Positions 1 through 64,000 of a stretch of 64,000 nucleotides of DNA are shown here, piece after piece (the first letter of the stretch is position 1; every line of letters begins with the position of its first letter). The translations under genes and the position numbers were made by a program. The stretch is from Thiotrichales bacterium. Lineage in GTDB: Bacteria; Pseudomonadota; Gammaproteobacteria; Beggiatoales; Beggiatoaceae. Where the stretch lies: contig JADGEH010000011.1 in the NCBI GenBank assembly GCA_016744475.1, positions 1-64,000 of the forward strand, given 5' to 3'. The notes beneath the pieces were generated by a model. It worked only from the letters and a program-made list of their open reading frames with translations, ran no database searches and was not told where the DNA came from.

Positions 1-591
1 GCATTGTCTCAATGGTAATTTTTTTATTCTGTTTAATTTCAAATCAAAATAGGATAAATACAAGTGAGTTGTTATAAAATATATTTTTTTATTCCCATAA
101 ACAAAATTAAAGCCCGAATTTCCACCTCCTATTTTTCGAGAAGATGAATATGGAAGAGTATAATCTAATATAAAAATTGGATATGTTTCCGCATTTTTAG
201 TTTCTCTAGTATTTCCATAATAAATAACTTTATTTAAGAAGGTTTTAGCCTTATTGCCTCTAGCAATTTTTATTTTGGTATTTTTTTTTAAGTCTATTTT
301 CTCTAATGTGCAAATTCTACCATTTAACCCACACTCATTAAGAAAAATAATATCATTGTCAATGTAATTTAAATTAAAGATGTGTTTTTTTGATTGGTAA
401 ATACTGCCTGTCTCTCCTGTTCTTAAACTCAAATATTTTATTTCGTTTTTCTTAATGGGATATTTCTCTGTGTAAGAAAATAATATACATTGTTTACACT
501 CTAAAGGTAACTTATTACCAGCTATAACTGCTTGATTAACATTAAATGCCAGTAACGTAAAAACAACAACTTTAAAAATCAAATAGTTCAT
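1..591 (-). CDS. Partial secreted hypothetical protein (C-terminus beyond window)
   Basis: An open frame starts with ATG at 591 and runs without a stop for 197 codons to the window edge. The first ~24 residues (MNYLIFKVVVFTLLAF..., ending near AVIAG) form a signal peptide with a Lys and a hydrophobic core. Cysteines follow in an ECKQC motif and in ECGLNGRIC, so disulfides or metal binding are possible. The mature part is rich in Lys, Asn and Ile and the DNA is much more AT-rich than the neighbouring genes, which fits recent acquisition. I do not recognise the family. The next gene in the window on this strand lies 540 bases upstream, so it looks monocistronic. Confidence 0.6.
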   Translation of the reverse strand, partial: MNYLIFKVVVFTLLAFNVNQAVIAGNKLPLECKQCILFSYTEKYPIKKNEIKYLSLRTGETGSIYQSKKHIFNLNYIDNDIIFLNECGLNGRICTLEKIDLKKNTKIKIARGNKAKTFLNKVIYYGNTRETKNAETYPIFILDYTLPYSSSRKIGGGNSGFNFVYGNKKIYFITTHLYLSYFDLKLNRIKKLPLRQC

Positions 592-919
592 TTTTGGTTC
601 TATATACCTATGTTGGGCTGGAAGTTGGAATAAATATAACCAAAGTATATTAGTTGCAAGTCTGCCAGTCCTTTGAGGGCTTACAGCCTTTGGCTTGCAG
701 AGATTTAAATTATACAAATTATGTACTTTTGATATAGATAATGCATCACCATGTAAGATGGGAAAAATCCGTGGTGGTTTGTGTCAACAATGAAATTTCA
801 TTGGACGGATTTTGTTCATCCTGCGGGGTTTTATTTGGTGGGGAGCTAAGACTGACATATTTAAAAAGCTATCAGGTTTGCTTGATATAGTGAAAACACA
901 TCACTCCTATCTCATCATT
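592..919. other. Gene-free stretch with repeat debris
   Basis: No convincing gene is visible. It holds a degenerate hairpin (about 660-703) related to the CTGCCAGTCCTT palindromes seen near 5.2 and 46.4 kb, and a degenerate inverted repeat (about 757-828) resembling the GGATGGGCAAA...TTTGCCCATCC intergenic family. It sits between the AT-rich partial gene and the clpB remnant. Confidence 0.5.
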
Positions 920-1090
920 TTTTTCCGCCCTGAGTTCATCAACCGCGTAGACGACGTGGTGGTGTTCCACCCGCTGCAACGCGAGTAAACCCGTGCCATT
1001 GCGCAATTGCAAATCGAGCGATTACGCGCCCGTTTGCAAAGTCAACATATGGATTTAAGTATCGATGAAGATGCTTTAGACCACATCAGC
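920..1090 (+). pseudogene. clpB: ClpB C-terminal fragment (remnant)
   Basis: The plus strand reads FFRPEFINRVDDVVVFHPLQ, a hallmark of the second AAA+ domain of the disaggregase ClpB. It is followed by RE, an in-frame TAA at 986-988, and then TRAIAQLQIERLRARLQ and DLSIDEDALDHISAVG in the same frame. Both the internal stop and the lack of all upstream ClpB sequence show it is dead. After the AVG codons the similarity stops, and half of the GGATGGGTAGAGC...AACCCATCAT intergenic repeat begins, so the gene end was replaced by repeat sequence. An intact clpB presumably lies elsewhere. Confidence 0.8.
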
Positions 1091-1131
1091 GCGGTAGGAT
1101 GGGTAGAGCAGAGCGAAACCCATCATCGGAA

Positions 1132-1515
1132 CTATAAGTTAATCTTGTAATTCAGTTTAGCTTCATCCCCCGTCATGCCTCGAAACCCCCAGCAATGGGG
1201 TGGTTGTTCTTTGATGGTGATTTCAATATCAATGGGTGATATGCCGAGTTGTTCTTCTATATCTTTAAACAATGCTTTGATTAAGGCTTTTTGTGTTTCC
1301 ACTTGTCGTCCTTGCATCATATTGATTTCAATGACTGTGTAAGCCTCGCTGCGCCCCCCAGGGTAAAAAAAGTCGGCTTTATCCATGGGTATAAAGCGAT
1401 GCGCTCTTTTATCTTCAGGTAATCCAAGCACGGATTGCATGGCTTGATGAATGACGTGAGATAAGGACTGCTTGATAGGGTTTAAGTGTTCTTTTATGCC
1501 GTAAATGATAATCAT
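1132..1515 (-). CDS. Tautomerase-superfamily protein
   Basis: This 127-residue protein resembles the larger tautomerase-fold family (Tautomerase_2-like). It has an RFIPMDKADFFYP segment, a strand-helix unit with TVIEINMMQGR, and a C-terminal WGFRGMTGDEAKLNYKI segment. Such proteins share the beta-alpha-beta fold of 4-oxalocrotonate tautomerase. The catalytic N-terminal proline expected right after Met is missing: the chain begins MIII with an ATG at 1515. Either the true activity differs or the start is wrong, although no upstream in-frame MP start is apparent. It lies next to a MITE copy and is not in an operon. The substrate cannot be inferred. Confidence 0.7.
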   Translation of the reverse strand: MIIIYGIKEHLNPIKQSLSHVIHQAMQSVLGLPEDKRAHRFIPMDKADFFYPGGRSEAYTVIEINMMQGRQVETQKALIKALFKDIEEQLGISPIDIEITIKEQPPHCWGFRGMTGDEAKLNYKINL

Positions 1516-1615
1516 AGTTTTTCATTAGACTTGTTTGCAACAATAGAGCCGATGCAAAGGCTTTATTTCCACCTATTGAAACCATTTCAACAAGAAGAAA
1601 CAAAGCCTTTGCTTA

Positions 1616-1776
1616 AGAGCCTATACGAAAACGGGATAATCGGCTGCAAATCCGCCCTTTTGGTCAGGTTGTCCGCTTTTTATCAACAAATAGCCCGCTA
1701 TTCGCCTTAAAAAACCAAAAAACCTGCCTCAAAATAGCGCATTTTCGCTTCGATTCCCCATCTTCGTATAGGCTCT
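1616..1776. mobile_element. MITE-like element, family A, copy 1
   Basis: This 161-bp non-coding element has terminal inverted repeats AGAGCCTATACGAA / TTCGTATAGGCTCT. The whole length is an imperfect foldback centred on AATAGCCCGCTATT. The flanks read TAA just outside GAGCC and TAA just after GGCTC, compatible with a 3-bp target duplication. Further copies lie at 28014, 32891, 39233, 54447 and 58549, and a chimeric one at 27419. No transposase is encoded. Confidence 0.85.
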
Positions 1777-1789
1777 AAGAGGTCAGTGG

Positions 1790-3697
1790 TTAAACTTTCA
1801 CCACCAACACCGGGCAATCGACACGTCCAATCACCCGCTCTGAAGTGCTGCCCAGCAGCAGACGATCCAAACCGCTGTGTCCATGACTGCCCATGACGAC
1901 GAGATCAGATTGTGTGCTTTGCGTCACTTGCGCGATCATTTCATCCGCCAGTCCTGTTCCGATGTATACATTGGCATTCACATCCGCTTGTTTTAATAGG
2001 GCTTGCACTCGTTCAGCCCGTTGACGCGCTTCCGTTTGTTGATGTTCATCACGCGCTACAGAAGCCACTGTCACAGGTGTTGGACATTGCTTAGTCAGCG
2101 TCAACACTGCCGTAGCCGCTGCATCACTATAACGAGAACCATCCACAGGCAGAACAATGCCTTTGCCTTCGATTTTTGCTCCCCGTGGTACCACCAGTAC
2201 ATTGCAATGCGTATGACCAATCACTTTAGCCGTCGTGCCACCTAACATGGCACGCGCTAGATCGCTTTTCTCACGGCGACCCATGACAATCAAATCCATT
2301 TTGCTGTACTCAGCTTCATCCACGATTTCCGCAAAAGCATCGCCATGACCTAATAAGATTTCACAATCAACACCTTCAGCCTCGGCGTGTACTTGCACTT
2401 CATTCAAACGTGCCACTGTGGCGCGTCTTTCTTCCAATAATAAGTGCTGCTGTCCTACTGGAATCTCATAATCCGCTTCGGGTAACACGCTGAAGATGTG
2501 CAATTTGCTTTTACAACGTTTCGCCATACGAATTGCTTCATGAGTAGCGCCTTCGGTAAAGTCAGAATTATCGGTCACTAGCATAATGCGTTCTAAACGA
2601 CCCACAGAAGTCAGACTATCCACCTGACTATCGCTAAAGTGTGTGGCATCAGCTTCGCCCGCAGCGAGTTCACGGCGATGTTGCAACATGCCCTTAATCA
2701 AAGCCGAAAACACAATCACAGCGCCCACGGTTAAAGCTATGACTAACAATACAAAGCTCACCATTTTCATCCATGAAATCGTCTCAGGAGACAAGGTGTT
2801 GATTAAGCTTAGATCAGACAAATAAGCAGGAATCATCGTACCGCGACTAAACAGTACAATAATCATGATCACGCCCATCACCAGCTTCACCATATAAGGC
2901 TTCACATAGGTGGTACCAATCGCACCGAGTTGAATGCCAAACAAAGAACCCGCCAGAATAATCATTGCTAAACGCACATCAACCAAGCCACTCAGCGCAT
3001 ACTTCATCGTGCCGCCCATGCCCATGATAAAAGCAATCACCAACTCAGTGGCAGAAGCCATCAGTCCAGGCACACCCAAGATATACATCATCGCAGGCAC
3101 ACCAATAAAACCGCCCACCGCAATCGTGGCGGCTAACATGCCCGTGGCAAAACCCAAAGGAATGGTAAACAGCACAGAAATTTCAGTGCCGATGCTTTTG
3201 AAATACATCATCGTATAAGGAATGTGTACTGAATGAACCCATTTAGCGATTTTGGTCAATTCTTCTTTTTCAGAATCTTCAGATCGCATCATTTTGATCG
3301 CATCACGCAAGACATAACCACCGACAATCGCCAGCACGACTACAAACACCACCGATACATATAAATTAGAGCCCGACTTACCAAACACTTCGCGGATATG
3401 CTGCATGAGTTCCGCCCCCACCAGCACCCCGGCTTCGGCAGAAATCCCCATCACAATGCCCAGTTTGATGTCCACTTGCCCAAACTTATGGCGCTTCATC
3501 GCGCCCACTAAAGATTTCGGGAACTTATGACACATGTTACTGGCGACAGCCATAATCCCAGATACACCCAAATTCATCATCGCAGGTGTTAAAACAAAGG
3601 CACCGCCCGAACCGATAAAACCACTGACTAAACCGCCAATAAAACCGACGATAAACAAATAAATAACATTTAAACTATTAAGATCGATAAATTCCAT
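1790..3697 (-). CDS. TauE/SafE-family (TSUP) transporter fused to two UspA domains
   Basis: This 635-residue protein starts with a TSUP permease of about 8 membrane segments (residues ~10-350), including the typical GFIGGLVSGFIGSGGAFVLTP opening and a second-half GFATGMLAATIAVGGFIGVP repeat. TSUP proteins export sulfite, sulfoacetate or related organosulfur anions. The cytosolic tail holds two universal-stress domains (~372-505 and ~510-635). Each ends in the ATP-binding pattern G-2X-G-9X-G-S/T or a close variant (GSHGHSGLDRLLLGSTS in the second; GRREKSDLARAMLGGTT in the first, where the second Gly is replaced). The fusion suggests nucleotide- or stress-gated transport, which is inference. 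The 75-residue membrane protein 36 bases upstream on the same strand is probably co-transcribed. Confidence 0.85.
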   Translation of the reverse strand: MEFIDLNSLNVIYLFIVGFIGGLVSGFIGSGGAFVLTPAMMNLGVSGIMAVASNMCHKFPKSLVGAMKRHKFGQVDIKLGIVMGISAEAGVLVGAELMQHIREVFGKSGSNLYVSVVFVVVLAIVGGYVLRDAIKMMRSEDSEKEELTKIAKWVHSVHIPYTMMYFKSIGTEISVLFTIPLGFATGMLAATIAVGGFIGVPAMMYILGVPGLMASATELVIAFIMGMGGTMKYALSGLVDVRLAMIILAGSLFGIQLGAIGTTYVKPYMVKLVMGVIMIIVLFSRGTMIPAYLSDLSLINTLSPETISWMKMVSFVLLVIALTVGAVIVFSALIKGMLQHRRELAAGEADATHFSDSQVDSLTSVGRLERIMLVTDNSDFTEGATHEAIRMAKRCKSKLHIFSVLPEADYEIPVGQQHLLLEERRATVARLNEVQVHAEAEGVDCEILLGHGDAFAEIVDEAEYSKMDLIVMGRREKSDLARAMLGGTTAKVIGHTHCNVLVVPRGAKIEGKGIVLPVDGSRYSDAAATAVLTLTKQCPTPVTVASVARDEHQQTEARQRAERVQALLKQADVNANVYIGTGLADEMIAQVTQSTQSDLVVMGSHGHSGLDRLLLGSTSERVIGRVDCPVLVVKV

Positions 3698-3733
3698 AAC
3701 TCTGATTGTCCTGTTGCAAAATCATAAAAAAGA

Positions 3734-3961
3734 TTATTTTTTGGTTTTGGCTTTAATGCCCAATAAATCCCAGAAATATCCAGTAAAATTGCCGTGGACA
3801 ACAGAAAAAATGAAAGCGATCACAATCGGAATCATAAAATACCGCCCCCCTTGTCTTGATAGTTCAATGATTTGCTCAGAAAACAAATACAACAAAAAAT
3901 ACAGCGTGACACTGAGCGTGCCGTAAATCACCGTTTTGGTGAGTGCGCGTTGGTTTTCCAT
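3734..3961 (-). CDS. Small two-helix membrane protein, partner of the TSUP transporter
   Basis: The protein has 75 residues from ATG at 3961 (MENQRALTK...), preceded by GAGGA about 11 bases upstream. A longer frame opens with TTG at 3985 but lacks a better ribosome site. It has two hydrophobic segments: VIYGTLSVTLYFLLYLF, and FMIPIVIAFIFSVVHGNF after a short charged loop with RQGGRY. The basic C-terminus (KAKTKK) is likely cytosolic. It lies immediately upstream of the TSUP-Usp gene and is probably in the same transcript, so an accessory role in that transport is plausible. I recognise no named family. Confidence 0.75.
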   Translation of the reverse strand: MENQRALTKTVIYGTLSVTLYFLLYLFSEQIIELSRQGGRYFMIPIVIAFIFSVVHGNFTGYFWDLLGIKAKTKK

Positions 3962-4141
3962 GGTTAAAAGCATCCTCGTAGTCAATAAAATGTGTCTAAT
4001 AATAGAACTGCTGATTTGTATGAGTCACTCACCTAACGTACACCGCATGAAGAGAACGAAAACACCCTATTTTCCTCATTCTATGTGCGCCAGACGAACC
4101 ATTATAAAATGTCGCTTTTGTTACGTACAGAAACAAACCCA

Positions 4142-5044
4142 ATGAACACACCCGCAGGCTATCGAGGACGTTTTGCTCCCTCCCCCACTGGCCCTTTACA
4201 TTTTGGCTCCTTAATCACAGCCGTTGGCAGCTATCTACAAGCCCGTGCCCAACAAGGACAATGGCTATTACGCATGGAAGATATTGATGAGCCACGCTGT
4301 GTGCCTGGAGCCGCAGACGAGATTTTGCGTACACTAGAACACTATGGCTTTCAATGGGATGGAGAGGTGTGGGTGCAAAGCCAGCGACAAGCAATATATG
4401 CTGAAGTCTGTTCCCAACTACAGACCCAGCAACACCTATTTCCCTGTGCCTGCACACGCAAACAAGTCATCGCTCAAGCCGAACAACTTCAATTACCTAA
4501 AGGCGTTTACCCCGGCACTTGCCGTACCGGGTTAAACCCACAACAAACACCGCGCACCTTACGTCTAAAAGTGCCCGATCAAAGCATTGAATGGACGGAT
4601 CAAATACAAGGCATACAACAGCAACACCTACAACAACAGGTCGGTGATTTCATTATTCGCCGCGCCGATCAGCGCTTTGCCTATCAACTGGTCGTAGTCA
4701 TTGATGACGCACTCGCAGGCATCACCGACATCGTGCGCGGCAGTGATTTACTCGATTCCACGCCGCGCCAACTGTATTTGCAACAATGCCTGAACTACTC
4801 CTCCCCGCATTACGCGCATTTACCTGTCGCCCTAGATACGCGCGGAGACAAACTCAGCAAACAAACCTTTGCCCAACCCCTAGACCCACAACAAGCCCAA
4901 GCCGATCTATGGGCCGCCCTAGATTTTCTCGGACAACACCCGCAGCAAGACATAAAAACCGAACCGCTAGACACGCTATGGCAATGGGCGCACGCTCACT
5001 GGCAACTCAGCAGCGTGCCCAAGCAACGGGGAATTAAGATATAG
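4142..5044 (+). CDS. gluQ: Glutamyl-Q tRNA(Asp) synthetase
   Basis: The enzyme glutamylates the queuosine base of tRNA(Asp). It is a truncated GluRS paralogue lacking the anticodon-binding domain, which the ~300-residue length fits. The N-terminus GRFAPSPTGPLHFGSL carries the HIGH-like signature, and RMEDIDEPR the Glu site. CACTRKQ plus YPGTC supply the C-x-C...Y-x3-C zinc site. DKLSKQ is the KMSKS-like loop. I chose ATG 4142 (MNTPAGYRG) because it starts just before the catalytic domain; ATG 4109 and GTG 4085 are possible but add an unconserved leader. The usual neighbour dksA is absent. The stop codon (4042+1000 region, TAG at 5042-5044) lies inside a dispersed repeat, so the repeat may have set the C-terminus. 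Confidence 0.93.
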   Translation: MNTPAGYRGRFAPSPTGPLHFGSLITAVGSYLQARAQQGQWLLRMEDIDEPRCVPGAADEILRTLEHYGFQWDGEVWVQSQRQAIYAEVCSQLQTQQHLFPCACTRKQVIAQAEQLQLPKGVYPGTCRTGLNPQQTPRTLRLKVPDQSIEWTDQIQGIQQQHLQQQVGDFIIRRADQRFAYQLVVVIDDALAGITDIVRGSDLLDSTPRQLYLQQCLNYSSPHYAHLPVALDTRGDKLSKQTFAQPLDPQQAQADLWAALDFLGQHPQQDIKTEPLDTLWQWAHAHWQLSSVPKQRGIKI

Positions 5045-5142
5045 AGATAATATTTCAGTTGTACTGAATTATCGTGATCAAGACCTGGCAGGTTTTGGAA
5101 ACCTGCCAGGTCTGTCGCACAACTGATTTATGTTCCCTATAG
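5040..5142. repeat. Hairpin repeat, CTATAG-ended family, copy 1
   Basis: The core is a near-perfect hairpin, AGACCTGGCAGGT...ACCTGCCAGGTCT. It is flanked by arms containing CAGTTGT / ACAACTG and ends close to TATAG / CTATAG. The same arms flank the cores at 5185, 32290 and, inverted, 46334. The left end overlaps the gluQ stop codon. Confidence 0.7.
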
Positions 5143-5184
5143 AAGGCTAATGTTGAAAGGGTAGAAAGGATAAGAAAGAGGATT

Positions 5185-5289
5185 CTATAGCTAAAACACA
5201 TCATTTATAGGCTTATCATAGAGCCAAACCTAAGACTGCCAGTCCTTAAAGGACTGGCAGTCTTCACAACTGATATAATTTTTCTATAG
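5185..5289. repeat. Hairpin repeat, CTATAG-ended family, copy 2
   Basis: CTATAG ends enclose a different core hairpin, AAGACTGCCAGTCCTT / AAGGACTGGCAGTCTT (5232-5264). The complete unit, arms included (CACATCATTTATAGG, GAGCCAAACC), recurs in inverted orientation at 46334-46438. Confidence 0.75.
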
Positions 5290-5330
5290 TCGTCAACGAT
5301 AGCTCTTTCGTTCAAGCACAACTTGATTTA

Positions 5331-5591
5331 TTGGCCAGCCAAGAAGATTTTCATTTTCGAGTCAGAGAATTATTGCCATCTTCCCGTCTAAGCACCAATA
5401 CGTCCTCCATAGCCCATTATCAAAGTGCAAGCAGCACGCTATTGATCCCCGCGCTTTGTGTCGAATCGACAGACCCAGGATTGCCCCCATTACAAGTGGA
5501 AATGCAGGCTATTCCCAACGCAAACTCTACAGTGAGGGCGTTTGTGATGCCTCATCCATCGCTTTGTGTAAATGGGGTTGATGGCGTTTGA
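5331..5591 (+). CDS. Doubtful short hypothetical ORF
   Basis: This open frame of about 87 codons (TTG start; in-frame codons continue upstream towards 5300) reads like a coding fragment, for example ASQEDFHFRVRELLPSSRL and LQVEMQAIPNANSTVRAF. There is no ribosome site and no recognisable family. It lies between repeats and a transposase remnant, so it may be the tail of a disrupted gene. Confidence that it is expressed is low. Confidence 0.25.
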   Translation: MASQEDFHFRVRELLPSSRLSTNTSSIAHYQSASSTLLIPALCVESTDPGLPPLQVEMQAIPNANSTVRAFVMPHPSLCVNGVDGV

Positions 5592-5618
5592 CTGTTATCA
5601 CATAGCCCTTACCTGAAT

Positions 5619-5873
5619 CTATAATGTCTGCTGCTGTTTTTTTGAGCCATGTAGCGCATCCAGCGTAAAGAGGGCTCGACTGATTTGTAGTTTACTTCCC
5701 CGTTCTTGAACAACGTGAACTTCACGGCGTTTATCATTACGAGCTATCTGTTTCAGGCTCGTTTTACCACAAAGCATTGCCATCATTATAATGACCAAGG
5801 TTGATAATTGTGAGTAAGGCTTGCCTTTTGCCTTGCGGCTATCCTCTATTTCATTCAAAAAGATGACTCAACT
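5619..5873 (-). pseudogene. ISAs1-like transposase remnant
   Basis: The reverse strand reads FLNEIEDSRKAKGKPYSQL, then LVIIMMAMLCGKTSLKQIARN, matching the N-terminal region of ISAs1-family transposases (a 'DPR..G..Y.L' box and a small hydrophobic helix). It then jumps directly to REVHVVQE...ALFTLDALHGSKKQ, which resembles the DDE-domain segment around the second Asp (typical T-x-D-A-x-x-x-Q-K). About 80 to 100 residues between the two parts are missing and the C-terminal half is gone, so this is an internally deleted, inactive copy. No terminal repeats were identified. Confidence 0.6.
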
Positions 5874-6065
5874 TTCACGAGATATTTCATATAGGTATCA
5901 ATTGGTTAGCGTGTGGGTTGTAGTAACTTCATGATCACATAAAATTTACTGGTGTTTGAATCTACCCTCCCTTCATGGAGAGGGGAATAACATCAACTGC
6001 GGGGAAGGAACGGCGATAAACATTGTGCTCAAATCAATCACAATGTGTTTTTGAAAATGAGAGGG
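5874..6065. other. Intergenic, no gene seen
   Basis: Nothing coding is recognised between the transposase remnant and the acetyltransferase gene end. A TACCCTCCCTTCATGGAGAGGGG partial hairpin near 5964-5986 is the only structure noticed. Confidence 0.4.
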
Positions 6066-6800
6066 CTATTGCTGTTGTTGTGCTTGTCGTAAGGCGGCTT
6101 TAAAGGCTTTCTCTGCTTGTTGTACATAAGCATCTGATAGCGGTTTGATGTCGGCGGGGGGTTCGGTGATGTCGCGTTTTAATAAACGTTGGGAAAAACG
6201 ACTTAAACGTGCGTTGCTGCGAAAGTCGCTTTCGAGCATCCCGTTTTGGTAGAGATCGACATAACCGTGGGAGGCATAACGAATATGTTCGCGGAGCAAG
6301 GCTTCTTGAGTAAAGCCTAAATGCACGGTGTTATTTTGAGAGTCTTGGTTATGTCCGTAAACAAAGCTGATGAATTTATGCAGTTTGAGGATGTTAAAAG
6401 CAAAGTCGAGCACTAATAAACTGGCTTCTAAGCCTATACCTGCTGTTTGATCGTCAGGATTGACAATGCCAACGAGAAATTCTCCACGTTGATGTGTGGC
6501 TTGATAATCGGCCACGGCAGCCAGACCGATGAGACGGGCTTCTTGTTGCTCTGTGGCATGGCGTTGAATGACCCATTCAAATTTACGTAGGTCTTTGGGG
6601 ATTTTTTTATATTCTTTGGCTAGACGTTCAGTGATTTGTTCCAGAGTTTCTTGGCGGTTTTGTGCCAAGCGGTACAAATCCATAAAGGCTTTATCATCCC
6701 AGCAACTGCGCAGATACGCCGCATGTTCCGGTGCTCTGCGCAGCAAACTCACCCGCTGACCACGAACTTCTTGAAAACCAAGCAGATGAGTTTCTAGCAT
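6066..6800 (-). CDS. GNAT-family N-acetyltransferase (RimJ/RimL-like)
   Basis: The 244-residue protein has the RimJ/RimL-type GNAT layout. An N-terminal RGQRVSLLRRAPEHAAYL strand-helix is followed by RLIGLAAVADY, then GEFLVGIVNPDDQTAGIGLEA, where the acetyl-CoA loop lies. The later FAFNILKLHKFISFVYGHNQDS and LGFTQEALLREHIRY segments are characteristic of the family. These enzymes acetylate protein N-termini, antibiotics or small amines; the substrate here is unknown. The C-terminal ~55 residues (SRFSQRLLKRD...QQQQ) form an extra helical tail. ATG 6800 lies 9 bases after the stop of the upstream secreted-protein gene, so the two are probably one transcript. Confidence 0.8.
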   Translation of the reverse strand: MLETHLLGFQEVRGQRVSLLRRAPEHAAYLRSCWDDKAFMDLYRLAQNRQETLEQITERLAKEYKKIPKDLRKFEWVIQRHATEQQEARLIGLAAVADYQATHQRGEFLVGIVNPDDQTAGIGLEASLLVLDFAFNILKLHKFISFVYGHNQDSQNNTVHLGFTQEALLREHIRYASHGYVDLYQNGMLESDFRSNARLSRFSQRLLKRDITEPPADIKPLSDAYVQQAEKAFKAALRQAQQQQ

Positions 6801-6809
6801 GATAGTTAA

Positions 6810-8003
6810 TTAACCTGTAGTTTTGCTGCCGCTGGTGTCAGTTGTGCCGCCAGCATTAGGATCAGTCGCAGGTGAGGTGCCTGAGGTGTCAGTACCTGAT
6901 GAATTTTTGCTGCCACTGCTGCCACTGCTGCCATCAGTAGATGTACTAGTGGTTTTGCTACCTGTGGATGAGTCGATATTGCTAGAAGTTGCGCCACCTT
7001 TAGTGCCTGTGTCTCCCTCACCTTCATCACCAGGGATTTCAATGATGAATTGGTCAACATCAGAGTACAGCGCTTTGCTGAAATCAATATTAGGTGCGCC
7101 ATCTTCACCCACAGGGAAAGCGGCCATTTGGAAGAAAATATTATGTGGAATTTGACCGTCTGCCACCATACCGCCCAGCTTGTCCAGATTCACTGAAATG
7201 ACAACAGTACGCAATTTGGTAGGTAATTTACCCATAGGAGAAGGTAGATCGAACTGTCCATCATTATTTGCATCAAACCCAGGCACGGGCTTCATAGGCA
7301 TGGCACGCACACCTGTAATAAATTTCAAATCAGATTCTAAGCCACCGGTGGCTGGGTCGAGTACAGGAATACCTAAATCGCCACTCCCCATAGGGTTATC
7401 AAACATGCCTCTGACCCCTTCATCTTCAGGCATGGCCTCACCAGGTGCACCATCAAACATACCCGGTTCTTTTTTGCCAAAAGGACGATCTGAATAAAGT
7501 AAAAACATGTCCATAGTTTTATTCGGAACATTGCTGATAATAAAGTCAATTTTGGGGCGTGGACCACCTTCACCAAAATCATCAATGTCACCGGTATAGA
7601 TCACCCCATTAGAAGCGAAGTATTGAGGGGTTTGAGAAGGGCCATCCACTGCGGTTTTACTACCGCTGTCCATCCCACCATCCATACCCATGCTTGGATC
7701 CGAGCCATCAGCTGGCATAGTGGTATCAGTGCTGCCAAATTTACCACCAGAAAATTCACCATTGTCAAAATCGTTAGTGAAATCATCGGTCGGAGACATA
7801 CAAACATCTAAAGGCGAACAGATTTGATCCATGCGCATATGGGGTACATAGTTTTCATCTTGTTCTATTTGTGAGTTTTCACCGAGTTTACTGCTGCTAG
7901 TTAAGTCCATATCTTCGGCAGATACAGTGGCCGATTGAATGCTTAATTTGCCCGCAGCGGCTAAAGCCAGTGCTTGGCTGGCAATAATGGTTTTTTTGCT
8001 CAT
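6810..8003 (-). CDS. Exported low-complexity hypothetical protein
   Basis: This 397-residue protein begins MSKKTIIASQALALAAAGKLS, a basic start plus an Ala/Leu-rich stretch that looks like a signal peptide. The mature part is acidic and Gly/Met/Pro-rich, with DANNDGQFDLP, a calcium-loop-like DxNxDGxxD motif near the middle. It contains two related blocks, PRPKIDFIISNVPNK and LPTKLRTVVISVNLDKLGG. The last ~75 residues are a Ser/Thr/Gly tail, probably an unstructured surface linker. I do not know the family; an extracellular or periplasmic location is inferred. It is 9 bases upstream of the GNAT gene. Confidence 0.7.
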   Translation of the reverse strand: MSKKTIIASQALALAAAGKLSIQSATVSAEDMDLTSSSKLGENSQIEQDENYVPHMRMDQICSPLDVCMSPTDDFTNDFDNGEFSGGKFGSTDTTMPADGSDPSMGMDGGMDSGSKTAVDGPSQTPQYFASNGVIYTGDIDDFGEGGPRPKIDFIISNVPNKTMDMFLLYSDRPFGKKEPGMFDGAPGEAMPEDEGVRGMFDNPMGSGDLGIPVLDPATGGLESDLKFITGVRAMPMKPVPGFDANNDGQFDLPSPMGKLPTKLRTVVISVNLDKLGGMVADGQIPHNIFFQMAAFPVGEDGAPNIDFSKALYSDVDQFIIEIPGDEGEGDTGTKGGATSSNIDSSTGSKTTSTSTDGSSGSSGSKNSSGTDTSGTSPATDPNAGGTTDTSGSKTTG

Positions 8004-8265
8004 AGGTCACAGTCCTCTTGATCAAGGTTAGGTTAGAAGTGTTGATGTGGCGTATATTGCCGCTTTAAAAAAGTGGTTGAAATGCATCTGTACTCATTGT
8101 GAGCTAAACACAGACTTAAACATCAACAACTCTTAAAACAATAGAGACAATTTACGTGATTGCAAATTAGAAAAAGCTTATAAACAAAACATCTTGTGTT
8201 GCCAGTATTGTAACGAAAGTCACTTAAACTAATACCGCCATTGTTCTCGTGCTTGCATCCGCTTG

Positions 8266-8730
8266 TCACTTTTTGTCATCTTTAACCAGCACATCACCAA
8301 AGGGTGTGCGCACACGCCGATGTCCAGGGGGAACATCTTCGTCTTTAATCACTCGTGGTTTAAAGGCTGGCTGAGGTTTTGCGGTAACGCTCGGCGTTGC
8401 TGATTTGTTAGGCGCATTGGCTAATGTGGGAATGGCGGGTGTGGACGGTGGGGGTGGCTCAATATTGATACTGTCCATATTGAACTCCAATAACTCGCCA
8501 TTGTTTTGTTTTTTATTGCGTACAAAAATACTTCGAGGTTCAATTTTCTCAATAACCCAATCATCCAAGTGCTCATTGGGCACCACCCGAATGGATTGTT
8601 TTTTATACTTAACAAATGCATAACGGTATTGCCCCAAAATCCCTACGCCTTCAAGCACTAAGCTTTCATCAGCCGCAGGCAATAAGCTAGAAAAACTCAA
8701 TAAACAGGCACCTAATAAATAGTATTTCAT
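8266..8730 (-). CDS. Small periplasmic protein with GspC/PilP-like domain
   Basis: This 154-residue protein has a clear signal peptide (MKYYLLGACLLSFSSLLPAA). Residues ~25-90 (LEGVGILGQYRYAFVKYKK, HLDDWVIEKIEPRSIFVRN, GELLEFNMD) have the pattern of the small beta homology region of type II secretion GspC and of PilP: a short strand, an 'allowing value' strand, then V-x-x-I-x-x-x-x-V and a final L-x-L strand. A Pro-rich linker and a conserved-looking basic tail (PPGHRRVRTPFGDVLVK) follow. No secretion genes adjoin it. The GspC-like call is inference from pattern only. RBS AGGATTAAGT precedes ATG. Confidence 0.6.
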   Translation of the reverse strand: MKYYLLGACLLSFSSLLPAADESLVLEGVGILGQYRYAFVKYKKQSIRVVPNEHLDDWVIEKIEPRSIFVRNKKQNNGELLEFNMDSINIEPPPPSTPAIPTLANAPNKSATPSVTAKPQPAFKPRVIKDEDVPPGHRRVRTPFGDVLVKDDKK

Positions 8731-9013
8731 ACTTAATCCTCATTATTTTGCTAAGGCATTATAAAAGTGAATACTGAACGGCGTAAAGCCTCATTTAGCA
8801 CTTGCACTTACGCCAAAGCTACCGTGTCTTTTTTCCTGTGTCACGCAAAAAATCCATCATGGTGAGGCTCTGTTGATATTAGACTGGTTGCAAAGATAAG
8901 CATCGTTGCAAAAAAAGCCTCATGCCTCATTTTTTATCCAAAGATTTAGACAGCCTCTTAAGCTTAGTTTTATCTATTAACTACACCCACCACTGTATTC
9001 ACGAGGATTAATT
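8731..9013. other. Intergenic with IS-end-like debris
   Basis: Around 8868-8912 the sequence GGCTCTGTTGATATTAGACTGGTTGCAAAG resembles the TAGACTTGTTGCAA end found at 25225, 27419 and 58344, so this is probably a decayed element end. No gene is seen. Confidence 0.4.
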
Positions 9014-9802
9014 GTGTCACACACGCCACGTAAACGTTTTGGGCAGAATTTTCTGCAAGACGAACGCATTATTCAGCAGATTGTTCAAGCGATTGCACCA
9101 CGAGATAACGAAACCGTGGTTGAAATAGGCCCAGGACAAGGCGCACTGACTCAAGCCTTGCTACCTCATTGTGCAGAATTACATTTATTGGAATTAGATC
9201 GCGATCTCGTCACTATCTTACAAGGCAAATATGGGCATCTTGATACGGTTCACATTCATTCGGGCGATGCTTTGCAATTTGATTTTACCGCCTTAAAACA
9301 AGAAGGGCGTTCACTGCGCATTGTAGGCAACTTGCCTTATAACATTTCTACGCCTTTAATTTTTCATTTATTACAACAAGTCGAACAGATTGATGAAATG
9401 GTGTTTATGTTGCAAAAGGAAGTGGTGGATCGATTTGCAGCCACACCAGGATGCAAAGAGTATGGACGTTTAGCGGTCATGATGCAGTTTCATTGTGCCG
9501 TGCGGGCTTTATTTGAAGTGCCCCCCACTGCTTTTTACCCACAACCTAAAGTCGATTCAGCCGTTGTTTGCTTATATCCACACACACCACAAAACACCAC
9601 TGTAGACAGTCAACTGTTAAGCCGTTTAGTGGCTCAATCTTTTGCTCAACGCCGTAAAACCTTAAGAAATAATTTAAAGGGTTTCTTAAATGAAGAAGAG
9701 ATACGTGCAGCGGGCGTTGATCCAGCAGTACGTGCGGAAACTTTAACATTGGCAGAATTTATTCACTTGACCCAGGTGTGGTCGCTGCAACAGCAACAAT
9801 AA
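9014..9802 (+). CDS. ksgA: 16S rRNA (adenine1518/1519-N6) dimethyltransferase
   Basis: KsgA uses SAM to dimethylate two adjacent adenines in the 3'-terminal hairpin of 16S rRNA during small-subunit maturation. The 262-residue length is standard. RKRFGQNFL is the family start, EIGPGQGALT the SAM motif I, GDALQFDF the acidic loop, and GNLPYNISTPLIF the catalytic N-L-P-Y motif IV. QRRKTLRNNLKG is the RNA-binding C-terminal helix. The start is GTG 9014, preceded by CGAGGA at a good distance. No pdxA, surA or apaG neighbours are present, so it stands alone here. Confidence 0.96.
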   Translation: MSHTPRKRFGQNFLQDERIIQQIVQAIAPRDNETVVEIGPGQGALTQALLPHCAELHLLELDRDLVTILQGKYGHLDTVHIHSGDALQFDFTALKQEGRSLRIVGNLPYNISTPLIFHLLQQVEQIDEMVFMLQKEVVDRFAATPGCKEYGRLAVMMQFHCAVRALFEVPPTAFYPQPKVDSAVVCLYPHTPQNTTVDSQLLSRLVAQSFAQRRKTLRNNLKGFLNEEEIRAAGVDPAVRAETLTLAEFIHLTQVWSLQQQQ

Positions 9803-9843
9803 TTTATCTGATGTACATCATATGAAGTGATTGAACAGCTCCT

Positions 9844-10818
9844 TTATGGCTGAATATCCGCTTGTTTGAGCAAAGCCAATAAACGAATATTTTCTAATTG
9901 AGCTTTTTCTTTATCCATGCGCTCCTGTTCTTTTTCCGCTGTGGTTTGTTCCACCTGTGCTTGAGCTTGTTCCACCTGTGCTTGAGCTTGTTCCACCTGT
10001 GCTTGAGCTTGTTTCATCTGTGCTTGAGCATGTTCTGCTAATACTTGTGCTTTTTCTTTTTCCGTCCGTTCTGTTTCAATCACCCGTTCTAAATCTTGTA
10101 GCTCGGTCAATATATCATCTTCAATCGCCATAGCTTCTTCGACTTCTTGCTCAGCTATTGCGCGTTGTAAGCGGCGTAAAATGGGACGATAGCGTGGATC
10201 AATGTCAGTTTCGTTAATGTTTAAAATATGCTTGTCATTGCTTATCCGACTTTGATTAAATATTTGCAGCAGTTCCTCTACAGCCGTGCGTCGGTGTTCC
10301 CCTAAATGGGGGATTTGAATAATATAACTGTCATGCGTCAGACTTTCGATAAAACCTTCTTTATGTATTAAAGGTATCTGAGTGGCTAAATCACGGCTTT
10401 CTCGACGAACATGAATCACCGGTGCTGTGCTATGCTCTAAACCATGACCCAGAAAATAAACGGTGAGTAAAGGCAGCGCTTGCTTTTTATTATTCACCGT
10501 TAAGACATTATTAGGATTACGGTATTGCTCTCCTAAATAGCGTCGGAAGCGCATAATATCTGTCGCCAGTTTTGCCTTTTGTACTTCAATTAATACTTTG
10601 CGAGTCTCTCCCGCTGCATTTTGAAGGGTGGCTGCAAAATCTAAACGATACACGGTGAAATGATGAGGGTATTCTAATTTGGCACTGTGCTCTTGCGGCG
10701 TAAATACCAAGTCAACAATCTCTTCATCTAAAATAGTGGATAACAATAATTTAGCCAGTGAATTGTCATCCATTAAGTATTTAAACACTGCATCATAAAT
10801 AGGATTAGCAATACGCAT
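9844..10818 (-). CDS. PD-(D/E)XK nuclease-family transposase-like protein (Rpn-like)
   Basis: The 324-residue protein begins MRIANPIYDAVFKYLM, the typical opening of the PD-(D/E)XK 'transposase' family (PDDEXK_2/Rpn-like). The nuclease core follows: VYRLDFAATL then ETRKVLIEVQKAK gives the D...E-x-K active-site pattern at ~58-85, and FRRYLGEQYRN the conserved helix. Members of this group (RpnA-like) are DNA endonucleases linked to recombination. Residues ~220-310 are a long coiled coil with near-identical QAQVE heptads encoded by 21-bp tandem repeats. It converges on ksgA and lies 58 bases downstream of the cytosine methyltransferase gene. No partner is needed in the known family. Confidence 0.82.
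   Translation of the reverse strand: MRIANPIYDAVFKYLMDDNSLAKLLLSTILDEEIVDLVFTPQEHSAKLEYPHHFTVYRLDFAATLQNAAGETRKVLIEVQKAKLATDIMRFRRYLGEQYRNPNNVLTVNNKKQALPLLTVYFLGHGLEHSTAPVIHVRRESRDLATQIPLIHKEGFIESLTHDSYIIQIPHLGEHRRTAVEELLQIFNQSRISNDKHILNINETDIDPRYRPILRRLQRAIAEQEVEEAMAIEDDILTELQDLERVIETERTEKEKAQVLAEHAQAQMKQAQAQVEQAQAQVEQAQAQVEQTTAEKEQERMDKEKAQLENIRLLALLKQADIQP
9949..10032. repeat. 21-bp tandem repeat inside the nuclease coiled coil
   Basis: Three identical copies and one degenerate copy of a 21-base unit beginning TTCCACCTGTGCTTGAGC lie in tandem. Each unit encodes one heptad of the coiled coil. The perfect identity points to recent slippage or expansion. Confidence 0.9.
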
Positions 10819-10876
10819 AAGAGTTCCTTAAGGATTTTATCAAAATTGAGGGAGAACACTGATCTCAGTGATGTTA

Positions 10877-11860
10877 CTAAAGGGTTCTCTGGAGCCTCTT
10901 GTGAGGCATTATCAACGCATCAATGCTTGAAAATAAACTGTGTTGCTTCGTATTTTCAATCTCACCATGACTACAATATTCCAAAATGCCCTTTGCAACA
11001 AATTCAGCTAAATTCACAGGTACCGCATTTCCTATCATTTGCTCCAAGCTTGTTTTAGTGCCCTCAAACTTAAATGTTTTAGGAAATGTTTGCAGGTAAC
11101 TTCTTTCAATGGTACTTAGAGGTCTTATGTCGGTTAATGGCACATGGCTAGGATCACCTGGGTGTTTTTTATAGCCGGGTGGCAATGGTCTATTCACACC
11201 TCTGACGGTTGGGCTTGGTTCATCAATAGAAAAAATGCCTCTGCGGCTATAATTACGAGGATGTCTATAATAATAATCTAAGCCTAAGCTATTTCCTAAA
11301 TAATCACGGATTGTCATTGGGCTTTTATTAAGATTTTTTTCAAATATGGAGTTTAAAATATTGTTGTCTTTTCCCAAGCCGCCGATTAGAAAAAATCTTT
11401 TTCTGGCTTGTGGAACATTGCAATATTCAGCACTTAGGATGACAGCCGTTAAACCATAGCCTTGTTTTGCATATTGTTTGATAACATCCATAAGAATATG
11501 ACTTTTTTTAATTCGCTCTACATTTTCCATAACAAACCATTTCGGTTTATATGCACAAACAATATTTGCAAAATGATAGGTCAGATCAGCCCGGCCTAAA
11601 GATTCATCTCTTTTGCCCGCTGAAGAAAAATCTTGGCAGGGCGGACCTCCGGCAATCATGTCAGGTCGATATTTTTTGATAATGGCAATAGCACCCTCTT
11701 CATCTGTTAAATCATGTAGATAACAAGCATGTGAAAAATTCTTGTTATATATGTCTACAGATTTATCCCAATGGTCTATCGCGGCGACAACATCTATACC
11801 TGCCTTTTCAAAGCCTAAACTCAGCCCTCCACAACCTGAAAATAAGTCAACACATTTCAT
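10877..11860 (-). CDS. DNA (cytosine-5-)-methyltransferase, orphan
   Basis: This 327-residue C5-methyltransferase shows the ordered motifs: I (DLFSGCGGLSLGF, residues 5-17), IV with the catalytic Cys (GGPPCQDFS, ~72-80), VI (MENVE), VIII (QARKRFFLIGG), a short target-recognition region (~165-245, including DEPSPTVRGVNRPLPPGY), IX (RPLSTIERSYLQTFP) and X (QMIGNAVPVNLAEF). It transfers methyl from SAM to C5 of cytosine in a specific site that I cannot predict. No restriction endonuclease is recognisable next to it, although a PD-(D/E)XK-fold protein lies just downstream. It may be an orphan epigenetic or anti-restriction enzyme. Its DNA is more AT-rich than tamB. Confidence 0.93.
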   Translation of the reverse strand: MKCVDLFSGCGGLSLGFEKAGIDVVAAIDHWDKSVDIYNKNFSHACYLHDLTDEEGAIAIIKKYRPDMIAGGPPCQDFSSAGKRDESLGRADLTYHFANIVCAYKPKWFVMENVERIKKSHILMDVIKQYAKQGYGLTAVILSAEYCNVPQARKRFFLIGGLGKDNNILNSIFEKNLNKSPMTIRDYLGNSLGLDYYYRHPRNYSRRGIFSIDEPSPTVRGVNRPLPPGYKKHPGDPSHVPLTDIRPLSTIERSYLQTFPKTFKFEGTKTSLEQMIGNAVPVNLAEFVAKGILEYCSHGEIENTKQHSLFSSIDALIMPHKRLQRTL

Positions 11861-11902
11861 TATTTAAATAGCTCTGGTGAATTATAAGGCATAGAGGACG
11901 CT

Positions 11903-13030
11903 CTAGGTATTGTGCTTGTCTTGCAGGCGGGTGATGGGGGCGTTCGGCATTTCTCCGGTGGATAGGGTATAAATCAGCCGATCCATGATGGAGAAAAATA
12001 CTTCAACGCTGTAGCCGACTAGAAAAGCTAAGGCGAGTGGAGACAGGGATAGGGCGCTGATGTTGACGGTGCTGCCGGGGTCGGTAAACCAACCAATCGC
12101 CAGCCCTGATAAAGCCCCTAGCTGAATGCGTAAACGATAGCGAATATTCGATTCTATGTTGTAAGTTAGATGGCGGATTTCTAGCGTCAAAGTACGTAAA
12201 ACATAGGCGAATGCGCCTAACAAACCATACAGCAGGGGCAGAATGTACAGTTGCAACGCTTGCAAGCCAAATTGAGCTTCTTGTAAATGAATAATTTGGT
12301 ATTGCAAATTGCGCTCTAATGCAGGCAAATAATCGGCTGATTTAAGATGCTTGCCTAAGCTAGAAATACCTAAGTAGCGCCACATGAAGTTCCATTGTTT
12401 AAGCAATGCATGATTGGCTTCTAAGCGAGTATGAAACTCATCAAGTTTTCTATCCAAAGTGATTAATTCTGCATTTTCCATTAAATTTTCTGGAAGAATA
12501 TCCGCTTGCAAGCGACTGCGTTCTAGTTCTAGCTGTTCGATTTTTGTCGGATAGACATTGATAATGCCGTTGATAATATGTGAACCAATTAAAGAGTAAA
12601 ATTGCACCACGACTAAGATAGCCAATACCAGCAAGGTGAAACGTTGGTAAGAACTCACCGTCCGTTGCGCAATTGAATTGACCGAAGGTGGAAAAAAGCG
12701 TTTGCGCAAAAAACCTAGAAACCCGGTGTAAAAATTGTTGGGATACTGTTCTGGCAATGGATGCGTGGCTTTTAAGCTAGATACTGAGGCGGGAGCCACT
12801 GCGCGGGCGATGGCGTTAAAGGCTAACCAAAAGCGGGTTTCTACATCACTGTTCCAGTGCTGAGATTGTTGTGCATGTTTAGCCTCTACAATGGTATGAA
12901 CAATGTCTTCGGGTAGTTCAAGTCCTTTTTGTGCGGCATAAGACAATAGCAGTTGAGCTTCTTGGATATGTTGAATGGGGCACATCACTTCAGAGGCGGG
13001 ATGCTTTAAAGCAATATCAGTGGCATTCAT
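11903..13030 (-). CDS. Membrane coiled-coil protein of unknown function
   Basis: The 375-residue protein has a soluble helical N-terminus (~1-125), a membrane segment (TLLVLAILVVVQFYSLIG), then a charged coiled coil (~155-215, LELERSRLQADI, LDRKLDEFHTRLE). Three further hydrophobic segments follow (YILPLLYGLLGAFAYVL, QLGALSGLAIGWF, LSPLALAFLVGYSVEVFF). The pattern suggests an inner-membrane protein with a loop between TM1 and TM2 that dimerises. It lies 68 bases downstream of tamB on the same strand and may share its transcript, but nothing else links it to TamB. I do not recognise the family. Confidence 0.7.
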   Translation of the reverse strand: MNATDIALKHPASEVMCPIQHIQEAQLLLSYAAQKGLELPEDIVHTIVEAKHAQQSQHWNSDVETRFWLAFNAIARAVAPASVSSLKATHPLPEQYPNNFYTGFLGFLRKRFFPPSVNSIAQRTVSSYQRFTLLVLAILVVVQFYSLIGSHIINGIINVYPTKIEQLELERSRLQADILPENLMENAELITLDRKLDEFHTRLEANHALLKQWNFMWRYLGISSLGKHLKSADYLPALERNLQYQIIHLQEAQFGLQALQLYILPLLYGLLGAFAYVLRTLTLEIRHLTYNIESNIRYRLRIQLGALSGLAIGWFTDPGSTVNISALSLSPLALAFLVGYSVEVFFSIMDRLIYTLSTGEMPNAPITRLQDKHNT

Positions 13031-13098
13031 AGTTCAGTGTCTCTTTTATTCGATAAAGTGGTGCGAGTCGTCGGTGCAGACTCGCACAAGCTTTTTAA

Positions 13099-16000
13099 TT
13101 AACGTTCTAGCGAGTAGTGTAAATCCACGCCGCTATTGCCGCCGCTAGTGGCGCTTTCTACGCTGAAATGCTGGCTTAAGCGGTAGCGCATACGAAAGAT
13201 ATTTTCTGCATCAAATAATCCCACGCCGTAGCTGATGTACAAATCTGGGGTGAGGTATTTGCCCAGCATAAAAGTGGTTTGTTCTACGCCGCCGGAAGTG
13301 TCTAAGCCTGCGGTGTCGAGTCCTAAATCATCGCGCATGGCGCGTGACACGGCGCTGTCTTCATTTAAAGCTAAATCGCTGAGTGCTTGAGCCAGTAATT
13401 GTTGCTGATTAATGCTGCCGCCACCGCCGCCAGAAGCCGGACGACCTAACACGATGTAGGACAAAATGTTGGTTTGGTCTAAAGCAGGTTCAGAAAATAA
13501 AGTTAATTCAGGCTCTTGCGCGGTGCCGCTCACTTCGATGCCGGCCGTCACATCCGCTACCACGCGCACGGCTTGCACGTCTAATCCGGGATTTTCCACA
13601 GGCCCGCCGCTGTACAAGACATTGCCGCGTCGAATGCGTAAATCTTGTCCATAGGCTTTGTAGGTGCCGTCCAAGACGGTGATGCGCCCATTGCCGCGTA
13701 AGCCTTCATCAGGTTTGCCAAACACTTGTAAATCGCCTTGTAAGCGACCTTTGAAACCCATGCCTTTGACACTGATTTTATCGGCTAAAACAATCTGTAA
13801 TTGAGTGAAAAAAGGCAAGGTGGCGGGGGCTTGTTCGGCGGTGTCTGGCACCTGTTCTTGCGAGTCTTGCACGATGACGACATCGCCTGAAGCGGACACA
13901 CGTCCGCCACCGCCTTCAGTTTCAGGCGGCGTGAGCAAGGCTTCGGGAATGACGATTTTGCCCGTTAAAGCCATGCGTTTATTGCTGCCTTCAAACTGCA
14001 AATCGGGAGAGGCCAGCAACCATATTTCTGGGCTGTTCATCACTTCTAAGCGCTCGCCTTTGATATTGAGCTGTGCTTGCCAAGCTTCTGCGGCGAGAAA
14101 ATCACCGTTCAAACGCAATAAACCTTCTTCCGCGCTGGAATTTTCACCCATGCGCAATTGCCCGTCTAAGTTGATCTTGCCTGCTTGATCGCCGCGTATC
14201 GCCAATTGCATATCATGAATATCTAAACCCGCTAAATCGACTTTGATGCCACCATCACGCATCCGCAATTCGCCTTCTATTGCGGGCTGGCTTAAGAAGC
14301 CGCCGAGCTTCACATCGGCTTCGATACGGCCTTTGGGTTCAGAGACTTGTGGGGCAAACACGGGTAATAAGCTGAAATCAGCAAATGTTAAGCTGACATC
14401 ACCCGTGAGCGGTTGTTGTTCTGCCAAGGGTAAATGATTGAGTTTCGGTAATTTAATCTGCGCTTGCAGACCTTCTTGCTGGGGTAGACGCAGGTTTAAT
14501 TGTGCGACTAAACCGCGTTCATCAATTTTTGCGGTTAATTGCGTGCCCTGATGATCGAGCAACGTCAAGGGTTTGGCATCTGGCTCGTTTAAACGCACTT
14601 GTCCCGGTGTTAGGTTCAATGCGACATCGCCGCGAATATCGCCATTTTTGCGCAATTCTGCGTCTAATTGCAGCGAAGTGACGAAATCTTGCAATTGCAG
14701 GTTTTCCGGTAAAAAAGGCTTGAGAATATCCAGGGCTAAATCATCGAGTTTGAGAGCAGCATGGGCTTCGCCCAAGCCGTTAGCCACAGCTTTCCAATCG
14801 CCTTGTAAACATAATTGGCTGGGTTTGGGCAGTTGTGTTTGAGTCCATTGCAAGCAGGTCTGTTCTAGTGACGCACGTTGTGCAGAGGCTTGCAAAGCAG
14901 CGGGTTGTTGCAGCTTGACCCGTCCCCATTGCGCATCTTTAAGCTGTAAATTTTGAATATGACCTTGCCAAGTATTCATACTCAACAGGCCACCTTTCAC
15001 GTTTAATTGAGCGCTTTGCTTGGCTAACTGCGCGGTTAAATCGACCGTATGCGCTTCTGTCGTGCCCTTGGCTTGCAAACTGATGGACTCGACTTCAGTG
15101 CCAGCGGTGTTTAAGTCCTTTAATTTTAAATCCAGATGCATTTGTCCTTGCGGGGCAATATCGAGTTTCGTATCCAGTTGTAATTGCTTCAGTTGATGTG
15201 CATCAAATATTAAATTTTTGCCTTCTAACTGGGCTTGCAATGTTGGGCGGCTTAAATCACCACCGATTTTGCCCTGCCCGCTTAAGCGCCCTTGAGCTTG
15301 CGGATACAACGCTTGCAATTGCGGCGCATTCAATTGCCAATCGAGCCGCACATCGTCTTGCACTTCACCTTGTACTTGAAAATGTGCTTGTCCTGATTGC
15401 AAACGCACTTGTTTGAGACGGTAATGTGTACCTTGCGCGGCGGCATCCACCAACACCTGCAAGGGGTATTCACGCAAGCGACCCTCTAACTTCAAACCGT
15501 CCACAGCCACTTGCAAGCCGTCATCAGCGATTTCTCCTGCGCTATGAGCCTCCAGCCCCAACTGACCCGGCCAATCTTTCCACTGTGTGCCAGGATTAAT
15601 GTCTTGGCTTTGCACGCGAATATCCCAGCGCGGCTGCGGTTGCCAGCCCACATCACCGCTGAGTTGCAGCCAGCCATCGAGCAATTCTCCGCGCAAACTC
15701 TCAATCTGCATGGCTTGCGTGCTGCCGGAAGCCTTGAGTTGCCAACGGCTATCCGGTGCGCCTTGGGCTTGGGCTTGCGTATCCAGCGACAACGTGTAAG
15801 CGGCGGGCGTACCCGCAAAATGCACGCTGCCTTGCGGACTGGCGGCTTGAATCTCATCCCCTTGCAAAGGCCAACGCAGCGCTTGCCAATCCACTTGTGC
15901 CGTGATCTGTGGATCGGTTTGACGCAAATCGACCGTGCCCTGCACTTGCAACTGTAAATCGGCTTCGGCTTGTTGTATGCGCAAAGAGTCTAAGCGCCAT

Positions 16001-17397
16001 TGTTGCCAATCGTTTTCTAGGTTTTCTGCACTTAAGTCCAGCGTGAAATCACCATAGCTATCCACCTGGCTGCGCAACTGCATATTGGCTTGCAGATGTT
16101 GCAAATCCCCTTCGGCTTTAATGTGTGTGGTCATTTGCAAAGCAGGCGCGGTATTGAGAAAAGGCTGCAACACGGAATGCTGAGAATTCACGCCTTGCAC
16201 GTCGATGTCGGCTTGCCAGCGTAAATCGTCTAATAATTGCTGCGCTTGTGCCTTGATGGACAAGAGGATAGGTGCGGCTTGTTTATCGCCTGTGGCTTGA
16301 AGCGTGGTGTCTAATTGCACGCTATTCGTATCGCCTTGGGCTTGAATCTTGAGCGAAATAGGCCCGGATTGCGGATGTTGTGCTTCCACATTGAGTTGGA
16401 TATTCAACGCATGAGGCTGGGTTAAACCCAGTTCGGCTTGCAGTTGGGCTTTTTTAAGTTGCGCGTCTTGCACCGCCAACTGTTGCACTTGAAAATCATC
16501 AATAAAGACCTGTCCTTTTTCCGTGTGCAAAGCCAGGATGAGTTGTTTTAAATGCAGCTCGTTGGGTGGTTGATGCAAACGGAAATCTTGAATATTGATT
16601 TGATCGATAGCCACATCCAGCGGTAATTCAATGTCCGGCAACGTCATCGGCGTAGCGGTGGCGGAGGGCGGTGTAGCGGCAACGCTAGGAGACGCGCTGG
16701 TAGCGGGAGGCGGAGGCGGTGTGACATCGATCTCTTGCAGGCGCAAATGTTGAACATGCAAGCGATGCGGAGCCAGCAAATTCATATCCGCAACTAAGGA
16801 AGCTTGTTTTAAAGCCAGCATCTCATCAACAGCCAGCTCTTGCAGATTAAAATCATCCAGCAAAAAGCGGCCTTCTTCGCTGTGTGCCGCGATATGCAGA
16901 TGCCCTAAATGAATTTTTTGCTCGCCTTGCTGAATATCTAAATAATTGATTTGTATATCATCCAAGAACACTTGCACGGGCAAAGCGATGTCGGGCAAGG
17001 TGGTCATGGGTGCTGTGGGTTCAGGGGCTGGGGCTGGGCTTTCCGTGACAGGTAAACTCAGTTGTAATCCATTGACATATAAGCGACTCACCTGCACTTT
17101 GCGTTTTAATAAGGCCCAAGGCTGCCAACGAAATTCAATATCTTTTAATTGTGCTTCAATGCCCGCTTGTTGATAGTGGATTTTGCGCAGTTCAAAGCCC
17201 CCCCACAAACGTCCTTCTATCTGTGTTACTTGTAATCCCGGCACAAAACTCAAGCCTAAACGCAAGGCGGCTGTGGTGCCAAATACAAAAAACAAGCTGC
17301 CCAGCAGCAGCATTAAAATCAGTAGCGCGGTCAGCAGTCGCCAGTGTCTTAACATGACAATTTTCCAGGTTAAAAGGGCTTTGAAGTGAAACAACAT
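13099..17397 (-). CDS. tamB: Translocation and assembly module / lipid-transfer protein TamB
   Basis: At 1432 residues this is an AsmA/TamB-type bridge protein. An N-terminal anchor (LLTALLILMLLLGSLFFVFG) precedes a very long periplasmic region of repeating amphipathic beta-strands. The C-terminal DUF490 domain ends KYLTPDLYISYGVGLF...FRMRYRLSQHFSVES, the family signature. TamB proteins move phospholipids to the outer membrane and help OMP assembly with TamA. A Pro/Ala-rich linker occurs twice near the N-terminus (~100-115 and ~230-255) together with a repeated LPDI-x-LPV block, a local duplication. ATG 17355 (MLRHWRLL) is an alternative start. The usual partner gene tamA is not adjacent. Confidence 0.92.
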   Translation of the reverse strand: MLFHFKALLTWKIVMLRHWRLLTALLILMLLLGSLFFVFGTTAALRLGLSFVPGLQVTQIEGRLWGGFELRKIHYQQAGIEAQLKDIEFRWQPWALLKRKVQVSRLYVNGLQLSLPVTESPAPAPEPTAPMTTLPDIALPVQVFLDDIQINYLDIQQGEQKIHLGHLHIAAHSEEGRFLLDDFNLQELAVDEMLALKQASLVADMNLLAPHRLHVQHLRLQEIDVTPPPPPATSASPSVAATPPSATATPMTLPDIELPLDVAIDQINIQDFRLHQPPNELHLKQLILALHTEKGQVFIDDFQVQQLAVQDAQLKKAQLQAELGLTQPHALNIQLNVEAQHPQSGPISLKIQAQGDTNSVQLDTTLQATGDKQAAPILLSIKAQAQQLLDDLRWQADIDVQGVNSQHSVLQPFLNTAPALQMTTHIKAEGDLQHLQANMQLRSQVDSYGDFTLDLSAENLENDWQQWRLDSLRIQQAEADLQLQVQGTVDLRQTDPQITAQVDWQALRWPLQGDEIQAASPQGSVHFAGTPAAYTLSLDTQAQAQGAPDSRWQLKASGSTQAMQIESLRGELLDGWLQLSGDVGWQPQPRWDIRVQSQDINPGTQWKDWPGQLGLEAHSAGEIADDGLQVAVDGLKLEGRLREYPLQVLVDAAAQGTHYRLKQVRLQSGQAHFQVQGEVQDDVRLDWQLNAPQLQALYPQAQGRLSGQGKIGGDLSRPTLQAQLEGKNLIFDAHQLKQLQLDTKLDIAPQGQMHLDLKLKDLNTAGTEVESISLQAKGTTEAHTVDLTAQLAKQSAQLNVKGGLLSMNTWQGHIQNLQLKDAQWGRVKLQQPAALQASAQRASLEQTCLQWTQTQLPKPSQLCLQGDWKAVANGLGEAHAALKLDDLALDILKPFLPENLQLQDFVTSLQLDAELRKNGDIRGDVALNLTPGQVRLNEPDAKPLTLLDHQGTQLTAKIDERGLVAQLNLRLPQQEGLQAQIKLPKLNHLPLAEQQPLTGDVSLTFADFSLLPVFAPQVSEPKGRIEADVKLGGFLSQPAIEGELRMRDGGIKVDLAGLDIHDMQLAIRGDQAGKINLDGQLRMGENSSAEEGLLRLNGDFLAAEAWQAQLNIKGERLEVMNSPEIWLLASPDLQFEGSNKRMALTGKIVIPEALLTPPETEGGGGRVSASGDVVIVQDSQEQVPDTAEQAPATLPFFTQLQIVLADKISVKGMGFKGRLQGDLQVFGKPDEGLRGNGRITVLDGTYKAYGQDLRIRRGNVLYSGGPVENPGLDVQAVRVVADVTAGIEVSGTAQEPELTLFSEPALDQTNILSYIVLGRPASGGGGGSINQQQLLAQALSDLALNEDSAVSRAMRDDLGLDTAGLDTSGGVEQTTFMLGKYLTPDLYISYGVGLFDAENIFRMRYRLSQHFSVESATSGGNSGVDLHYSLER

Positions 17398-17799
17398 GCG
17401 GGATCACAAAAACGGCTATGACCGATCTGTGAAAATAGACGGAGTGCTAGCCTCCCCTCTTGTGTAGTCGGATAAAAAGACCTTCCAGGTTTTCAAAGCC
17501 TGGAAGGTCAACACAACATCTGTTGTGTCGTCGATACCTACTCGTGCGACAAGTTTACTAAACTATGTCAGTCTTAGTGTGAAGCAAAGGTGTTTTTTCG
17601 GCGCTGATCTCCTCGGCACATTGACTGAGACGCGCTGGCATTTAGCCTGCGCTCATTTATCTAGCTATAAAATGCTCTAATGCTGGTACACAACACCTCG
17701 CAATCCCTATAATGAGCCTCAATATCCAGGACACAACAGTTTCCATATGGCTTGGAAAAAAGCGCTACCCTCTTCTTACACTGTAACAAGGAGCCTGTT
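17398..17799. other. Divergent intergenic region with hairpin repeat
   Basis: This region separates tamB (minus) from the transglutaminase gene (plus). It holds a hairpin at about 17483-17514 (GACCTTCCAGGTT...GGAAGGTC), a variant of the AGACCTGGCAGGT core seen elsewhere but without the CTATAG arms, followed by a small ACAACATCTGTTGT palindrome. Promoters for both genes are expected here, but I cannot assign them. Confidence 0.45.
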
Positions 17800-20700
17800 A
17801 TGGCCATTCGTGTTGCTTTAAACCATTTGACTAAATACACCTACGACAGGGAAGTATCCATGTCACCGCAGGTGATTCGCTTGCGTCCAGCGGTACATTC
17901 TCGCACGCCTATTCATGCTTATTCTCTCAACATCGACCCTAAGCCGCATTTTATTAATTGGCTGCAAGACCCTTTTGGTAATTTTTTAGCGCGAGTGATT
18001 TTTCCAGAAAAAATTCGTGAATTCTCGGTTGAAGTGGATTTAGTCGCCGAAATGGTGACGATTAATCCTTTTGACTTTTTCTTAGAAGAAGATGCAGAGG
18101 AATATCCGTTTAAATATGATCAACAATTGCGTCGAGAACTAGCACCTTATTTGTTGATTGAAGAAGAAGGCCCGCAGTTATTGAAATGGTTGAAAACCGT
18201 TGATCGTAGCAAACGTAGAACGATTGATTTCTTGGTGGATATTAATCAATTGTTGCAAAAAGAAGTCAGTTATAACATCCGTATGGAACCCGGTGTACAA
18301 AGTTGTGAAGAGACTTTTACCAAGAAAACCGGTTCTTGCCGTGATTCGGCCTGGTTATTAGTGCAGGCTTTACGGCATCTTGGCTTAGCCGCGCGTTTTG
18401 TGTCGGGCTATTTGGTGCAACTGACAGCGGATGTGAAATCCTTGGATGGCCCTTCGGGCCCAGAAGCAGATTTCACCGATTTACACGCCTGGACTGAGGT
18501 GTATTTGCCGGGTGCAGGTTGGGTGGGCATGGATCCGACTTCCGGTTTGTTTGCCAGTGAAGGACATATTCCGCTGGCCGCGAGTCCGAGTCCTTTAAGT
18601 GCCGCCGCCATTAGTGGTGCGACGGATAAGTGTAAAGTGGAGTTTTATTACCACAATGAAGTTAAGCGCATTCACGAAGACCCGCGTGTGACGAAGCCTT
18701 ATACAGACACGCAATGGGGATTTATTCATGCGCTGGGGGATAAGGTTGATAAAGAATTAGAGGCATTGGATGTCCGCCTAACAATGGGCGGCGAGCCGAC
18801 CTTTGTGTCAGTCGATGATATGGAAGGTGAAGAATGGAATACAGCCGCATTGGGTACTAAAAAACGTGAACTTGCGGGTGATTTATTACATCGTTTACGA
18901 GATCGCTTTGCCCCCGGCAGCGTGCTGCATTATGGACAAGGCAAATGGTATCCCGGCGAACCTTTACCGCGTTGGGCGTTGACCTGTTACTGGCGGTTTG
19001 ACGGGCATCCCGTATGGAATCAGGTGAAATATTTAGCCGATGAACAGCAAACTTATCGCTTTGATGACACGGATGCTCGCCGCTTTCTGAATGTCTTAGC
19101 CCACCGTTTGGGCGTGAACATGAAGAATGTGATACCCGCTTATGAAGACGTGTATTACAGCTTGTGGCAAGAAGGTTGTTTGCCAGCCAATGTTGATCCG
19201 CTAAAAGCGGATTTGAAAGACGACAAAGAGCGGCAGCGCTTGGCAGCGCAATTAGAAGCGGGCTTAGGCACAGTGGCAGGTTATGTGTTGCCTTTGGGTT
19301 GGCATTTTAACCACGGTCATGGCGGTTGGCGCAGCAGTGCGTGGCCGATGCGCCGCGAGCATTTATACCTGACACCAGGGGATTCTCCGTTAGGTTTGCG
19401 TTTGCCCTTGGAGTCCTTGCCTTGGGTTGAACCAGAGCAGCGTGACAAGCTCGAAAATGAGCGCAGCTTATTTGAGGATATGCCTGAATTATCAGATAGT
19501 TATTCTGGTAGCGATCATGAGAAAAATGCACGCTATGCCGCAGAATATTATCGTCAGGATAAAGTGGGCGAAGTGGCGCGGCAGTATAGCCATAGTGTGA
19601 AAGAAGTGCCTTTGCACCCAGAGATCCATCAGCAACAAGTCGATTATGATGATGATTTAAGCGACATCGTTCACACCGCGATCAGCGTACAAGTGCGCAA
19701 CGGCGCTTTATATGTGTTTTTGCCGCCCGTCACGCATTTAGAACATTGGTTAGACTTGTTGGCGAAAATTGAAGCCACGGCTGAAGAGTTGGATATGCCC
19801 GTTTATTTGGAAGGCTATGAACCGCCATCCGATTGGCGGTTGCGCAAGTTCTCTGTGACGCCTGATCCAGGCGTGATTGAAGTCAATATTCAACCTGCAC
19901 GGACTTGGGATGAGTTGGTTTACAACACTGAAACCCTGTATGAAGAAGCGCATTACACACGCCTAGGCGCGGAAAAATTCATGCTGGATGGTCGTCACAC
20001 AGGCACGGGCGGCGGTAATCACGTCACTTTGGGCGGACAAACCCCAGCGGACAGCCCGATGCTGCGCCGCCCCGATTTGCTCGGCAGCATGTTGACCTAT
20101 TGGCAGCATCATCCCAGTTTGTCCTACCTGTTTTCGGGCATGTTCATAGGTCCTACCAGCCAAGCGCCACGCATCGACGAAGCCCGCAACGAGTCTTTGT
20201 ACGAGTTGGAAATCGCGCTGCAACAACTGCCTGCGGGTGAAGTGCCACAGCCTTGGTTGGTGGATCGCGTATTTCGCCATTTATTGGTGGATTTAACTGG
20301 AAACACGCATCGTGCAGAATTTTGCATTGACAAGCTCTACTCCCCCGATTCGAGCACGGGACGCTTAGGCATTGTTGAAATGCGAGCATTTGAAATGCCG
20401 CCTCATGCACGCATGAGTTTGATGCAAATGCTGTTATTGCGGGCTTTGATTATTCGTTTCTGGAAACAGCCGTACCGCCATGACCTCGTGCGCTGGGGCA
20501 CAGAATTACACGACCGCTGGATGTTGCCGCATTTTGTACGCGCCGATATGAAAGAAGTGGTGGAAGATTTGCGCGAGCAAGGCTATGAGTTCTTATTAGA
20601 ATGGTTTGAGCCGTTCTTAGAATTCCGTTTTCCCCATTATGGTGAATTAAGCGTGGGTGACATTCACCTAGAACTGCGCATGGCGATAGAACCTTGGCAT

Positions 20701-21246
20701 GTGCTGGGTGAAGAAAGCAGTAATGTCGGCACCGCACGATTTGTCGATTCTTCAGTGGAACGTGTGCAAGTCAAGGTCACGGGCTTAACCGATTCTCGCT
20801 ATGTGGTGGCTTGTAATGGACGGCGCGTTCCCCTGCACAACACAGGCACTCAAGGCGAATACGTTGCAGGCGTGCGCTACCGTGCTTGGCAACCACCTTC
20901 AGCTCTGCATCCCGGTATTCCGGTGCATGTGCCCTTGGTGTTTGACATCATTGATACTTGGAACGGTCGTTCCATCGGGGGTTGTAGTTACCACGTCGCC
21001 CATCCCGGCGGACGCGGTTACGACATCTTCCCAGTCAATGCGTATGAAGCAGAAACCCGCCGCGTGTCGCGTTTTTATGAATTTGGACATACACCGGATG
21101 TGGTGGAAGTGCCGCCAGAGATGCAGAGCTTAAGTGGTTTCATTCCTGACGCGCATCCTAAAGGCCCGATGTCACCGCCTCCAGAAGAACATAATCCAGA
21201 ATATCCTTATACTTTGGATTTAAGACGAGAACGGACAGTAGTCTAA
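17800..21246 (+). CDS. Transglutaminase-like / DUF2126 protein
   Basis: The protein has 1148 residues from ATG 17800; AAGGAG lies 8 bases before it, which favours this start over the upstream 17752 frame. The N-terminal transglutaminase-associated domain (~1-90) is followed by the transglutaminase core with catalytic Cys180 (GSCRDS), His229 (LHAWTEVY) and Asp245 (MDPTSG). The large C-terminal DUF2126 region (~330-1148) contains RLTMGGEPTFVSVDD and GGGNHVTLGG. The family is widespread in gammaproteobacteria and is usually clustered with a circularly permuted ATP-grasp and an alpha-E protein. Those partners are missing here. The natural reaction is unknown; peptide-bond formation or cleavage is inferred. 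Confidence 0.9.
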   Translation: MAIRVALNHLTKYTYDREVSMSPQVIRLRPAVHSRTPIHAYSLNIDPKPHFINWLQDPFGNFLARVIFPEKIREFSVEVDLVAEMVTINPFDFFLEEDAEEYPFKYDQQLRRELAPYLLIEEEGPQLLKWLKTVDRSKRRTIDFLVDINQLLQKEVSYNIRMEPGVQSCEETFTKKTGSCRDSAWLLVQALRHLGLAARFVSGYLVQLTADVKSLDGPSGPEADFTDLHAWTEVYLPGAGWVGMDPTSGLFASEGHIPLAASPSPLSAAAISGATDKCKVEFYYHNEVKRIHEDPRVTKPYTDTQWGFIHALGDKVDKELEALDVRLTMGGEPTFVSVDDMEGEEWNTAALGTKKRELAGDLLHRLRDRFAPGSVLHYGQGKWYPGEPLPRWALTCYWRFDGHPVWNQVKYLADEQQTYRFDDTDARRFLNVLAHRLGVNMKNVIPAYEDVYYSLWQEGCLPANVDPLKADLKDDKERQRLAAQLEAGLGTVAGYVLPLGWHFNHGHGGWRSSAWPMRREHLYLTPGDSPLGLRLPLESLPWVEPEQRDKLENERSLFEDMPELSDSYSGSDHEKNARYAAEYYRQDKVGEVARQYSHSVKEVPLHPEIHQQQVDYDDDLSDIVHTAISVQVRNGALYVFLPPVTHLEHWLDLLAKIEATAEELDMPVYLEGYEPPSDWRLRKFSVTPDPGVIEVNIQPARTWDELVYNTETLYEEAHYTRLGAEKFMLDGRHTGTGGGNHVTLGGQTPADSPMLRRPDLLGSMLTYWQHHPSLSYLFSGMFIGPTSQAPRIDEARNESLYELEIALQQLPAGEVPQPWLVDRVFRHLLVDLTGNTHRAEFCIDKLYSPDSSTGRLGIVEMRAFEMPPHARMSLMQMLLLRALIIRFWKQPYRHDLVRWGTELHDRWMLPHFVRADMKEVVEDLREQGYEFLLEWFEPFLEFRFPHYGELSVGDIHLELRMAIEPWHVLGEESSNVGTARFVDSSVERVQVKVTGLTDSRYVVACNGRRVPLHNTGTQGEYVAGVRYRAWQPPSALHPGIPVHVPLVFDIIDTWNGRSIGGCSYHVAHPGGRGYDIFPVNAYEAETRRVSRFYEFGHTPDVVEVPPEMQSLSGFIPDAHPKGPMSPPPEEHNPEYPYTLDLRRERTVV

Positions 21247-21253
21247 GTCACAC

Positions 21254-21298
21254 AAAAAAGGGCTTAAGCGCAGCAATCTGCGCTTAAGCCCTTTTTTT
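21254..21298. terminator. Bidirectional rho-independent terminator
   Basis: A 20-bp perfect stem (AAAAAAGGGCTTAAGCGCAG paired with its complement) with loop CAAT is bounded by an A-run and a T-run. It lies between the convergent transglutaminase and OmpA-family genes and can terminate both. Confidence 0.95.
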
Positions 21299-21348
21299 CC
21301 TCTCAGTATTAAACTTTTTCAGTCCCTTTCCACTGCTACTCAATCCCT

Positions 21349-24267
21349 CTAATCTTTGACTTCCTCTACTTTAAAAGACACCGTGCGTTGTTTTAAATTG
21401 GCACTGCGTTCTCCAAAACGAATGGTGTCTGGCATTTGAATATGCAGCATGGTCTGCGGCACGCCTAACGCTTGCAGGCGGTGTTTTAGAACATTAGCCC
21501 GTGCGCGACTAAGTGCGCTGTTTTGTTCAAGGCTACCTAAACCATCGGTATATCCAGTTAAAACGACTTTTAATGGCGTTTCTAAACCCGCATTGAGGGT
21601 CGCCAGCGTGCGGATTTTTTTCGCCAATTGTCTGAGGGCGCGTTGTTGGCGGGATTCAAGTCCAACATTGTCACTAAAACGTATTTGGGCTTGATCAATC
21701 TCATCGCGCAAGCGTGTGCGCTGTTCGGCATCTTGGTCTTGTAAGCTACTGGCATCAATGGCTTTAATGCCGTCTAATGTTTGCGCCGCCTCCATCATAT
21801 GTTGAATCTCTAGCAAGCGGGCACTGCCGCTGAAGATTAAGGTGCGGTATTGAACTTGTAATTGCACGCTGTCAGGTATTTTCAACAGGGATTGAGCTTG
21901 TGCTAAGAGCAAAGCATCTTGGCTTTGCAATTCATCCTCTTGGCGCTGTTCTATGCCTTCAATTTGAGCAGTGTGCAGTACTTCTTCTAGCCAGCGTTGT
22001 CCGGCTACGCCCGACACCTGCAAAACACCTTCTTCAACGCTTAATGTCACGGTATCCGGCGGTTGTAATTGGGCTTGAGCACGCGCTAATAAGATAGCGT
22101 CGGTGGATTGTAAAGCGCTGGCATCTACTTGATTAATGCCCGCTACAGAGGAAGCACGCAGGGCTTTTTCCAGCCAACGCGGTGACGCATGACCGCTGAG
22201 ATGTAACACATTACCCTGGATATCGAGCTTAACGGTCGGGGGCAACGGCGCGAGATATTGAGCGACTCGCTGCCGTACAAATTCGGGAGTTAAATCTTGG
22301 TAATTGCGCCATTGCATACGCACTTTATGCACCTGCATTTGCTCGGCGATGGTGTCTGGAGAGACTGCCAGTGGATCGCGCATCCCATTGATAAAACGTT
22401 GATTATTTTCCACACCCGAAGACACCACAATAATACCAGGGGTGTTGTTAAGGGCTTTTAAGAAAGCCTCGAATGCCCCCTGGGTTTGTTGCCAATAAGC
22501 ATCATTTTCCACCAATTGACTCACATCTAATTCACTCAAACCTGCCAGCATAGGCGCGTTGTTTTGCACGCGATGAATCCAATTGCGCTCGGCATGTCCA
22601 CTTAATATCAGCTTGCGCCCCTGCCATTGCACCTCTACCGTGTCAGGCGCACGCAGCCAACGTTGAGCTTGTTCCTGTAAACGTTGTTCAACAAAAGCCG
22701 GAGCCATGTCTTGATAGATTTGCCAATGCGTTTGAACTTCAAGCGCAGAAAAGTCTACTTCTTGTGCAAGAGTTTGAGCATCGCGGGCTAATTCATCGCG
22801 CAAACCTCTAAGATAGAGTTGTTGATCATCATAATGACTGTCAGTGAGAATAATCCCCGGTTCTATTTTCAAAGCCTGTAGATATTTTTCAACCTGTTTC
22901 CCTAATACATGGGCTTGCCAGTGTTGGTATCCCAACCAACCACCTATGCCGAATAAGAGGGACACAATCAATATGAGCAGCGGAGAAAAACGCGATTTTT
23001 TCTTGCCTGTTTCAGGTTCAACTTCTTCCACTCGCATGGCTTTTTGTAAAAGTGGACGACAATCATCTAAGGTGCTGCTATCACCATCAAAATTTTCTAA
23101 AGTGCGTCCATAACGCGCGTGCATGAGTTCTAATAAAGAGCGCATCGTGCCACGAAAAGCATAAGGCGCAGAACCCCGCATTACACAGGCTAATACCGCA
23201 TACGGCCCACGTTCTAGCCAGACAGTGAAATCACCAATATCTACGCTATCAAGTTCTTCTTTTTTAGAGGTGGAAAAGGAATCTCGAATGAAATCTTGAA
23301 TCGCGGTCAACATGCCAGAAACAGCATCACTATCACCGACTTCAATAGTCTCTAAATGTAAATGTTGAATCAGTAAGCCGCTGTCTCGGTGAATTAAGAA
23401 CACTTGCTCGACACGATAAATGAGCGTTTTTTGTAAAACGATTTCACCAAAAGGTCGCCCAGTGCGTAGAGCTTCTAAACGCCATGCCATGCCTTGCGCT
23501 GATAAGCTACGTTCAACAGTACGATTAATATTTTGAATTAAGCCTTTAATGGATTCATTAATCGACTTACGAATGGCAGGCCCCATAATAGGGAATAAAG
23601 CATTGGCTAAGCTGTGTGGGTCATCACTGATGGATTCCCGCAGAGAACGTTCTACAGGGCCTTTTAAGGAAGCGCTGAGTTCTTCAACATCGACTTTTAA
23701 TTTATCAACGGTGTCTACAGATACCGCTTGTTCAACTTGTAATTCACTGGCTTTACGAATAGCGACGGGTAAGATATGCGCCAATTCACTGGTGCGCTTA
23801 TCTATGTCATTCATTTCATGTTCAAAAGTGTGTAATTTATTTAACAGCCGTTTTTCTTGTTGTTTAAGTTGAGTGATTAAACCTTTCCAATCACGTTGTT
23901 CAAGCACTTGCACGCGCTCGCCGAGTGCGTCCGTTTGGTCTTGAGTGACTTGGACAAACTCACGAATGGATTTAAAGGAATCAGCAATGGCTTTACGCAG
24001 AGGTTGTGACATAACATTCAACAACGGTTTGGCAAATTTTAAAGGCTCGGCTTTAAATGAGCTTTCAACACAGTTTTCCACCGAACTTTGCAGGGCTTTT
24101 TGTAAGGGTTCGGGGCTGTGCTGAGTGAGCAGGTGAATAGCCTGTGGTAACACTTCAGCGGTTTCATGGGTACGCTGCTGAGGATCATTTAAGCGCAGGT
24201 CAAGCTTATTTAAGCGCTCCTGTTCTTCCTGTAACAACAATTGACGCAACTGAGTGTATTCATCCAT
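21349..24267 (-). CDS. Envelope-spanning OmpA-family protein with BON-like repeats
   Basis: The 972-residue protein begins with a helical cytosolic part (~1-250) carrying two related blocks: FAKPLLNVMSQPLRKAI and LANALFPIMGPAIRKSI. A domain with VFLIHRDSGLLIQHL and YAVLACVMRG resembles a roadblock/longin fold (~265-400, inference). A single membrane helix follows (LLILIVSLLFGIGGWLGY, ~430). The periplasmic part has about five BON-like units, each with a P-D/P-x-V-x-L...L-x-L-S-G-x-A motif. The C-terminal OmpA peptidoglycan-binding domain (LTGYTDGLGSLEQNSALSRARANVL) closes the chain. It would couple a cytosolic sensor to the cell wall. The coiled-coil gene upstream (79 bases) is probably co-transcribed. 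Confidence 0.8.
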   Translation of the reverse strand: MDEYTQLRQLLLQEEQERLNKLDLRLNDPQQRTHETAEVLPQAIHLLTQHSPEPLQKALQSSVENCVESSFKAEPLKFAKPLLNVMSQPLRKAIADSFKSIREFVQVTQDQTDALGERVQVLEQRDWKGLITQLKQQEKRLLNKLHTFEHEMNDIDKRTSELAHILPVAIRKASELQVEQAVSVDTVDKLKVDVEELSASLKGPVERSLRESISDDPHSLANALFPIMGPAIRKSINESIKGLIQNINRTVERSLSAQGMAWRLEALRTGRPFGEIVLQKTLIYRVEQVFLIHRDSGLLIQHLHLETIEVGDSDAVSGMLTAIQDFIRDSFSTSKKEELDSVDIGDFTVWLERGPYAVLACVMRGSAPYAFRGTMRSLLELMHARYGRTLENFDGDSSTLDDCRPLLQKAMRVEEVEPETGKKKSRFSPLLILIVSLLFGIGGWLGYQHWQAHVLGKQVEKYLQALKIEPGIILTDSHYDDQQLYLRGLRDELARDAQTLAQEVDFSALEVQTHWQIYQDMAPAFVEQRLQEQAQRWLRAPDTVEVQWQGRKLILSGHAERNWIHRVQNNAPMLAGLSELDVSQLVENDAYWQQTQGAFEAFLKALNNTPGIIVVSSGVENNQRFINGMRDPLAVSPDTIAEQMQVHKVRMQWRNYQDLTPEFVRQRVAQYLAPLPPTVKLDIQGNVLHLSGHASPRWLEKALRASSVAGINQVDASALQSTDAILLARAQAQLQPPDTVTLSVEEGVLQVSGVAGQRWLEEVLHTAQIEGIEQRQEDELQSQDALLLAQAQSLLKIPDSVQLQVQYRTLIFSGSARLLEIQHMMEAAQTLDGIKAIDASSLQDQDAEQRTRLRDEIDQAQIRFSDNVGLESRQQRALRQLAKKIRTLATLNAGLETPLKVVLTGYTDGLGSLEQNSALSRARANVLKHRLQALGVPQTMLHIQMPDTIRFGERSANLKQRTVSFKVEEVKD

Positions 24268-24298
24268 GAGTGGGAAAGGTTCTAAGCAAGCGTGATAG

Positions 24299-24330
24299 AA
24301 ATACTCTCAAGCATTGGTGAGAGTATTCCT
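24299..24330. promoter_or_regulatory. Intercistronic hairpin
   Basis: ATACTCTCA...TGAGAGTAT forms a 9-bp stem between the coiled-coil gene and the OmpA-family gene. There is no strong T-run, so it may be an mRNA-processing or attenuation element rather than a full terminator. Confidence 0.4.
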
Positions 24331-24346
24331 TAACGTATAGGATTAA

Positions 24347-24988
24347 CTATTCAGCGTTGAAATCTTTATTCAAACGCACGGCAAACTCGGTAAAGAAAGA
24401 CGCTAAATCGCTGCGATTGACTTTACCTTCTTGCAATTGCGACACTTCTTGTTTCATTATGGTCATGACATTATCATTTTGTTGGCGCAATTGAGTATTG
24501 ATTTCCTGAAACTTATTGTGCATGTGTTGGCGCAATTGTTTCATATCCTTGGAAAACAACTCATCTAATTGAGTCATACGGTTATTTAGTTCATTTTTCA
24601 AGGTGCTGATTTCTTGCTGAAGCTCTTGATACATGCTTTGGCGATCTTGGCGTTCTACTTTAAGCTTATCGCCTAAACTATCCAGTTCGCTATTGAGCAT
24701 TTCTTCTAAGGCGCGAATGCGTTGCCCCAGGTCTTCACGTAGGTGTGCGTTTTCATTACTAAAGCGATCTTCAACACGTTTGAAACGTTTTTCATAATCG
24801 CGCATTTGTCCGCCAAACAAGATGTCGCGGATTTTGTCTACATTGCCACCCGTGGCGGCTGCGTCATCATTAGCTTCAGGCGATGTTTCATTCATACCGT
24901 CTTCCTGTAAACTATTTTCTGCGGCACGCAATTGTGAATCTAAAGAACTAACGGCTGCCAGATAGGGGGCGTTTGAATCGTTACTCAT
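24347..24988 (-). CDS. Coiled-coil protein, partner of the OmpA-family protein
   Basis: This 213-residue soluble protein has an acidic low-complexity N-terminus followed by DKIRDILFGGQMRDYEKRFKR, a conserved-looking entry motif, and then an almost continuous coiled coil to the end (RFSNENAHLREDLGQRIRAL..., LQQEISTLKNELNNRM...). The C-terminal VNRSDLASFFTEFAVRLN segment could be a docking helix. It has no membrane segment or signal, so it acts in the cytosol. Its position directly upstream of the envelope-spanning protein suggests that it binds the latter's cytosolic domain, which is inference. I know no function for the family. Confidence 0.75.
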   Translation of the reverse strand: MSNDSNAPYLAAVSSLDSQLRAAENSLQEDGMNETSPEANDDAAATGGNVDKIRDILFGGQMRDYEKRFKRVEDRFSNENAHLREDLGQRIRALEEMLNSELDSLGDKLKVERQDRQSMYQELQQEISTLKNELNNRMTQLDELFSKDMKQLRQHMHNKFQEINTQLRQQNDNVMTIMKQEVSQLQEGKVNRSDLASFFTEFAVRLNKDFNAE

Positions 24989-25224
24989 GAGGGTTCTCCT
25001 TATGATGCTGAATACCTAGTCAATGTCTTGTTTCAAGAGTATACCCATTCATCAGACGTAGCTAGGTGGTAACAAAATATGTGAATGGCGGTGACAGGGA
25101 TTTTCAAGGGCGGCGTGAGAATCCTAAATGCGGCCGCTCATGGGACACTTCGTTCTGCGATAATACCTGTGTTTTATGCTGCTGGTGCTATTCTTCATGT
25201 CTAAAATAACCTGAAGCTTATGAA
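24989..25224. other. Intergenic, nothing recognised
   Basis: No gene is seen. The start region of the coiled-coil gene has a good AAGGAGAACC ribosome site at about 24991-25000 (minus strand). Confidence 0.4.
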
Positions 25225-25387
25225 TAGACTTGTTGCAAGGGGTCTTCATCGACTGCAAAGGCGTGGATTTTGGCCTGTTTTTCCGCTTTTTCTCAACCAA
25301 TAGCCTGCTATTCGCCTCAAAAAACCGAAAAAACAGCCTCAAAACCACACCTTTTCGCTACGATGCCTACCCCTCACAATAAGTCTA
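25225..25387. mobile_element. MITE-like element, family B
   Basis: This 163-bp element has imperfect ~19-bp terminal repeats, TAGACTTGTTGCAAGGGGT and its complement-like partner ACCCCTCACAATAAGTCTA. Its interior (TTTTTCCGCTTTTTCTC, GCTATTCGCCTCAAAAAACC) is clearly related to family A, although the ends differ. It lies just upstream of apbE. Confidence 0.75.
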
Positions 25388-25440
25388 ATATTGTACTTTT
25401 AAAACCTCACTCACACCAAACTTTGTGACATTATTTTTCC

Positions 25441-26487
25441 ATGAAAAAATTGATTATCGGACTCATTTTTATTGCATTGGTCAGCCTATTGATCATGACT
25501 CAATATCCGCCTTCGCCCGTGCTCACACACTTGCAAGGCTCTACGATGGGCACCACCTACAGCGTTCAAATGGTGGATATGCCTTCCGCGATAAACAGCC
25601 AATCACTACATCAAGATTTAAAACGCTTGCTCAGCGATATTAACGGGCTGATGTCTACTTATCAAAAAGATTCTGAGCTATCGCGTTTTAACCAAAATAC
25701 TTCCACTGATTGGGTAGAAGTCTCGCCTGCCTTGTTGTATGTCGTTGATAGCGCGTTGCAATTCAGCCAGCGCAGCCAGGGCGCATTTGACATCACCGTT
25801 GGGCCTTTAGTGAATCTATGGGGATTTGGGCCTGCGGTTAAAGCCCAGCAAATCCCCAGTGCTAACGATATTGCTACAGCTAAAACCCGCACGGGTTATC
25901 AACACCTTAAAATACGCCATGATCCACCCGCTTTAAAAAAAGCCCGTGCCGATTTATATATGGATTTATCCGCCATTGCTAAAGGTTATGCCGTGGACAA
26001 AATCGCAGAATATCTCGAAAAACAAGGTATTCAGCATTATTTGGTGGATATTGGTGGAGAGCTGCATACTTCTGGACATAATGCCGAGCACCACACCTGG
26101 CGTGTAGCGATTGAGCAACCGACACCAGGATTGCGAGCTGTACAAAAAATAGTCGAGGCTCAGGATATGGGGGTGGCTACTTCGGGCAGCTATCGCAATT
26201 TTTTTCAATTACAAGGGCAGCGTTTTTCCCATACGATTGATCCACACACCGGATGGCCTGTGAAACATCGTTTGGTATCCACCACGGTGTTACATAGCGA
26301 TACGATGCACGCCGATGCTTGGGCCACCACTTTTATGGTCTTAGGTATGAAACAAGCGTTAATCATTGCAGAACAAGAAAAACTGGCAGTTTTTTTATTA
26401 GAAGATACCGACACGGGGGTTGTTGAACATTATTCCAGTGCATTTGCGTCTTTATTGATTCAGGAAAAACATCATGCAGGAGATTGA
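25441..26487 (+). CDS. apbE: FAD:protein FMN transferase
   Basis: ApbE attaches FMN through a phosphodiester bond to Thr/Ser of periplasmic flavoproteins such as NqrB/C or RnfD/G subunits. At 348 residues, the protein has an N-terminal membrane or signal segment (LIIGLIFIALVSLLIM), without a lipobox Cys. Family motifs occur in order: GSTMGTTY, GAFDITVGPLVNLWGFG, DLSAIAKGYAVDKIA, VDIGGELHTSG, ATSGSYRNFF and HTIDPHTGWP. A final DAWATTFMVLG carries the Mg2+-binding Asp/Thr region. No Nqr or Rnf genes adjoin it. The start is ATG 25441 with only a weak ribosome site, immediately after the family B element, which may supply promoter sequence. Confidence 0.94.
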   Translation: MKKLIIGLIFIALVSLLIMTQYPPSPVLTHLQGSTMGTTYSVQMVDMPSAINSQSLHQDLKRLLSDINGLMSTYQKDSELSRFNQNTSTDWVEVSPALLYVVDSALQFSQRSQGAFDITVGPLVNLWGFGPAVKAQQIPSANDIATAKTRTGYQHLKIRHDPPALKKARADLYMDLSAIAKGYAVDKIAEYLEKQGIQHYLVDIGGELHTSGHNAEHHTWRVAIEQPTPGLRAVQKIVEAQDMGVATSGSYRNFFQLQGQRFSHTIDPHTGWPVKHRLVSTTVLHSDTMHADAWATTFMVLGMKQALIIAEQEKLAVFLLEDTDTGVVEHYSSAFASLLIQEKHHAGD

Positions 26488-26562
26488 AATCAGGTTAGGC
26501 TCTGTTGATATGTGGATGACGGCGGTTGAACATTTAAATCACCGTGCTCACAAGAGAGCAGA

Positions 26563-27147
26563 TTGACATTGTTTTTATTTCACCGGTGTATTCAATATTC
26601 ATCCACCTGGATATTCAGCCTCTTACTCATATTCTTAAGCAGTATGAGTTGTCTGAATGCCCAAGTCGTGATCAGCAAAGAATATCAACTGAAAGCCGCT
26701 TTTGTGTATAACTTAGCGCGGATGGTGGAATGGCCGGAAGAAGCCTTTAAAGCGACGGATAATGAACTGTTGATATGCTTGCTGGGCGAGGATAATTTTG
26801 GTGACACTTTCGATGATATTCGCCATAAGCAAGTACGCGGGCATCCCATTCAAGTACATTATTACGACACTTTGCCTGATGAAGAGGTGTTCTCTCATTG
26901 CCATTTGCTGTTCATACAACGTTCAGAAAGCGAACACCTGGTCAACCATCTATCTCAATTAAGCCCCCACCCCATACTCACCGTATCAGACATTGAGCTA
27001 TTTGCAGAGCGTGGTGGAATGGTCAATCTCACCACCCGTCATGCTCGCATCCGTTTGGAAATCAATCGTAATGCCGCTCAACAATCAGGGCTACATATTA
27101 GCGCCCGTCTACTGGCCTTAGCGCGTTTAGTCGAGACCCTTGAATAA
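26563..27147 (+). CDS. YfiR-family periplasmic protein (DUF4154)
   Basis: This 194-residue protein has a TTG start at 26563. It has an uncleaved-looking basic start followed by a signal segment (IFSLLLIFLSSMSCLNA), then YQLKAAFVYNLARMVEWP, the diagnostic opening of the YfiR domain. LLICLLGEDNFGD, LLFIQRSE, ILTVSDIELFAERGGMVNL and the C-terminal GLHISARLLALARLV follow. In Pseudomonas, YfiR represses the diguanylate cyclase YfiN from the periplasm; many homologues pair with TonB receptors or GGDEF sensors. Neither is visible here. It follows apbE by 75 bases in the same direction and may share its transcript. Confidence 0.88.
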   Translation: MTLFLFHRCIQYSSTWIFSLLLIFLSSMSCLNAQVVISKEYQLKAAFVYNLARMVEWPEEAFKATDNELLICLLGEDNFGDTFDDIRHKQVRGHPIQVHYYDTLPDEEVFSHCHLLFIQRSESEHLVNHLSQLSPHPILTVSDIELFAERGGMVNLTTRHARIRLEINRNAAQQSGLHISARLLALARLVETLE

Positions 27148-27418
27148 GAGTATCTTCACCTGACACGCACACAGCATGAAGCATATGAGGTGAGTAAACA
27201 TATCGTCTCCATAAAAACATACCAGATTTCAATTTTGGTCATTCATTCATGTTGAAATATGTGATGTAAAGGATAAAAAGATTAGGCTACCTGATACACA
27301 ATATGCACTCACATAAAAGAATGTCCGTTTATCATTTATTGGAAGGGTATTGCAGACAGTGCGCGATATGATTCATAGCGGTCGATTCAAAAAAGCTCAT
27401 CGGGTTAATAGACTTGTT

Positions 27419-27566
27419 GCAAGGGGTATTCATCAACTGCAAAGTGGACTTTGGCCTGTTTTTCCGCTTTTTCTCAACAAATACCCCGCTATTCGCCTCA
27501 AAAAACCGAAAAACCTGACCAAAAGGGCGGATTTGCAGCCGATTATCCCGTTTTCGTATAGGCTCT
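27419..27566. mobile_element. Chimeric MITE: family B left end, family A right end
   Basis: The left terminus is TAGACTTGTTGCAAGGGGT (family B). The right terminus is the GCCGATTATCCCGTTTTCG...TATAGGCTCT end of family A. The junction falls in the shared interior around GCTATTCGCCTCAAAAAACC, consistent with recombination between the two families. Confidence 0.8.
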
Positions 27567-28013
27567 TAAGACGGCATAAAAAGCAGTGTTTTTAGCGGGT
27601 GACTCCTTAAGTGAATGGCTGTGGGGCTATAGGGATGCCGCTCCGTTGGGACGAAACATCCTTCACTAAATGGCAGTGATGCGGCGCATGGAAACCTGTT
27701 AAATAGACCCCTGATACGTTTCTCTGCACAGATGGCGTAAACATACGTTCATCCATTGCTTTTATAAGTATCTGGGGTAATATTGCCCCCATTTATACGG
27801 TTTACAAAAATTTACAAAAGAAAATCCTGAGTGGGTGTGAGGAGCGTCATTAATTTACTCCCTTCACACAGACATTCCAAAGTCTATACAAAGGTCAAAC
27901 ATCGTAGCGAAAAGTCCCTCTTATAAATAAAGACCTATGTCATACAAAAGCGGGACCGCTAACGATAATAACCCCTCCCCAGTGAGACCATCAGCTTGCT
28001 GTCAATAGACTTA

Positions 28014-28174
28014 AGAACCTATACGAAGATGGGGAATCGAAGCGAAAATTCGCCATTTTGAGGCGGGTTTTTCGATTTTTTAAGGCGAATAGCGCGCTAT
28101 TTAACGAAAAAAAGCGGAAAACCTGACCAAAAGGGCGGGTTTGCAGCCGATGATCCTGTTTTCGTATAGGCTCT
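28014..28174. mobile_element. MITE-like element, family A, copy 2
   Basis: This 161-bp copy lies in the opposite orientation to the copy at 1616. Its left end has one change (AGAACCTATACGAA) and its right end is TTCGTATAGGCTCT. It lies 121 bases upstream of glgB. Confidence 0.85.
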
Positions 28175-28295
28175 TAAAAGTGATGCAAAGTCTCTTTTCA
28201 AGGTCAGCGCATGACATGAGTGACCTGTCTACTCATACCCACTTTTACGGCATCCCTGCACGCCTGGGAGCCTCACTCAAGGGAAAATCCATATC

Positions 28296-30512
28296 ATGAC
28301 TAGTTCCAAGCGTTCCAACCCCCTTAGCCCTGATTTGCAAAAAATCAGCGAAGCTCGCCATTACGATCCATTTAGCGTGTTAGGCCGTCACCAACAAAAA
28401 AAAACCGTCACCGTGCGCGCACATTTGCCGTTTGCTGACAGCGCCCGCATCATGCCCGGCGCGCTTAAATTAAAACGCCTACCCGACACCGATATCTTTG
28501 AATGGCAAGGCTCTGCCAGCCAGGTAGAAAAACATTATCAACTGAGCTGGATCGACGCAGAAGGGCACACACACACCGACTACGATCCCTATTGTTTTGA
28601 CACACAGCTCTCCGATTTTGACCTCCACCTCTTCGCCGAAGGCAAACACTGGCACGTTTATCGTTTCCTCGGCGCACGTCTAAAAACCGTCAACGACATC
28701 GACGGCGTACTGTTCGCCGTCTGGGCACCCAATGCCAAGCGCGTCAGCGTGGTCGGGGATTTTAATCACTGGGACGGGCGCTGTCATCCCATGCGCGTGC
28801 ATGGCTCAGGCGTGTGGGAACTCTTCATACCCGGCCTACCCGCAAGCACCCTCTACAAATTTGAAGTCCGTGCAGGCAACGGCGACATCCTCCTAAAAAC
28901 CGATCCCTACGGGCGATCCTTTGAACTTCGCCCCGATACCGCCTCCATCGTCTTAGACGATGCCGACTACGACTGGCAAGATGCCGAATGGCTCAAACAC
29001 CGCGAGCAAAAAGACTGGCTTCACACTCCCATGTCCGTGTACGAAGTCCATCTCGGCTCCTGGCAACGCGACGAAGACGATGGCTTCCTCAACTATCGAG
29101 AACTCGCCAAACGCCTGGTCGATTACGTCAAAGACATGGGCTTTAGCCACATTGAACTTCTGCCCGTCACCGAACACCCCTTTGACGGCTCCTGGGGCTA
29201 CCAAACCACCGGCTACTACGCTCCCACCAGCCGCTTCGGCAGCCCCGACGACTTCCGCTACTTCGTCAACTACTGCCACCAACATGGAGTCGGTGTCTTT
29301 CTCGACTGGGTACCCGCCCACTTCCCCAAAGACGCACACGGACTCGCCCGCTTCGACGGCACCGCCCTCTACGAACACGAAGACCCCCGCAAAGGCGAAC
29401 ACCTCGATTGGTCCACCCTCATCTACAACTACAGCCGCCACGAAGTCAAAAACTTCCTCCTCTCCAGCGCCCTCTTCTGGCTAGAAGAACTCCACCTTGA
29501 CGGACTCCGAGTCGATGCCGTCGCCTCCATGCTCTACCTCGACTACTCCCGTGAAGACTGGATACCCAACGAATACGGCGGACGCGAAAACCTCGAAGCC
29601 ATTGAATTCCTCCGCGAACTCAACAGCGTCAGCCTCAGCGAACACCCCGGCACCCTCATCATGGCTGAAGAATCCACCTCCTGGCCCCAAGTCACCCGCC
29701 CCATCTGGCTCGGCGGACTCGGCTTCTCCATGAAATGGAACATGGGCTGGATGAACGACACCCTAAGCTACATCAGCCACGACCCCATACACCGCAAATA
29801 CCACCACGACATGCTCACCTTCAGCATGCTCTACGCCTTCACCGAAAACTTCCTCCTGCCCTTCTCGCATGACGAAGTAGTACATGGCAAAGGCTCCATG
29901 CTCTACAAAATGCCCGGCGACGAATGGCGACGCTTTGCCAACCTACGCCTCCTCTACACCTACATGTTCACCCACCCCGGCAAAAAACTCCTCTTCATGG
30001 GCACCGAATTTGGACAAGGCAACGAATGGAACGCCGACACCGTGCTCGACTGGTACGTACTCGACTACCCACTACACAAAGGACTCAAAGCCCTCGTCAA
30101 AGACCTCAACCACCTCTACCACAACACCCCCGCCCTCTATCAATACGAATTTGAATGGAACGGATTTGAATGGATCGACTGCCACGATGCCGAACAATCC
30201 ATCCTCAGCTACCTGCGCAAAAACGACCACGAATGCGTCATCGTCATCATCAACTACACCCCCGTGCCGCGAGAACACTACCGCATAGGCGTGCCCGATG
30301 CCGGAGACTACAAAGAAATCTTCAACTCCGACTCCACCTACTACGGCGGCAGCAACATGGGCAACGGCATGGGCGCACTCACAGCCGAAGACAAACCCTG
30401 GATGGAACGCCCCCACTCCCTCTCCCTCACCATACCGCCCCTCGCCGCCATCGTCCTACAAAGCGTCGCCACCCCAGAGGAAGACACCCCCCCCGTAGCC
30501 CTCATCCCATGA
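28296..30512 (+). CDS. glgB: 1,4-alpha-glucan branching enzyme
   Basis: GlgB cuts alpha-1,4 glucan chains and rejoins them by alpha-1,6 bonds in glycogen synthesis. The 738-residue length fits the N1/N2-containing long form. An N-terminal CBM48-like region ([10 protein letters not shown]) precedes the GH13 barrel, with [16 protein letters not shown], the nucleophile region [12 protein letters not shown] (Asp ~407), the acid/base AEEST (Glu ~458) and the third acid in [14 protein letters not shown]. From about 28650 onward the codons end in C to an extreme degree (CTC for Leu, GAC, AAC), unlike malQ and other neighbours. The stop overlaps the trpF start (ATGA), giving translational coupling. 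No other glg gene is nearby. Confidence 0.95.
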
Positions 30513-31165
30513 GCCACACCCGCATCAAAATCTGCGGCATCACCCGCATCACCGATGCTCAAGCCGTCGCCCACAGCGGAGCCGACGCGCTAGGGCTTGT
30601 GTTCTATGCCAAAAGCCCACGGGCCGTAGACATCCCACAAGCCCAGCGCATCATCCGCAGCCTCCCCCCCTTCATCACCACCGTCGGACTCTTCGTCAAC
30701 GCCGAACCCGCCTACATACAACAAGTGATCGACCAAGTAGGCATCGACCTTCTACAATTTCACGGCGCAGAAAGCCCCGCCGACTGCCAACAATACACCC
30801 GCCCCTACATCAAAGCCCTGCGCATGTCACCGACACTCCAGCTAGAACAAGTCGCCCAAGACTACGCCAGCGCCCAAGGACTCCTCCTCGACACCTACGT
30901 TAAAGGCACACCCGGCGGCACCGGGCAAGCCTTTGACTGGACCACCATCCCCCCCCAGCTCGCCCCCAGCATCATCCTCGCAGGCGGACTCACCCCCCAC
31001 AACGCCGCACAAGCCATACAACACATCCACCCCTACGCCCTCGATGTCAGCGGCGGCGTAGAAGCCCAAAAAGGCATCAAAGACACACAAAAAATTCAAG
31101 CCTTCATACAAGCTGCCAAGCAAGCCGACCTCGAAAACCAAGCGTCACCGCCCATAAAAAGCTGA
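30509..31165 (+). CDS. trpF: Phosphoribosylanthranilate isomerase
   Basis: TrpF converts N-(5-phosphoribosyl)anthranilate to CdRP in tryptophan synthesis. The 218-residue single TIM barrel starts at ATG 30509 with [10 protein letters not shown] (catalytic Cys in KICG). [34 protein letters not shown] (catalytic Asp) and [16 protein letters not shown] follow, and GLDVSGGVE-like [16 protein letters not shown] forms the phosphate site. The family is usually found before trpB/trpA, but here it overlaps glgB by four bases and no trp genes follow. Its coding strand is even more C-rich than glgB, so the pair seems to have evolved or moved together. Confidence 0.95.
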
Positions 31166-31334
31166 AATATTTGCCCCCTAGTTGGTAGAATGCCCCCAAG
31201 CTTCCAGCGCAAATCCGTAAGTCACTGAAAAGCAAGCACAACAGGCTCTTTAGAAAATTGCAAAAAGTAACGATTTATTTGGTACAATTTAACCGATTGA
31301 TTTCTTGGTTCAAAATCATGAGGTTACATTTAGT
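31166..31334 (+). promoter_or_regulatory. Putative CRISPR leader
   Basis: This region precedes the first repeat on the side expected for type I-E arrays written in this orientation. The part from about 31240 is AT-rich (CGATTTATTTGGTACAATTT, TTGATTTCTTGGTTC), as leaders usually are. Promoter and IHF sites cannot be assigned with confidence. Confidence 0.6.
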
Positions 31335-32275
31335 ATGTTCCCCACGCCTGTGGGGATGAACCGCGGGAAAAACTTCTGTGATGGCCTCATTAGAGATGTT
31401 CCCCACGCCTGTGGGGATGAACCGTGTGTTATCCACCCGTGTTAATACGATTAAAGATGTTCCCCACGCCTGTGGGGATGAACCGCCTGATGATCTCTGT
31501 CGCTTCAGTCTCGGTTAATGTTCCCCACGCCTGTGGGGATGAACCGAATTGGGGGCAAAAGCTGCCAACAAGGAAAAAATGTTCCCCACGCCTGTGGGGA
31601 TGAACCGTCGTTTTTTTGATTTAGACGTGGATGAATGCAATGTTCCCCACGCCTGTGGGGATGAACCGGCTGCATAACTGCCACTACTGAGCGTGGACAA
31701 ATGTTCCCCACGCCTGTGGGGATGAACCGGTAGTCCGGTTAAATTTTGGCTTGCGCCCGCGTATGTTCCCCACGCCTGTGGGGATGAACCTGTCTGGGTT
31801 ATTTGACGGCGGGCAGTTGCCTGATGTTCCCCACGCCTGTGGGGATGAACCGCTGTGCTTGAGCACGTTTAATTCGGTCTGGTGTATGTTCCCCACGCCT
31901 GTGGGGATGAACCGACAACACGGGCGGGTTTTGTGTCGCCAGTAAAATGTTCCCCACGCCTGTGGGGATGAACCGCCATGCAATGGGGCGTTGAACATGA
32001 ATTGGAGATGTTCCCCACGCCTGTGGGGATGAACCGCCCTATTGGTTAATTGTGATTGACAGCGTTCAATGTTCCCCACGCCTGTGGGGATGAACCGGAG
32101 CGGTCTACAGGATTTTTGACCAATATATTATGTTCCCCACGCCTGTGGGGATGAACCGCATGGGGTTGGTTCATTTAATTTAATTATGTTCCCCACGCCT
32201 GTGGGGATGAACCGACAGATACAGACAACAAACCAGCAGAATCTACATGTTCCCCACGCCTGTGGGGATGAACCG
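31335..32275 (+). CRISPR. CRISPR array, 16 repeats, type I-E-like
   Basis: Sixteen 29-bp repeats have core GTTCCCCACGCCTGTGGGGA, preceded by AT and followed by TGAACCG. This hairpin repeat closely matches the type I-E consensus. Fifteen spacers separate them: twelve of 32, two of 33 (31730-31762, 31853-31885) and one short of 27 (32159-32185). Repeat 8 (31763-31791) ends in T rather than G; the others are identical, and the last repeat is perfect, so the array end is not decayed. No cas gene is present anywhere in the window, so Cas proteins must come from another locus. The array lies between trpF and the NACHT/TIR genes. Confidence 0.98.
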
Positions 32276-32289
32276 ACGCTTACAGATAA

Positions 32290-32393
32290 CTATAGAGGAA
32301 ATAAATCAGTTATACGATAGACCTGGCAGGTTTTTGAAACCTGCCAGGTCTTAACCACGATGCTCCAGTACAACTGAAATAATATCCCTATAG
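32290..32393. repeat. Hairpin repeat, CTATAG-ended family, copy 3
   Basis: CTATAG occurs at both ends, with arms AATAAATCAGTT and AACTGAAATAATAT around the core hairpin AGACCTGGCAGGT...ACCTGCCAGGTCT. It begins 15 bases after the last CRISPR repeat. Confidence 0.75.
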
Positions 32394-32414
32394 ATGTTCT
32401 CTCGTTCCCAAGTG

Positions 32415-32516
32415 CCGAGGCTGTAAAAGAACTCCCAAAAATGCCATTTTTTCGCTCGTAAGTCATTGATTCTTCATTGTCGAATACGGCAAAACTGAGG
32501 TTCTTTTACAAGCTCG
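32415..32516. mobile_element. 102-bp insertion in a palindrome centre, copy 1
   Basis: The host repeat reads TCGTTCCCAAGTG here and resumes with TCACTTGGGAATGC; in uninterrupted copies (37328-37575 region) these halves abut. The insert is bounded by CGAGGCT / AAGCTCG arms and contains an 87-bp core (32423-32509) that begins GTAAAAGAAC and ends GTTCTTTTAC. The core is the exact reverse complement of the one at 49385-49471. Confidence 0.85.
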
Positions 32517-32562
32517 TCACTTGGGAATGCAGCCTTGACCGCGTTGCGGTCTGTACCACAAC

Positions 32563-32735
32563 AGCCAGGTAGGGTGGGCAAAATCCAGCCTCATCATTGA
32601 TTCAAAACACTCAATGTCCCATGGGTTTTGCCCACCATTCGATATTCCAACCCTCTCCGAATGGTGGGCACGCCGTGGTCGTTTTGTGTTCTTTACCCAA
32701 ATCATGGACGGCTTTTGCCCACCCTACACGGCTGA
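32563..32735. repeat. GGTGGGCAAAA intergenic inverted-repeat cluster
   Basis: It contains several inverted copies of GGTGGGCAAAA / TTTTGCCCACC, starting GTAGGGTGGGCAAAATCC and ending GGCTTTTGCCCACCCTAC. It is related to the GGATGGGCAAAGCG hairpin at 43825. No gene is supported. Confidence 0.65.
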
Positions 32736-32890
32736 CGTAGACTCTCCAGCGTGTCGCTTTGCGCCACAACGACGCAGAGCGTCGCAGCCTGTATTCCCAC
32801 GCTCTGCGTCACTGCCATTCAGTGAAGCCCCAAAGGGGCGACATCTATATAGCCAGGGGCAACGCCCCTGGAATATGAGAGAAAAAACTC

Positions 32891-33050
32891 AGAGCCTATA
32901 CGAAGATGGGGAATCGAAGTGAAAATTCGCTATTTTGAGGCAGGTTTTTCGGTTTTTTAAGGTGAATAGCGGGCGTGTAACGAAAAAAAGCGGAAAATCT
33001 GACCAAAAGGGCGGATTTGCAGCCGATTATCCCGTTTTCGTATAGGCTCT
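32891..33050. mobile_element. MITE-like element, family A, copy 3
   Basis: This 160-bp copy has AGAGCCTATACGAA and TATAGGCTCT ends, flanked by TCA on both sides of the GAGCC...GGCTC boundaries (a candidate 3-bp target duplication). A further CCCAAAGGGGC / CCCAGGGCGATGCCCTGGG repeat region follows up to 33180. Confidence 0.85.
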
Positions 33051-33182
33051 CAGCTCTGAAAGGGCGACATATTCGCTCTATCCATCCCCCAGGGCGATGC
33101 CCTGGGCTGTATCAATCACGCCCCAAAGGGGCTAAAAATGCTTCACTGAATGGTAGTGATGAAGACCGTGGGAACGAGGGGG

Positions 33183-36100
33183 TTAAGCAGATGATGGCTT
33201 CCATCCCAACTTCAAACCAAACCGCTGTGCCAGCACCTCATAGCGTTGTTTGATCGCTTCCGGCGGTTTTTCCAGTTCTTGTGCCGCTCGTTCAATGCGG
33301 CTGGGCGAGATGATGGCTTGCGGGTCTAGCCCAGGTGCTACCGCATCCAAATCTCTGGACAACAACGTGCGGTCAAGCTCGTCCTCGCAGCTTTGCGCCA
33401 GCCCTTGCAGTGCGGCGCGGCGCAGGTCTTCATCTTCGTCCTGCCAATAAGACCGCAGCACCGCCAAGCCACGAGCGTCACCGATTTGACCCAAAGCATA
33501 CGCCGCCGCCCGCCACAGGTCTTCATCCTTCTGGACATCTTGTAGGCATTGCAGCAGAGCATCCACGGCGCGAGCGTCGCCGATTTGACCCAAAGCATAC
33601 GCCGCCGCCCGCCGTAGGTCTTTATCCTCTTGGGCATTTTGCAGACATTGCAGCAGGGTATCCACGGCGCGAGCGTCACCGATTTGACCCAAAGCATACG
33701 CCACCGCCTGCCGCCGGTCTTTATTCTCTTGGGCATCTTGCAGGCATGGCAGCAGAGCCTCCACGGCGCGAGTGTCACCGATTTGACCTAAAGCCTTCGC
33801 CGCCTCTTGCCGCAGGTCTTTATCCTCTTGAGCATCTTGCAGGCATGGCAGCAGAGCATCCACGGCGCGAGCGTCGCCGATTTGACCCAAAGCATACGCC
33901 GCCGCCCACCGCAAGTCTTTATCCTCTTGGGCATCTTGCAAGCATTGCAGCAGAGCATCCACAGCGCGAGCGTCGCCGATCTTCCCTAAAGCCTGGATAA
34001 TGCTGCGGCGGGTGTTGGTCGGAACTTGTGGCAGGTGCAACAGCAAGGCATCAACTGCCAGTGCGGTGCGTTCATTTTTGAAAATCAGAGTCAAAAAGTG
34101 CAATGCCTCGCTGTCACAGGCTGGATTGGCAGCCACCGCCAGCAATTGCACCAGTTGTTCTGGCGTGGGATGCCAGACAGGTTCTCTTTCTTTGCCATGC
34201 CCACCATTCAGCCAATATAAGGCAAATGCCGCCGCGTGGCTCAGTGCCACACCACCAGATAGCTTTTGAATCAGCGCGTCCGTCATGCCAGGCACTTGGC
34301 AGTTTTTGCCGTGAAAAGCCAAGCTCATCACGGTTAAGGCAAGGGCGGCGGTCTCGCGTTCATTACAGTCTAGCAGGCATTCCGCCTGGGTACTCAGCCA
34401 AGCGGTGAAAGTGCTTTCTTCCGTCGGTGCTTGTGCCGTTCGTACCATTGCGTAAAGCCCACCAGAATAGCTGCGTTTATCTACCTCATGCCGGAAAAAG
34501 TCATCCAGCAAGCATTCGCTCAAATCTCCCGCCCAACGCGAGTCCGCCAGTTCCATCGCCGCCGCGTCTAAGCTGGTGCGGTTATTTCCCAGTCCATCAC
34601 CTACGCCCACCTGCACCGCTAGCGTCTGTACCACTGCCCGCGCCACCGCCGCGCTGACATTCGGCTCGTCGGCCAGACACAACGCCGCTTGTACCGCACG
34701 GGCGCGGGCGGTGTTGGTTTCTCCTTCCAGAGGATGCAAAATCGCCGACAGCGCCGCGTCCACTGCGTCGTCATTGCAGGCCGCCAGACACAGGCGCAGT
34801 GCCTCGCGCCAGTTTTCGACCACGGCGAATTCTGTTCGGCCATATACTTTAGTTTTAATTTCTTTCACCAGCCCCGCCAGCGGCGCAATCACTTCGGCGA
34901 GAGATTTATCCTTGTCGCGGTTGTGGTAGTGCCCTTGCACCAGTGCCGTACCCGCCAGGTATTCTTGAAACGTCAGGTGGCGGAATTCGTACACGGGCAC
35001 GCTGTGACCGTTGTGCCGGACGTGACCGCTTTGAATCAACAACCCCGTGCGGGATTCCAGCAGGCGCAAAAAGGCTTCCGGGCTGTGTTGTTGCAGGGTG
35101 TGGATATTCGGATACTCCGCCCGTGCTTGGCACAGGTATTCCAGCACTTCATCCTCGCGCACCTGTTGCACACCGCGCTCGCACAGCGCGTGAGCCAGAT
35201 ATTCCAGTTGTGGCAACGCCTCGCGCGGGTCTAGCGGGGTATCCACCTCGCGCCGCCAGTTGAGTAGCACTTCCACGGCTTTGTTATACAAATCCACCCG
35301 ACGTTGCGGTAAGCGTCCAATTTTGCGCTTGATTAAAGCCATAGTGGTGAGCAGCATGGGGTTGCCCGTGAGTCGCTCGATGCGGTCGCTGCTGTGGATG
35401 TCGCGCATCAAGTCCGCCGCCGCTTCCGCCACGGGTTTACTCTTTTCGGTCAGCTCGCACCAACGCTGAGCGAATTCGTCTTTGTCTGCTTTCGACAAAT
35501 CCGCCACGGTGAGGTGCTCGAACCCGCTGCGGATGCGGTAGCCCATTTCGCGGTAGCCGACGATGCGCGATGTCACCACGATGGGCGCATCGGGAAAAAA
35601 CAGATGAATTTTTTCTAGGTCTTTGGCAAAACGCACCCGCGCTGCTGGGTCGGTGATTTCGTCCAGGCCGTCTACCAGCAGCAAAGCTTGCCCCTGTTCC
35701 AGCTTACTGCGCAGCAGTTCGCGCAAGGCATCGCATTCGGTCTCGCTCAATTGTGCTTTGCGCAGACTGTGACGCAGCATGTCATCAAGGATACCGCTGC
35801 TGTCTGGCGGCAAATCACGGCAGCGAATCAATATGGGTAGCCAGTCTTGCTTCGGCAGAGTGGTGATGTCGGGTAAATCACGCCAATCAGGATCGTTTTT
35901 CAGGCGCAGCAAATACGCGGTAGTCAGCCAGCGCAACAAGGTGCTTTTGCCTGCGCCAGGGTCGCCCAGCACCACCACCCGCCGCGCTTTTTCTAAGCGT
36001 GCCCCCAGGGAGACTTTGTTTTTATCCTCGCCTGACTCTTGGTTCTGCCAATCCCACCCAGCGGCGCGGCGTTGTTCCAGTGCCTTCAGCGTGGCATCGG

Positions 36101-36689
36101 TCACTTCGTCGTCCGCCTGAATTTCCAGCCGCATCCGCAGTGCCACGTACAGGCGGCGAATTTTCAAGTCTTGGGTCGCCAGATGGCGGTCATCGTCGCC
36201 CATTTCTGCCAAATCCACGATGTCGTAGGTCTTCAGCAGCAGGTCGCGGTAGCGGGTTTCGAGGTCGGTGTGTTGCAGGATTTGGCGGCTGTCGGCATCC
36301 AGGGGGTAGTATTTTTTCAGCGCGGCGATGAGGTCTTCGGTGGCTTTTTCGGTATCCTGCCAATAACGGGCAATGGCTTCGTCAAAAGACACCATGTCCA
36401 CGTCGGCATCTTCTTCCATCTGCACCACAAAAATTCGTACTCCGGCATGACGGCGGGCAGCCGTGACCACTTGCCGCCCCCATTTCGTGCCGACCGCACG
36501 CACCGTGCCGCATAAAATCACGGGCGCACCTTCGCTCAGCAACTTGGAGGCTTCCACCACCACGGATTCTCCCACCAATACCGTGCCTTCATGCGCGACT
36601 TCATATCCAGCGACACGAATCGGTGCAGCTAGTTGTTCGGCTAATTCTTCCTCGCTTTTAGCGTGGGCTATCAGAACTTTGATGGTCAT
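33183..36689 (-). CDS. TIR-like / NACHT / HEAT-repeat STAND NTPase
   Basis: The 1168-residue protein begins with a TIR-like alpha/beta domain (~1-130, VLIAHAKSEEELAEQLAAP...GYEVAHEGTVLVGES) that lacks an obvious catalytic Glu. The NACHT NTPase follows, with Walker A GDPGAGKSTLL (~242-252), Walker B ALLLVDGLDEITD and a sensor strand APIVVTSRIVGYR. A winged-helix or helical middle (LTFQEYLAGTALV) leads to a C-terminal PBS/HEAT array of 33-residue units (ALGQIGDARAVDALL). This is the NLR-like architecture of bacterial anti-phage sensors (bNACHT/Avs type). The N-terminal domain would be the effector or a docking domain and the repeats the ligand sensor. It lies 64 bases downstream of a stand-alone TIR gene, probably in one transcript. 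Confidence 0.9.
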   Translation of the reverse strand: MTIKVLIAHAKSEEELAEQLAAPIRVAGYEVAHEGTVLVGESVVVEASKLLSEGAPVILCGTVRAVGTKWGRQVVTAARRHAGVRIFVVQMEEDADVDMVSFDEAIARYWQDTEKATEDLIAALKKYYPLDADSRQILQHTDLETRYRDLLLKTYDIVDLAEMGDDDRHLATQDLKIRRLYVALRMRLEIQADDEVTDATLKALEQRRAAGWDWQNQESGEDKNKVSLGARLEKARRVVVLGDPGAGKSTLLRWLTTAYLLRLKNDPDWRDLPDITTLPKQDWLPILIRCRDLPPDSSGILDDMLRHSLRKAQLSETECDALRELLRSKLEQGQALLLVDGLDEITDPAARVRFAKDLEKIHLFFPDAPIVVTSRIVGYREMGYRIRSGFEHLTVADLSKADKDEFAQRWCELTEKSKPVAEAAADLMRDIHSSDRIERLTGNPMLLTTMALIKRKIGRLPQRRVDLYNKAVEVLLNWRREVDTPLDPREALPQLEYLAHALCERGVQQVREDEVLEYLCQARAEYPNIHTLQQHSPEAFLRLLESRTGLLIQSGHVRHNGHSVPVYEFRHLTFQEYLAGTALVQGHYHNRDKDKSLAEVIAPLAGLVKEIKTKVYGRTEFAVVENWREALRLCLAACNDDAVDAALSAILHPLEGETNTARARAVQAALCLADEPNVSAAVARAVVQTLAVQVGVGDGLGNNRTSLDAAAMELADSRWAGDLSECLLDDFFRHEVDKRSYSGGLYAMVRTAQAPTEESTFTAWLSTQAECLLDCNERETAALALTVMSLAFHGKNCQVPGMTDALIQKLSGGVALSHAAAFALYWLNGGHGKEREPVWHPTPEQLVQLLAVAANPACDSEALHFLTLIFKNERTALAVDALLLHLPQVPTNTRRSIIQALGKIGDARAVDALLQCLQDAQEDKDLRWAAAYALGQIGDARAVDALLPCLQDAQEDKDLRQEAAKALGQIGDTRAVEALLPCLQDAQENKDRRQAVAYALGQIGDARAVDTLLQCLQNAQEDKDLRRAAAYALGQIGDARAVDALLQCLQDVQKDEDLWRAAAYALGQIGDARGLAVLRSYWQDEDEDLRRAALQGLAQSCEDELDRTLLSRDLDAVAPGLDPQAIISPSRIERAAQELEKPPEAIKQRYEVLAQRFGLKLGWKPSSA
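33471..34010. repeat. 99-bp tandem repeats encoding HEAT units
   Basis: About six tandem units repeat at a 99-base spacing (for example GCGCGAGCGTCGCCGATTTG and close variants at 33568, 33867 and 33966). Each encodes one 33-residue HEAT-like unit. The units are nearly identical in DNA as well as in protein, indicating recent expansion or concerted evolution. Confidence 0.85.
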
Positions 36690-36753
36690 GATGGACTCTC
36701 TTTTTTATCACAAAGACACCGCACAGCGCTTTTTGCATACTTTGCGGTGAAGG

Positions 36754-37140
36754 TTATTGAATGGCACGCAATAACTCTTGCACGCCTTTATCCCAGTCGT
36801 TGACTAAATTTGCGTACTTTATATCCGCCAGAATCGCGGGTGGCTGAACACCGCCACTGAGCAAAATGGGCAGGATTTTCACCGCTTCACCGCTCAATTG
36901 TCGGTGTAGGGTGGACATCCATTCGCGGTTGACCCACGCCGACAGGCCGGATGAAGAATAGCAAAGCGCCAAATAGGACGTGCCTTCTAGCCCCTGATTG
37001 ACGCGCTCGACGATGGAATCGCCAAGATTGATTTGCCACTCGTCAAACCAAACCGTGTGTCCGGCGTGTTGTAGTTCACGGCCTAAGCGTTCGACCCGTT
37101 CAGCATCGGGCTTGCGGTGACAAAGAAAAATAGTGCTCAT
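36754..37140 (-). CDS. Stand-alone TIR-domain protein
   Basis: The 128-residue protein is a complete TIR_2-type domain. IFLCHRKPD opens the first strand, HTVWFDEWQINLGDSI the BB-loop region, and SYLALCYSSSGLSAWVNREWMS includes the S-x-W-x-x-x-E-like segment whose Glu is the probable NADase catalytic residue. KILPILLSG forms the last strand. Bacterial TIR effectors usually cleave NAD+ or make signalling cyclic ADP-ribose variants after phage detection. It sits directly upstream of the TIR-like/NACHT/HEAT gene, and I infer that it is that protein's effector or recruited partner. It has no signal or membrane segment. Confidence 0.9.
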   Translation of the reverse strand: MSTIFLCHRKPDAERVERLGRELQHAGHTVWFDEWQINLGDSIVERVNQGLEGTSYLALCYSSSGLSAWVNREWMSTLHRQLSGEAVKILPILLSGGVQPPAILADIKYANLVNDWDKGVQELLRAIQ

Positions 37141-37327
37141 GGAAATATCCTTTGAAGTTCATCAAAATAGAGTGTTTGGCTCACTTTACGTACACAGCGT
37201 GAAGCAAAGGAAAATATCTGATTTTTGCTTATTTGCGCAACAAGCCCAATAGGGTGCGCATTTCTTTTCGGTGCGCACATGGACGATACTTTATGATACC
37301 CCTCGTGTTCGCACTTGCGGGTCGGGA

Positions 37328-37447
37328 TTTATCTAGTTCCCTAGCGCCGCTTGGGCATTCATGACTTGCCAGCGCTACTGGCTGTTGTGGTACAGACCGC
37401 AACGCGGTCAAGACAGAGTTACCAAGTGACACTTGGGAACGAGAGAA
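37328..37447. repeat. 120-bp direct repeat, unit 1 (TTCCCAAG palindrome family)
   Basis: This 120-bp unit begins TTTATCTAGTTCCC and ends ACACTTGGGAACGAGAGAA. It contains the inner palindrome GACCGCAACGCGGTC. Unit 2 follows 8 bases later with few substitutions. The reverse complement of this unit is the host sequence interrupted at 32415 and 49377. Confidence 0.85.
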
Positions 37448-37455
37448 GAATCTCA

Positions 37456-37575
37456 TTTATCTAGTTCCCAAGCGCCGCTTGGGCATTCATGACTTGCCAG
37501 CGCTGCTGGCTGTTGTAGTACAGACCGCAACGCGGTCAAGACAGCATTCCCAAGTGACACTTGGGAACGAGAGAA
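37456..37575. repeat. 120-bp direct repeat, unit 2
   Basis: This unit is a near-identical direct copy of 37328-37447 (differences include CCCAAG for CCCTAG and GCTGCTGG for GCTACTGG). Its uninterrupted centre CCCAAGTGACACTTGGG shows the target of the 102-bp inserts found elsewhere. Confidence 0.85.
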
Positions 37576-37706
37576 ACGTTCGGGTGTATTGTGCCGAGGT
37601 ATCATCCGCGTGCGCAAAATGCCGTTTTAATATTGCGCCAAAACAAAATTCAGTGGCGGCATTATGCACACCCTACCGGGCTGACTTTGACGAAGGTATC
37701 CACACC

Positions 37707-39194
37707 ATGTTTACACTCTTAAAAACCCTCTCGCCGGATGCGCATGATCACTATGATCTGGCGTATCGCTATAGCTTTGAAGACCCCGAAAACAGCCTCG
37801 TCAAACTACGCGCTTGTGCTTTGATTTTTATCGAATTGTTTTATCAACATTACGAACTCTACGAAGCACCACAAGAACGCGAACGGCTGACCTTATACGA
37901 CAAAATTAACAATCCTCAAATCCGCCATATATTGCCTTTTTATATCCGCGAAAAATTGAATTATTTGCGCGTTATGGGCAATAAAGGCGCACATCCTGGC
38001 AGCAGTTTTCGCTCGCACAAAGCCGCGCTAGACACCGCGCTCACCGCCTTACAAACTGCCTACAAAATCGCCTTGTGGCTGTATGAGATGTTGTATCCCC
38101 AGTACGCAGAAGATTTACCCGCTTACCAAGCGCCTTCGCACACCGACAGTGATAAGGTTTATGGCGATGCGGTGGTGCGTGATGATGCCGATGCACGTTA
38201 CTTTCTGGGCATGATGTTTCGCCAACGCGCCCAACACGCGACTGACACCGAAAAACAACAAGAATATTGGCAAGACAGCGCGTACTGGCTGCGCAAAGCT
38301 GCACAACAACAACAGGCTGCCGCTTTGTATCAATTGGGATCGTTGTATTTACACGGGCAAGGCGTGGCTCAAAACACTGAGCAAGCCGTGCATTACATGA
38401 CGCAAGCCGCCGATGCTCAATACGCCGATGCGCAATTTGCATTGGGTTGTTTACTGTTTGAAGAACCTTCAGAAACGGCTCACTCATATCCGCAAGACCA
38501 CGCGCAAGCCTTTGAATATTTCATGAAAGCCGCGCAGCAAGAACACCTCGGCGCACTCAACCGTTTAGTACAAATGTATTACGAAGGTTTAGGTGTGGCA
38601 CAAGATGTAGACGAAGCCTTTTACTATGCGCAAAAAGCCGCTTTAGCGGGCTACCCTTCCGCACAATTCAAACTCGCGCATCTGTATCAAACCGGATTAG
38701 GCGTGGAGAAAAATGAAGCCGAGGCGTTTCGCTGGTATCAAGAGGCGGCACAAGCAGGCGATGCCGATGCGCAATTGGTGATGTTTAAATGTTATTCCAA
38801 CGGCTTATTGGTCGAAAAAGACATGCTGCAAGCGATTGAATGGTTGCAACAAGCGGATGCTCAAGAACATGCAGGCGCGGCTTATTACTTGGGCTTAGCC
38901 TATAAACGCGGGATTGGTGTGCAACAAGATGTCGTCCGCGCCCTCAACCTGCTCAAGCGCTGCATAGAAACGGATAGCTTGCATCAATACGAAGCGGCAA
39001 AATTAGAGTTTGCACAAGGGGTGGCACAACTGAGACAGAGTGCTGTACAAGCCGCCACCCACAAAGATTCTCCGCCCTTTCGCCAGCAACAACATGTCGC
39101 CGAACAAGAAAAAGTCGGACGCAATGCTCTATGTCCTTGCGGTAGCGGTAAAAAATATAAAAAATGTTGTTTAAGGCGTGAGACCCATTTGTAG
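37707..39194 (+). CDS. DUF4145-like / Sel1-repeat / SEC-C motif protein
   Basis: The protein has 495 residues from ATG 37707, preceded by GAAGG; an open frame reaching back to 37479 is repeat sequence and was not used. The N-terminal domain (~1-150, LAYRYSFEDPENSLVKLRACALIFIE, YLRVMGNKGAHPG) resembles DUF4145, a helical module often fused to restriction helicases. About seven Sel1 repeats follow (LGSLYLHGQGVAQNTEQAV, LAHLYQTGLGVEKNEAEAF). The chain ends with a zinc-binding SEC-C motif (GRNALCPCGSGKKYKKCC), known from SecA. The combination suggests an adaptor that recruits partners. It diverges from the TIR gene across the direct repeats. A link to defence is inference. Confidence 0.82.
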   Translation: MFTLLKTLSPDAHDHYDLAYRYSFEDPENSLVKLRACALIFIELFYQHYELYEAPQERERLTLYDKINNPQIRHILPFYIREKLNYLRVMGNKGAHPGSSFRSHKAALDTALTALQTAYKIALWLYEMLYPQYAEDLPAYQAPSHTDSDKVYGDAVVRDDADARYFLGMMFRQRAQHATDTEKQQEYWQDSAYWLRKAAQQQQAAALYQLGSLYLHGQGVAQNTEQAVHYMTQAADAQYADAQFALGCLLFEEPSETAHSYPQDHAQAFEYFMKAAQQEHLGALNRLVQMYYEGLGVAQDVDEAFYYAQKAALAGYPSAQFKLAHLYQTGLGVEKNEAEAFRWYQEAAQAGDADAQLVMFKCYSNGLLVEKDMLQAIEWLQQADAQEHAGAAYYLGLAYKRGIGVQQDVVRALNLLKRCIETDSLHQYEAAKLEFAQGVAQLRQSAVQAATHKDSPPFRQQQHVAEQEKVGRNALCPCGSGKKYKKCCLRRETHL

Positions 39195-39232
39195 GCTGGG
39201 TTAGGCGCAGCGTATCCGACAAAATCTACTTA

Positions 39233-39392
39233 AGAGCCTATACGAAGATGGGGAATCGAAGCGAAAATTCGCTATTTTGAGGCGGGCTTTTCGGTTTTTT
39301 AAGGCTAATAGCGGGCGTGTGTTGATAAAAAGCGGAAAACCTGACCCAAAGGGCGGATTTGCAGCCGATTATCCCGTTTTCGTATAGGCTCT
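39233..39392. mobile_element. MITE-like element, family A, copy 4
   Basis: This 160-bp copy lies 38 bases after the Sel1/SEC-C gene. AGAGCCTATACGAA and TTCGTATAGGCTCT ends sit between TTA and TAA flanks. The interior has GCGGGCGTGTG in place of GCGGGCTATTT. Confidence 0.85.
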
Positions 39393-39431
39393 TAACTGAA
39401 TGGCAGTGATGCGGCGCATGGGAACGAATTA

Positions 39432-39490
39432 AGCCGCAGAACAAAAAAAGTCGGGCGCAATGCCCTATATCCTTGTAGTAGCAGTCAATT
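39432..39490 (+). pseudogene. Remnant of a second SEC-C tail
   Basis: GCCGCAGAACAAAAAAAGTC and GGCGCAATGCCCTATATCCT mirror the DNA encoding the AEQEKVGRNALCPCG end of the preceding gene (39101-39150), but the frame is broken and TGCGG has become TGTAG. It is a decayed duplicate of that C-terminus, separated from it by the MITE copy. Confidence 0.65.
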
Positions 39491-39756
39491 TATCACAGAT
39501 TCCCCCCTTAGATTGATGGGCACGCTGCACTTTGCCCATCCTTGTATCTTGATTCCCATGTTAAAAACATCATCTTTTCCAATAGATTTCGGAATGATTT
39601 ATGCGTCACCTTAACTATTTGAAATTACGGATTATCTAGTGCAAGCGGCTTGATTTGTATCAAGCAACTTGTAAAGCATCTTTAGAAATATTTTTTATGG
39701 AAAAATGCTTCTTTGGACTTGACGAGTAAGGGAGTATCTACATGCCTTCTGCACCG
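39491..39756. other. Intergenic, nothing coding recognised
   Basis: It contains a degenerate GATGGGCACGCTGCACTTTGCCCATCC repeat half (39518-39544) and a small CAAGCGGCTTGATTTGTATCAAGC inverted repeat (39642-39665). No gene is seen. Confidence 0.45.
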
Positions 39757-41949
39757 CTAAACTGACCCCTCTAGCTGTAACGGCAGCTTGTCAAACCATT
39801 GACCCGTCGCTGCGGATAGCGCATTGGCGACAGCCGGAGCCAGTGGCGGTACGCCGGGTTCTCCGACCCCCGTGGGCTTGGCATCAGACGGCATGATGTG
39901 GACTTCGACTTTTGGCATTTGGTCGATACGCAACACCTGATAATCATGGAAATTCGATTGCGCGACCAGGCCTTGCTTAAAGGTGATGGCGCTCATTAAT
40001 ACGGGCGCTAGGGCAAAACCGACGCTGCCTTCCATTTGTGCTTTGATGACATCAGGATTAATTGCTAAACCGCAGTCAATCGCGCACACCACCCGCTCTA
40101 CTTTAAAACGCCCATCGTCTTTCACGGATACTTCAGCTACTTGTGCGGCAAAGCTGTTAAACGATTCATGCACCGCCACGCCTCGCGCCCAGCCTTTGGG
40201 TAAGGGTTTATCCCATCCGGCTTTTTCTGCGACTAAGCTCAATACACCATGATGACGCGGATGATCGGCTAATAAGTTCAAACGAAACGCCACGGGGTCT
40301 TGTTTGGCGGTGTGAGCTAAACGGTCGATGAAGGTTTCAGTGGAAAAGGCCGTGTGGGTGTGACCCACTGAGCGCCACCACAGCACGGGCACGGGGAGTT
40401 TGACGCTGTGTAAATCGACTTTCAGGTGCGGGATTTTATAAGGTAGCGTGGATGCGCCTTCCACCGATGTCTTGTCTACACCGTCTTTGACCATGAATGA
40501 TTCGAAAGGTGTGCCTGCGGCAAGGGATTGCCCCACAATGCGTTGTTCCCAAGCAATGGGTTGACCGTTTTTATCCAATCCGGCACGAATCTGATGAAAA
40601 TACGCGGGACGGTAGTAACCTGCTCGCATGTCGTCTTCGCGTGTCCATACCAGTTTGACGGGCGTGTTGGTTTTAGCTTTGGCGATGTGTACGGCTTCTA
40701 ACAAGTAATCTGAAGCGGGGTTGGCGCGGCGACCAAAACTGCTGCCTGCGTACAACATGTTGATTTTGACTTGCTCTGGTTTTAGCCCCAAGGTCGCAGC
40801 CACGTTGGCTTGATCCACGGTTTGCATTTGTTCGCCGTTCCAAATCTCGCAACCGTCTGGTTTGACCCAGGCGACACAATTCATCGGCTCCATTGCGGCA
40901 TGAGCGAGATAAGGGAATTCATAATTGCCTTCCACCACGGTAGCGGCGTTTTTCATCGCACTCGCGGTGTCGCCGTCATTGCGAGCCACCGCGCCAGGTT
41001 GTTTCGCTAAGGCTTTGAAATTTTCCATGATGTCGACAGAACTGTGTTTAAACGCCGCGCTGTCATCCCAGTTAATGACTAAAGCATCGCGGCCTAATTT
41101 TGCTGTCCAAAAATCTTTCGCCAACACCGCCACGCCAGAAGGGATTTGCACCACATCGACCACGCCTGCCACTGCACGCGCTTTGCTATCGTCAACGCTG
41201 CGCACGGTGCCACCAAAACGCGGGGCATGGGCAACGACGGCGGTGAGCATTCCGGGTAACTTCACATCTTGGGTAAACTGCGCACTGCCATCGGTTTTGC
41301 CCGTGTCTTTGCGGGTTAAGCGTTGTTTGCCGATATAAATAAAGTCTTTCGGGTCTTTTAACACGAGTTCTTCAGGAATGGGCAAGGCTTGATGAGCGGC
41401 TGCTTCTGCGAATTCGCCAAAAGTGGCTGATTTTTTCGAGGCTGTGTGAGACAGCACGCCTTGGCTGACTTGAATCTCTGACGCAGGCACTTGCCATGTT
41501 TTAGCCGCCGCCGCCACTAACATGGCTTTAGCCGTCGCACCCGCCGTGCGCATTTGTTCAAAAGAATTGGCTATCGCAGAGCTACCGCCCGTGCCCTGTG
41601 CGTTCCAATGAAGATTTTTATAGCGATTCGTATCGGCAGGCGCACCTTCTGTGATCACTTGTTCCCATGCCGCATCCAGTTCTTCTGCCAGCAAGGTGGC
41701 GAGTCCCGTGTGGCTGCCTTGTCCCATTTCCAGATGTTTCATGATCAAAGTGACGCGATTATCTGATCCGATACGGACAAAAGCATTGGGTTGAAAGCTG
41801 TCGTCTTCTGCTAAAAAAGCCCCGTCTTGTGCGCTGGCTTGCGGTAAACGCACGCCTAAAGTCAGACCTGCGCCCGCCACCACGACACATTTGAGAAAAT
41901 CCCGGCGACTGGGTTGAGAGGCGGCGGGTTCAGCGAGTAAAAATTTCAT
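39757..41949 (-). CDS. Tat-exported molybdopterin-binding oxidoreductase subunit (IorB-like)
   Basis: This 730-residue xanthine-dehydrogenase-family large subunit has a twin-arginine leader ([20 protein letters not shown]), so it acts in the periplasm. It contains two Mo-pterin-binding halves: [26 protein letters not shown] with the GQGS loop, [19 protein letters not shown], and [11 protein letters not shown]. The C-terminal [18 protein letters not shown] supplies the catalytic Glu. Isoquinoline 1-oxidoreductase beta and membrane-bound aldehyde dehydrogenases share this design, oxidising aldehydes or N-heterocycles by hydroxylation. The substrate is unknown. The 2Fe-2S partner lies 12 bases upstream. 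A cytochrome c subunit, often third, is absent. Confidence 0.9.
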
Positions 41950-41961
41950 AGTGATTTTCCT

Positions 41962-42420
41962 TTATGACAATTGCTGAGCGGCGTGTTTAATCGCAGCGCG
42001 GATGCGCACGTAAGTCGCGCAGCGGCAGATATTACCCGACATCGCGGCATCAATATCGGCATCGGAGGGATTTTTATTGCTGTCTAGCAAAGCAGTGGCG
42101 GACATGATTTGTCCTGATTGGCAATAGCCGCATTGCGGCACAGAGAGTTCTTCCCACGCTTGTTGAATCGCTTTGGCGACGGAGGACTGCACGCCTTCAA
42201 TCGTGGTGACTTGTTTGCCCACCGCGAGGTGAACAGGCGTGACGCAAGCGCGGGTCGCTTGCCCGTCAAGATGCACAGTACAAGCGCCGCATTGCGCTAT
42301 ACCGCAGCCAAATTTGGTGCCGGTTAATGCGATGTGATCGCGCAGCACCCACAACAACGGGGTATCAGGATCGGCATCAACCGTGTGGTCAAGGCCATTC
42401 ACATTGAGAGTGATAGACAT
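41962..42420 (-). CDS. (2Fe-2S)-binding small subunit (IorA-like)
   Basis: The 152-residue partner of the molybdenum hydroxylase carries two iron-sulfur clusters. A plant-ferredoxin-like N-terminal domain has CGIAQCGAC...C (~38-60), and a helical C-terminal domain has CGYCQSGQI and CRCATY (~97-135). It passes electrons from the Mo site towards an acceptor. It has no signal peptide of its own and would be co-exported through the Tat leader of the large subunit, as known for this family. It is first in the two-gene operon, with AAGGAGC upstream of ATG 42420. Confidence 0.93.
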
Positions 42421-42615
42421 GGAAGCTCCTTAAAGGCTGGAAACAAGAAATGGGAAACAAGTCTATTGATAAATAAAGTATACGTTGCTTCTGCCTGCCT
42501 GCGTAAGCGCATTCAGTGCTCATAGAGAACGGTGATGATGTTATATGAATAAACTATTTGAGTGCTAGAATGCTCCACTTAGTACACATAACACCTTATT
42601 AAGGAGGAGTATTTA

Positions 42616-43803
42616 ATGAGTCAGTCATCTGATGTTGTGATTTTAAGTGGAGTGAGAACGGCTATCGGCGATTACGGCGGCAGTTTAAAAGGCATCCCCA
42701 ATACAGAACTGGCCGCGATGGTGGTCAAAGAAGCCCTAAACCGCGCCCAAATAGACGCGGCAGATATAGAACAAGTCGTGTTTGGCAATGTAATTCACAC
42801 CGATGCGCGAGACATGTATTTATCGCGGGTGGCAGCGATAGAAGGCGGCGTGCCCATAGAAGCCCCCGCCTACACCTTGAACCGCTTATGCGGCAGTGGT
42901 TTACAAGCTATTGTTAATGCCGCACAAGCGATTTACATGGGCGATGCAAAAGCCGCCATAGCGGGTGGTTCAGAGTGCATGAGTCGTGCGCAATATTGGT
43001 TGCCCACTATGCGTTGGGGGCAGCGTATGAATGATGGACAACTGGTCGATGCGATGGTCGGGGCTTTGACCGATCCTTTTGATGATTGTCACATGGGCGT
43101 GACGGCGGAAAATATCGCTGAAAAATGGGGTATTTCTCGTGAAGATCAGGATGCTTTAGCGGTAGAAAGCCATCAACGCGCTGCAAAAGCCACAGAAGCG
43201 GGGCATTTCAGTGAACAAATCTTGCCGATTGAGATCAAATCGCGTAAGCAAACTATCGTGTTTGACAAAGACGAGCATATTCGCGGTGATGTGACGGTGG
43301 ATAAACTCGGCAAATTGCGCCCCGTATTTAACCCCGCAGGCTCAGTCACTGCGGGCAATGCCTCCGGTCTTAACGATGCCGCCGCCGCCCTAGTCTTAAT
43401 GGATCGCGCTGCGGCAGACGCCAAAGGTTTAGCCCCTTTAGGCCGCTTAGTTGGTTATGCCCATTCAGGCGTGGAACCCAAATACATGGGCATCGGGCCT
43501 GTGCCTGCGATTCAGAAAGTGTTAGCGCAAACCAAGCTTTCCATTGCCGACATGGACGTGATCGAACTCAATGAAGCCTTTGCCGCTCAAGCTTTAGCCG
43601 TGATGCGCGATTTGGATTTGCCCACCGATAAAACCAACCCCAATGGCAGCGGCATTTCTTTAGGTCATCCGATTGGAGCCACGGGCGCTTTAATCACCGT
43701 CAAAGCCTTGTACGAACTCAAACGCACGGGCGGGCGCTATGCTTTAGTCTCCATGTGCATTGGCGGCGGACAAGGCATTGCAGCGGTGTTTGAGCGCTTG
43801 TAA
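42616..43803 (+). CDS. Acetyl-CoA C-acetyltransferase (beta-ketothiolase, BktB/PhaA-like)
   Basis: This thiolase (395 residues) condenses two acyl-CoA molecules or cleaves 3-ketoacyl-CoA. The acyl-accepting Cys is in LNRLCGSGLQAI (~90), the His in SLGHPIGATGA and the second Cys in SMCIGGGQGIA. The set ELNEAFAAQALAVMRDL is standard. RLCGSG with AAQAIYMGDAKAAIAGGSECMSRAQY looks more like BktB-type biosynthetic thiolases than FadA, so a role in polyhydroxyalkanoate or acetoacetyl-CoA supply is plausible, but no phaB or phaC is nearby. A very strong AAGGAGGAG ribosome site precedes ATG 42616. Confidence 0.93.
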   Translation: MSQSSDVVILSGVRTAIGDYGGSLKGIPNTELAAMVVKEALNRAQIDAADIEQVVFGNVIHTDARDMYLSRVAAIEGGVPIEAPAYTLNRLCGSGLQAIVNAAQAIYMGDAKAAIAGGSECMSRAQYWLPTMRWGQRMNDGQLVDAMVGALTDPFDDCHMGVTAENIAEKWGISREDQDALAVESHQRAAKATEAGHFSEQILPIEIKSRKQTIVFDKDEHIRGDVTVDKLGKLRPVFNPAGSVTAGNASGLNDAAAALVLMDRAAADAKGLAPLGRLVGYAHSGVEPKYMGIGPVPAIQKVLAQTKLSIADMDVIELNEAFAAQALAVMRDLDLPTDKTNPNGSGISLGHPIGATGALITVKALYELKRTGGRYALVSMCIGGGQGIAAVFERL

Positions 43804-43824
43804 ATAGACTTTTGGAGGATAAAA

Positions 43825-43900
43825 GTAGGATGGGCAAAGCGGAGCGTGCCCATCATTTTTTTCCATCATTGATGGGCACGCTGCGCTTTGCCCATCCTAC
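43825..43900. repeat. GTAGGATGGGCAAAGCG hairpin repeat
   Basis: This is a long inverted repeat: GTAGGATGGGCAAAGCG... and GATGGGCACGC arms with their complements ending CGCTTTGCCCATCCTAC. It lies between the convergent thiolase and chemoreceptor genes and could also act as a terminator or mRNA-stabilising hairpin. Degenerate relatives lie near 757, 1091, 32563, 39518 and 52479. Confidence 0.8.
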
Positions 43901-43928
43901 TGGTCTGCGTGGGTCACATCAACACAGC

Positions 43929-45926
43929 TTAAAGCTTAAAAAACTCCATAGTTTGCTTGAGTTGCATCGCCCGTGAGGAGAGTTCTTGAGCACTGCCAGA
44001 CATTTCTTCGGCAGCCCCCGCATTGCGCTGGGTGACTTGTTCTAATTGTTGCAAGGCTTGATTCACTTGCTCAATACCGCAGCCTTGTTCATTGCTGGCT
44101 GCCACAATCTCTTGTACCAAGGTAGACGTTTCATCAAAGCTGCTCACCATGAGATCAATGCGCTGGCCTGCATTTTCCCCGAAAACCAAGCTAGAGGCTG
44201 AAATCTCACCAATATCTTTGCTGGCGACTTGGCTGTGCTCCGCTAGTTTACGCACTTCTGAGGCCACCACGGCAAAGCCTCTGCCATGTTCACCCGCGCG
44301 TGCAGACTCAATGGTGGCATTCAAGGCTAACAGGTTAATGCGGCTGGATATATCTTCAACCACGGTGATTTTGTTGGCAATTTGCTTCAGTGCGCCCACC
44401 GCCTGTTCAACAGTTTTCTGTCCCTCTTCAGCATTGCTGGCAGCCTGAGTAGCCATTGTCTGGGTTTTTTGAGCGTTTTCCGTGTTCTGTTGCGTATTGG
44501 TCGCCAGTTCTTCCATTGAGCTACTGGTTTCTTCCAACGAAGCGGCTTGTTCCGCAGCCCCTTGAGACAGTGTTTGAGAGGCTGTGCTCATCTGTTCACT
44601 GTTGCTCGCCACAGCTTCCGCCGCTTCTCGCACATTTTCCACGGTGTCTCTAAGCTGTAGAGTCATTGATTTTAAGGCGGCGTAAATACCTGTCGCATGA
44701 GTATTGAAATTCTGGTCTAAACGCCCTTTAGCCACTTGTGCTGCGATTTTGGAAATCGTCGCGGGTTCACCTCCGACTTGTTTGAGAATGCCCAATGTCA
44801 CATAAACCCCAACACCCGCTGCAATAATGAGTGCGGTAATGAGTGCAGCAATAATAATAAACTGGGTATTTGCGACATTCTCCGTATTGGCCTGTTGACG
44901 TTGAGCCACCAGCACTTGCTCGGTGTCCACAAAGACTCTCATCACCGCGCGAAACTGATCAAAAAACACTTTACCTTCCGCTTGGGCGATTAAATCGGCA
45001 ATGTCGTCCATGGTTTTAGCATCACCCATGTCTCGACGTAATTGAAGTTTTGGTAAAACCACCTTGGCTTGCCACTCACGGATCACCTCTTCGATGTCAC
45101 TGAGTAATGCCACCTGAGCGGGGTTATCGCTCACCGTTTCTTTGAGTTGTGTGGTCAGTTCAAAAAAATGTTTAGCGCCTTTTTCATAGGGTTCAAGAAA
45201 ATGCTCACGCCCTGCCAGTAAATAGCCACGCATTCCTGTTTCCATGTCCACTGCACTAGCCAGAATATCAGTGGCTTGTTGCATGACTTGATAGGTATGC
45301 GTGACCCAATGACGGTTATTTAGCAAGGTGTCGAATTGACCTTCTGTTTGTAGGTTATCGCGCATACTTTGTAACGTTGCCAAACTGGCTTGATGACGTT
45401 CAACCAGTAATTGATCTTCGCGCTCGATAAATACTGCAATCTGCTGACGAAATTTATCAAAATAGCTTTTACCTTGCCCTTGTTGAACCCAACGTGACAC
45501 ATCATTCATGGTTTGCGCATCACCAATGTCTCGGCGCAGCGCAATATTTTTCTCCGCCACTAGTTCTTGCCAATGACGCAGAATTTTTTCCGCTTCTTCA
45601 AGCCGTTTAACTTGTGCAGGGTTATCACTGACTGTGGCTTTTAATTGCGTCATTCTGGCATAAGTGACTTGTGAGCCTGAATGATAAGGTTGCAAAAACT
45701 CGTCTTTGCCTGCCAATAGATAACCGCGCATTCCTGTTTCCATATCGACAGCATTCGTAACAATCAGTTCAGCTTCAGCCATCACCTTGTAAGTGTGATT
45801 GACCCATTTGCTCGTGTCCTGAAGTCCTTCAATGCGTAAAAAGCTTAAAATGCCAAGACCTAACATCGCCAGCAAGGGAACAGCAATGCCAGTAAATATT
45901 TTTACTTTTAAACTGGAAAAAGACAT
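43929..45926 (-). CDS. Methyl-accepting chemotaxis protein with two CHASE3 domains
   Basis: The protein has 665 residues from ATG 45926; AAAAGGG at 6 bases supports it over ATG 45932. An N-terminal membrane helix ([20 protein letters not shown]) is followed by two tandem CHASE3-type helical sensor domains. Both contain [15 protein letters not shown] (~50-180 and ~205-340), a periplasmic duplication. A second membrane helix ([21 protein letters not shown]) leads to a HAMP linker. The cytoplasmic coiled coil has the MCP hairpin tip around [28 protein letters not shown] and methylation-type Gln/Glu pairs. It would signal through CheA/CheW, consistent with gliding or taxis. The ligand is unknown. 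Confidence 0.93.
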
Positions 45927-46333
45927 GAGCATCCCTTTTGGTCAATGGTTGGGCAAAAACATAAGCTGTTATATAGCAAAATTATATCAGTTGTTAAGAC
46001 TGCTCTAGTCGCTGTTGCCCTAAAGTTCTACACACCAGGTGAGCAGGCTATATTTCAAAACGCATGGTCATGCAGCTAATAGTGGCGTGGCGCATTTGCC
46101 GCCTTCCAAAATCAATATTGGGGTCTGATGTACTGCTTCCCAAGCGCAGCAAAATAGGGTGGGGTAAGGAATGAACCGCATCAATCATGATGCCTCAAGC
46201 GATATTATTCCTAACGTCATTACTTCCTATCTTGCTAAGCATCTTTCATGTTCTAGCCCATGACTTTAGAAATAGAACCTGGCATACCTTTCATTGTGAC
46301 TTTTGGTATACGAGTACATATACACTTGTTGGC

Positions 46334-46438
46334 TTATAGCAAGATTACATCAGTTATTAAGACTGCCAGTCCTTCAAGGACTGGCAGTCTTGGGTTTGGC
46401 TCTATTGCAGACCTATAAATGATGTACTTTAGCTATAT
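46334..46438. repeat. Hairpin repeat, CTATAG-type family, copy 4 (inverted)
   Basis: The core AAGACTGCCAGTCCTT / AAGGACTGGCAGTCTT has arms GGGTTTGGCTC and CCTATAAATGATGTA. As a whole it is the inverse of 5185-5289. The outer ends are slightly decayed (CTTATAG, GCTATA). Confidence 0.75.
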
Positions 46439-46493
46439 TTCTTTAAAAAACTGGTTCTTTTGAAGAAAATCCGGAAAGATGGAGAAAATCTTG

Positions 46494-46531
46494 AAAAAAA
46501 TGCGGCATCATTTGAGTGCCGCATTTTTTTT
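46494..46531. terminator. Orphan rho-independent terminator
   Basis: AATGCGGCA and TGCCGCATT form a 9-bp stem, with an A-run before it and TTTTTTTT after it. The nearest genes are over 500 bases away on either side, so it may end a small RNA from the 46395-46531 area or be a leftover. Confidence 0.8.
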
Positions 46532-47261
46532 GTAAGAAGGGATATATAGCCAAAATATATCAGTTATATGCGAGGGATAACGCTGCTTGGAGCGACATTA
46601 CCTATAACGTTATACAACTCATATAAAATGGCTATATACTTCGACCGCGCATCATTAACTCATTGATAATACGCACCTTTCCGCGCAATCTTGCGTTGGA
46701 AAAGAGTCACTTATAAGTAGTCAAAGCTTTTATGTCGGGTTACGCTGCGCTAACCCAACCTACGCAGGATTAAGGCGCATACAAGGTAGGTGTGGAATGT
46801 TGAGTTCAAGTTCTTTTCTATCCATTGAATTCACCTGACACAAAAAACTTCATGTTTTTCTCACCTGCTATAACTCCTGCATGGCACAAAGGATTCTCAT
46901 ATTTTCATGCTGAGTGATTGATATAGAAGATAAAAATTAAATATCCCTGATATTTTTGTGCCAATGATTCTTTTATATGCACGTCAATTTTTTTATGTCT
47001 CTATTAATTTTCACAAATAGGCTTTACTCTGCATCTGTGTCAACATCAAAATGGCATTGACAGCGGCTATGTATGGGCAGCAGGCTCGCTGATCATGTTG
47101 AAGTGCTAAACCTGCTAAAGTCTTAGGAATAACACCGCTTTAAGACATGTTATCCCTCAGCTTATTAAGATAGGTGAAAGTGCTCTATCCCTTCATCAAA
47201 CCTCAATCTTATACATGTTGTTTGTATTTCTATTTGTAAACCCTAAAGGAGAATGCGTTTT

Positions 47262-49298
47262 ATGGATACTGCGTTAATTATTAGTCTGTTGTGTGCTTTT
47301 GCCGCGATTGGCTTTGGCATTATATCGACGTTTCAGGTGCTCGCGAAGCCGACAGGCAACGAGCGAATGCAAGAGATCGCTAAGGCGATTCAGGATGGCG
47401 CGACCGCTTATTTAAAACGCCAATATTTCACCATTGGTTTGGTCGGCGTGGTGTTGTTTGTGGTGATGTTTTTCGCCTTAGACGCGCTGACTGCCATTGG
47501 CTTTGCCATCGGTGCGGTGTTATCCGGCCTGGCTGGCTTTGTCGGTATGTTGGTGTCCGTTCGCGCCAATGTGCGCACCACTGAAGCGGCTAAAGAAGGC
47601 ATGAATGCCGCGCTGCAAGTGGCTTTTAAAGGCGGCGCGATTACAGGCATGTTAGTGGTCGGTCTGGGTCTTCTGGGCGTGGCGGGTTATTACGCGGCGT
47701 TGGAGTTCATGACTGAAGCGGGCAACACGGTCAATTTATCTCCCTTGGTAGGGCTGGCCTTTGGTGGTTCGTTAATTTCTATTTTCGCTCGTTTAGGCGG
47801 CGGTATTTTTACCAAAGGCGCGGATGTCGGTGCTGATTTGGTGGGTAAAGTGGAAGCAGGCATTCCTGAAGATGACCCCCGTAATCCTGCGGTGATCGCG
47901 GATAATGTGGGTGATAATGTGGGCGATTGCGCAGGCATGGCGGCGGATTTGTTTGAAACCTACGCGGTGACAGTGATTGCTACCATGATTTTGGGTGTCT
48001 CTATGTTTGCAGGCAGCACGGCTGCGGTGATGTATCCGCTCATGCTGGGCGGCGTATCGATTATTGCTTCCATTATTGGGACTTATTTCGTGTCCGTTAA
48101 AGAAGGCGGTCGCATTATGCCTGCGCTGTATTTAGGACTGGGCATATCGGGTGCCATTTCTTTAGTGGCTTATTATCCCGTGACCATGTGGTTGATGTCG
48201 GATATTGCAGAAGCCAACGAAGCCATCAGCATTATGGGCTTATATGGTGCGGCCATTGTGGGCTTAGTGGTGACGGCGTTAATGGTGGTGATTACTGAAT
48301 ATTACACCGCGACAGAGTTTAGCCCAGTGAAAAACCTGGCAAAAGCGTCTACCACAGGTGATGCTACCAATGTAATTGCAGGTTTAGCCTTGTCCATGCG
48401 TTCGACTACGGCTCCAGTTCTGACTGTGTGCTTAGGCATTTTCGTCTCTTATTGGTTTGCTGGCTTGTACGGTATCGCTATTGCCGCTACGTCCATGTTG
48501 TCCATGACAGGTATTATCGTGGCCTTGGATGCTTACGGCCCGATTACTGATAACGCGGGCGGTATTGCAGAAATGAGTAACTTGGATGAATCCGTCCGTA
48601 ATACGACCGATGCTTTAGATGCCGTGGGCAACACCACTAAAGCAGTCACTAAAGGTTATGCGATTGGTTCTGCGGGCTTAGCGGCTTTAGTGTTATTTGC
48701 TGATTACACCCGCGAACTCAGTCATCACATGGACGACAAAGTCATCACCTTTGACTTGTCTAACCACATGGTGATTATCGGCCTGTTCATTGGCGGCATG
48801 ATTCCTTACTTGTTTGGAGCGATGGCGATGGAAGCCGTCGGTCGCGCAGCGGGGGCAGTGGTAGAAGAAGTGCGCCGTCAGTTCCGCGAAAAACCCGGCA
48901 TCATGGACTACACAGAAAAGCCTGATTATTCGCGTTCTGTGGATATGCTGACTAAAGCGGCGATTCTTGAAATGATCGTGCCTTCTTTATTACCAGTGCT
49001 GGCCCCTGTCGTGGTGGGATTGGTTCTAGGCCCACAAGCGCTAGGCGGCATGTTGATGGGTTCTATCGTGACCGGTTTATTCGTAGCCATTTCAATGACC
49101 ACTGGTGGTGGTGCTTGGGATAATGCGAAAAAACACATTGAAGATGATAACTACGGTGGCAAAGGCTCAGAAGCGCATAAAGCCGCTATTACAGGTGACA
49201 CCATTGGCGATCCTTACAAAGATACCGCAGGCCCTGCGGTCAATCCTTTGATCAAAATCATCAATATTGTGGCTTTGTTAATGGTGCCTCTGTTGTAA
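47262..49298 (+). CDS. hppA: Membrane-bound H+-translocating pyrophosphatase
   Basis: HppA couples PPi hydrolysis to proton export across the membrane. The protein has 678 residues from ATG 47262, since AAAGGAG lies 10 bases before it and only 1 base before the ATG at 47253. About 16 membrane helices are visible. The PPi site motifs are [38 protein letters not shown] and the C-terminal [14 protein letters not shown] and [15 protein letters not shown]. The segment [16 protein letters not shown] carries Lys where K+-dependent enzymes have Ala, so it should be the K+-independent proton-pumping type (established determinant, applied here by inference). A strong terminator follows. Confidence 0.96.
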
Positions 49299-49320
49299 TC
49301 ACTGTTATCCTTGCAAACCC

Positions 49321-49350
49321 AAAAAACACCCCTTTGGGGTGTTTTTTTTT
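49321..49350 (+). terminator. Rho-independent terminator of hppA
   Basis: AAAAAACACCCC pairs with GGGGTGTTTTTT across a TTT loop and is followed by more T. It lies 22 bases after the hppA stop. Confidence 0.95.
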
Positions 49351-49376
49351 GCCTTATGCTTTCTCGTTCCCAAGTG

Positions 49377-49478
49377 CCGAGCCTGTAAAAGAACCTCAGT
49401 TTTGCCGTATTCGACAATGAAGAATCAATGACTTACGAGCGAAAAAATGGCATTTTTGGGAGTTCTTTTACAGCCTCG
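49377..49478. mobile_element. 102-bp insertion in a palindrome centre, copy 2 (inverted core)
   Basis: The host repeat TCGTTCCCAAGTG / CACTTGGGAATGC is interrupted as at 32415. Arms CGAGCCT / AGCCTCG enclose an 87-bp core (49385-49471) that starts GTAAAAGAAC and ends GTTCTTTTAC. The core equals the reverse complement of 32423-32509 at every base, although the flanking host repeats are in the same orientation. Confidence 0.85.
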
Positions 49479-49553
49479 CCACTTGGGAATGCCGTCTTGA
49501 CCGCGTTGCGGTCAGTTGGGTAGAGAACACACTCGTGGGTCAAGGTTTGCCAC

Positions 49554-50162
49554 TTATTTATCCCAACGCAATTGTGGCGCAAGCTGCTGTAAATAATCAC
49601 GGTATAACCACATCCACAGCATGATGGGCACCATCGGCGGCAAAATTAAAGTCACAAATTGAAAGCTTAAAGCGGCGGCGTTGTAGCTCCAAACGGGCAC
49701 CAGTAATTGCCCACTGCTCACTGCGGGCGTATCAAACAATAGACTTTTAAACACGCTGACACAGACGCTAAATAGTTGCACGGGCAGTAAGACAAACAGC
49801 CATACCCCAAAAATGCGTTTTAAGCGCAGCCCCACCGTGGCAGGCGTGGCAAAACTTAAAGCCATGAAAAACGGCAAACTATAGCTATAAATCAAGGGGT
49901 TGACGGTAAAGGCCAACAAACCGCCTTGTGCGGCGGCTTCCAGGCTGGGAGCAAAACGTGACGTAATATCTAATAAATAACCGTTTTGTACCACCTGTTC
50001 AAACCAAGTGGGAAAGAGTGCTAATAACACCCCGCGCACCATCAGGGTTAAAGGCCAGGTGAAAGCTTGAGCCGACCAATACCAAAAGAAAAAGGTAAAA
50101 GGCAACCACAACAATACTTCCAAAAAAAAGATATACACCGGTTTATGATTCATTTCTGACAC
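49554..50162 (-). CDS. Integral membrane protein, partner of the TgpA-like gene
   Basis: This 202-residue membrane protein has about 5 hydrophobic segments (VYIFFLEVLLWLPFTFFFWYW, LTLMVRGVLLALFP, FMALSFATPATVGL, FGVWLFVLLPVQLFSVCVSVF, LILPPMVPIMLWMWLY). The pattern is reminiscent of exosortase H-associated membrane proteins, but no exosortase is in the window, so I leave the name open. Its start overlaps the end of the transglutaminase gene by 13 bases, showing translational coupling and a common transcript. Function unknown. Confidence 0.7.
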   Translation of the reverse strand: MSEMNHKPVYIFFLEVLLWLPFTFFFWYWSAQAFTWPLTLMVRGVLLALFPTWFEQVVQNGYLLDITSRFAPSLEAAAQGGLLAFTVNPLIYSYSLPFFMALSFATPATVGLRLKRIFGVWLFVLLPVQLFSVCVSVFKSLLFDTPAVSSGQLLVPVWSYNAAALSFQFVTLILPPMVPIMLWMWLYRDYLQQLAPQLRWDK

Positions 50163-52240
50163 TCAGGAGGAGAAGGTTTTTGTTGCTTTAACCATTGCTC
50201 TACAGCTTGCTTAAAGCGCTGATGTTGTTCTGCATTCAAACTCTGCGGGTGAAACCGATAACGATTGTGCTGTGCCAATAATAGAGACAGTTCATCCTTG
50301 GCTTCTATGGGCGTGATATTTAGGCGTTGTATCTGTTCTAACCAATGATGCAGCGATTGCCCTTCATGATACACATAGCCTTGTTTTTGTAAGTTCTGAA
50401 ACACCGCATAAAAAGGAGAATCCTGACCTTGAGCCACTTTATTGCTGGGGGCTGGAGCCGTTTGAGTGGTGTTGCGCTGATATTTTTTATGCAGCGACAA
50501 GCGCCACAACAAGAGGATAAACAAAGGCACTAACCACCACAATAAAGTGCGATCTTCCTCTTTTGACTGCCGCCAGCGCCATTGATTGAAATGATATGTC
50601 AGCCATGCCCAAATATCGCTCACCCCATGCCAATGGCCTGCGGCTTCGGCTTCTGCCGCCACCCAATCGCTAGGCGTTGTATCGACATCTTGCCAGCGCC
50701 CGTCCACATAGGCTTGCGCCCAAGCGTGAGCATGTCGTCGCCGCACCACATAGGCTTTTTCCAACGCACTGTATTCTTGCACGGCATAGCCCACCATATA
50801 ACGGCTGGGAATTCCTGCTTTGCGCAATAACAACGTGGTGGCAGTAGCAAAATATTCGCAATGTCCTTGACGCTGAGTCAAAAGAAAATGGCTCAGTGGT
50901 GTAGCAAAAGAAGGATTTTCTTTTTGTACTAAGGAATATTTGAAGTTTTCATCAAAAAATTGTTTGATATTTTGAATTTTGCTCTGTGGCTTTAATGAAG
51001 GCCGGAGATTTAACTCTGTCGCCAATTGTTCTAATACAGCTTCTTCTCGTGCGGGAATGCTTAAGAAATTATCTGAATGATTGAGTGTGACGGGCAATGC
51101 AGATAAAGCATAATTCACCTCGTAATTTAACAAGCTCGGAGCTTTATCTATTTTCAATGCCCCGTCTATTTGATTGCGTTGAATCTCTAAACCGCCCAGC
51201 GCATACAAGCGCAAGCTATTAGCAGGCAATGGCAACATGCCGCGTCCTTGATTCAAATACAAGCTGATGCTTAAACGCGCTACATCGGTATTTGGAGGAT
51301 GAGGATACAACTGCCAACCCAAAGCTTCAGTGGTATTCGCCAGCGGTACAAAATTAACTTGTCGAGCCTGCCAGTTTTGTTGTTTGTAATGATGATAACT
51401 GGCTTCGTGTAATAACAAAGGTGCTGCGGCTTTAACACGAAAGAGGATTTGATTCGATTGCTTAAGCGTGCCGATGTCACCAATACGGGTGTTTTGTCGA
51501 TAAGGATCACGCGAACGCCACAGTTGTTCTTCAAACCATTCCAAGACCCAGTGTTCTAACTGTTGCTGAAATTGTTGAATGCCTTGTTGTCCCAAATAAC
51601 CTAAGCCACAAGTCAGCAGTAATACGCTGAGCCAGATGGCGGGATGATAGCGACGCGGACGGACGTGCCATAAACCCCAAGCAAAAAACACCAGCACACC
51701 TAGCCAAAAGCTAGGTTGTTGAGCCACGCTGGCAGACAACAAACACAACACAGCATAGGGATGGCTCAGATCAAGACGCAAGCGTAACAAGCGAGTATCG
51801 ATCATCGGATCGGTCTGCGCTTGTTGCGCCACGCGGCGTAAAGACCAAAATAAAGCGCTGAGGGGGAGGTGGCGATGAGTGCTATAAAGCTGGGCCAACA
51901 ACAGCAAAAAAAGCAGGAGAGGAAAACCGTTTAATAACAAAAACAGGCCATCAATACCCGATTGATTAAAAAAGTAAATCGCCGTCAGTATCCAGCCCAG
52001 GGTGGTTAAATCAGCGATACGATTAAAGTCTTTATCGGCAAACTGCCAGCTAATGCCCGTAACGCGGCGCAGCCAAGGCGCAGATTCCACCAACAGCGCC
52101 ATGCCTAGAGCCAGCCCCCACTGTTGATTTTGCCAGCCCCAAAACATAATGATCGCGCCTAAGAAAAAGCGCGGAGCAGGGATACCCGCTATCTCTGTAG
52201 GCGGTGTGGCAGCAGGTGGGATTAGTGTGGCGGTGGACAT
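50150..52240 (-). CDS. TgpA-like membrane protein with transglutaminase domain (DUF3488)
   Basis: The 696-residue protein has an N-terminal membrane domain of ~6 helices (1-~225; FLLLNGFPLLLFLLLLAQLY and others, the DUF3488 region). An extracytoplasmic transglutaminase domain follows, with the Cys-His-Asp triad in QGHCEYFATATTLLLRKAGIPSRYMVGY, RRRHAHAWAQAY and WQDVDTTPSDW (~460-530). A last membrane helix (LLWWLVPLFILLLWRLSL) precedes a cytosolic C-terminal DUF4129-like helical tail. TgpA of Pseudomonas is an essential periplasmic-domain protein of this type. MoxR and DUF58 genes, the common companions, are not present. The downstream overlapping membrane gene is the likely partner. Confidence 0.88.
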   Translation of the reverse strand: MSTATLIPPAATPPTEIAGIPAPRFFLGAIIMFWGWQNQQWGLALGMALLVESAPWLRRVTGISWQFADKDFNRIADLTTLGWILTAIYFFNQSGIDGLFLLLNGFPLLLFLLLLAQLYSTHRHLPLSALFWSLRRVAQQAQTDPMIDTRLLRLRLDLSHPYAVLCLLSASVAQQPSFWLGVLVFFAWGLWHVRPRRYHPAIWLSVLLLTCGLGYLGQQGIQQFQQQLEHWVLEWFEEQLWRSRDPYRQNTRIGDIGTLKQSNQILFRVKAAAPLLLHEASYHHYKQQNWQARQVNFVPLANTTEALGWQLYPHPPNTDVARLSISLYLNQGRGMLPLPANSLRLYALGGLEIQRNQIDGALKIDKAPSLLNYEVNYALSALPVTLNHSDNFLSIPAREEAVLEQLATELNLRPSLKPQSKIQNIKQFFDENFKYSLVQKENPSFATPLSHFLLTQRQGHCEYFATATTLLLRKAGIPSRYMVGYAVQEYSALEKAYVVRRRHAHAWAQAYVDGRWQDVDTTPSDWVAAEAEAAGHWHGVSDIWAWLTYHFNQWRWRQSKEEDRTLLWWLVPLFILLLWRLSLHKKYQRNTTQTAPAPSNKVAQGQDSPFYAVFQNLQKQGYVYHEGQSLHHWLEQIQRLNITPIEAKDELSLLLAQHNRYRFHPQSLNAEQHQRFKQAVEQWLKQQKPSPPECQK

Positions 52241-52478
52241 GTGTAAGAGTCTATATGAAGACGGGCATCACACCCACCGCTTCTTTTTGTAGATTGGGTT
52301 AGGCATGTAGGGTTTGCACCGCGTGCTTTTTGCGGCGCGAACGCGGAGATAAAGTGTAGCCAGGTGTTGTGTGGAAGCCCGTCGTGACGTGCCCGTGTGA
52401 CCTTGACGCACCGCAGGCGCGGCGCTCAGAGTTCCCATGCAGGGCGCATGGGAATTAGGACAAGAAATCCTAGCACGG
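52241..52478. other. Intergenic with decayed repeats
   Basis: It holds a partial GTAGATTGGGTTAGGC repeat (52290-52305) and no recognisable gene. Confidence 0.4.
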
Positions 52479-52593
52479 TAGGATGGGTAGAGGCGCGTTA
52501 TGATGTTTTATTTTGCTATGAACCTTATCGCGCCGAAACCCATCATTTATCCATCACCGAAATGATGGGTTTCACTTCGCTCTACCCATCCTA
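52479..52593. repeat. TAGGATGGGTAGAG hairpin repeat, intron-bearing
   Basis: Arms TAGGATGGGTAGAG and CTCTACCCATCCTA bound this unit, with inner AAACCCATCATTT / AAATGATGGGTTT inverted repeats. The group II intron begins directly after the right arm. Confidence 0.75.
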
Positions 52594-53305
52594 GTGTGTC
52601 CTGAAGGAAAGCGTAGCTTTCCATGCTGTATTAAAGATGAGAGAAGGTCTCTCGGTTTCGGCCACCCGATGCTGGAATCAAACCACCCCGTGCGGCTGTC
52701 GTCAAGAGCGATGGTTGTGAGCGACGTGGGAAAAGGCAGTGAGAAACTGCCAGGTGCGTATGACGGAGATGAACGCCAGTGAACCTTTGATGAGGTGTCG
52801 AAAGTAAACGGTGCTGTCAAAACCTGATTTTCTAGGGTACGTCAGGGATAAGTCACGATGTGAGCGGGTTACAGACGTGGCGGCAGTCGGCATAGAGAAG
52901 GCATGAACGTCATATAGGCTTTAATACGGAACAGGAGAACCTGTCGTCTTGATGTTAAGGGAGACACCGAAAGGGAAGAGTACCGATGCAGGACACAGGG
53001 ACGGATGCGCTCGTAGTAGTGTTGAAATGCTTGTAATGAGTATGGAGCGAAGGGGCACCATCATTCTATTCAGTTTATTTGGAACAACCAGACTTGACCA
53101 AGGTTTCAATATTGTGGCACTACTGGGAAACTCAGTAGCAAACAGAGAAAACAAACCTAAACCTAAAGTCAGTAATGGGAAGAATTTGAATAGATTGGAT
53201 AAGTCTGGAAAGTTTCCAGACTGAATGATAAGAGCCGAATGAAGCGAGAGTTTCACGTTCGGTTCTGTGAGAGCCTCAAGGGGAAGTTCCTTGGGGCTAC
53301 TCGAC
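52594..53305 (+). ncRNA. Group II intron without its intron-encoded protein
   Basis: The 5' end GTGTGTCC fits the GUGYG consensus. Domain I-III-like segments follow (GCGGCTGTCGTCAAGAGCGA, GGGAGACACCGAAAGGGAAG, GGAGCGAAGGGGC). Domain V is intact at 53232-53265: exactly 34 nt, GAGCCGAAUG to UUCGGUUC, with the AGC triad and a GCGAGAG loop. Domain VI is the hairpin 53266-53305 with a bulged A at 53299, 6 nt before a terminal CGAC. Domain IV is only about 170 nt and encodes no reverse transcriptase on either strand, so splicing or mobility would need a protein supplied in trans. It sits right after a palindromic repeat. Confidence 0.88.
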
Positions 53306-53383
53306 CCGCGCTTAATGGCAGTAATGCGCTGCATAGGAACGAGTTAAAAGCCACCAGCTTCCAGAGGCCAACAGCGCTTACAG

Positions 53384-54391
53384 CTACGCTAAACTCTCCC
53401 AATAATCTTCTGGCATTTCCACACACATCTTCAAAGCCCCCACACTGCCGCAATATTCTGCATCCTGCACGCACACCGCACTGCCGCCACCATAAGCTTG
53501 CAGACTTTTCTCAATCGCGGTATCAATGCCTTTTAAGCGCGAACCGCCTCCTGCCACGATCACGTTATTGCGCAGTTTTTCCTGAAAATCGGGATCAAAG
53601 CTGCCAACTAATTGCTGTACCGCTTTACTGATCGGGTCGGTTAATGTCAAGCACGATTCTTTGAGTACATCGGTAATATCATATTCGCCAGGAATGCCTT
53701 GCTCGGTGAGCGTGACCAGCACAGGCTCTGATACTTGATAGACAAAACCATGCTTTTCTTTAATGCGCTTAATGATTTGTGGGCTTAATTGCACTTTGGG
53801 GTATTTTTGTAAAATGGCTTCAGTTAAGGTGCTGTCTAAAAAATTTCCCGCATAGGTTAAAGTCATTTGATCATCGGCTTCAGGCATGGAGCCGTGCATA
53901 CGGCATAAATCGGCGGTGCCTGCGCCAATATCCACAATCAAGCATTCATCAAAGCGATCAATAGAATACGCCACGGCAAAAGCTTCGCTGACCACGAGAA
54001 TCTTATCCAGCAAGCCTTTGCTTAAATCAATCAAGGCTTTTTTGTTATTAATGCTGGCTTGAGCGGGCACCCCAATCGCGGCAAACACTTGATCTTCTGG
54101 TTTTTTATCGGGCAAAGCTTGAGCGATCACATCTTGTAAAATCAACTTAGTCGCTTCAATCGCTTGCACATCTTCGCGCATGACACCATCCGCTAAAGGC
54201 CACACCATATTCAAAGACAAACGGTTTTCTAAGGCCTCTTCACCAATTAAATGGTCTTTATTTAAACGTTTTTGGGAAATCACATCTTTTGGATAGCCCA
54301 CGCAAGTGATGGTGGTAAAGCGTTGCCCTGTGGAGGTGGTGATGGTGGTGCGACTGGTGCCAAGATCAATGCCTACATGATAAATTGACAT
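53384..54391 (-). CDS. MamK-family actin-like ATPase
   Basis: At 335 residues this is a bacterial actin. The phosphate-1 loop is VGIDLGTSRTTITTSTG, followed by VGYPKDVISQKRL...IGEEALENR...WPLADGVM, which closely follows MamK. IVDIGAGTADLC forms phosphate-2 and VIVAGGGSRLKGID the adenosine motif. The ending MPEDYWESL parallels the MamK C-terminus. MamK filaments align magnetosomes; homologues in non-magnetic bacteria position other structures. No other magnetosome genes are present. GGAG lies 7 bases before ATG 54391. Upstream on the same strand are a small membrane protein and a P-type ATPase, with a MITE between the first two. Confidence 0.88.
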   Translation of the reverse strand: MSIYHVGIDLGTSRTTITTSTGQRFTTITCVGYPKDVISQKRLNKDHLIGEEALENRLSLNMVWPLADGVMREDVQAIEATKLILQDVIAQALPDKKPEDQVFAAIGVPAQASINNKKALIDLSKGLLDKILVVSEAFAVAYSIDRFDECLIVDIGAGTADLCRMHGSMPEADDQMTLTYAGNFLDSTLTEAILQKYPKVQLSPQIIKRIKEKHGFVYQVSEPVLVTLTEQGIPGEYDITDVLKESCLTLTDPISKAVQQLVGSFDPDFQEKLRNNVIVAGGGSRLKGIDTAIEKSLQAYGGGSAVCVQDAEYCGSVGALKMCVEMPEDYWESLA

Positions 54392-54446
54392 CTGCTGTCT
54401 CCTAAACTCTTAAAATGAAAAATAAAAAAGCTGTTACTCACCTTTA

Positions 54447-54607
54447 AGAGCCTATACGAAAACGGGATAATCGGCTGCAAATCCGCCCTTTTGGTCAGGT
54501 TTTCCGCTTTTTATCAACAAATAGCCCGCTATTCGCCTTAAAAAATCGAAAAACCTGCCTCAAAATAGCGCATTTTCGCTTCGATTCCCCATCTTCGTAT
54601 AGGCTCT
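54447..54607. mobile_element. MITE-like element, family A, copy 5
   Basis: This 161-bp copy lies between the small membrane protein gene and the mamK-like gene and is nearly identical to the copy at 1616 (same orientation). It separates what may once have been a tighter operon. Confidence 0.85.
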
Positions 54608-54650
54608 TATGCTATAAAACATAGGTTTAGCAACAGCCTATTAGGGTGTG

Positions 54651-55010
54651 TTATGCGGTTTCGCGCAGCTTGATATTGTCATCTACGACACGTTTGAGCA
54701 TCGCAAGTTTGCTGCTAGAAGGGGGAGCGGTTTTGATTTGAGCTGTGGGTGCATATTCTGGCTCAACAGGCACAGTATTAGGCGCGGCGGTTAATTGCTG
54801 AGCCAAGGCTTGAAACTGTTCTTTGAGTTCACTGTTATAAGCCTCTAGTTTTTTATCAATTTCAGCCTTGTCGGTGCTGGACTGCAAAGCCCGCCAGACT
54901 AACATGCCACCGATAAAAGACAGTACCGCAACGGGTGCCAGCAAAACGCCGCCTGCCAGCTTGGCTTTACCCGCACCGCTTAAGCCTTGTATTAGATGGG
55001 GATTGAGCAT
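54651..55010 (-). CDS. Small single-pass membrane protein
   Basis: The 119-residue protein starts MLNPHLIQGLSGAGKAKLAGG. One membrane helix (VLLAPVAVLSFIGGMLVWRAL) is followed by a charged helical coiled-coil region (KAEIDKKLEAYNSELKEQFQALAQQL). A Pro-rich linker leads to a C-terminal helix (SSKLAMLKRVVDDNIKLRE). I recognise no family. AAAGGA sits 7 bases before ATG 55010. Lying 52 bases downstream of the ATPase gene and upstream of the MamK-like gene, it could tether the filament to a membrane; that is inference. Confidence 0.7.
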   Translation of the reverse strand: MLNPHLIQGLSGAGKAKLAGGVLLAPVAVLSFIGGMLVWRALQSSTDKAEIDKKLEAYNSELKEQFQALAQQLTAAPNTVPVEPEYAPTAQIKTAPPSSSKLAMLKRVVDDNIKLRETA

Positions 55011-55062
55011 GGTGTTTTCCTTTCTTCAAGCTATTGAATGATAAGACATCTAGCGTCGCACA

Positions 55063-57168
55063 CTAAATCGTCAACGGTTCAACCGTGAGATCAATATAAG
55101 GTGATGAACCATTGGCTACGGGAGAGGGCATGGGACGGCCTTCAATAATATCTTCTTCACGAGTTTGTTGAGATTGATCACGATCTTGAGCCAGCCAACC
55201 AGGTTTTTTCGCATCTTTAAAGCCCCAAGCAAAACCGCCTGCATACAATAAGCTGGATTGCAAAGGCCCTAGACCTGCCAGCGGTACCAGCATCGCGTTG
55301 CTGAGTCCAAAGCCTAGCCAGAACAATAGATTGCCGCTGAGGCGTACTTGTAAATGCACCGCCATATCAAAGCTGTCGCGTAAGTGGGTGAGTTCATCGT
55401 TTAATAAGACGATTTGTGCGGTGTTGCGGGTGATTTCTGCGGCACTGGATAAGCAGACGGAGACATTGGCTTGTTTCATCGCAATGGCATCATTGACGCC
55501 GTCGCCAATAAAGCACACGCGGTGTCCTTGCTGTTGTAGATTGCGAATGAGTGCCGCTTTGTCTTGTGGTAAGACTTCGGCAAATACGCGCTGGATGCCC
55601 AAAGAATGCGCCAATCGTTCAGTAGGCGCGAGTTGATCGCCGGATACCACGGCAAAGTGTTTTAAGCCTCGATCACGTAGTTGTTGTAACACCTGGGGCA
55701 CTTCTTCGCGCAAACGTGGATATAACTCAATAACACCTTGGAGTTTTTTATCCACAGCAATGAAAATAAAGGTGTTGCCCACGGAGTCGTGCAGCAAGCG
55801 GTTAATGTGACTTGGCAAGTGATAATCGTCGGTCACTTCTTGGATAAAGCGCTGGCTACCGACGTGTACTGCATGACCTTGAATGCTGACTTGAATGCCA
55901 AAGCCAATGTTGTAATAACTATCATCCACTTCGGGCAATTCCAGCTTTTCTGCTTGTGCTTGTTTGATGATGGCGGTGGCGATGGGGTGTTGTAAATGCT
56001 GCTCTGCGGCGGCGGCCAAGCGCAATAATTGAGTCTGATGAATATCGCCACAACTCACCACCTGCGCCACTTCTGGCTCGGTATGTGTCAGCGTCCCGGT
56101 TTTGTCGAATAATACGGTGTCAATCCACGGCAGTTCTTCCAACACGCGCCCGTCTTTAATCAAAATGCCTTGTTCTGCCGCCCATTGCAGGTGTGTTGAG
56201 GTTTGCAAAGACAGCAAAGCACGCACCGTGTTAGTCGGCGCACTAAAAAGCAGTGCAGTAGCAGGGCTTAAACCAAAAAATAGCGCAGTTGCACCGCTGA
56301 CGGCTAATAGGGGTGCAGCCATATTGTCCGCCCAAGCTTCCCCTTTTAGCTGTAAATCGGTTTTGTAATCGCGGGTTTGTTCTAGCAGTTTGTTAAGTTG
56401 ATGGGCTTGACTATCTGCGCCGCTGTGGCTGGCTTTGACTTCAATCGTGCCGCCAATGAGCAGTGAGCCCGCCATCACTTGATCGCCCACAAAGCGCTCA
56501 ACGGGACTGGCTTCTCCGGTTAATGACTGTTGATCAATTAAAGCGCTGCCACGAGTGATGAAGCCATCAATGGGCAAAAATTCACCCATTTTGATCATCA
56601 CAATGTCGCCTTCGCACAACTCATCCAGCGGAATTTGCATTTCTATGCCGTCTTTCAGCACCCATATGTGCTCTGGGTGCTGAATAAACGCTTGGGTCAA
56701 ATGGGCTTTGGTGTTTTCTTTGCCCTCTTCCACCATGCGGCAACCCAAGTGATACACCCAGTTTTGTACAGCGGCGGCTAAATAACCGCCTGTGATCACG
56801 CATAAACCTGTGACTGCCAGACTTAAACCGTGATTATTAATGTTTTTTTCTTTGCGAAAATTGTCGCGGGCTAAATCCAACATAGGCGCTGCGGTATAAG
56901 TGATGAGTCCTAAATTAAGCAAGCTCAGCGGCGGATAAAAAATATACGCCACGGTAGTGGACATCAAAGCTGCGGTGCTGACACGGAAATGGTGTTTGTG
57001 TTCACTCAAAGAGACCACCGCCGTGTTTTGTTCTATAGCGTGCGCTGTCGTTTTAGGGGCATCCAAAGGGGCAGGTTGAGGATTGTGAGGATAACGATGT
57101 TTGAGTTCTTTATGGATGCGTGAGCCAATATATGCGCCCAAAACAATGCCTAAATTGATAAAAATCAT
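55063..57168 (-). CDS. P1B-type ATPase-like protein lacking the CPC motif
   Basis: The 701-residue P-type ATPase has the actuator loop LTGEASPVER, the phosphorylated Asp in DKTGTLT, the P1B-type HP dipeptide (LQHPIATAI) and the hinge GDGVNDAIAMKQA. In heavy-metal ATPases the sixth membrane helix carries CPC, CPH or SPC; here it reads SAPTNTVRALL, and there is no N-terminal CxxC metal domain, so the substrate is unclear. An N-terminal cytosolic segment (HKELKHRYPHNPQPAPLDAP) and a C-terminal acidic tail are extra. AGGA lies 8 bases before ATG. It is first in a three-gene same-strand set with a small membrane protein and the MamK-like gene. Confidence 0.88.
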   Translation of the reverse strand: MIFINLGIVLGAYIGSRIHKELKHRYPHNPQPAPLDAPKTTAHAIEQNTAVVSLSEHKHHFRVSTAALMSTTVAYIFYPPLSLLNLGLITYTAAPMLDLARDNFRKEKNINNHGLSLAVTGLCVITGGYLAAAVQNWVYHLGCRMVEEGKENTKAHLTQAFIQHPEHIWVLKDGIEMQIPLDELCEGDIVMIKMGEFLPIDGFITRGSALIDQQSLTGEASPVERFVGDQVMAGSLLIGGTIEVKASHSGADSQAHQLNKLLEQTRDYKTDLQLKGEAWADNMAAPLLAVSGATALFFGLSPATALLFSAPTNTVRALLSLQTSTHLQWAAEQGILIKDGRVLEELPWIDTVLFDKTGTLTHTEPEVAQVVSCGDIHQTQLLRLAAAAEQHLQHPIATAIIKQAQAEKLELPEVDDSYYNIGFGIQVSIQGHAVHVGSQRFIQEVTDDYHLPSHINRLLHDSVGNTFIFIAVDKKLQGVIELYPRLREEVPQVLQQLRDRGLKHFAVVSGDQLAPTERLAHSLGIQRVFAEVLPQDKAALIRNLQQQGHRVCFIGDGVNDAIAMKQANVSVCLSSAAEITRNTAQIVLLNDELTHLRDSFDMAVHLQVRLSGNLLFWLGFGLSNAMLVPLAGLGPLQSSLLYAGGFAWGFKDAKKPGWLAQDRDQSQQTREEDIIEGRPMPSPVANGSSPYIDLTVEPLTI

Positions 57169-57401
57169 GAGTGGTTCCTGCCTTCTGTCGTTCGATACAG
57201 CCCCGCATCCTGCGCCATCATAGAGATGAGCGTGTATACCCAGTGGTGTTACGCAGGGGCTGCGTAAGATAATGAAAACCAGTTTACCACTGCTCTAAGT
57301 GAGCGTCTTGCCTGTTTTTAAGGCGCATTTTGTAAATGTTACAAAATGAAATAAACAGTGATTTGGTGAGAATAATCAGTACTTGGGTAAACCCAAGCTT
57401 T
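57169..57401. other. Intergenic, no feature assigned
   Basis: No gene is recognised. It probably contains the promoter of the ATPase set, but I cannot place it. Confidence 0.35.
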
Positions 57402-58205
57402 TTATGTCATCGCAGTGAATTTTTTAATGCTGGGTTTAAACATAGAACGAGGATTTAATTTAGCGTTCAATGTTCTCCACATGGACGTTAGTTGTTCTGT
57501 CTGGCTCTTTTTCACTTCTATTACATATAAAAAACCATTTGGATTACTAGAAGGAAAATCATCTATCATTTCTAATACTTTAAATTCCCCCGCTACGTTT
57601 AATACATGACTGGCTTTATTGATTAACTCCAACATGGATTCAGGTTCAAATGTATGGAAATGTATGTTTATTTCATGGTGATTGGAAATACTTGTTTTAT
57701 AGGTGGCGACTAACTTGGCTTTTTCTTCATCCACTTGGTCTGGTGGCGTAGCAGGTGAATATTGATTCCAATCCACACCTAAGACAAAATCTTCAATATG
57801 TGTACCATCCGCTTGAGTGACCTTGTTTTTATAATCATCAATGATATGTTCAACAGTAGTTAAAGGACGCAAATGATCAAAAGTTTTTTTACGATGAGGT
57901 ACGACCATATAGATAATGCCGTTATGCTGTAAAACTCTGTACCATTCGAGAAAGGCCGTTAATGGGTTTGCCACATGTTCAATGACATGGGATGTCACCA
58001 CATAGGATAAAGAACAGTCTTTAAAGGGTAAATCACTACAATCACCATAATAATCAGCCAGCGTTTTTTCATTAGCATATTCATTAAAGCGATCAACATA
58101 AACAGGGCTTATATCTGGAATGGGGGTTTTAAAAGCACCAATTTCAACCCCTGTTTCTTTGCCTGTGTCTGTTAGGTATTTTTTAACAATCTCTTGATGT
58201 TCCAT
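57402..58205 (-). CDS. SAM-dependent methyltransferase (class I-like)
   Basis: The 267-residue protein contains a shortened Rossmann methyltransferase core. GVEIGAFKTPIPDISPVYVDRF stands for motif I and the acidic strand end, and FKDCSLSYVVTSHVIEHVANPLTAF gives the H-V-I-E-H signature of Methyltransf_11-type enzymes. YRVLQHNGIIYMVVPHRKKTFD is motif III. The C-terminal half adds an extra helical/strand region. Such proteins often act on sugars or lipids, but no glycan cluster is nearby and the substrate is unknown. It has a weak ribosome site and appears monocistronic. Confidence 0.82.
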   Translation of the reverse strand: MEHQEIVKKYLTDTGKETGVEIGAFKTPIPDISPVYVDRFNEYANEKTLADYYGDCSDLPFKDCSLSYVVTSHVIEHVANPLTAFLEWYRVLQHNGIIYMVVPHRKKTFDHLRPLTTVEHIIDDYKNKVTQADGTHIEDFVLGVDWNQYSPATPPDQVDEEKAKLVATYKTSISNHHEINIHFHTFEPESMLELINKASHVLNVAGEFKVLEMIDDFPSSNPNGFLYVIEVKKSQTEQLTSMWRTLNAKLNPRSMFKPSIKKFTAMT

Positions 58206-58746
58206 TCTGTGTGTCTTTTTTAACCTGTGATGAAAATGATAGGTCGTCGATAGCCAACTCGTATGATGTATCTAATTTTAGAGGTGAGATTCTGCACAAA
58301 ATCTCAACTTTGCCAAGTACCCTCTCAGTGGTTGACATAAATAGACTTGTTGCAAAATTGCTTTAAGTGGTGTCATTCCTAAGAAGTTGCCTGGACAAGC
58401 CTAATGAAAGTGATAGCGAGGTTAAGCTGGTTTGACGCGAATAGTCACAGCATTTTAAGCGGTATTATGTCTAAAAGCCTACAAAGTCTTGCTTTTTTTC
58501 TAGTTCTATCTCGGTGGCTGTGGTATTTTTGCGCACCAACTCCCCTTCAGAGCCTATACGAAAATGGGATAATCGGCTGCAAACCCGCCTTTTTGGTCAG
58601 GTTTTCCGCTTTTTATCAACAAATAGCCCGCTATTCACCTTAAAAAATCGAAAAATCTGTCTCAAAATGGCGCATTTTTGCTTCGATTTCCCATCTTCAT
58701 ATAGGCTCTCAAACTCACCTGACAGCTTATCTCTATCACTGATTTT
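58206..58746. other. Intergenic with IS-end debris and a MITE
   Basis: A TAGACTTGTTGCAAAA end (58344-58359) matches family B termini. The ~180 bases after it have no clear coding content. A family A MITE follows (58549-58709), and then malQ. Confidence 0.5.
58549..58709. mobile_element. MITE-like element, family A, copy 6
   Basis: This 161-bp copy has ends AGAGCCTATACGAA / TATAGGCTCT and TCA on both sides of the GAGCC...GGCTC boundaries, a candidate target duplication. It carries a few substitutions (TTCATATAGG) and lies 37 bases upstream of malQ. Confidence 0.85.
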
Positions 58747-60228
58747 ATGCACACTCTCAAACAACGTCGTGCCGGGATTCTCTTACATCCCACTTCTCTT
58801 CCTGGGCCCTTAGGTAGCGGTGACTTAGGACCGAATGCTTATTGGTTCGTGGATTTTCTACAAAACAGCGGCATCAGCGTTTGGCAAACCTTGCCTTTAG
58901 GAGTGCCGCATGGTGATTTATCCCCGTATCAATGTCAGTCCGTTCATGCGGGCAACCCGCGACTCATCAGCCTGGAATTATTGGTGGAGCGAGGATGGTT
59001 GCAAAACACTGAAATCCATTTAGGACAAACAGAAGATACGACTGAAGCTTGCCGTTCAGGTTTATTAGCCGAAGCCTTTACGCGCTTTAAGCTCCATGCA
59101 GATAGCACGGCTCAAAGTGAATATGATGATTTTCTTAGCCAAAATGCTTTTTGGTTAAAAGACTACGCGCTATTTCGAGCACTCAAAGACCAGCATCAAT
59201 ATAAGCCTTGGTGGGAGTGGGAATCCAAATACCGTGACCGTGAATACTCCGCATTAGTGTCGGCTAAACAACGTTTTGCCCCAGAAATTGCGCAATACAG
59301 CTTTGAGCAATTTTTGTTTTTCCAACAATGGTTGGCGTTGAAACAATATGCCAATGAACACCAAGTGTTAATGTTTGGTGATTTGCCTATTTTTGTCGCG
59401 GCAGACAGCGTGGATGTGTGGGCAGGTCGAGAAAATTTTCAGATGAATGAGCAAGGTCGTCCAAGTGTGGTGGCCGGGGTTCCACCGGACTATTTTTCTG
59501 CTACCGGACAATTGTGGGGCAATCCTCATTACCACTGGGAACATATGCAAAGTAATGGTTTTCAGTGGTGGCAAGAGCGCTTGTGTACGCAAGGGGTGTT
59601 GTTTGATGTCGTGCGCATTGATCACTTCCGAGGCTTTGAAGCCTATTGGGAAGTGCAAGCTGATGCGGAAAATGCGATGGATGGGCGCTGGGTGAAAGCA
59701 CCCGGTGAGGCTTTGTTTAAAACCTTAATGGAAAAAAACACGATTCCATTAGTGGCTGAAGATTTAGGCGTGATTACCGATGAAGTGACCGCATTGCGGG
59801 AACAATTCGGCATCCCTGGCATGAAAATTCTGCAATTTGCTTATGAAGGGGGCGGGGCTGAAAATCCTTATTTACCTCATCAACACGAGTCTAACTGCGT
59901 GGTGTACACCGGCACACATGATAACGACACCACTTTAGGCTGGTTTCGCAGCATGTCGCCCCAAGTGCAACAGCATGTCTGTGAATATCTGAACGCCAAT
60001 CCACACGACATGCCTTGGCCTATGATCCGAGCGGCCTTTGCTTCCGTAGCGAAATTGGCAATTGTGCCCATGCAAGATGTATTGGGTTATGGCAGCGAAC
60101 ACCGCATGAATATTCCTGGTGTGCCGACGGGTAATTGGCGCTGGCGTTTTACTTGGGAACAAGTACCGCACGGACTCGATAAAAAAATTCGGCATTTATT
60201 GGAATTGTATGGACGCTTGAGTGAATAG
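58747..60228 (+). CDS. malQ: 4-alpha-glucanotransferase (amylomaltase)
   Basis: MalQ transfers alpha-1,4-glucan segments between chains and processes maltodextrins or glycogen products. The 493-residue GH77 protein begins RRAGILLHPTSLPGPLGSGDLG, the diagnostic family opening. WQTLPLGVPHGDLSPYQ, the nucleophile region VRIDHFRGFEAYWEV, the acid/base AEDLGVITDEV and YTGTHDNDTTLGW complete the active site. It is followed by a convergent TetR gene. Its codon use is ordinary for the window, in contrast with glgB. No ribosome site is obvious; a MITE occupies the promoter area. Confidence 0.95.
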   Translation: MHTLKQRRAGILLHPTSLPGPLGSGDLGPNAYWFVDFLQNSGISVWQTLPLGVPHGDLSPYQCQSVHAGNPRLISLELLVERGWLQNTEIHLGQTEDTTEACRSGLLAEAFTRFKLHADSTAQSEYDDFLSQNAFWLKDYALFRALKDQHQYKPWWEWESKYRDREYSALVSAKQRFAPEIAQYSFEQFLFFQQWLALKQYANEHQVLMFGDLPIFVAADSVDVWAGRENFQMNEQGRPSVVAGVPPDYFSATGQLWGNPHYHWEHMQSNGFQWWQERLCTQGVLFDVVRIDHFRGFEAYWEVQADAENAMDGRWVKAPGEALFKTLMEKNTIPLVAEDLGVITDEVTALREQFGIPGMKILQFAYEGGGAENPYLPHQHESNCVVYTGTHDNDTTLGWFRSMSPQVQQHVCEYLNANPHDMPWPMIRAAFASVAKLAIVPMQDVLGYGSEHRMNIPGVPTGNWRWRFTWEQVPHGLDKKIRHLLELYGRLSE

Positions 60229-60259
60229 CTCAATGCTTATAGGCTCTAAACATCATGTT

Positions 60260-60874
60260 TTATAAAAAGCGCAGCCCCCGACCAATGCCTTTCATAATAT
60301 GTATTTCCATAAAATCCTGTATATCCTTTTGATTGCAAAAGGATAAGCGTTGTGCCAGTAATAAGCTGCTCAAACCATGCATACTGCTCCACACAAAAAT
60401 GGCTTGAGCTTGCACATCCTCACGTTTAACCACCCCCGCTTTTTGGCAGCGTTCTAAGATACTCAATAATTCCCCAAAGGCTAAATCTGCCGCTTCTCTT
60501 AAACTGGGGTGCGCATTGTTTAAAATGCCTGTTTGATGAAACATCAATTGATAACACGCCGAATTATCTAAGGCAAATTGCACATAAGCCTGTCCCATCG
60601 CTTTAAATTGCTCCAGCACTGGCTGTGTCGTATCACTGCTGGCTTTGTGCAATACGAAACGAAATTGCCGAAACCCCTGTTCTGCCACACAAGCTAATAA
60701 CTCGGCTTTGTCCGTGAAATGTCGATAGGCCGCACTGCGTGATACGCCTAAGCGCTCTCCCAAAGCTCTCAAACTGATGGCTGAGATACCATCGCTTTCT
60801 AGCATCTGCAAGCTTTCTGCTATCAGTGCAGCGCGTAAATCGCCATGATGATAAGTATGTGTTTTATCTGTCAT
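60260..60874 (-). CDS. TetR/AcrR-family transcriptional regulator
   Basis: This 204-residue regulator has an N-terminal DNA-binding domain: ALIAESLQMLESDGISAISLRALGERLGVSRSAAYRHF, with the helix-turn-helix around LRALGERLGVSRSAAYRHF. The ligand-binding region fits the WHG type (FVLHKASSDTTQPVLEQFKAMGQAYVQFALDNSACYQLMF). It is divergent from the DUF2141/oxidoreductase pair across 149 bases, the classic layout for local repression. The inducer is unknown. Confidence 0.92.
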   Translation of the reverse strand: MTDKTHTYHHGDLRAALIAESLQMLESDGISAISLRALGERLGVSRSAAYRHFTDKAELLACVAEQGFRQFRFVLHKASSDTTQPVLEQFKAMGQAYVQFALDNSACYQLMFHQTGILNNAHPSLREAADLAFGELLSILERCQKAGVVKREDVQAQAIFVWSSMHGLSSLLLAQRLSFCNQKDIQDFMEIHIMKGIGRGLRFL

Positions 60875-60964
60875 AAACTTATTTTAACTGAGATTTTGTC
60901 GATTGTTTTTAAATCTGACTCGGTAAAGCCCCAGACTCAAAAACAAATGCTCGTTAGCAGTATG

Positions 60965-60993
60965 TTGACAGCGATTACAAGCTTACCTACACT
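60965..60993 (+). promoter_or_regulatory. Sigma-70-type promoter for the DUF2141/oxidoreductase pair
   Basis: TTGACA (60965-60970) and TACACT (60988-60993) are separated by 17 bases, and the start ATG follows at 61024 with GAGG in the leader. A second TGTTGACA-like copy at 60997-61004 may be part of a TetR operator (direct repeat), which is inference. Confidence 0.5.
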
Positions 60994-61023
60994 GATGTTG
61001 ACATAGAATACATCGAGGCACTC

Positions 61024-61440
61024 ATGAGATTAAGCGCTTGGTTATTATGCAGTATTAGTCTGGGCACCACTAACAGCATGGCTGCGGATATTCATCTGTC
61101 TCTGACTGGGATGATGGACGCTCAAGGCTTTGTGCAAATTGGGGTTTTCGCCACCGCAGAGAATTTTCCTTATAGCGCAGCGCTGCACAGCCAACGCATC
61201 GCCGTCACTGAAACACCCATCACAATGAGCTTTAGTGGCTTAGCCACGGGGCGCTACGCGATAGCGGCTTACCATGATTCTAATAATAATCAGCAATTGG
61301 ATACGAACTTTTTCGGATTGCCGACGGAACGCTATGGTTTTTCGCAAAATGTTCGTGGTCTATTCGGGCCGCCAGATTTTGAGGCAGCGGCTTTTGAACT
61401 ACAAAAGCCTCATGAAAAACTCACTATTGACTTGGAGTGA
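61024..61440 (+). CDS. DUF2141 exported protein
   Basis: The 138-residue protein has a signal peptide (LSAWLLCSISLGTTNSMAA) and a single beta-sandwich DUF2141 domain. GFVQIGVFATAENFP and GLATGRYAIAAYHDSNNNQQLDTNFFGLPTERYGFSQNVRG show the diagnostic H-D-x-N-x-x-x-x-L-D...P-x-E-x-Y-G-F-S pattern. It is a periplasmic or outer-surface protein of unknown role, often found near carotenoid or retinoid-type oxidoreductases. Here it precedes such a gene by four bases and is translationally linked to it. Confidence 0.9.
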   Translation: MRLSAWLLCSISLGTTNSMAADIHLSLTGMMDAQGFVQIGVFATAENFPYSAALHSQRIAVTETPITMSFSGLATGRYAIAAYHDSNNNQQLDTNFFGLPTERYGFSQNVRGLFGPPDFEAAAFELQKPHEKLTIDLE

Positions 61441-61444
61441 TTCA

Positions 61445-63028
61445 ATGAAAACCGATAAAAATCAATATGATGTTATTGTAATAGGTTCTGGAATAGGCGG
61501 ACTTACTGCGGCGGCATTATTTGCCAAAACTCAAGGCAAACGGGTCTTATTGTTAGAAAAGCATAGCGTGGCAGGAGGATTAACCCACACTTTTAAACGT
61601 GCGGGAGGATACGAATGGGATGTCGGTTTGCATTATGTGGGGGGCTTGCGGAGACAAGATTTAGCACGACAAATCTTTGATTTTATTAGTGAAGGTCGTT
61701 TGCAATGGCAGGCAATGCCAGATGTCTTTGAACGCTTTGTGTATCCCGGTCTGCAATTTTCTGTCGTCAGTGATCCTCAACGCTATCAGACGGATTTAAT
61801 CGCAAGATTTCCGGCTGAAAAGTCTGCGATTCAGCAATATTTCCGACATATTCAGGCCGTGAACCAGTGGGCCATCCGGCATTTTTTGCAGTCCGTCAGC
61901 CCTGCGTGGATTCGTTATCCTTTGCAATTGACTAATTTAGTATCCCGACAACGGGCGTTACAAACCACACAAAGCTATTTAGATCAATATTTTAACAGCC
62001 CCGCTTTAAAAGCTTTACTGGTCTCGCAGTGGGGTGATTATGGCTTGCCGCCGGATCAAAGCGCTTTTGCGATACACGCCATGATTGTGGCGCATTACTG
62101 GTATGGCGCTTGGTATCCTAAAGGCGGTTCTAGCCAATTAGCCGCGAGCATTTTACCCACCATTCAAGCGGCGGGCGGGCAATGCTTAACACGCACTGCT
62201 GCAACACAGATTTTAGTAGAACAGCAACGTGCGATAGGGGTTGAAACACAGAGCAATGACAAACAAAAACGCAAACAACAGTATTATGCCCCGTTGATTA
62301 TTTCTAACGTCGGTGCTTATGAAACCTATACACAATGGCTTACGCCTTATGCCTCTCAAAAAAAGATACAACGATTAAAAAATTTGCATCAAAATGACAG
62401 TGCCGTGACTTTATACATTGGTTTTAAACGTAGTCCTGAATGTTTAGGTTTTAAAGGTGAGAATCATTGGTTGTATGAGAATTTCAAACATGAATCATCG
62501 ACCGAATATTTAATCAATGGCAAGGCCAATGGCTGCTACTTATCTTTTCCTTCCTTAAAGCATTCACATCATCAAAAACACACCGCAGAAATCATAGCCT
62601 TTGTCTCTTATGACATCTTTCAGAAATGGGAAGCACAAGCTTATCAACAACGCGATGAACACTACCAAGCCTTTAAAGAAAAAATCACCACTGCTTTATT
62701 GGCCTTAGTAGAAAAACATTACCCCGGCTTTGGTGCTTTAATTGAAACCACAGAATTATCCACACCCTTAAGCATGGCGCATTTCACTTCTCGGCATACA
62801 GGCAGTATGTATGGTATTCCTGCCACGCCTGAACGTTATCGCAGCCAAGATTTAAGCGCCAAAACACCCTTAGCCGGACTTTATTTATCCGGTTCAGATG
62901 TTTGTAGCTTAGGTATTGTGGGGGCTTTGATGGGAGGGATGGGCAGTGTGGTCGCAGCGGGACATGCCTTAACGTTGCCCTTGTTGATGCGCCAAATCAC
63001 GCATCAACACACATCATTAAAGCAATGA
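61445..63028 (+). CDS. CrtI/RetSat-type FAD-dependent oxidoreductase
   Basis: The protein has 527 residues from ATG 61445, with GGAG 7 bases upstream; the frame open back to 61274 overlaps the DUF2141 gene and was rejected. The N-terminal Rossmann motif VIVIGSGIGGLTAAALFAK binds FAD. KRVLLLEKHSVAGGLTHTFKRAGGYEWDVGLHYVGG is typical of phytoene desaturases and all-trans-retinol 13,14-reductases. The C-terminal LYLSGSDVCSLGIVGALMGGMGSV closes the FAD site. It should reduce or desaturate a polyene or related lipid; the substrate is unknown. Likely co-repressed with DUF2141 by the TetR protein. Confidence 0.9.
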   Translation: MKTDKNQYDVIVIGSGIGGLTAAALFAKTQGKRVLLLEKHSVAGGLTHTFKRAGGYEWDVGLHYVGGLRRQDLARQIFDFISEGRLQWQAMPDVFERFVYPGLQFSVVSDPQRYQTDLIARFPAEKSAIQQYFRHIQAVNQWAIRHFLQSVSPAWIRYPLQLTNLVSRQRALQTTQSYLDQYFNSPALKALLVSQWGDYGLPPDQSAFAIHAMIVAHYWYGAWYPKGGSSQLAASILPTIQAAGGQCLTRTAATQILVEQQRAIGVETQSNDKQKRKQQYYAPLIISNVGAYETYTQWLTPYASQKKIQRLKNLHQNDSAVTLYIGFKRSPECLGFKGENHWLYENFKHESSTEYLINGKANGCYLSFPSLKHSHHQKHTAEIIAFVSYDIFQKWEAQAYQQRDEHYQAFKEKITTALLALVEKHYPGFGALIETTELSTPLSMAHFTSRHTGSMYGIPATPERYRSQDLSAKTPLAGLYLSGSDVCSLGIVGALMGGMGSVVAAGHALTLPLLMRQITHQHTSLKQ

Positions 63029-63039
63029 TTTCAAAGCTA

Positions 63040-64000
63040 TTAAATGCTATTTTTTAGCATCGGTCGCCATAGATTTAATAACAAAATGCCGAGCAGTGAG
63101 ATAAATATCCCCACAATGCTCACTTTTTGATAAGTAGGTACATTTTCTAAGGTGTAGCGATGCGGTAAGCTCACTTCAACTTCCTGAAAAACGGGCAAAT
63201 TATCGTAAGTCAAACTGCCTTTCGTGTATAAAAATAAGCGCCGCTCTAAGGGTAAAAACACCGTGCCATATAAGGTATTTTCGGTGAAAATCGACTGATA
63301 AGGCGCATGTTGTTGATCCAATAACACCTCTTGAATATCGTTAATACTGGCGGGTTGTTGTGGAGAAAATTGAGCCAGATCGCGGAGTCGATACCAGCGC
63401 GTGATGTCGCGGCTATTGCTGCAATTATGCGCCGCACCGCGTGATGCAAAGCAATCCACCGTCGCAATTTGCTCAGGGCGCTGCCATTGCATTTCGACTT
63501 GCAAGGGGCTGTCAGCCAAGCGCAAATGCGTATCGCCCTGACGTGATTGTTCTAACACCTGCACCGTGCGGTTATCCCCCATGAACAGGTTATGACTGGT
63601 GAAGAATTTTTGAAACACTAAGCCCGGCAGGGTTTGCGTAATGCGGTCATTGTCTTCTAATAACATGCGCAAATGCAGAGCGATGGAATAGCGTTTTTGG
63701 CCGTGATCCATGCGGATAATAGGCTGAGCCGAGGGCTGGTAAGCGACAAATAAACCGCTGCTGTTATAGCCCATGAGCACCCCAATAAAACCTGCAAAAC
63801 CGATATTAATCACGGGTGAATCAGACTGATAGACTGTGATCGCCCGCAAGCGCAACAGTGCTGGATGATTGAACCCATTGAGATTGTAACCCAGCATCGG
63901 GCCCGATATGTCTGAGGCCGGTTTTAGCACCCCAAAGCCTACGCCTTCACTGAGCGTTTCGTGCTCCAATAAGATTTGAATCACCCAGAATTCTCGTGCG
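63040..64000 (-). CDS. C45-like acyltransferase/amidohydrolase homologue (partial, N-terminus off window)
   Basis: The frame is open through the window edge (AREFWVIQILLEHE...), so the N-terminus is missing. At least 320 residues are visible. GPMLGYNLNGFN, VINIGFAGFIGVLMGYNSSGLFVAYQP and HNLFMGDNRTVQVLE resemble the acyl-CoA:6-aminopenicillanate acyltransferase (Ntn, C45) fold. The autoproteolytic Cys expected before the GYNLN strand is not apparent (SEGVGFGVL), so it may be inactive or may use another residue. A C-terminal membrane helix (SIVGIFISLLGILLLNLW) anchors it. It converges on the oxidoreductase gene. Confidence 0.65.
   Translation of the reverse strand, partial: AREFWVIQILLEHETLSEGVGFGVLKPASDISGPMLGYNLNGFNHPALLRLRAITVYQSDSPVINIGFAGFIGVLMGYNSSGLFVAYQPSAQPIIRMDHGQKRYSIALHLRMLLEDNDRITQTLPGLVFQKFFTSHNLFMGDNRTVQVLEQSRQGDTHLRLADSPLQVEMQWQRPEQIATVDCFASRGAAHNCSNSRDITRWYRLRDLAQFSPQQPASINDIQEVLLDQQHAPYQSIFTENTLYGTVFLPLERRLFLYTKGSLTYDNLPVFQEVEVSLPHRYTLENVPTYQKVSIVGIFISLLGILLLNLWRPMLKNSI

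Follow-up and report, generated by a model that had tools for sequence, protein, structure and literature searches.

A MITE of a Thiotrichales bacterium carries a structurally intact ORF-less group II intron within its right terminal inverted repeat

According to the parts of the published accounts drawn on here, RmInt1 of Sinorhizobium meliloti resides in an IS and RmInt2 targets the inverted repeats of ISRm17 (PMC5894124); TeI3 of Thermosynechococcus elongatus has its ORF deleted from domain IV and shows protein remnants and good EBS/IBS pairing (PMC2882425); and for Ca. Thiomargarita nelsonii remnants and non-protein-encoding group II introns have been reported (PMC4853749). Here we describe an ORF-less group II intron in a stretch of 64,000 nucleotides, called the window. 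Its source belongs to the same broad group of sulfur bacteria as Ca. Thiomargarita nelsonii. Genomes, contigs and loci are cited by our own handles (G, C and L). The features of the locus are as follows.

52472-52593, forward strand: MITE, part before the intron; left TIR AGCACGGTAGGATGGGTAGAGG, right TIR beginning CTCTACCCATCCTA
52588-52593, forward strand: IBS1 ATCCTA, the last 6 nt of the 5' exon; 6/6 pairs with EBS1
52594-53305, forward strand: ORF-less group II intron, 712 nt (Rfam, empty site, consensus fold, covariation)
52594-52598, forward strand: intron 5' end GUGUG (GTGTG in DNA), common to most relatives
52639-52755, forward strand: 5' part of domain I; RF01999, 95.6 bits, cut-off 36, model positions 1-118 of 118
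52833-52838, forward strand: EBS1 UAGGGU, in the loop of the hairpin CCUGA...UCAGG
53060-53229, forward strand: domain IV, 170 nt, closed by AUCAUUC/GAAUGAU, no RT (fold)
53108-53181, forward strand: 74-nt segment with 80% identity to the first part of an intron-protein frame in G035:C246
53202-53222, forward strand: perfect short inverted repeat in the 3' arm of domain IV, arms 53202-53211 and 53213-53222
53232-53265, forward strand: domain V, 34 nt, AGC triad at 53233-53235 (RF00029)
53268-53303, forward strand: domain VI; single bulged A at 53299 in the fold of the whole element
53306-53312, forward strand: CCGCGCT, the last 7 nt of the MITE right TIR and start of the 3' exon (alignment with intron-free copies)

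The initial annotation, made from the sequence alone, had described a GUGYG 5' end, a 34-nt domain V with an AGC triad and a domain VI with a bulged A, and all three were recovered: the intron starts with GTGTG at 52594, domain V and its triad lie within an RF00029 match (domains V/VI) at 53230-53305 that scores 61.6 bits against a cut-off of 40, and the fold gives one bulged A, the 7th nucleotide counted from the intron 3' end. The intron closes with AC at 53304-53305, which fits the AY rule of group II introns. The covariance-model check proposed by the annotation was thus positive for both domain I (RF01999) and domains V/VI (RF00029), each above its Rfam gathering cut-off.

By its sequence, the ribozyme resembles introns of the RmInt1 type (IIB3/class D). 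Its DNA matches S. meliloti GR4 at 78% over 91 nt and SM11 at 67% over 37% of the query, and other plasmid records match the intron at 65-69% over most of domains I-III. Identity to the intron protein of GR4, whose copy we presume to be RmInt1, is 50-65% for full relatives and 36-46% for fragments of the window's family. The proteins of two full relatives match the NCBIfam model group_II_RT_mat and no endonuclease model; the window intron itself carries no protein.

The core was analysed in an alignment of domains I-III from 14 introns, comprising the window copy and 13 relatives, some genomic (C55 of the same genome, G015, G002, G010, G117 and G273) and others from plasmids (Methylomonas, Salmonella, Azotobacter, Escherichia, Caballeronia, Methylomagnum and Paraburkholderia). 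A consensus structure of 120 pairs was computed from the 13 relatives without the window, whose intron retains 117 of these pairs, with three broken; C55 retains 111. In the full alignment of 14 introns, 96.6% of cells pair across the 120 helix pairs, both partners change in 78 pairs, and covariation scores 0.590, compared with 0.217 in shuffles (0/500 as high) and 0.096-0.121 in slid versions. Since pairing and covariation lie far above shuffles and slides, chance is excluded as the origin of the fold; with the RF01999 match and the pairs retained, the failure of models on domains I-III, named at the outset as a possible refutation, did not appear. The first 91-97 nt of the intron are 99-100% identical to 5' ends in G022 (three contigs), so the window copy may simply be young, in which case the intactness of its core says little about selection.

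Disrupted exon-binding sites, the other refutation foreseen, did not appear either. In the window EBS1 (UAGGGU) and IBS1 (AUCCUA) pair at all six positions, with one U-G wobble. We compared own and mismatched combinations of EBS1 and IBS1 in 13 of the 14 aligned introns, leaving out G117, in which the 5' junction was not placed. An intron's own EBS1 and IBS1 form 5.23 of 6 pairs on average, mismatched combinations 3.10, and none of 20000 permutations reached the observed sum. Pairing is complete (6/6) in eight of the 13 introns and poor in two (Escherichia 1/6, Methylomagnum 4/6).

The repeat that holds the intron is short (~129 nt), multi-copy and bounded by TIRs, as a MITE is. With 52470-52593 as query, 44 matches were found in the same genome at E<=0.001. 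Ten returned loci gave an alignment of 13 rows and, as two loci overlap, ten distinct intron-free copies plus the window. All ten carry CCTAC at the junction and seven carry CCTACCGCGCT; the window instead reads CCTA, then the intron, then CCGCGCT, and ligation of its exons would give the junction CCATCCTA/CCGCGCT. Comparison of the intron-free copies with the window therefore gives the empty site to the base and places the intron inside the right TIR. The annotation had set the intron immediately after a palindromic repeat; the repeat is there, but the position needs correction, since the intron sits within the MITE, 7 nt from its end. We also considered whether the sister genome G001 has an orthologous empty site next to mamK and rejected this: gene order differs there, and the alignment covers only mamK plus a short stretch past it. 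The gene that adjoins the intron, at 53384-54391 on the reverse strand, encodes a MamK-like magnetosome actin (389.9 bits with the NCBIfam MamK model, slightly under the cut-off of 400; best PDB match, an actin-like ATPase), so that the neighbour is probably a magnetosome gene.

Relatives of the intron, in neighbouring genera, also tend to lie at the ends of palindromic repeats. Matches starting from intron base 1 occur at 25 places, of which we took 22 and left out three short ones (G033:C194, G033:C300 and G027:C119). A junction was counted as a repeat end if the reverse complement of the last 16 exon bases recurred (>=13/16) within 260 nt upstream. By this measure a palindrome arm stands at 11 of the 22 examined 5' junctions, the window included. 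Background rates, obtained from 60 loci (306 kb) of the same genomes without those fetched because of the MITE, were 20/1344 at CTA|C sites, 14/107 at [ACG]YCCTA|C sites and 39/6000 at random positions. Junctions with the same IBS1 type lie at repeat ends in 8 of 12 cases against 14/107 in the background (Fisher p 1.2e-4), and the introns of relatives thus stand at repeat ends far above background. Several repeat families are represented, and one G015 junction (L090) ends in CTCTACCCATCCTA, as the window does; not every event is independent, since five of the 11 repeat-end junctions come from G015. Among the remaining 11 junctions, L101 and L105 end, by eye, in an apparent right repeat arm without a left arm. 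A literature search for group II introns that target MITEs returned as nearest parallel RmInt2 at the repeats of ISRm17, as described in the part of PMC5894124 used here.

Domain IV had been given as about 170 nt with no protein, and this is accurate: it measures 170 nt and encodes no RT, although 74 nt of it resemble the start of an intron protein. With the core intact and EBS1-IBS1 pairing complete, the description of the element as a group II intron stripped of its reverse transcriptase is upheld. The sequence 53057-53229 folds at -50.5 kcal/mol (z -4.96, 0/200 shuffles as good). The frame matched by the 74-nt piece, in G035:C246, is interrupted, the match covers its first codons, and it seems to belong to a different intron lineage. 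Judged by eye, this piece may have been inserted into a conserved loop upstream of the ribosome-binding site, but the match overlaps the right border. A second copy of the window's domain IV was found neither in plasmids nor in 42 genomes of the family, where the search gave the copy itself, the 74-nt piece in G035 and two further matches, 22-36 nt long, with E close to 0.01. The intron gave no matches in phages.

A search of the same genome for a full-length relative, as the annotation had proposed, yielded only C55, the closest relative there, which has no 3' end and whose protein gene is broken and fused to other sequence. The remaining RT matches in this genome are C69 (broken), C237 (a fragment), C178 and C130 (both weak), C152 (of another intron class and truncated at a contig end) and C248 (retron-like); no intact cognate RT gene was found in the assembly, which may lack repeats, as multi-copy elements are often missing from such assemblies. 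When the protein of a Salmonella relative was compared with 16 chosen genomes, eight gave matches at 1e-40, the source genome through C55 only, and G001, G002, G005, G010, G024, G033, G240 and G257 gave none. Among the loci inspected, L046 holds a group II intron protein gene that is broken; its contig begins with a partial match to 5S rRNA that falls short of the cut-off. At L048 (2900-4500), a further open frame follows a retron-like reverse transcriptase, which scores 194 bits with the St85 model (below its cut-off of 235).

Intron DNA was matched in 15 of the 57 genomes searched, the source included. The 5' ends in G022 and the majority of the G015 copies break off where their contigs end, as is usual for multi-copy elements. 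G015:C151 has C-terminal codons of the protein before the intron 3' end (L094) and G015:C442 has an open protein piece of 302 aa at a contig edge; a protein-coding form of the intron therefore exists in the family. Deleted forms that keep both ends are common (G002:C156, G005:C106, G024:C205, the last without part of its 5' end, and C52 of the source genome). The C52 form (L040 2974-3173) is only 200 nt long and joins intron bases 1-132 to 646-713. Three further contigs of this genome (C184, C242 and C196; L036, L037 and L039) carry 5'-truncated intron ends whose domains V/VI score above the Rfam cut-off. In a genome of the same genus, an intron copy (L102 1100-1700) has an apparent palindromic repeat inside domain I.

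A separate ORF-less lineage emerged when the G010 copy was used as query, which matched 24 of 274 genomes of the class. In G097 (two copies), G240, G257 and a Methylomonas plasmid, the match extends across domain IV and no protein gene is present; these copies share with that of G010 a compact, strongly conserved domain IV that differs from the window intron's. The lineage, with copies at L097 1694-2332, L124 2953-3610, L204, L205, L206 and L207, spans at least four other genera. At 1e-40 no cognate protein was found in G010, G240 or G257, and G097 has one distant protein (34%). A Neochlamydia plasmid (L215 1121-3056) carries three ORF-less introns of ~645 nt each, head-to-tail and 96-97% identical; this array was shown by BLAST, and TRF, with its period limit of 500, gave nothing. 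On a Rhizobium leguminosarum plasmid, related ORF-less copies lie as two pieces within 554 nt.

We consider it rather probable that the window holds an intact ORF-less RmInt1-like intron that was reverse-spliced into the right TIR of a MITE and that needs the protein of a related intron in trans. Pairing of EBS1 (UAGGGU) with the MITE end (AUCCUA) would have guided the insertion and, as the intron no longer encodes a reverse transcriptase/maturase of its own, splicing or movement in the cell would depend on a related intron's protein. The presence of ORF-less introns of RmInt1-like type in several genera speaks for this account, in which the intron could have moved, or could still move, in its ORF-less form. 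Mobilisation in trans, suggested by the annotation, is possible, but the intron's form is single-copy in the 42 family genomes and C55 is broken. Since the deleted form was found once and the assembly yielded no intact gene for a matching protein, we regard its movement in trans as plausible rather than proven.

The same single copy, the lack of an intact protein gene and a genome full of decayed pieces (C55, C184, C242, C196 and the 200-nt C52) would also be expected if a full-length intron had homed into the MITE, lost its ORF by deletion in place and were now an immobile, decaying relic. We think this unlikely, if well worth keeping in mind, because the core (117/120 pairs) is better kept than that of the C55 relic (111/120) and domain IV, instead of looking like a ragged deletion, forms a compact, closed fold. 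It is improbable that the deletion arose during insertion itself, by template jumps of the reverse transcriptase, within one intron RNA or from one to another, with the foreign 74-nt piece as the product of a jump: C52 (1-132 + 646-713), G005:C106, G024:C205 and G002:C156 do miss different internal stretches while keeping both ends, and the piece does match another intron's protein start, but later recombination or deletion gives the same picture and the match rests on one other genome. That the element is an unrelated structured repeat and no intron can be dismissed, since nothing was found in its favour and the Rfam matches, covariation, bulged A, EBS1-IBS1 pairing and empty site contradict it.

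Returning to reverse splicing with a protein supplied in trans, we would tentatively suggest, as a possibility only, a doubly non-autonomous nest, in which an ORF-less intron dependent on another intron's RT has specialised on the ends of MITEs dependent on another element's transposase. The same guide sequence would give access to many repeat ends across several genera of a single family, and the spread of MITEs would thereby create homing sites. Base-exact boundaries, an intact core and a defined target make splicing and trans-mobility directly testable. That palindromic repeat ends are used repeatedly suggests a way in which such introns reach harmless, renewable sites, and the separate ORF-less lineage with its conserved compact domain IV suggests that reliance on a protein supplied in trans may be more common than has been supposed.

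The introns of Ca. Thiomargarita nelsonii differ from the one described here in being of IIB2 type with an HNH endonuclease, and the part of that account used here does not mention targeting of MITE ends (PMC4853749). With TeI3 the window intron shares the ORF deletion within domain IV, remnants of a protein gene and good EBS/IBS pairing; in the portion of the report considered, TeI3 has 17 copies with one common deletion and drivers in its genome, whereas the assembly studied here yielded one copy of the window's form and neither multiple copies of one deletion nor an intact related protein that could act as driver (PMC2882425). The kind of element is already known, from homing to IS repeats (RmInt2, PMC5894124) and from trans-mobilised ORF-less introns (T. 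elongatus, PMC2882425), as far as these partial sources go. To RmInt1 and RmInt2 of S. meliloti the window intron is related by its ribozyme, and RmInt2 is also found at repeat ends (PMC5894124, in part); unlike them, the window intron has no protein gene and its target is the end of a MITE, and its relatives use several repeat families in several genera.

Follow-up and report, generated by a model that had tools for sequence, protein, structure and literature searches.

Is the actin encoded at this Beggiatoaceae locus a magnetosome actin, and with which of its neighbours does it work? Three minus-strand ORFs at positions 53384-57168 of the window (the whole 64,000-nucleotide stretch of DNA that was analysed) encode an actin, a small single-pass protein and a P-type ATPase. 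A preliminary description had taken them for one module, composed of a MamK-like filament former, a membrane helix with a coiled coil and an atypical P1B ATPase. The layout that it gave, three genes on the same strand with only 52 bases separating two of them, is confirmed by the ORFs. The features of the region are these:

53384..54391, minus strand: Bbp-type actin-like ATPase, 335 aa (NCBIfam scores, tree, PDB matches)
54445..54609, no strand assigned: MITE-like element of 165 bp with 22-bp terminal inverted repeats, between the adaptor and actin genes
54651..55010, minus strand: putative adaptor, a bitopic membrane protein of 119 aa with transmembrane helix, coiled coil, linker and conserved C-terminal helix (family alignment, co-occurrence with the actin, AlphaFold)
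54663..54707, minus strand: core of the adaptor's C-terminal tail, LAMLKRVVDDNIKLR, residues 102-116, a candidate actin-binding helix (42 tails, blind test)
54888..54953, minus strand: predicted transmembrane helix of the adaptor, about residues 20-41 (hydropathy peak of 2.15 from residue 20)
55063..57168, minus strand: divergent P1B-like P-type ATPase, 701 aa, without the CPC motif (TIGR01525 at 380.8 bits, alignment)
57402..58205, minus strand: SAM methyltransferase-like gene, 5' of the ATPase gene (PF08241, E=4.8e-11)

The 52 bases lie between the ATPase and adaptor genes. The gap between the adaptor and actin genes is 259 bases long and mostly filled by the 165-bp MITE-like element, which occurs at least 40 times in the genome (95-99% identity); since this element is an insertion, the two genes were ancestrally about 95 bases apart, as they are in relatives. 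No promoter or terminator signal in the three-gene region exceeds those of shuffled sequence. The SAM methyltransferase-like gene, of which other Bbp loci have no conserved copy, is probably unrelated to the actin.

Judged by its sequence, the window actin is Bbp ("big bacteria protein", described in 2023) and not the magnetosome protein MamK. The likeness to MamK that was noted at the outset is genuine: the best PDB sequence match is a MamK chain (5ljw, E=9e-77), the nucleotide motifs are intact (G7-D9-L10-G11-T12, E136, D154-I155-G156 and A280-G281-G282-G283), and the best fold match of the actin model is the MamK filament 5ljv (the model, built on 14 sequences and of moderate quality at pLDDT 78, is a basis for fold identity alone). 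It does not extend to membership of MamK, since the actin belongs to a separate clade. Against the NCBIfam MamK model NF040964 the protein scores 389.9 bits, 10 short of the cut-off of 400, and against the BeeR model 210 bits (cut-off 530). A tree of 97 rows places it inside a 37-row Bbp clade (support 100/100) with Electrothrix gigas and Desulfonema; 31 MamK rows form a clade of their own, also at 100/100, apart from Bbp, and the Planctomycetota/Hydrogenedentota relatives likewise branch apart from the Bbp clade. The nearest row, 85% identical, comes from a MAG of the same genus, labelled Thiomargarita sp., and identity to most other Bbp loci, those of Ca. Electrothrix gigas and Desulfonema among them, is 63-73%. 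The claim that magnetosome genes are missing holds for the one marker by which it was judged, magnetochrome PF18509, which has no match in the window genome or in two relatives and is present in all four mamK control genomes. The Bbp clade has been reported to comprise proteins of Ca. Electrothrix gigas, Beggiatoa, Thiomargarita, Thioploca and Desulfonema, which lack magnetosomes (PMC10580974). That report ties Bbp function to cell size; the second gene of its bbp cluster encodes a hypothetical protein with no conserved domains, and function was left open (PMC10580974).

The small membrane protein turns out, from genome comparison, to be a near-obligate partner of the Bbp actin. In an alignment of the small proteins encoded 5' of Bbp in genomes of the family, a membrane helix at the N-terminus is followed by a coiled coil, which varies, and by a C-terminus that is near-invariant. 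Across 19 partners the only invariant positions are N112, L115 and R116; among 42 distinct tails, N is found at position 11 in every one, L at position 14 in 39 and R at position 15 in 37. In the AlphaFold prediction for the window's adaptor, residues 24-75 make up one long helix and residues 99-118 a second, confidently predicted one at the C-terminus, with a disordered linker (79-94) between them. An N-terminal transmembrane segment is present in 27 of the 30 tail-bearing partners of the Bbp clade. Among the 25 families listed for the members that were scanned, Pfam offers no relatives of the adaptor, WH2 included, and only scattered weak coiled-coil matches. In Electrothrix gigas the tail is borne by the 226-aa product of a gene (L067:8460-9140) lying 3 bp 5' of bbp, and this gene is the published "hypothetical protein" of the bbp cluster.

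Of 37 non-redundant Bbp loci, 30 encode a tail protein on the same strand as the actin and no more than 3.2 kb upstream of it, in most cases 0-150 bp away. Among the seven loci without a linked tail gene, one (L039) lies at a contig edge, a second (L050) belongs to a genome that has adaptors elsewhere, and a third (L059) enters the linkage count by its locus only. Four Desulfobacterota-type genomes with a solitary actin each encode exactly one tail-bearing protein, of 359-374 aa, elsewhere in the genome; an N-terminal receiver domain is present in both of those scanned with Pfam, and the membrane version of the adaptor is absent from Desulfobacterota. (Judged by eye, the phosphoacceptor Asp of these receiver-domain proteins seems to be replaced.) Among 58 genomes of the family, 15 of the 16 with the actin have the tail and none of the 42 without it do (Fisher P=5e-13, a value that overstates independence because the genomes are related). 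In the sole exception, G002, the actin sits at the start of a contig; a weak adaptor match in G031 (E=5e-5) ends before the tail. The neighbourhood check proposed in the preliminary description thus comes out in favour of the small membrane protein, which accompanies the actin almost everywhere.

The tail was also sought blind, with a scoring matrix of 26 Bbp-clade tails that was run on the 1367 ORFs of 29 distant Planctomycetota/Hydrogenedentota-type loci chosen by their actin alone. The 11 highest tail scores all fell on the ORF that immediately precedes the actin gene on its upstream side (hypergeometric P~1e-20, which, the genomes being related, also overstates independence). These partners in distant phyla have no membrane helix. 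One upstream protein (L077) has a GGDEF domain, and its tail-like end scores below threshold; in one Planctomycetota clade (16 rows) the actin is not preceded by a tail gene. The tail follows Bbp within family f58, where it lies directly upstream in all four genomes that have Bbp. It was found in none of 12 genomes that have MamK only, and it is absent upstream of true mamK at the loci examined, where a different protein is encoded.

The ATPase is mostly a bystander, loosely associated with the actin and its partner and not a constant member of the unit. Its description as an atypical P1B ATPase was accurate: it scores 380.8 bits against TIGR01525, above the cut-off of 346, and keeps the TGEA, DKTGT, HP and GDGVND motifs, with SAPTN at TM4 in place of the CPC of P1B ATPases. 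A TM4 metal motif of the CPC/SPC/TPC type occurs in none of 52 paralogues examined. There are 4-20 such paralogues per genome (matches reach 17-20 in the window's family), many of them adjoining NRPS/PKS, methyltransferase, sulfotransferase or thioesterase genes. The same-genus genome G001 has a 63%-identical ATPase with the same SAPTN motif on contig C163, beside an ExbD-like gene; its adaptor and actin are on contig C82, with a different gene upstream. The ATPase adjoins the actin in three of 16 family genomes, and the copies next to the actin fall in different parts of the ATPase tree and do not form one subfamily. A role as dedicated subunit is ruled out by the tree, by the sister species G001 and by the paralogue counts. 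FezA of ferrosomes we take to be DUF6110, encoded beside a P1B-6 ATPase; a search with the corresponding PF19605 profile gave no match in 200 genomes, nor in controls, and is therefore uninformative on its presence.

What the locus probably encodes, reading from sequence, is a two-gene system: a Bbp filament and a membrane adaptor that docks on it by its C-terminal tail and tethers or nucleates it at the membrane. From homology and the intact motifs, Bbp would polymerise into filaments with ATP. The adaptor would be held in the membrane by its single N-terminal helix, and the shortness of its N-terminus and the nature of the proposed partner suggest that its coiled coil and C-terminus are cytoplasmic. 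Its last ~18 residues would be helical and would dock on Bbp, the likeliest site being the inter-subdomain hydrophobic groove, as in the ParR-ParM and arcadin-2-crenactin pairs, and Bbp filaments would in this way become tethered or nucleated at the membrane. By this analogy we infer that the tail binds Bbp and that the N-terminus anchors the filament to the membrane. In other lineages a receiver-domain protein, or a soluble protein of the coiled-coil/GGDEF type, would have taken the place of the anchor, with the tail retained, and the ATPase would be an optional neighbour of the pair. It is an evenly balanced question whether the tail amounts to a portable actin-recruitment code, that is, a C-terminal helix of the form F/M-L/F-x-x-I/L-I/V/L-x-D/E-N-V/L/I-x-L-R set on interchangeable anchors from Pseudomonadota to Planctomycetota. 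The anchors of such a code might, with equal chances for and against, be a membrane helix, a receiver domain or a GGDEF/coiled-coil protein, and what they recruit might be a whole branch of MamK-related actins.

The adaptor might instead be mainly a regulator, its tail capping, sequestering or disassembling Bbp and so confining filament growth to the membrane or keeping it away. There is precedent in arcadin-2, whose conserved C-terminal helix, behind an unstructured linker, depolymerises crenactin (PMC5173319), and the REC and GGDEF-type N-termini of other lineages look regulatory. Membrane anchors and coiled coils in 27 of 30 Bbp-clade partners are nevertheless a better fit to a tether or nucleator than to a free sequesterer, and we think a mainly regulatory adaptor unlikely. 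It is very improbable that the tail binds some different conserved factor and that the actin is linked to it by shared regulation only. Binding of the tail to Bbp is indeed deduced rather than observed, but in Desulfobacterota the tail and actin genes are unlinked and still co-occur, and elsewhere tail and actin stay together while the rest of the partner changes.

The reading of actin, membrane protein and P1B-like ATPase as one dedicated three-part system for positioning an organelle or transporter draws on the same-strand order in the window and the 52-bp gap, and also on the presence, in about six lineages, of ATPases of the same family no more than 1.8 kb from Bbp (simple expectation ~0.3, the statistic being post hoc). 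In G003 two of them flank Bbp, and none lies at 2-10 kb in the loci examined. The association is real but loose, because the statistic is post hoc and the ATPases cluster locally, which weakens the adjacency statistic. Against a three-part system, the ATPase is missing at most Bbp loci, with order and strand varying; its G001 counterpart is on a separate contig; the adjacent copies are dispersed in the ATPase tree; and 4-20 paralogues per genome are found also in relatives without the actin. We consider such a system improbable. Of the module originally proposed, the actin and the membrane/coiled-coil protein survive as a conserved unit, found in large sulfur bacteria and also far outside that group; the ATPase drops out as third member, the neighbourhood check having shown it apart from Bbp at most loci.

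To our knowledge, based on the literature checked, a system of two parts, an actin and an adaptor with a portable tail, has not been described. Bbp was reported in 2023 without a partner and with its function only speculated upon, and a near-obligate partner with an 18-residue tail offers a testable handle. If the tail does bind, it would show by what means giant sulfur bacteria, cable bacteria and Planctomycetota attach a non-magnetosome branch of actins to membranes or to signalling proteins, and the adaptor-plus-actin design would reach past plasmids and magnetosomes.

The closest known system is Bbp itself (PMC10580974), the family to which the window actin belongs; here its published hypothetical neighbour gains a shared tail, and the actin-adaptor module is not confined to big cells, whereas the published function was tied to cell size. 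The MamK-MamJ pair is similar in that its actin is related and is directly preceded by the gene of an adaptor: mamJ, or in MV-1 mg-1g50, lies immediately before mamK (PMC10653835), and MamJ tethers magnetosomes to the MamK filament (PMC10653835; PMC13052382). In contrast, the window actin is in a separate clade, magnetochrome is absent here, and the genes that precede true mamK have no such tail and often a different ending. The adaptor as a MamJ homologue is ruled out, the tail being missing upstream of the examined mamK genes and in the 12 MamK-only genomes. BeeR of Verrucomicrobiota is, like Bbp, a MamK-related actin of non-magnetotactic bacteria, but the window actin falls far below its cut-off (210 bits against 530). 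The window ATPase shares the A-, P- and N-domain motifs of P1B metal ATPases, HP included, but not their CPC-type TM4 motif (0/52 paralogues). As to mechanism, the last 17 residues of arcadin-2, a conserved C-terminal helix, bind the hydrophobic groove of crenactin, and ParR likewise binds the groove of ParM (PMC5173319). The adaptor has no detectable sequence kinship with ParR or arcadin-2, and groove binding in its case is proposed from the likeness in design: an operon-linked partner that ends in a short helix, set off by a linker that is not conserved. It is anchored by a membrane helix (or by REC/coiled coil), where the ParR-type partner has a DNA-binding domain. Its predicted helix-linker-helix layout matches that of arcadin-2, and as a possible portable code for actin recruitment its tail can be likened to the WH2-like motifs of eukaryotes.

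Between the gene of the small membrane protein (the adaptor) and that of Bbp, the MamK-related actin, lies a near-palindromic, MITE-like element, which recurs in the window; a separate NACHT ATPase gene is listed with it:

54445-54609, MITE-like element, 165 bp, near-palindromic, with 22-bp terminal inverted repeats
near 1613-1776, 28013-28175, 32890-33051, 39232-39393 and 58548-58710, other copies of the element
33183-36689, NACHT ATPase, 1168 aa, with C-terminal HEAT repeats

Among the matches listed, out of 589 candidates, at least 40 copies in the genome are 95-99% identical. MITEs have been discussed in Thiomargarita nelsonii (PMC4853749). The stretch around the NACHT ATPase gene is GC-richer.

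The P1B-derived ATPase family that lacks the CPC motif has undergone a large lineage expansion, with up to 20 matches per genome, in the genome analyzed here (G000) and in G006, G017, G018, G036 and others; the surroundings of its genes (neighbourhoods L131-L150) are often PKS/NRPS-type or otherwise biosynthetic.

The Bbp-adaptor pair is present in several copies, together with degenerate fragments, in the single genome G019 (contigs C1, C18 and C22), and a DNA-methylase-like gene adjoins these copies or fragments on C1 and C22. A Mariprofundus sp. MAG carries both actin systems in one locus (L061:5615-16578): a MamK-type actin (450.9 bits) lies ~7 kb from the Bbp-adaptor pair and is followed by what, by eye, may be a cation-diffusion-facilitator gene.

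In Desulfobacterota-type genomes with Bbp (L189-L192), the proteins bearing the adaptor's conserved C-terminal helix, the tail, consist of a receiver domain, a variable middle, a coiled coil and the tail; on inspection by eye, Gly appears to replace the phosphoacceptor Asp of the receiver domain. Several proteins encoded upstream of true mamK (L151-L180) share a different C-terminal stretch, approximately VESLGSGVANLLGDAVGGVV, and this ending is possibly the MamJ-type counterpart of the adaptor tail.
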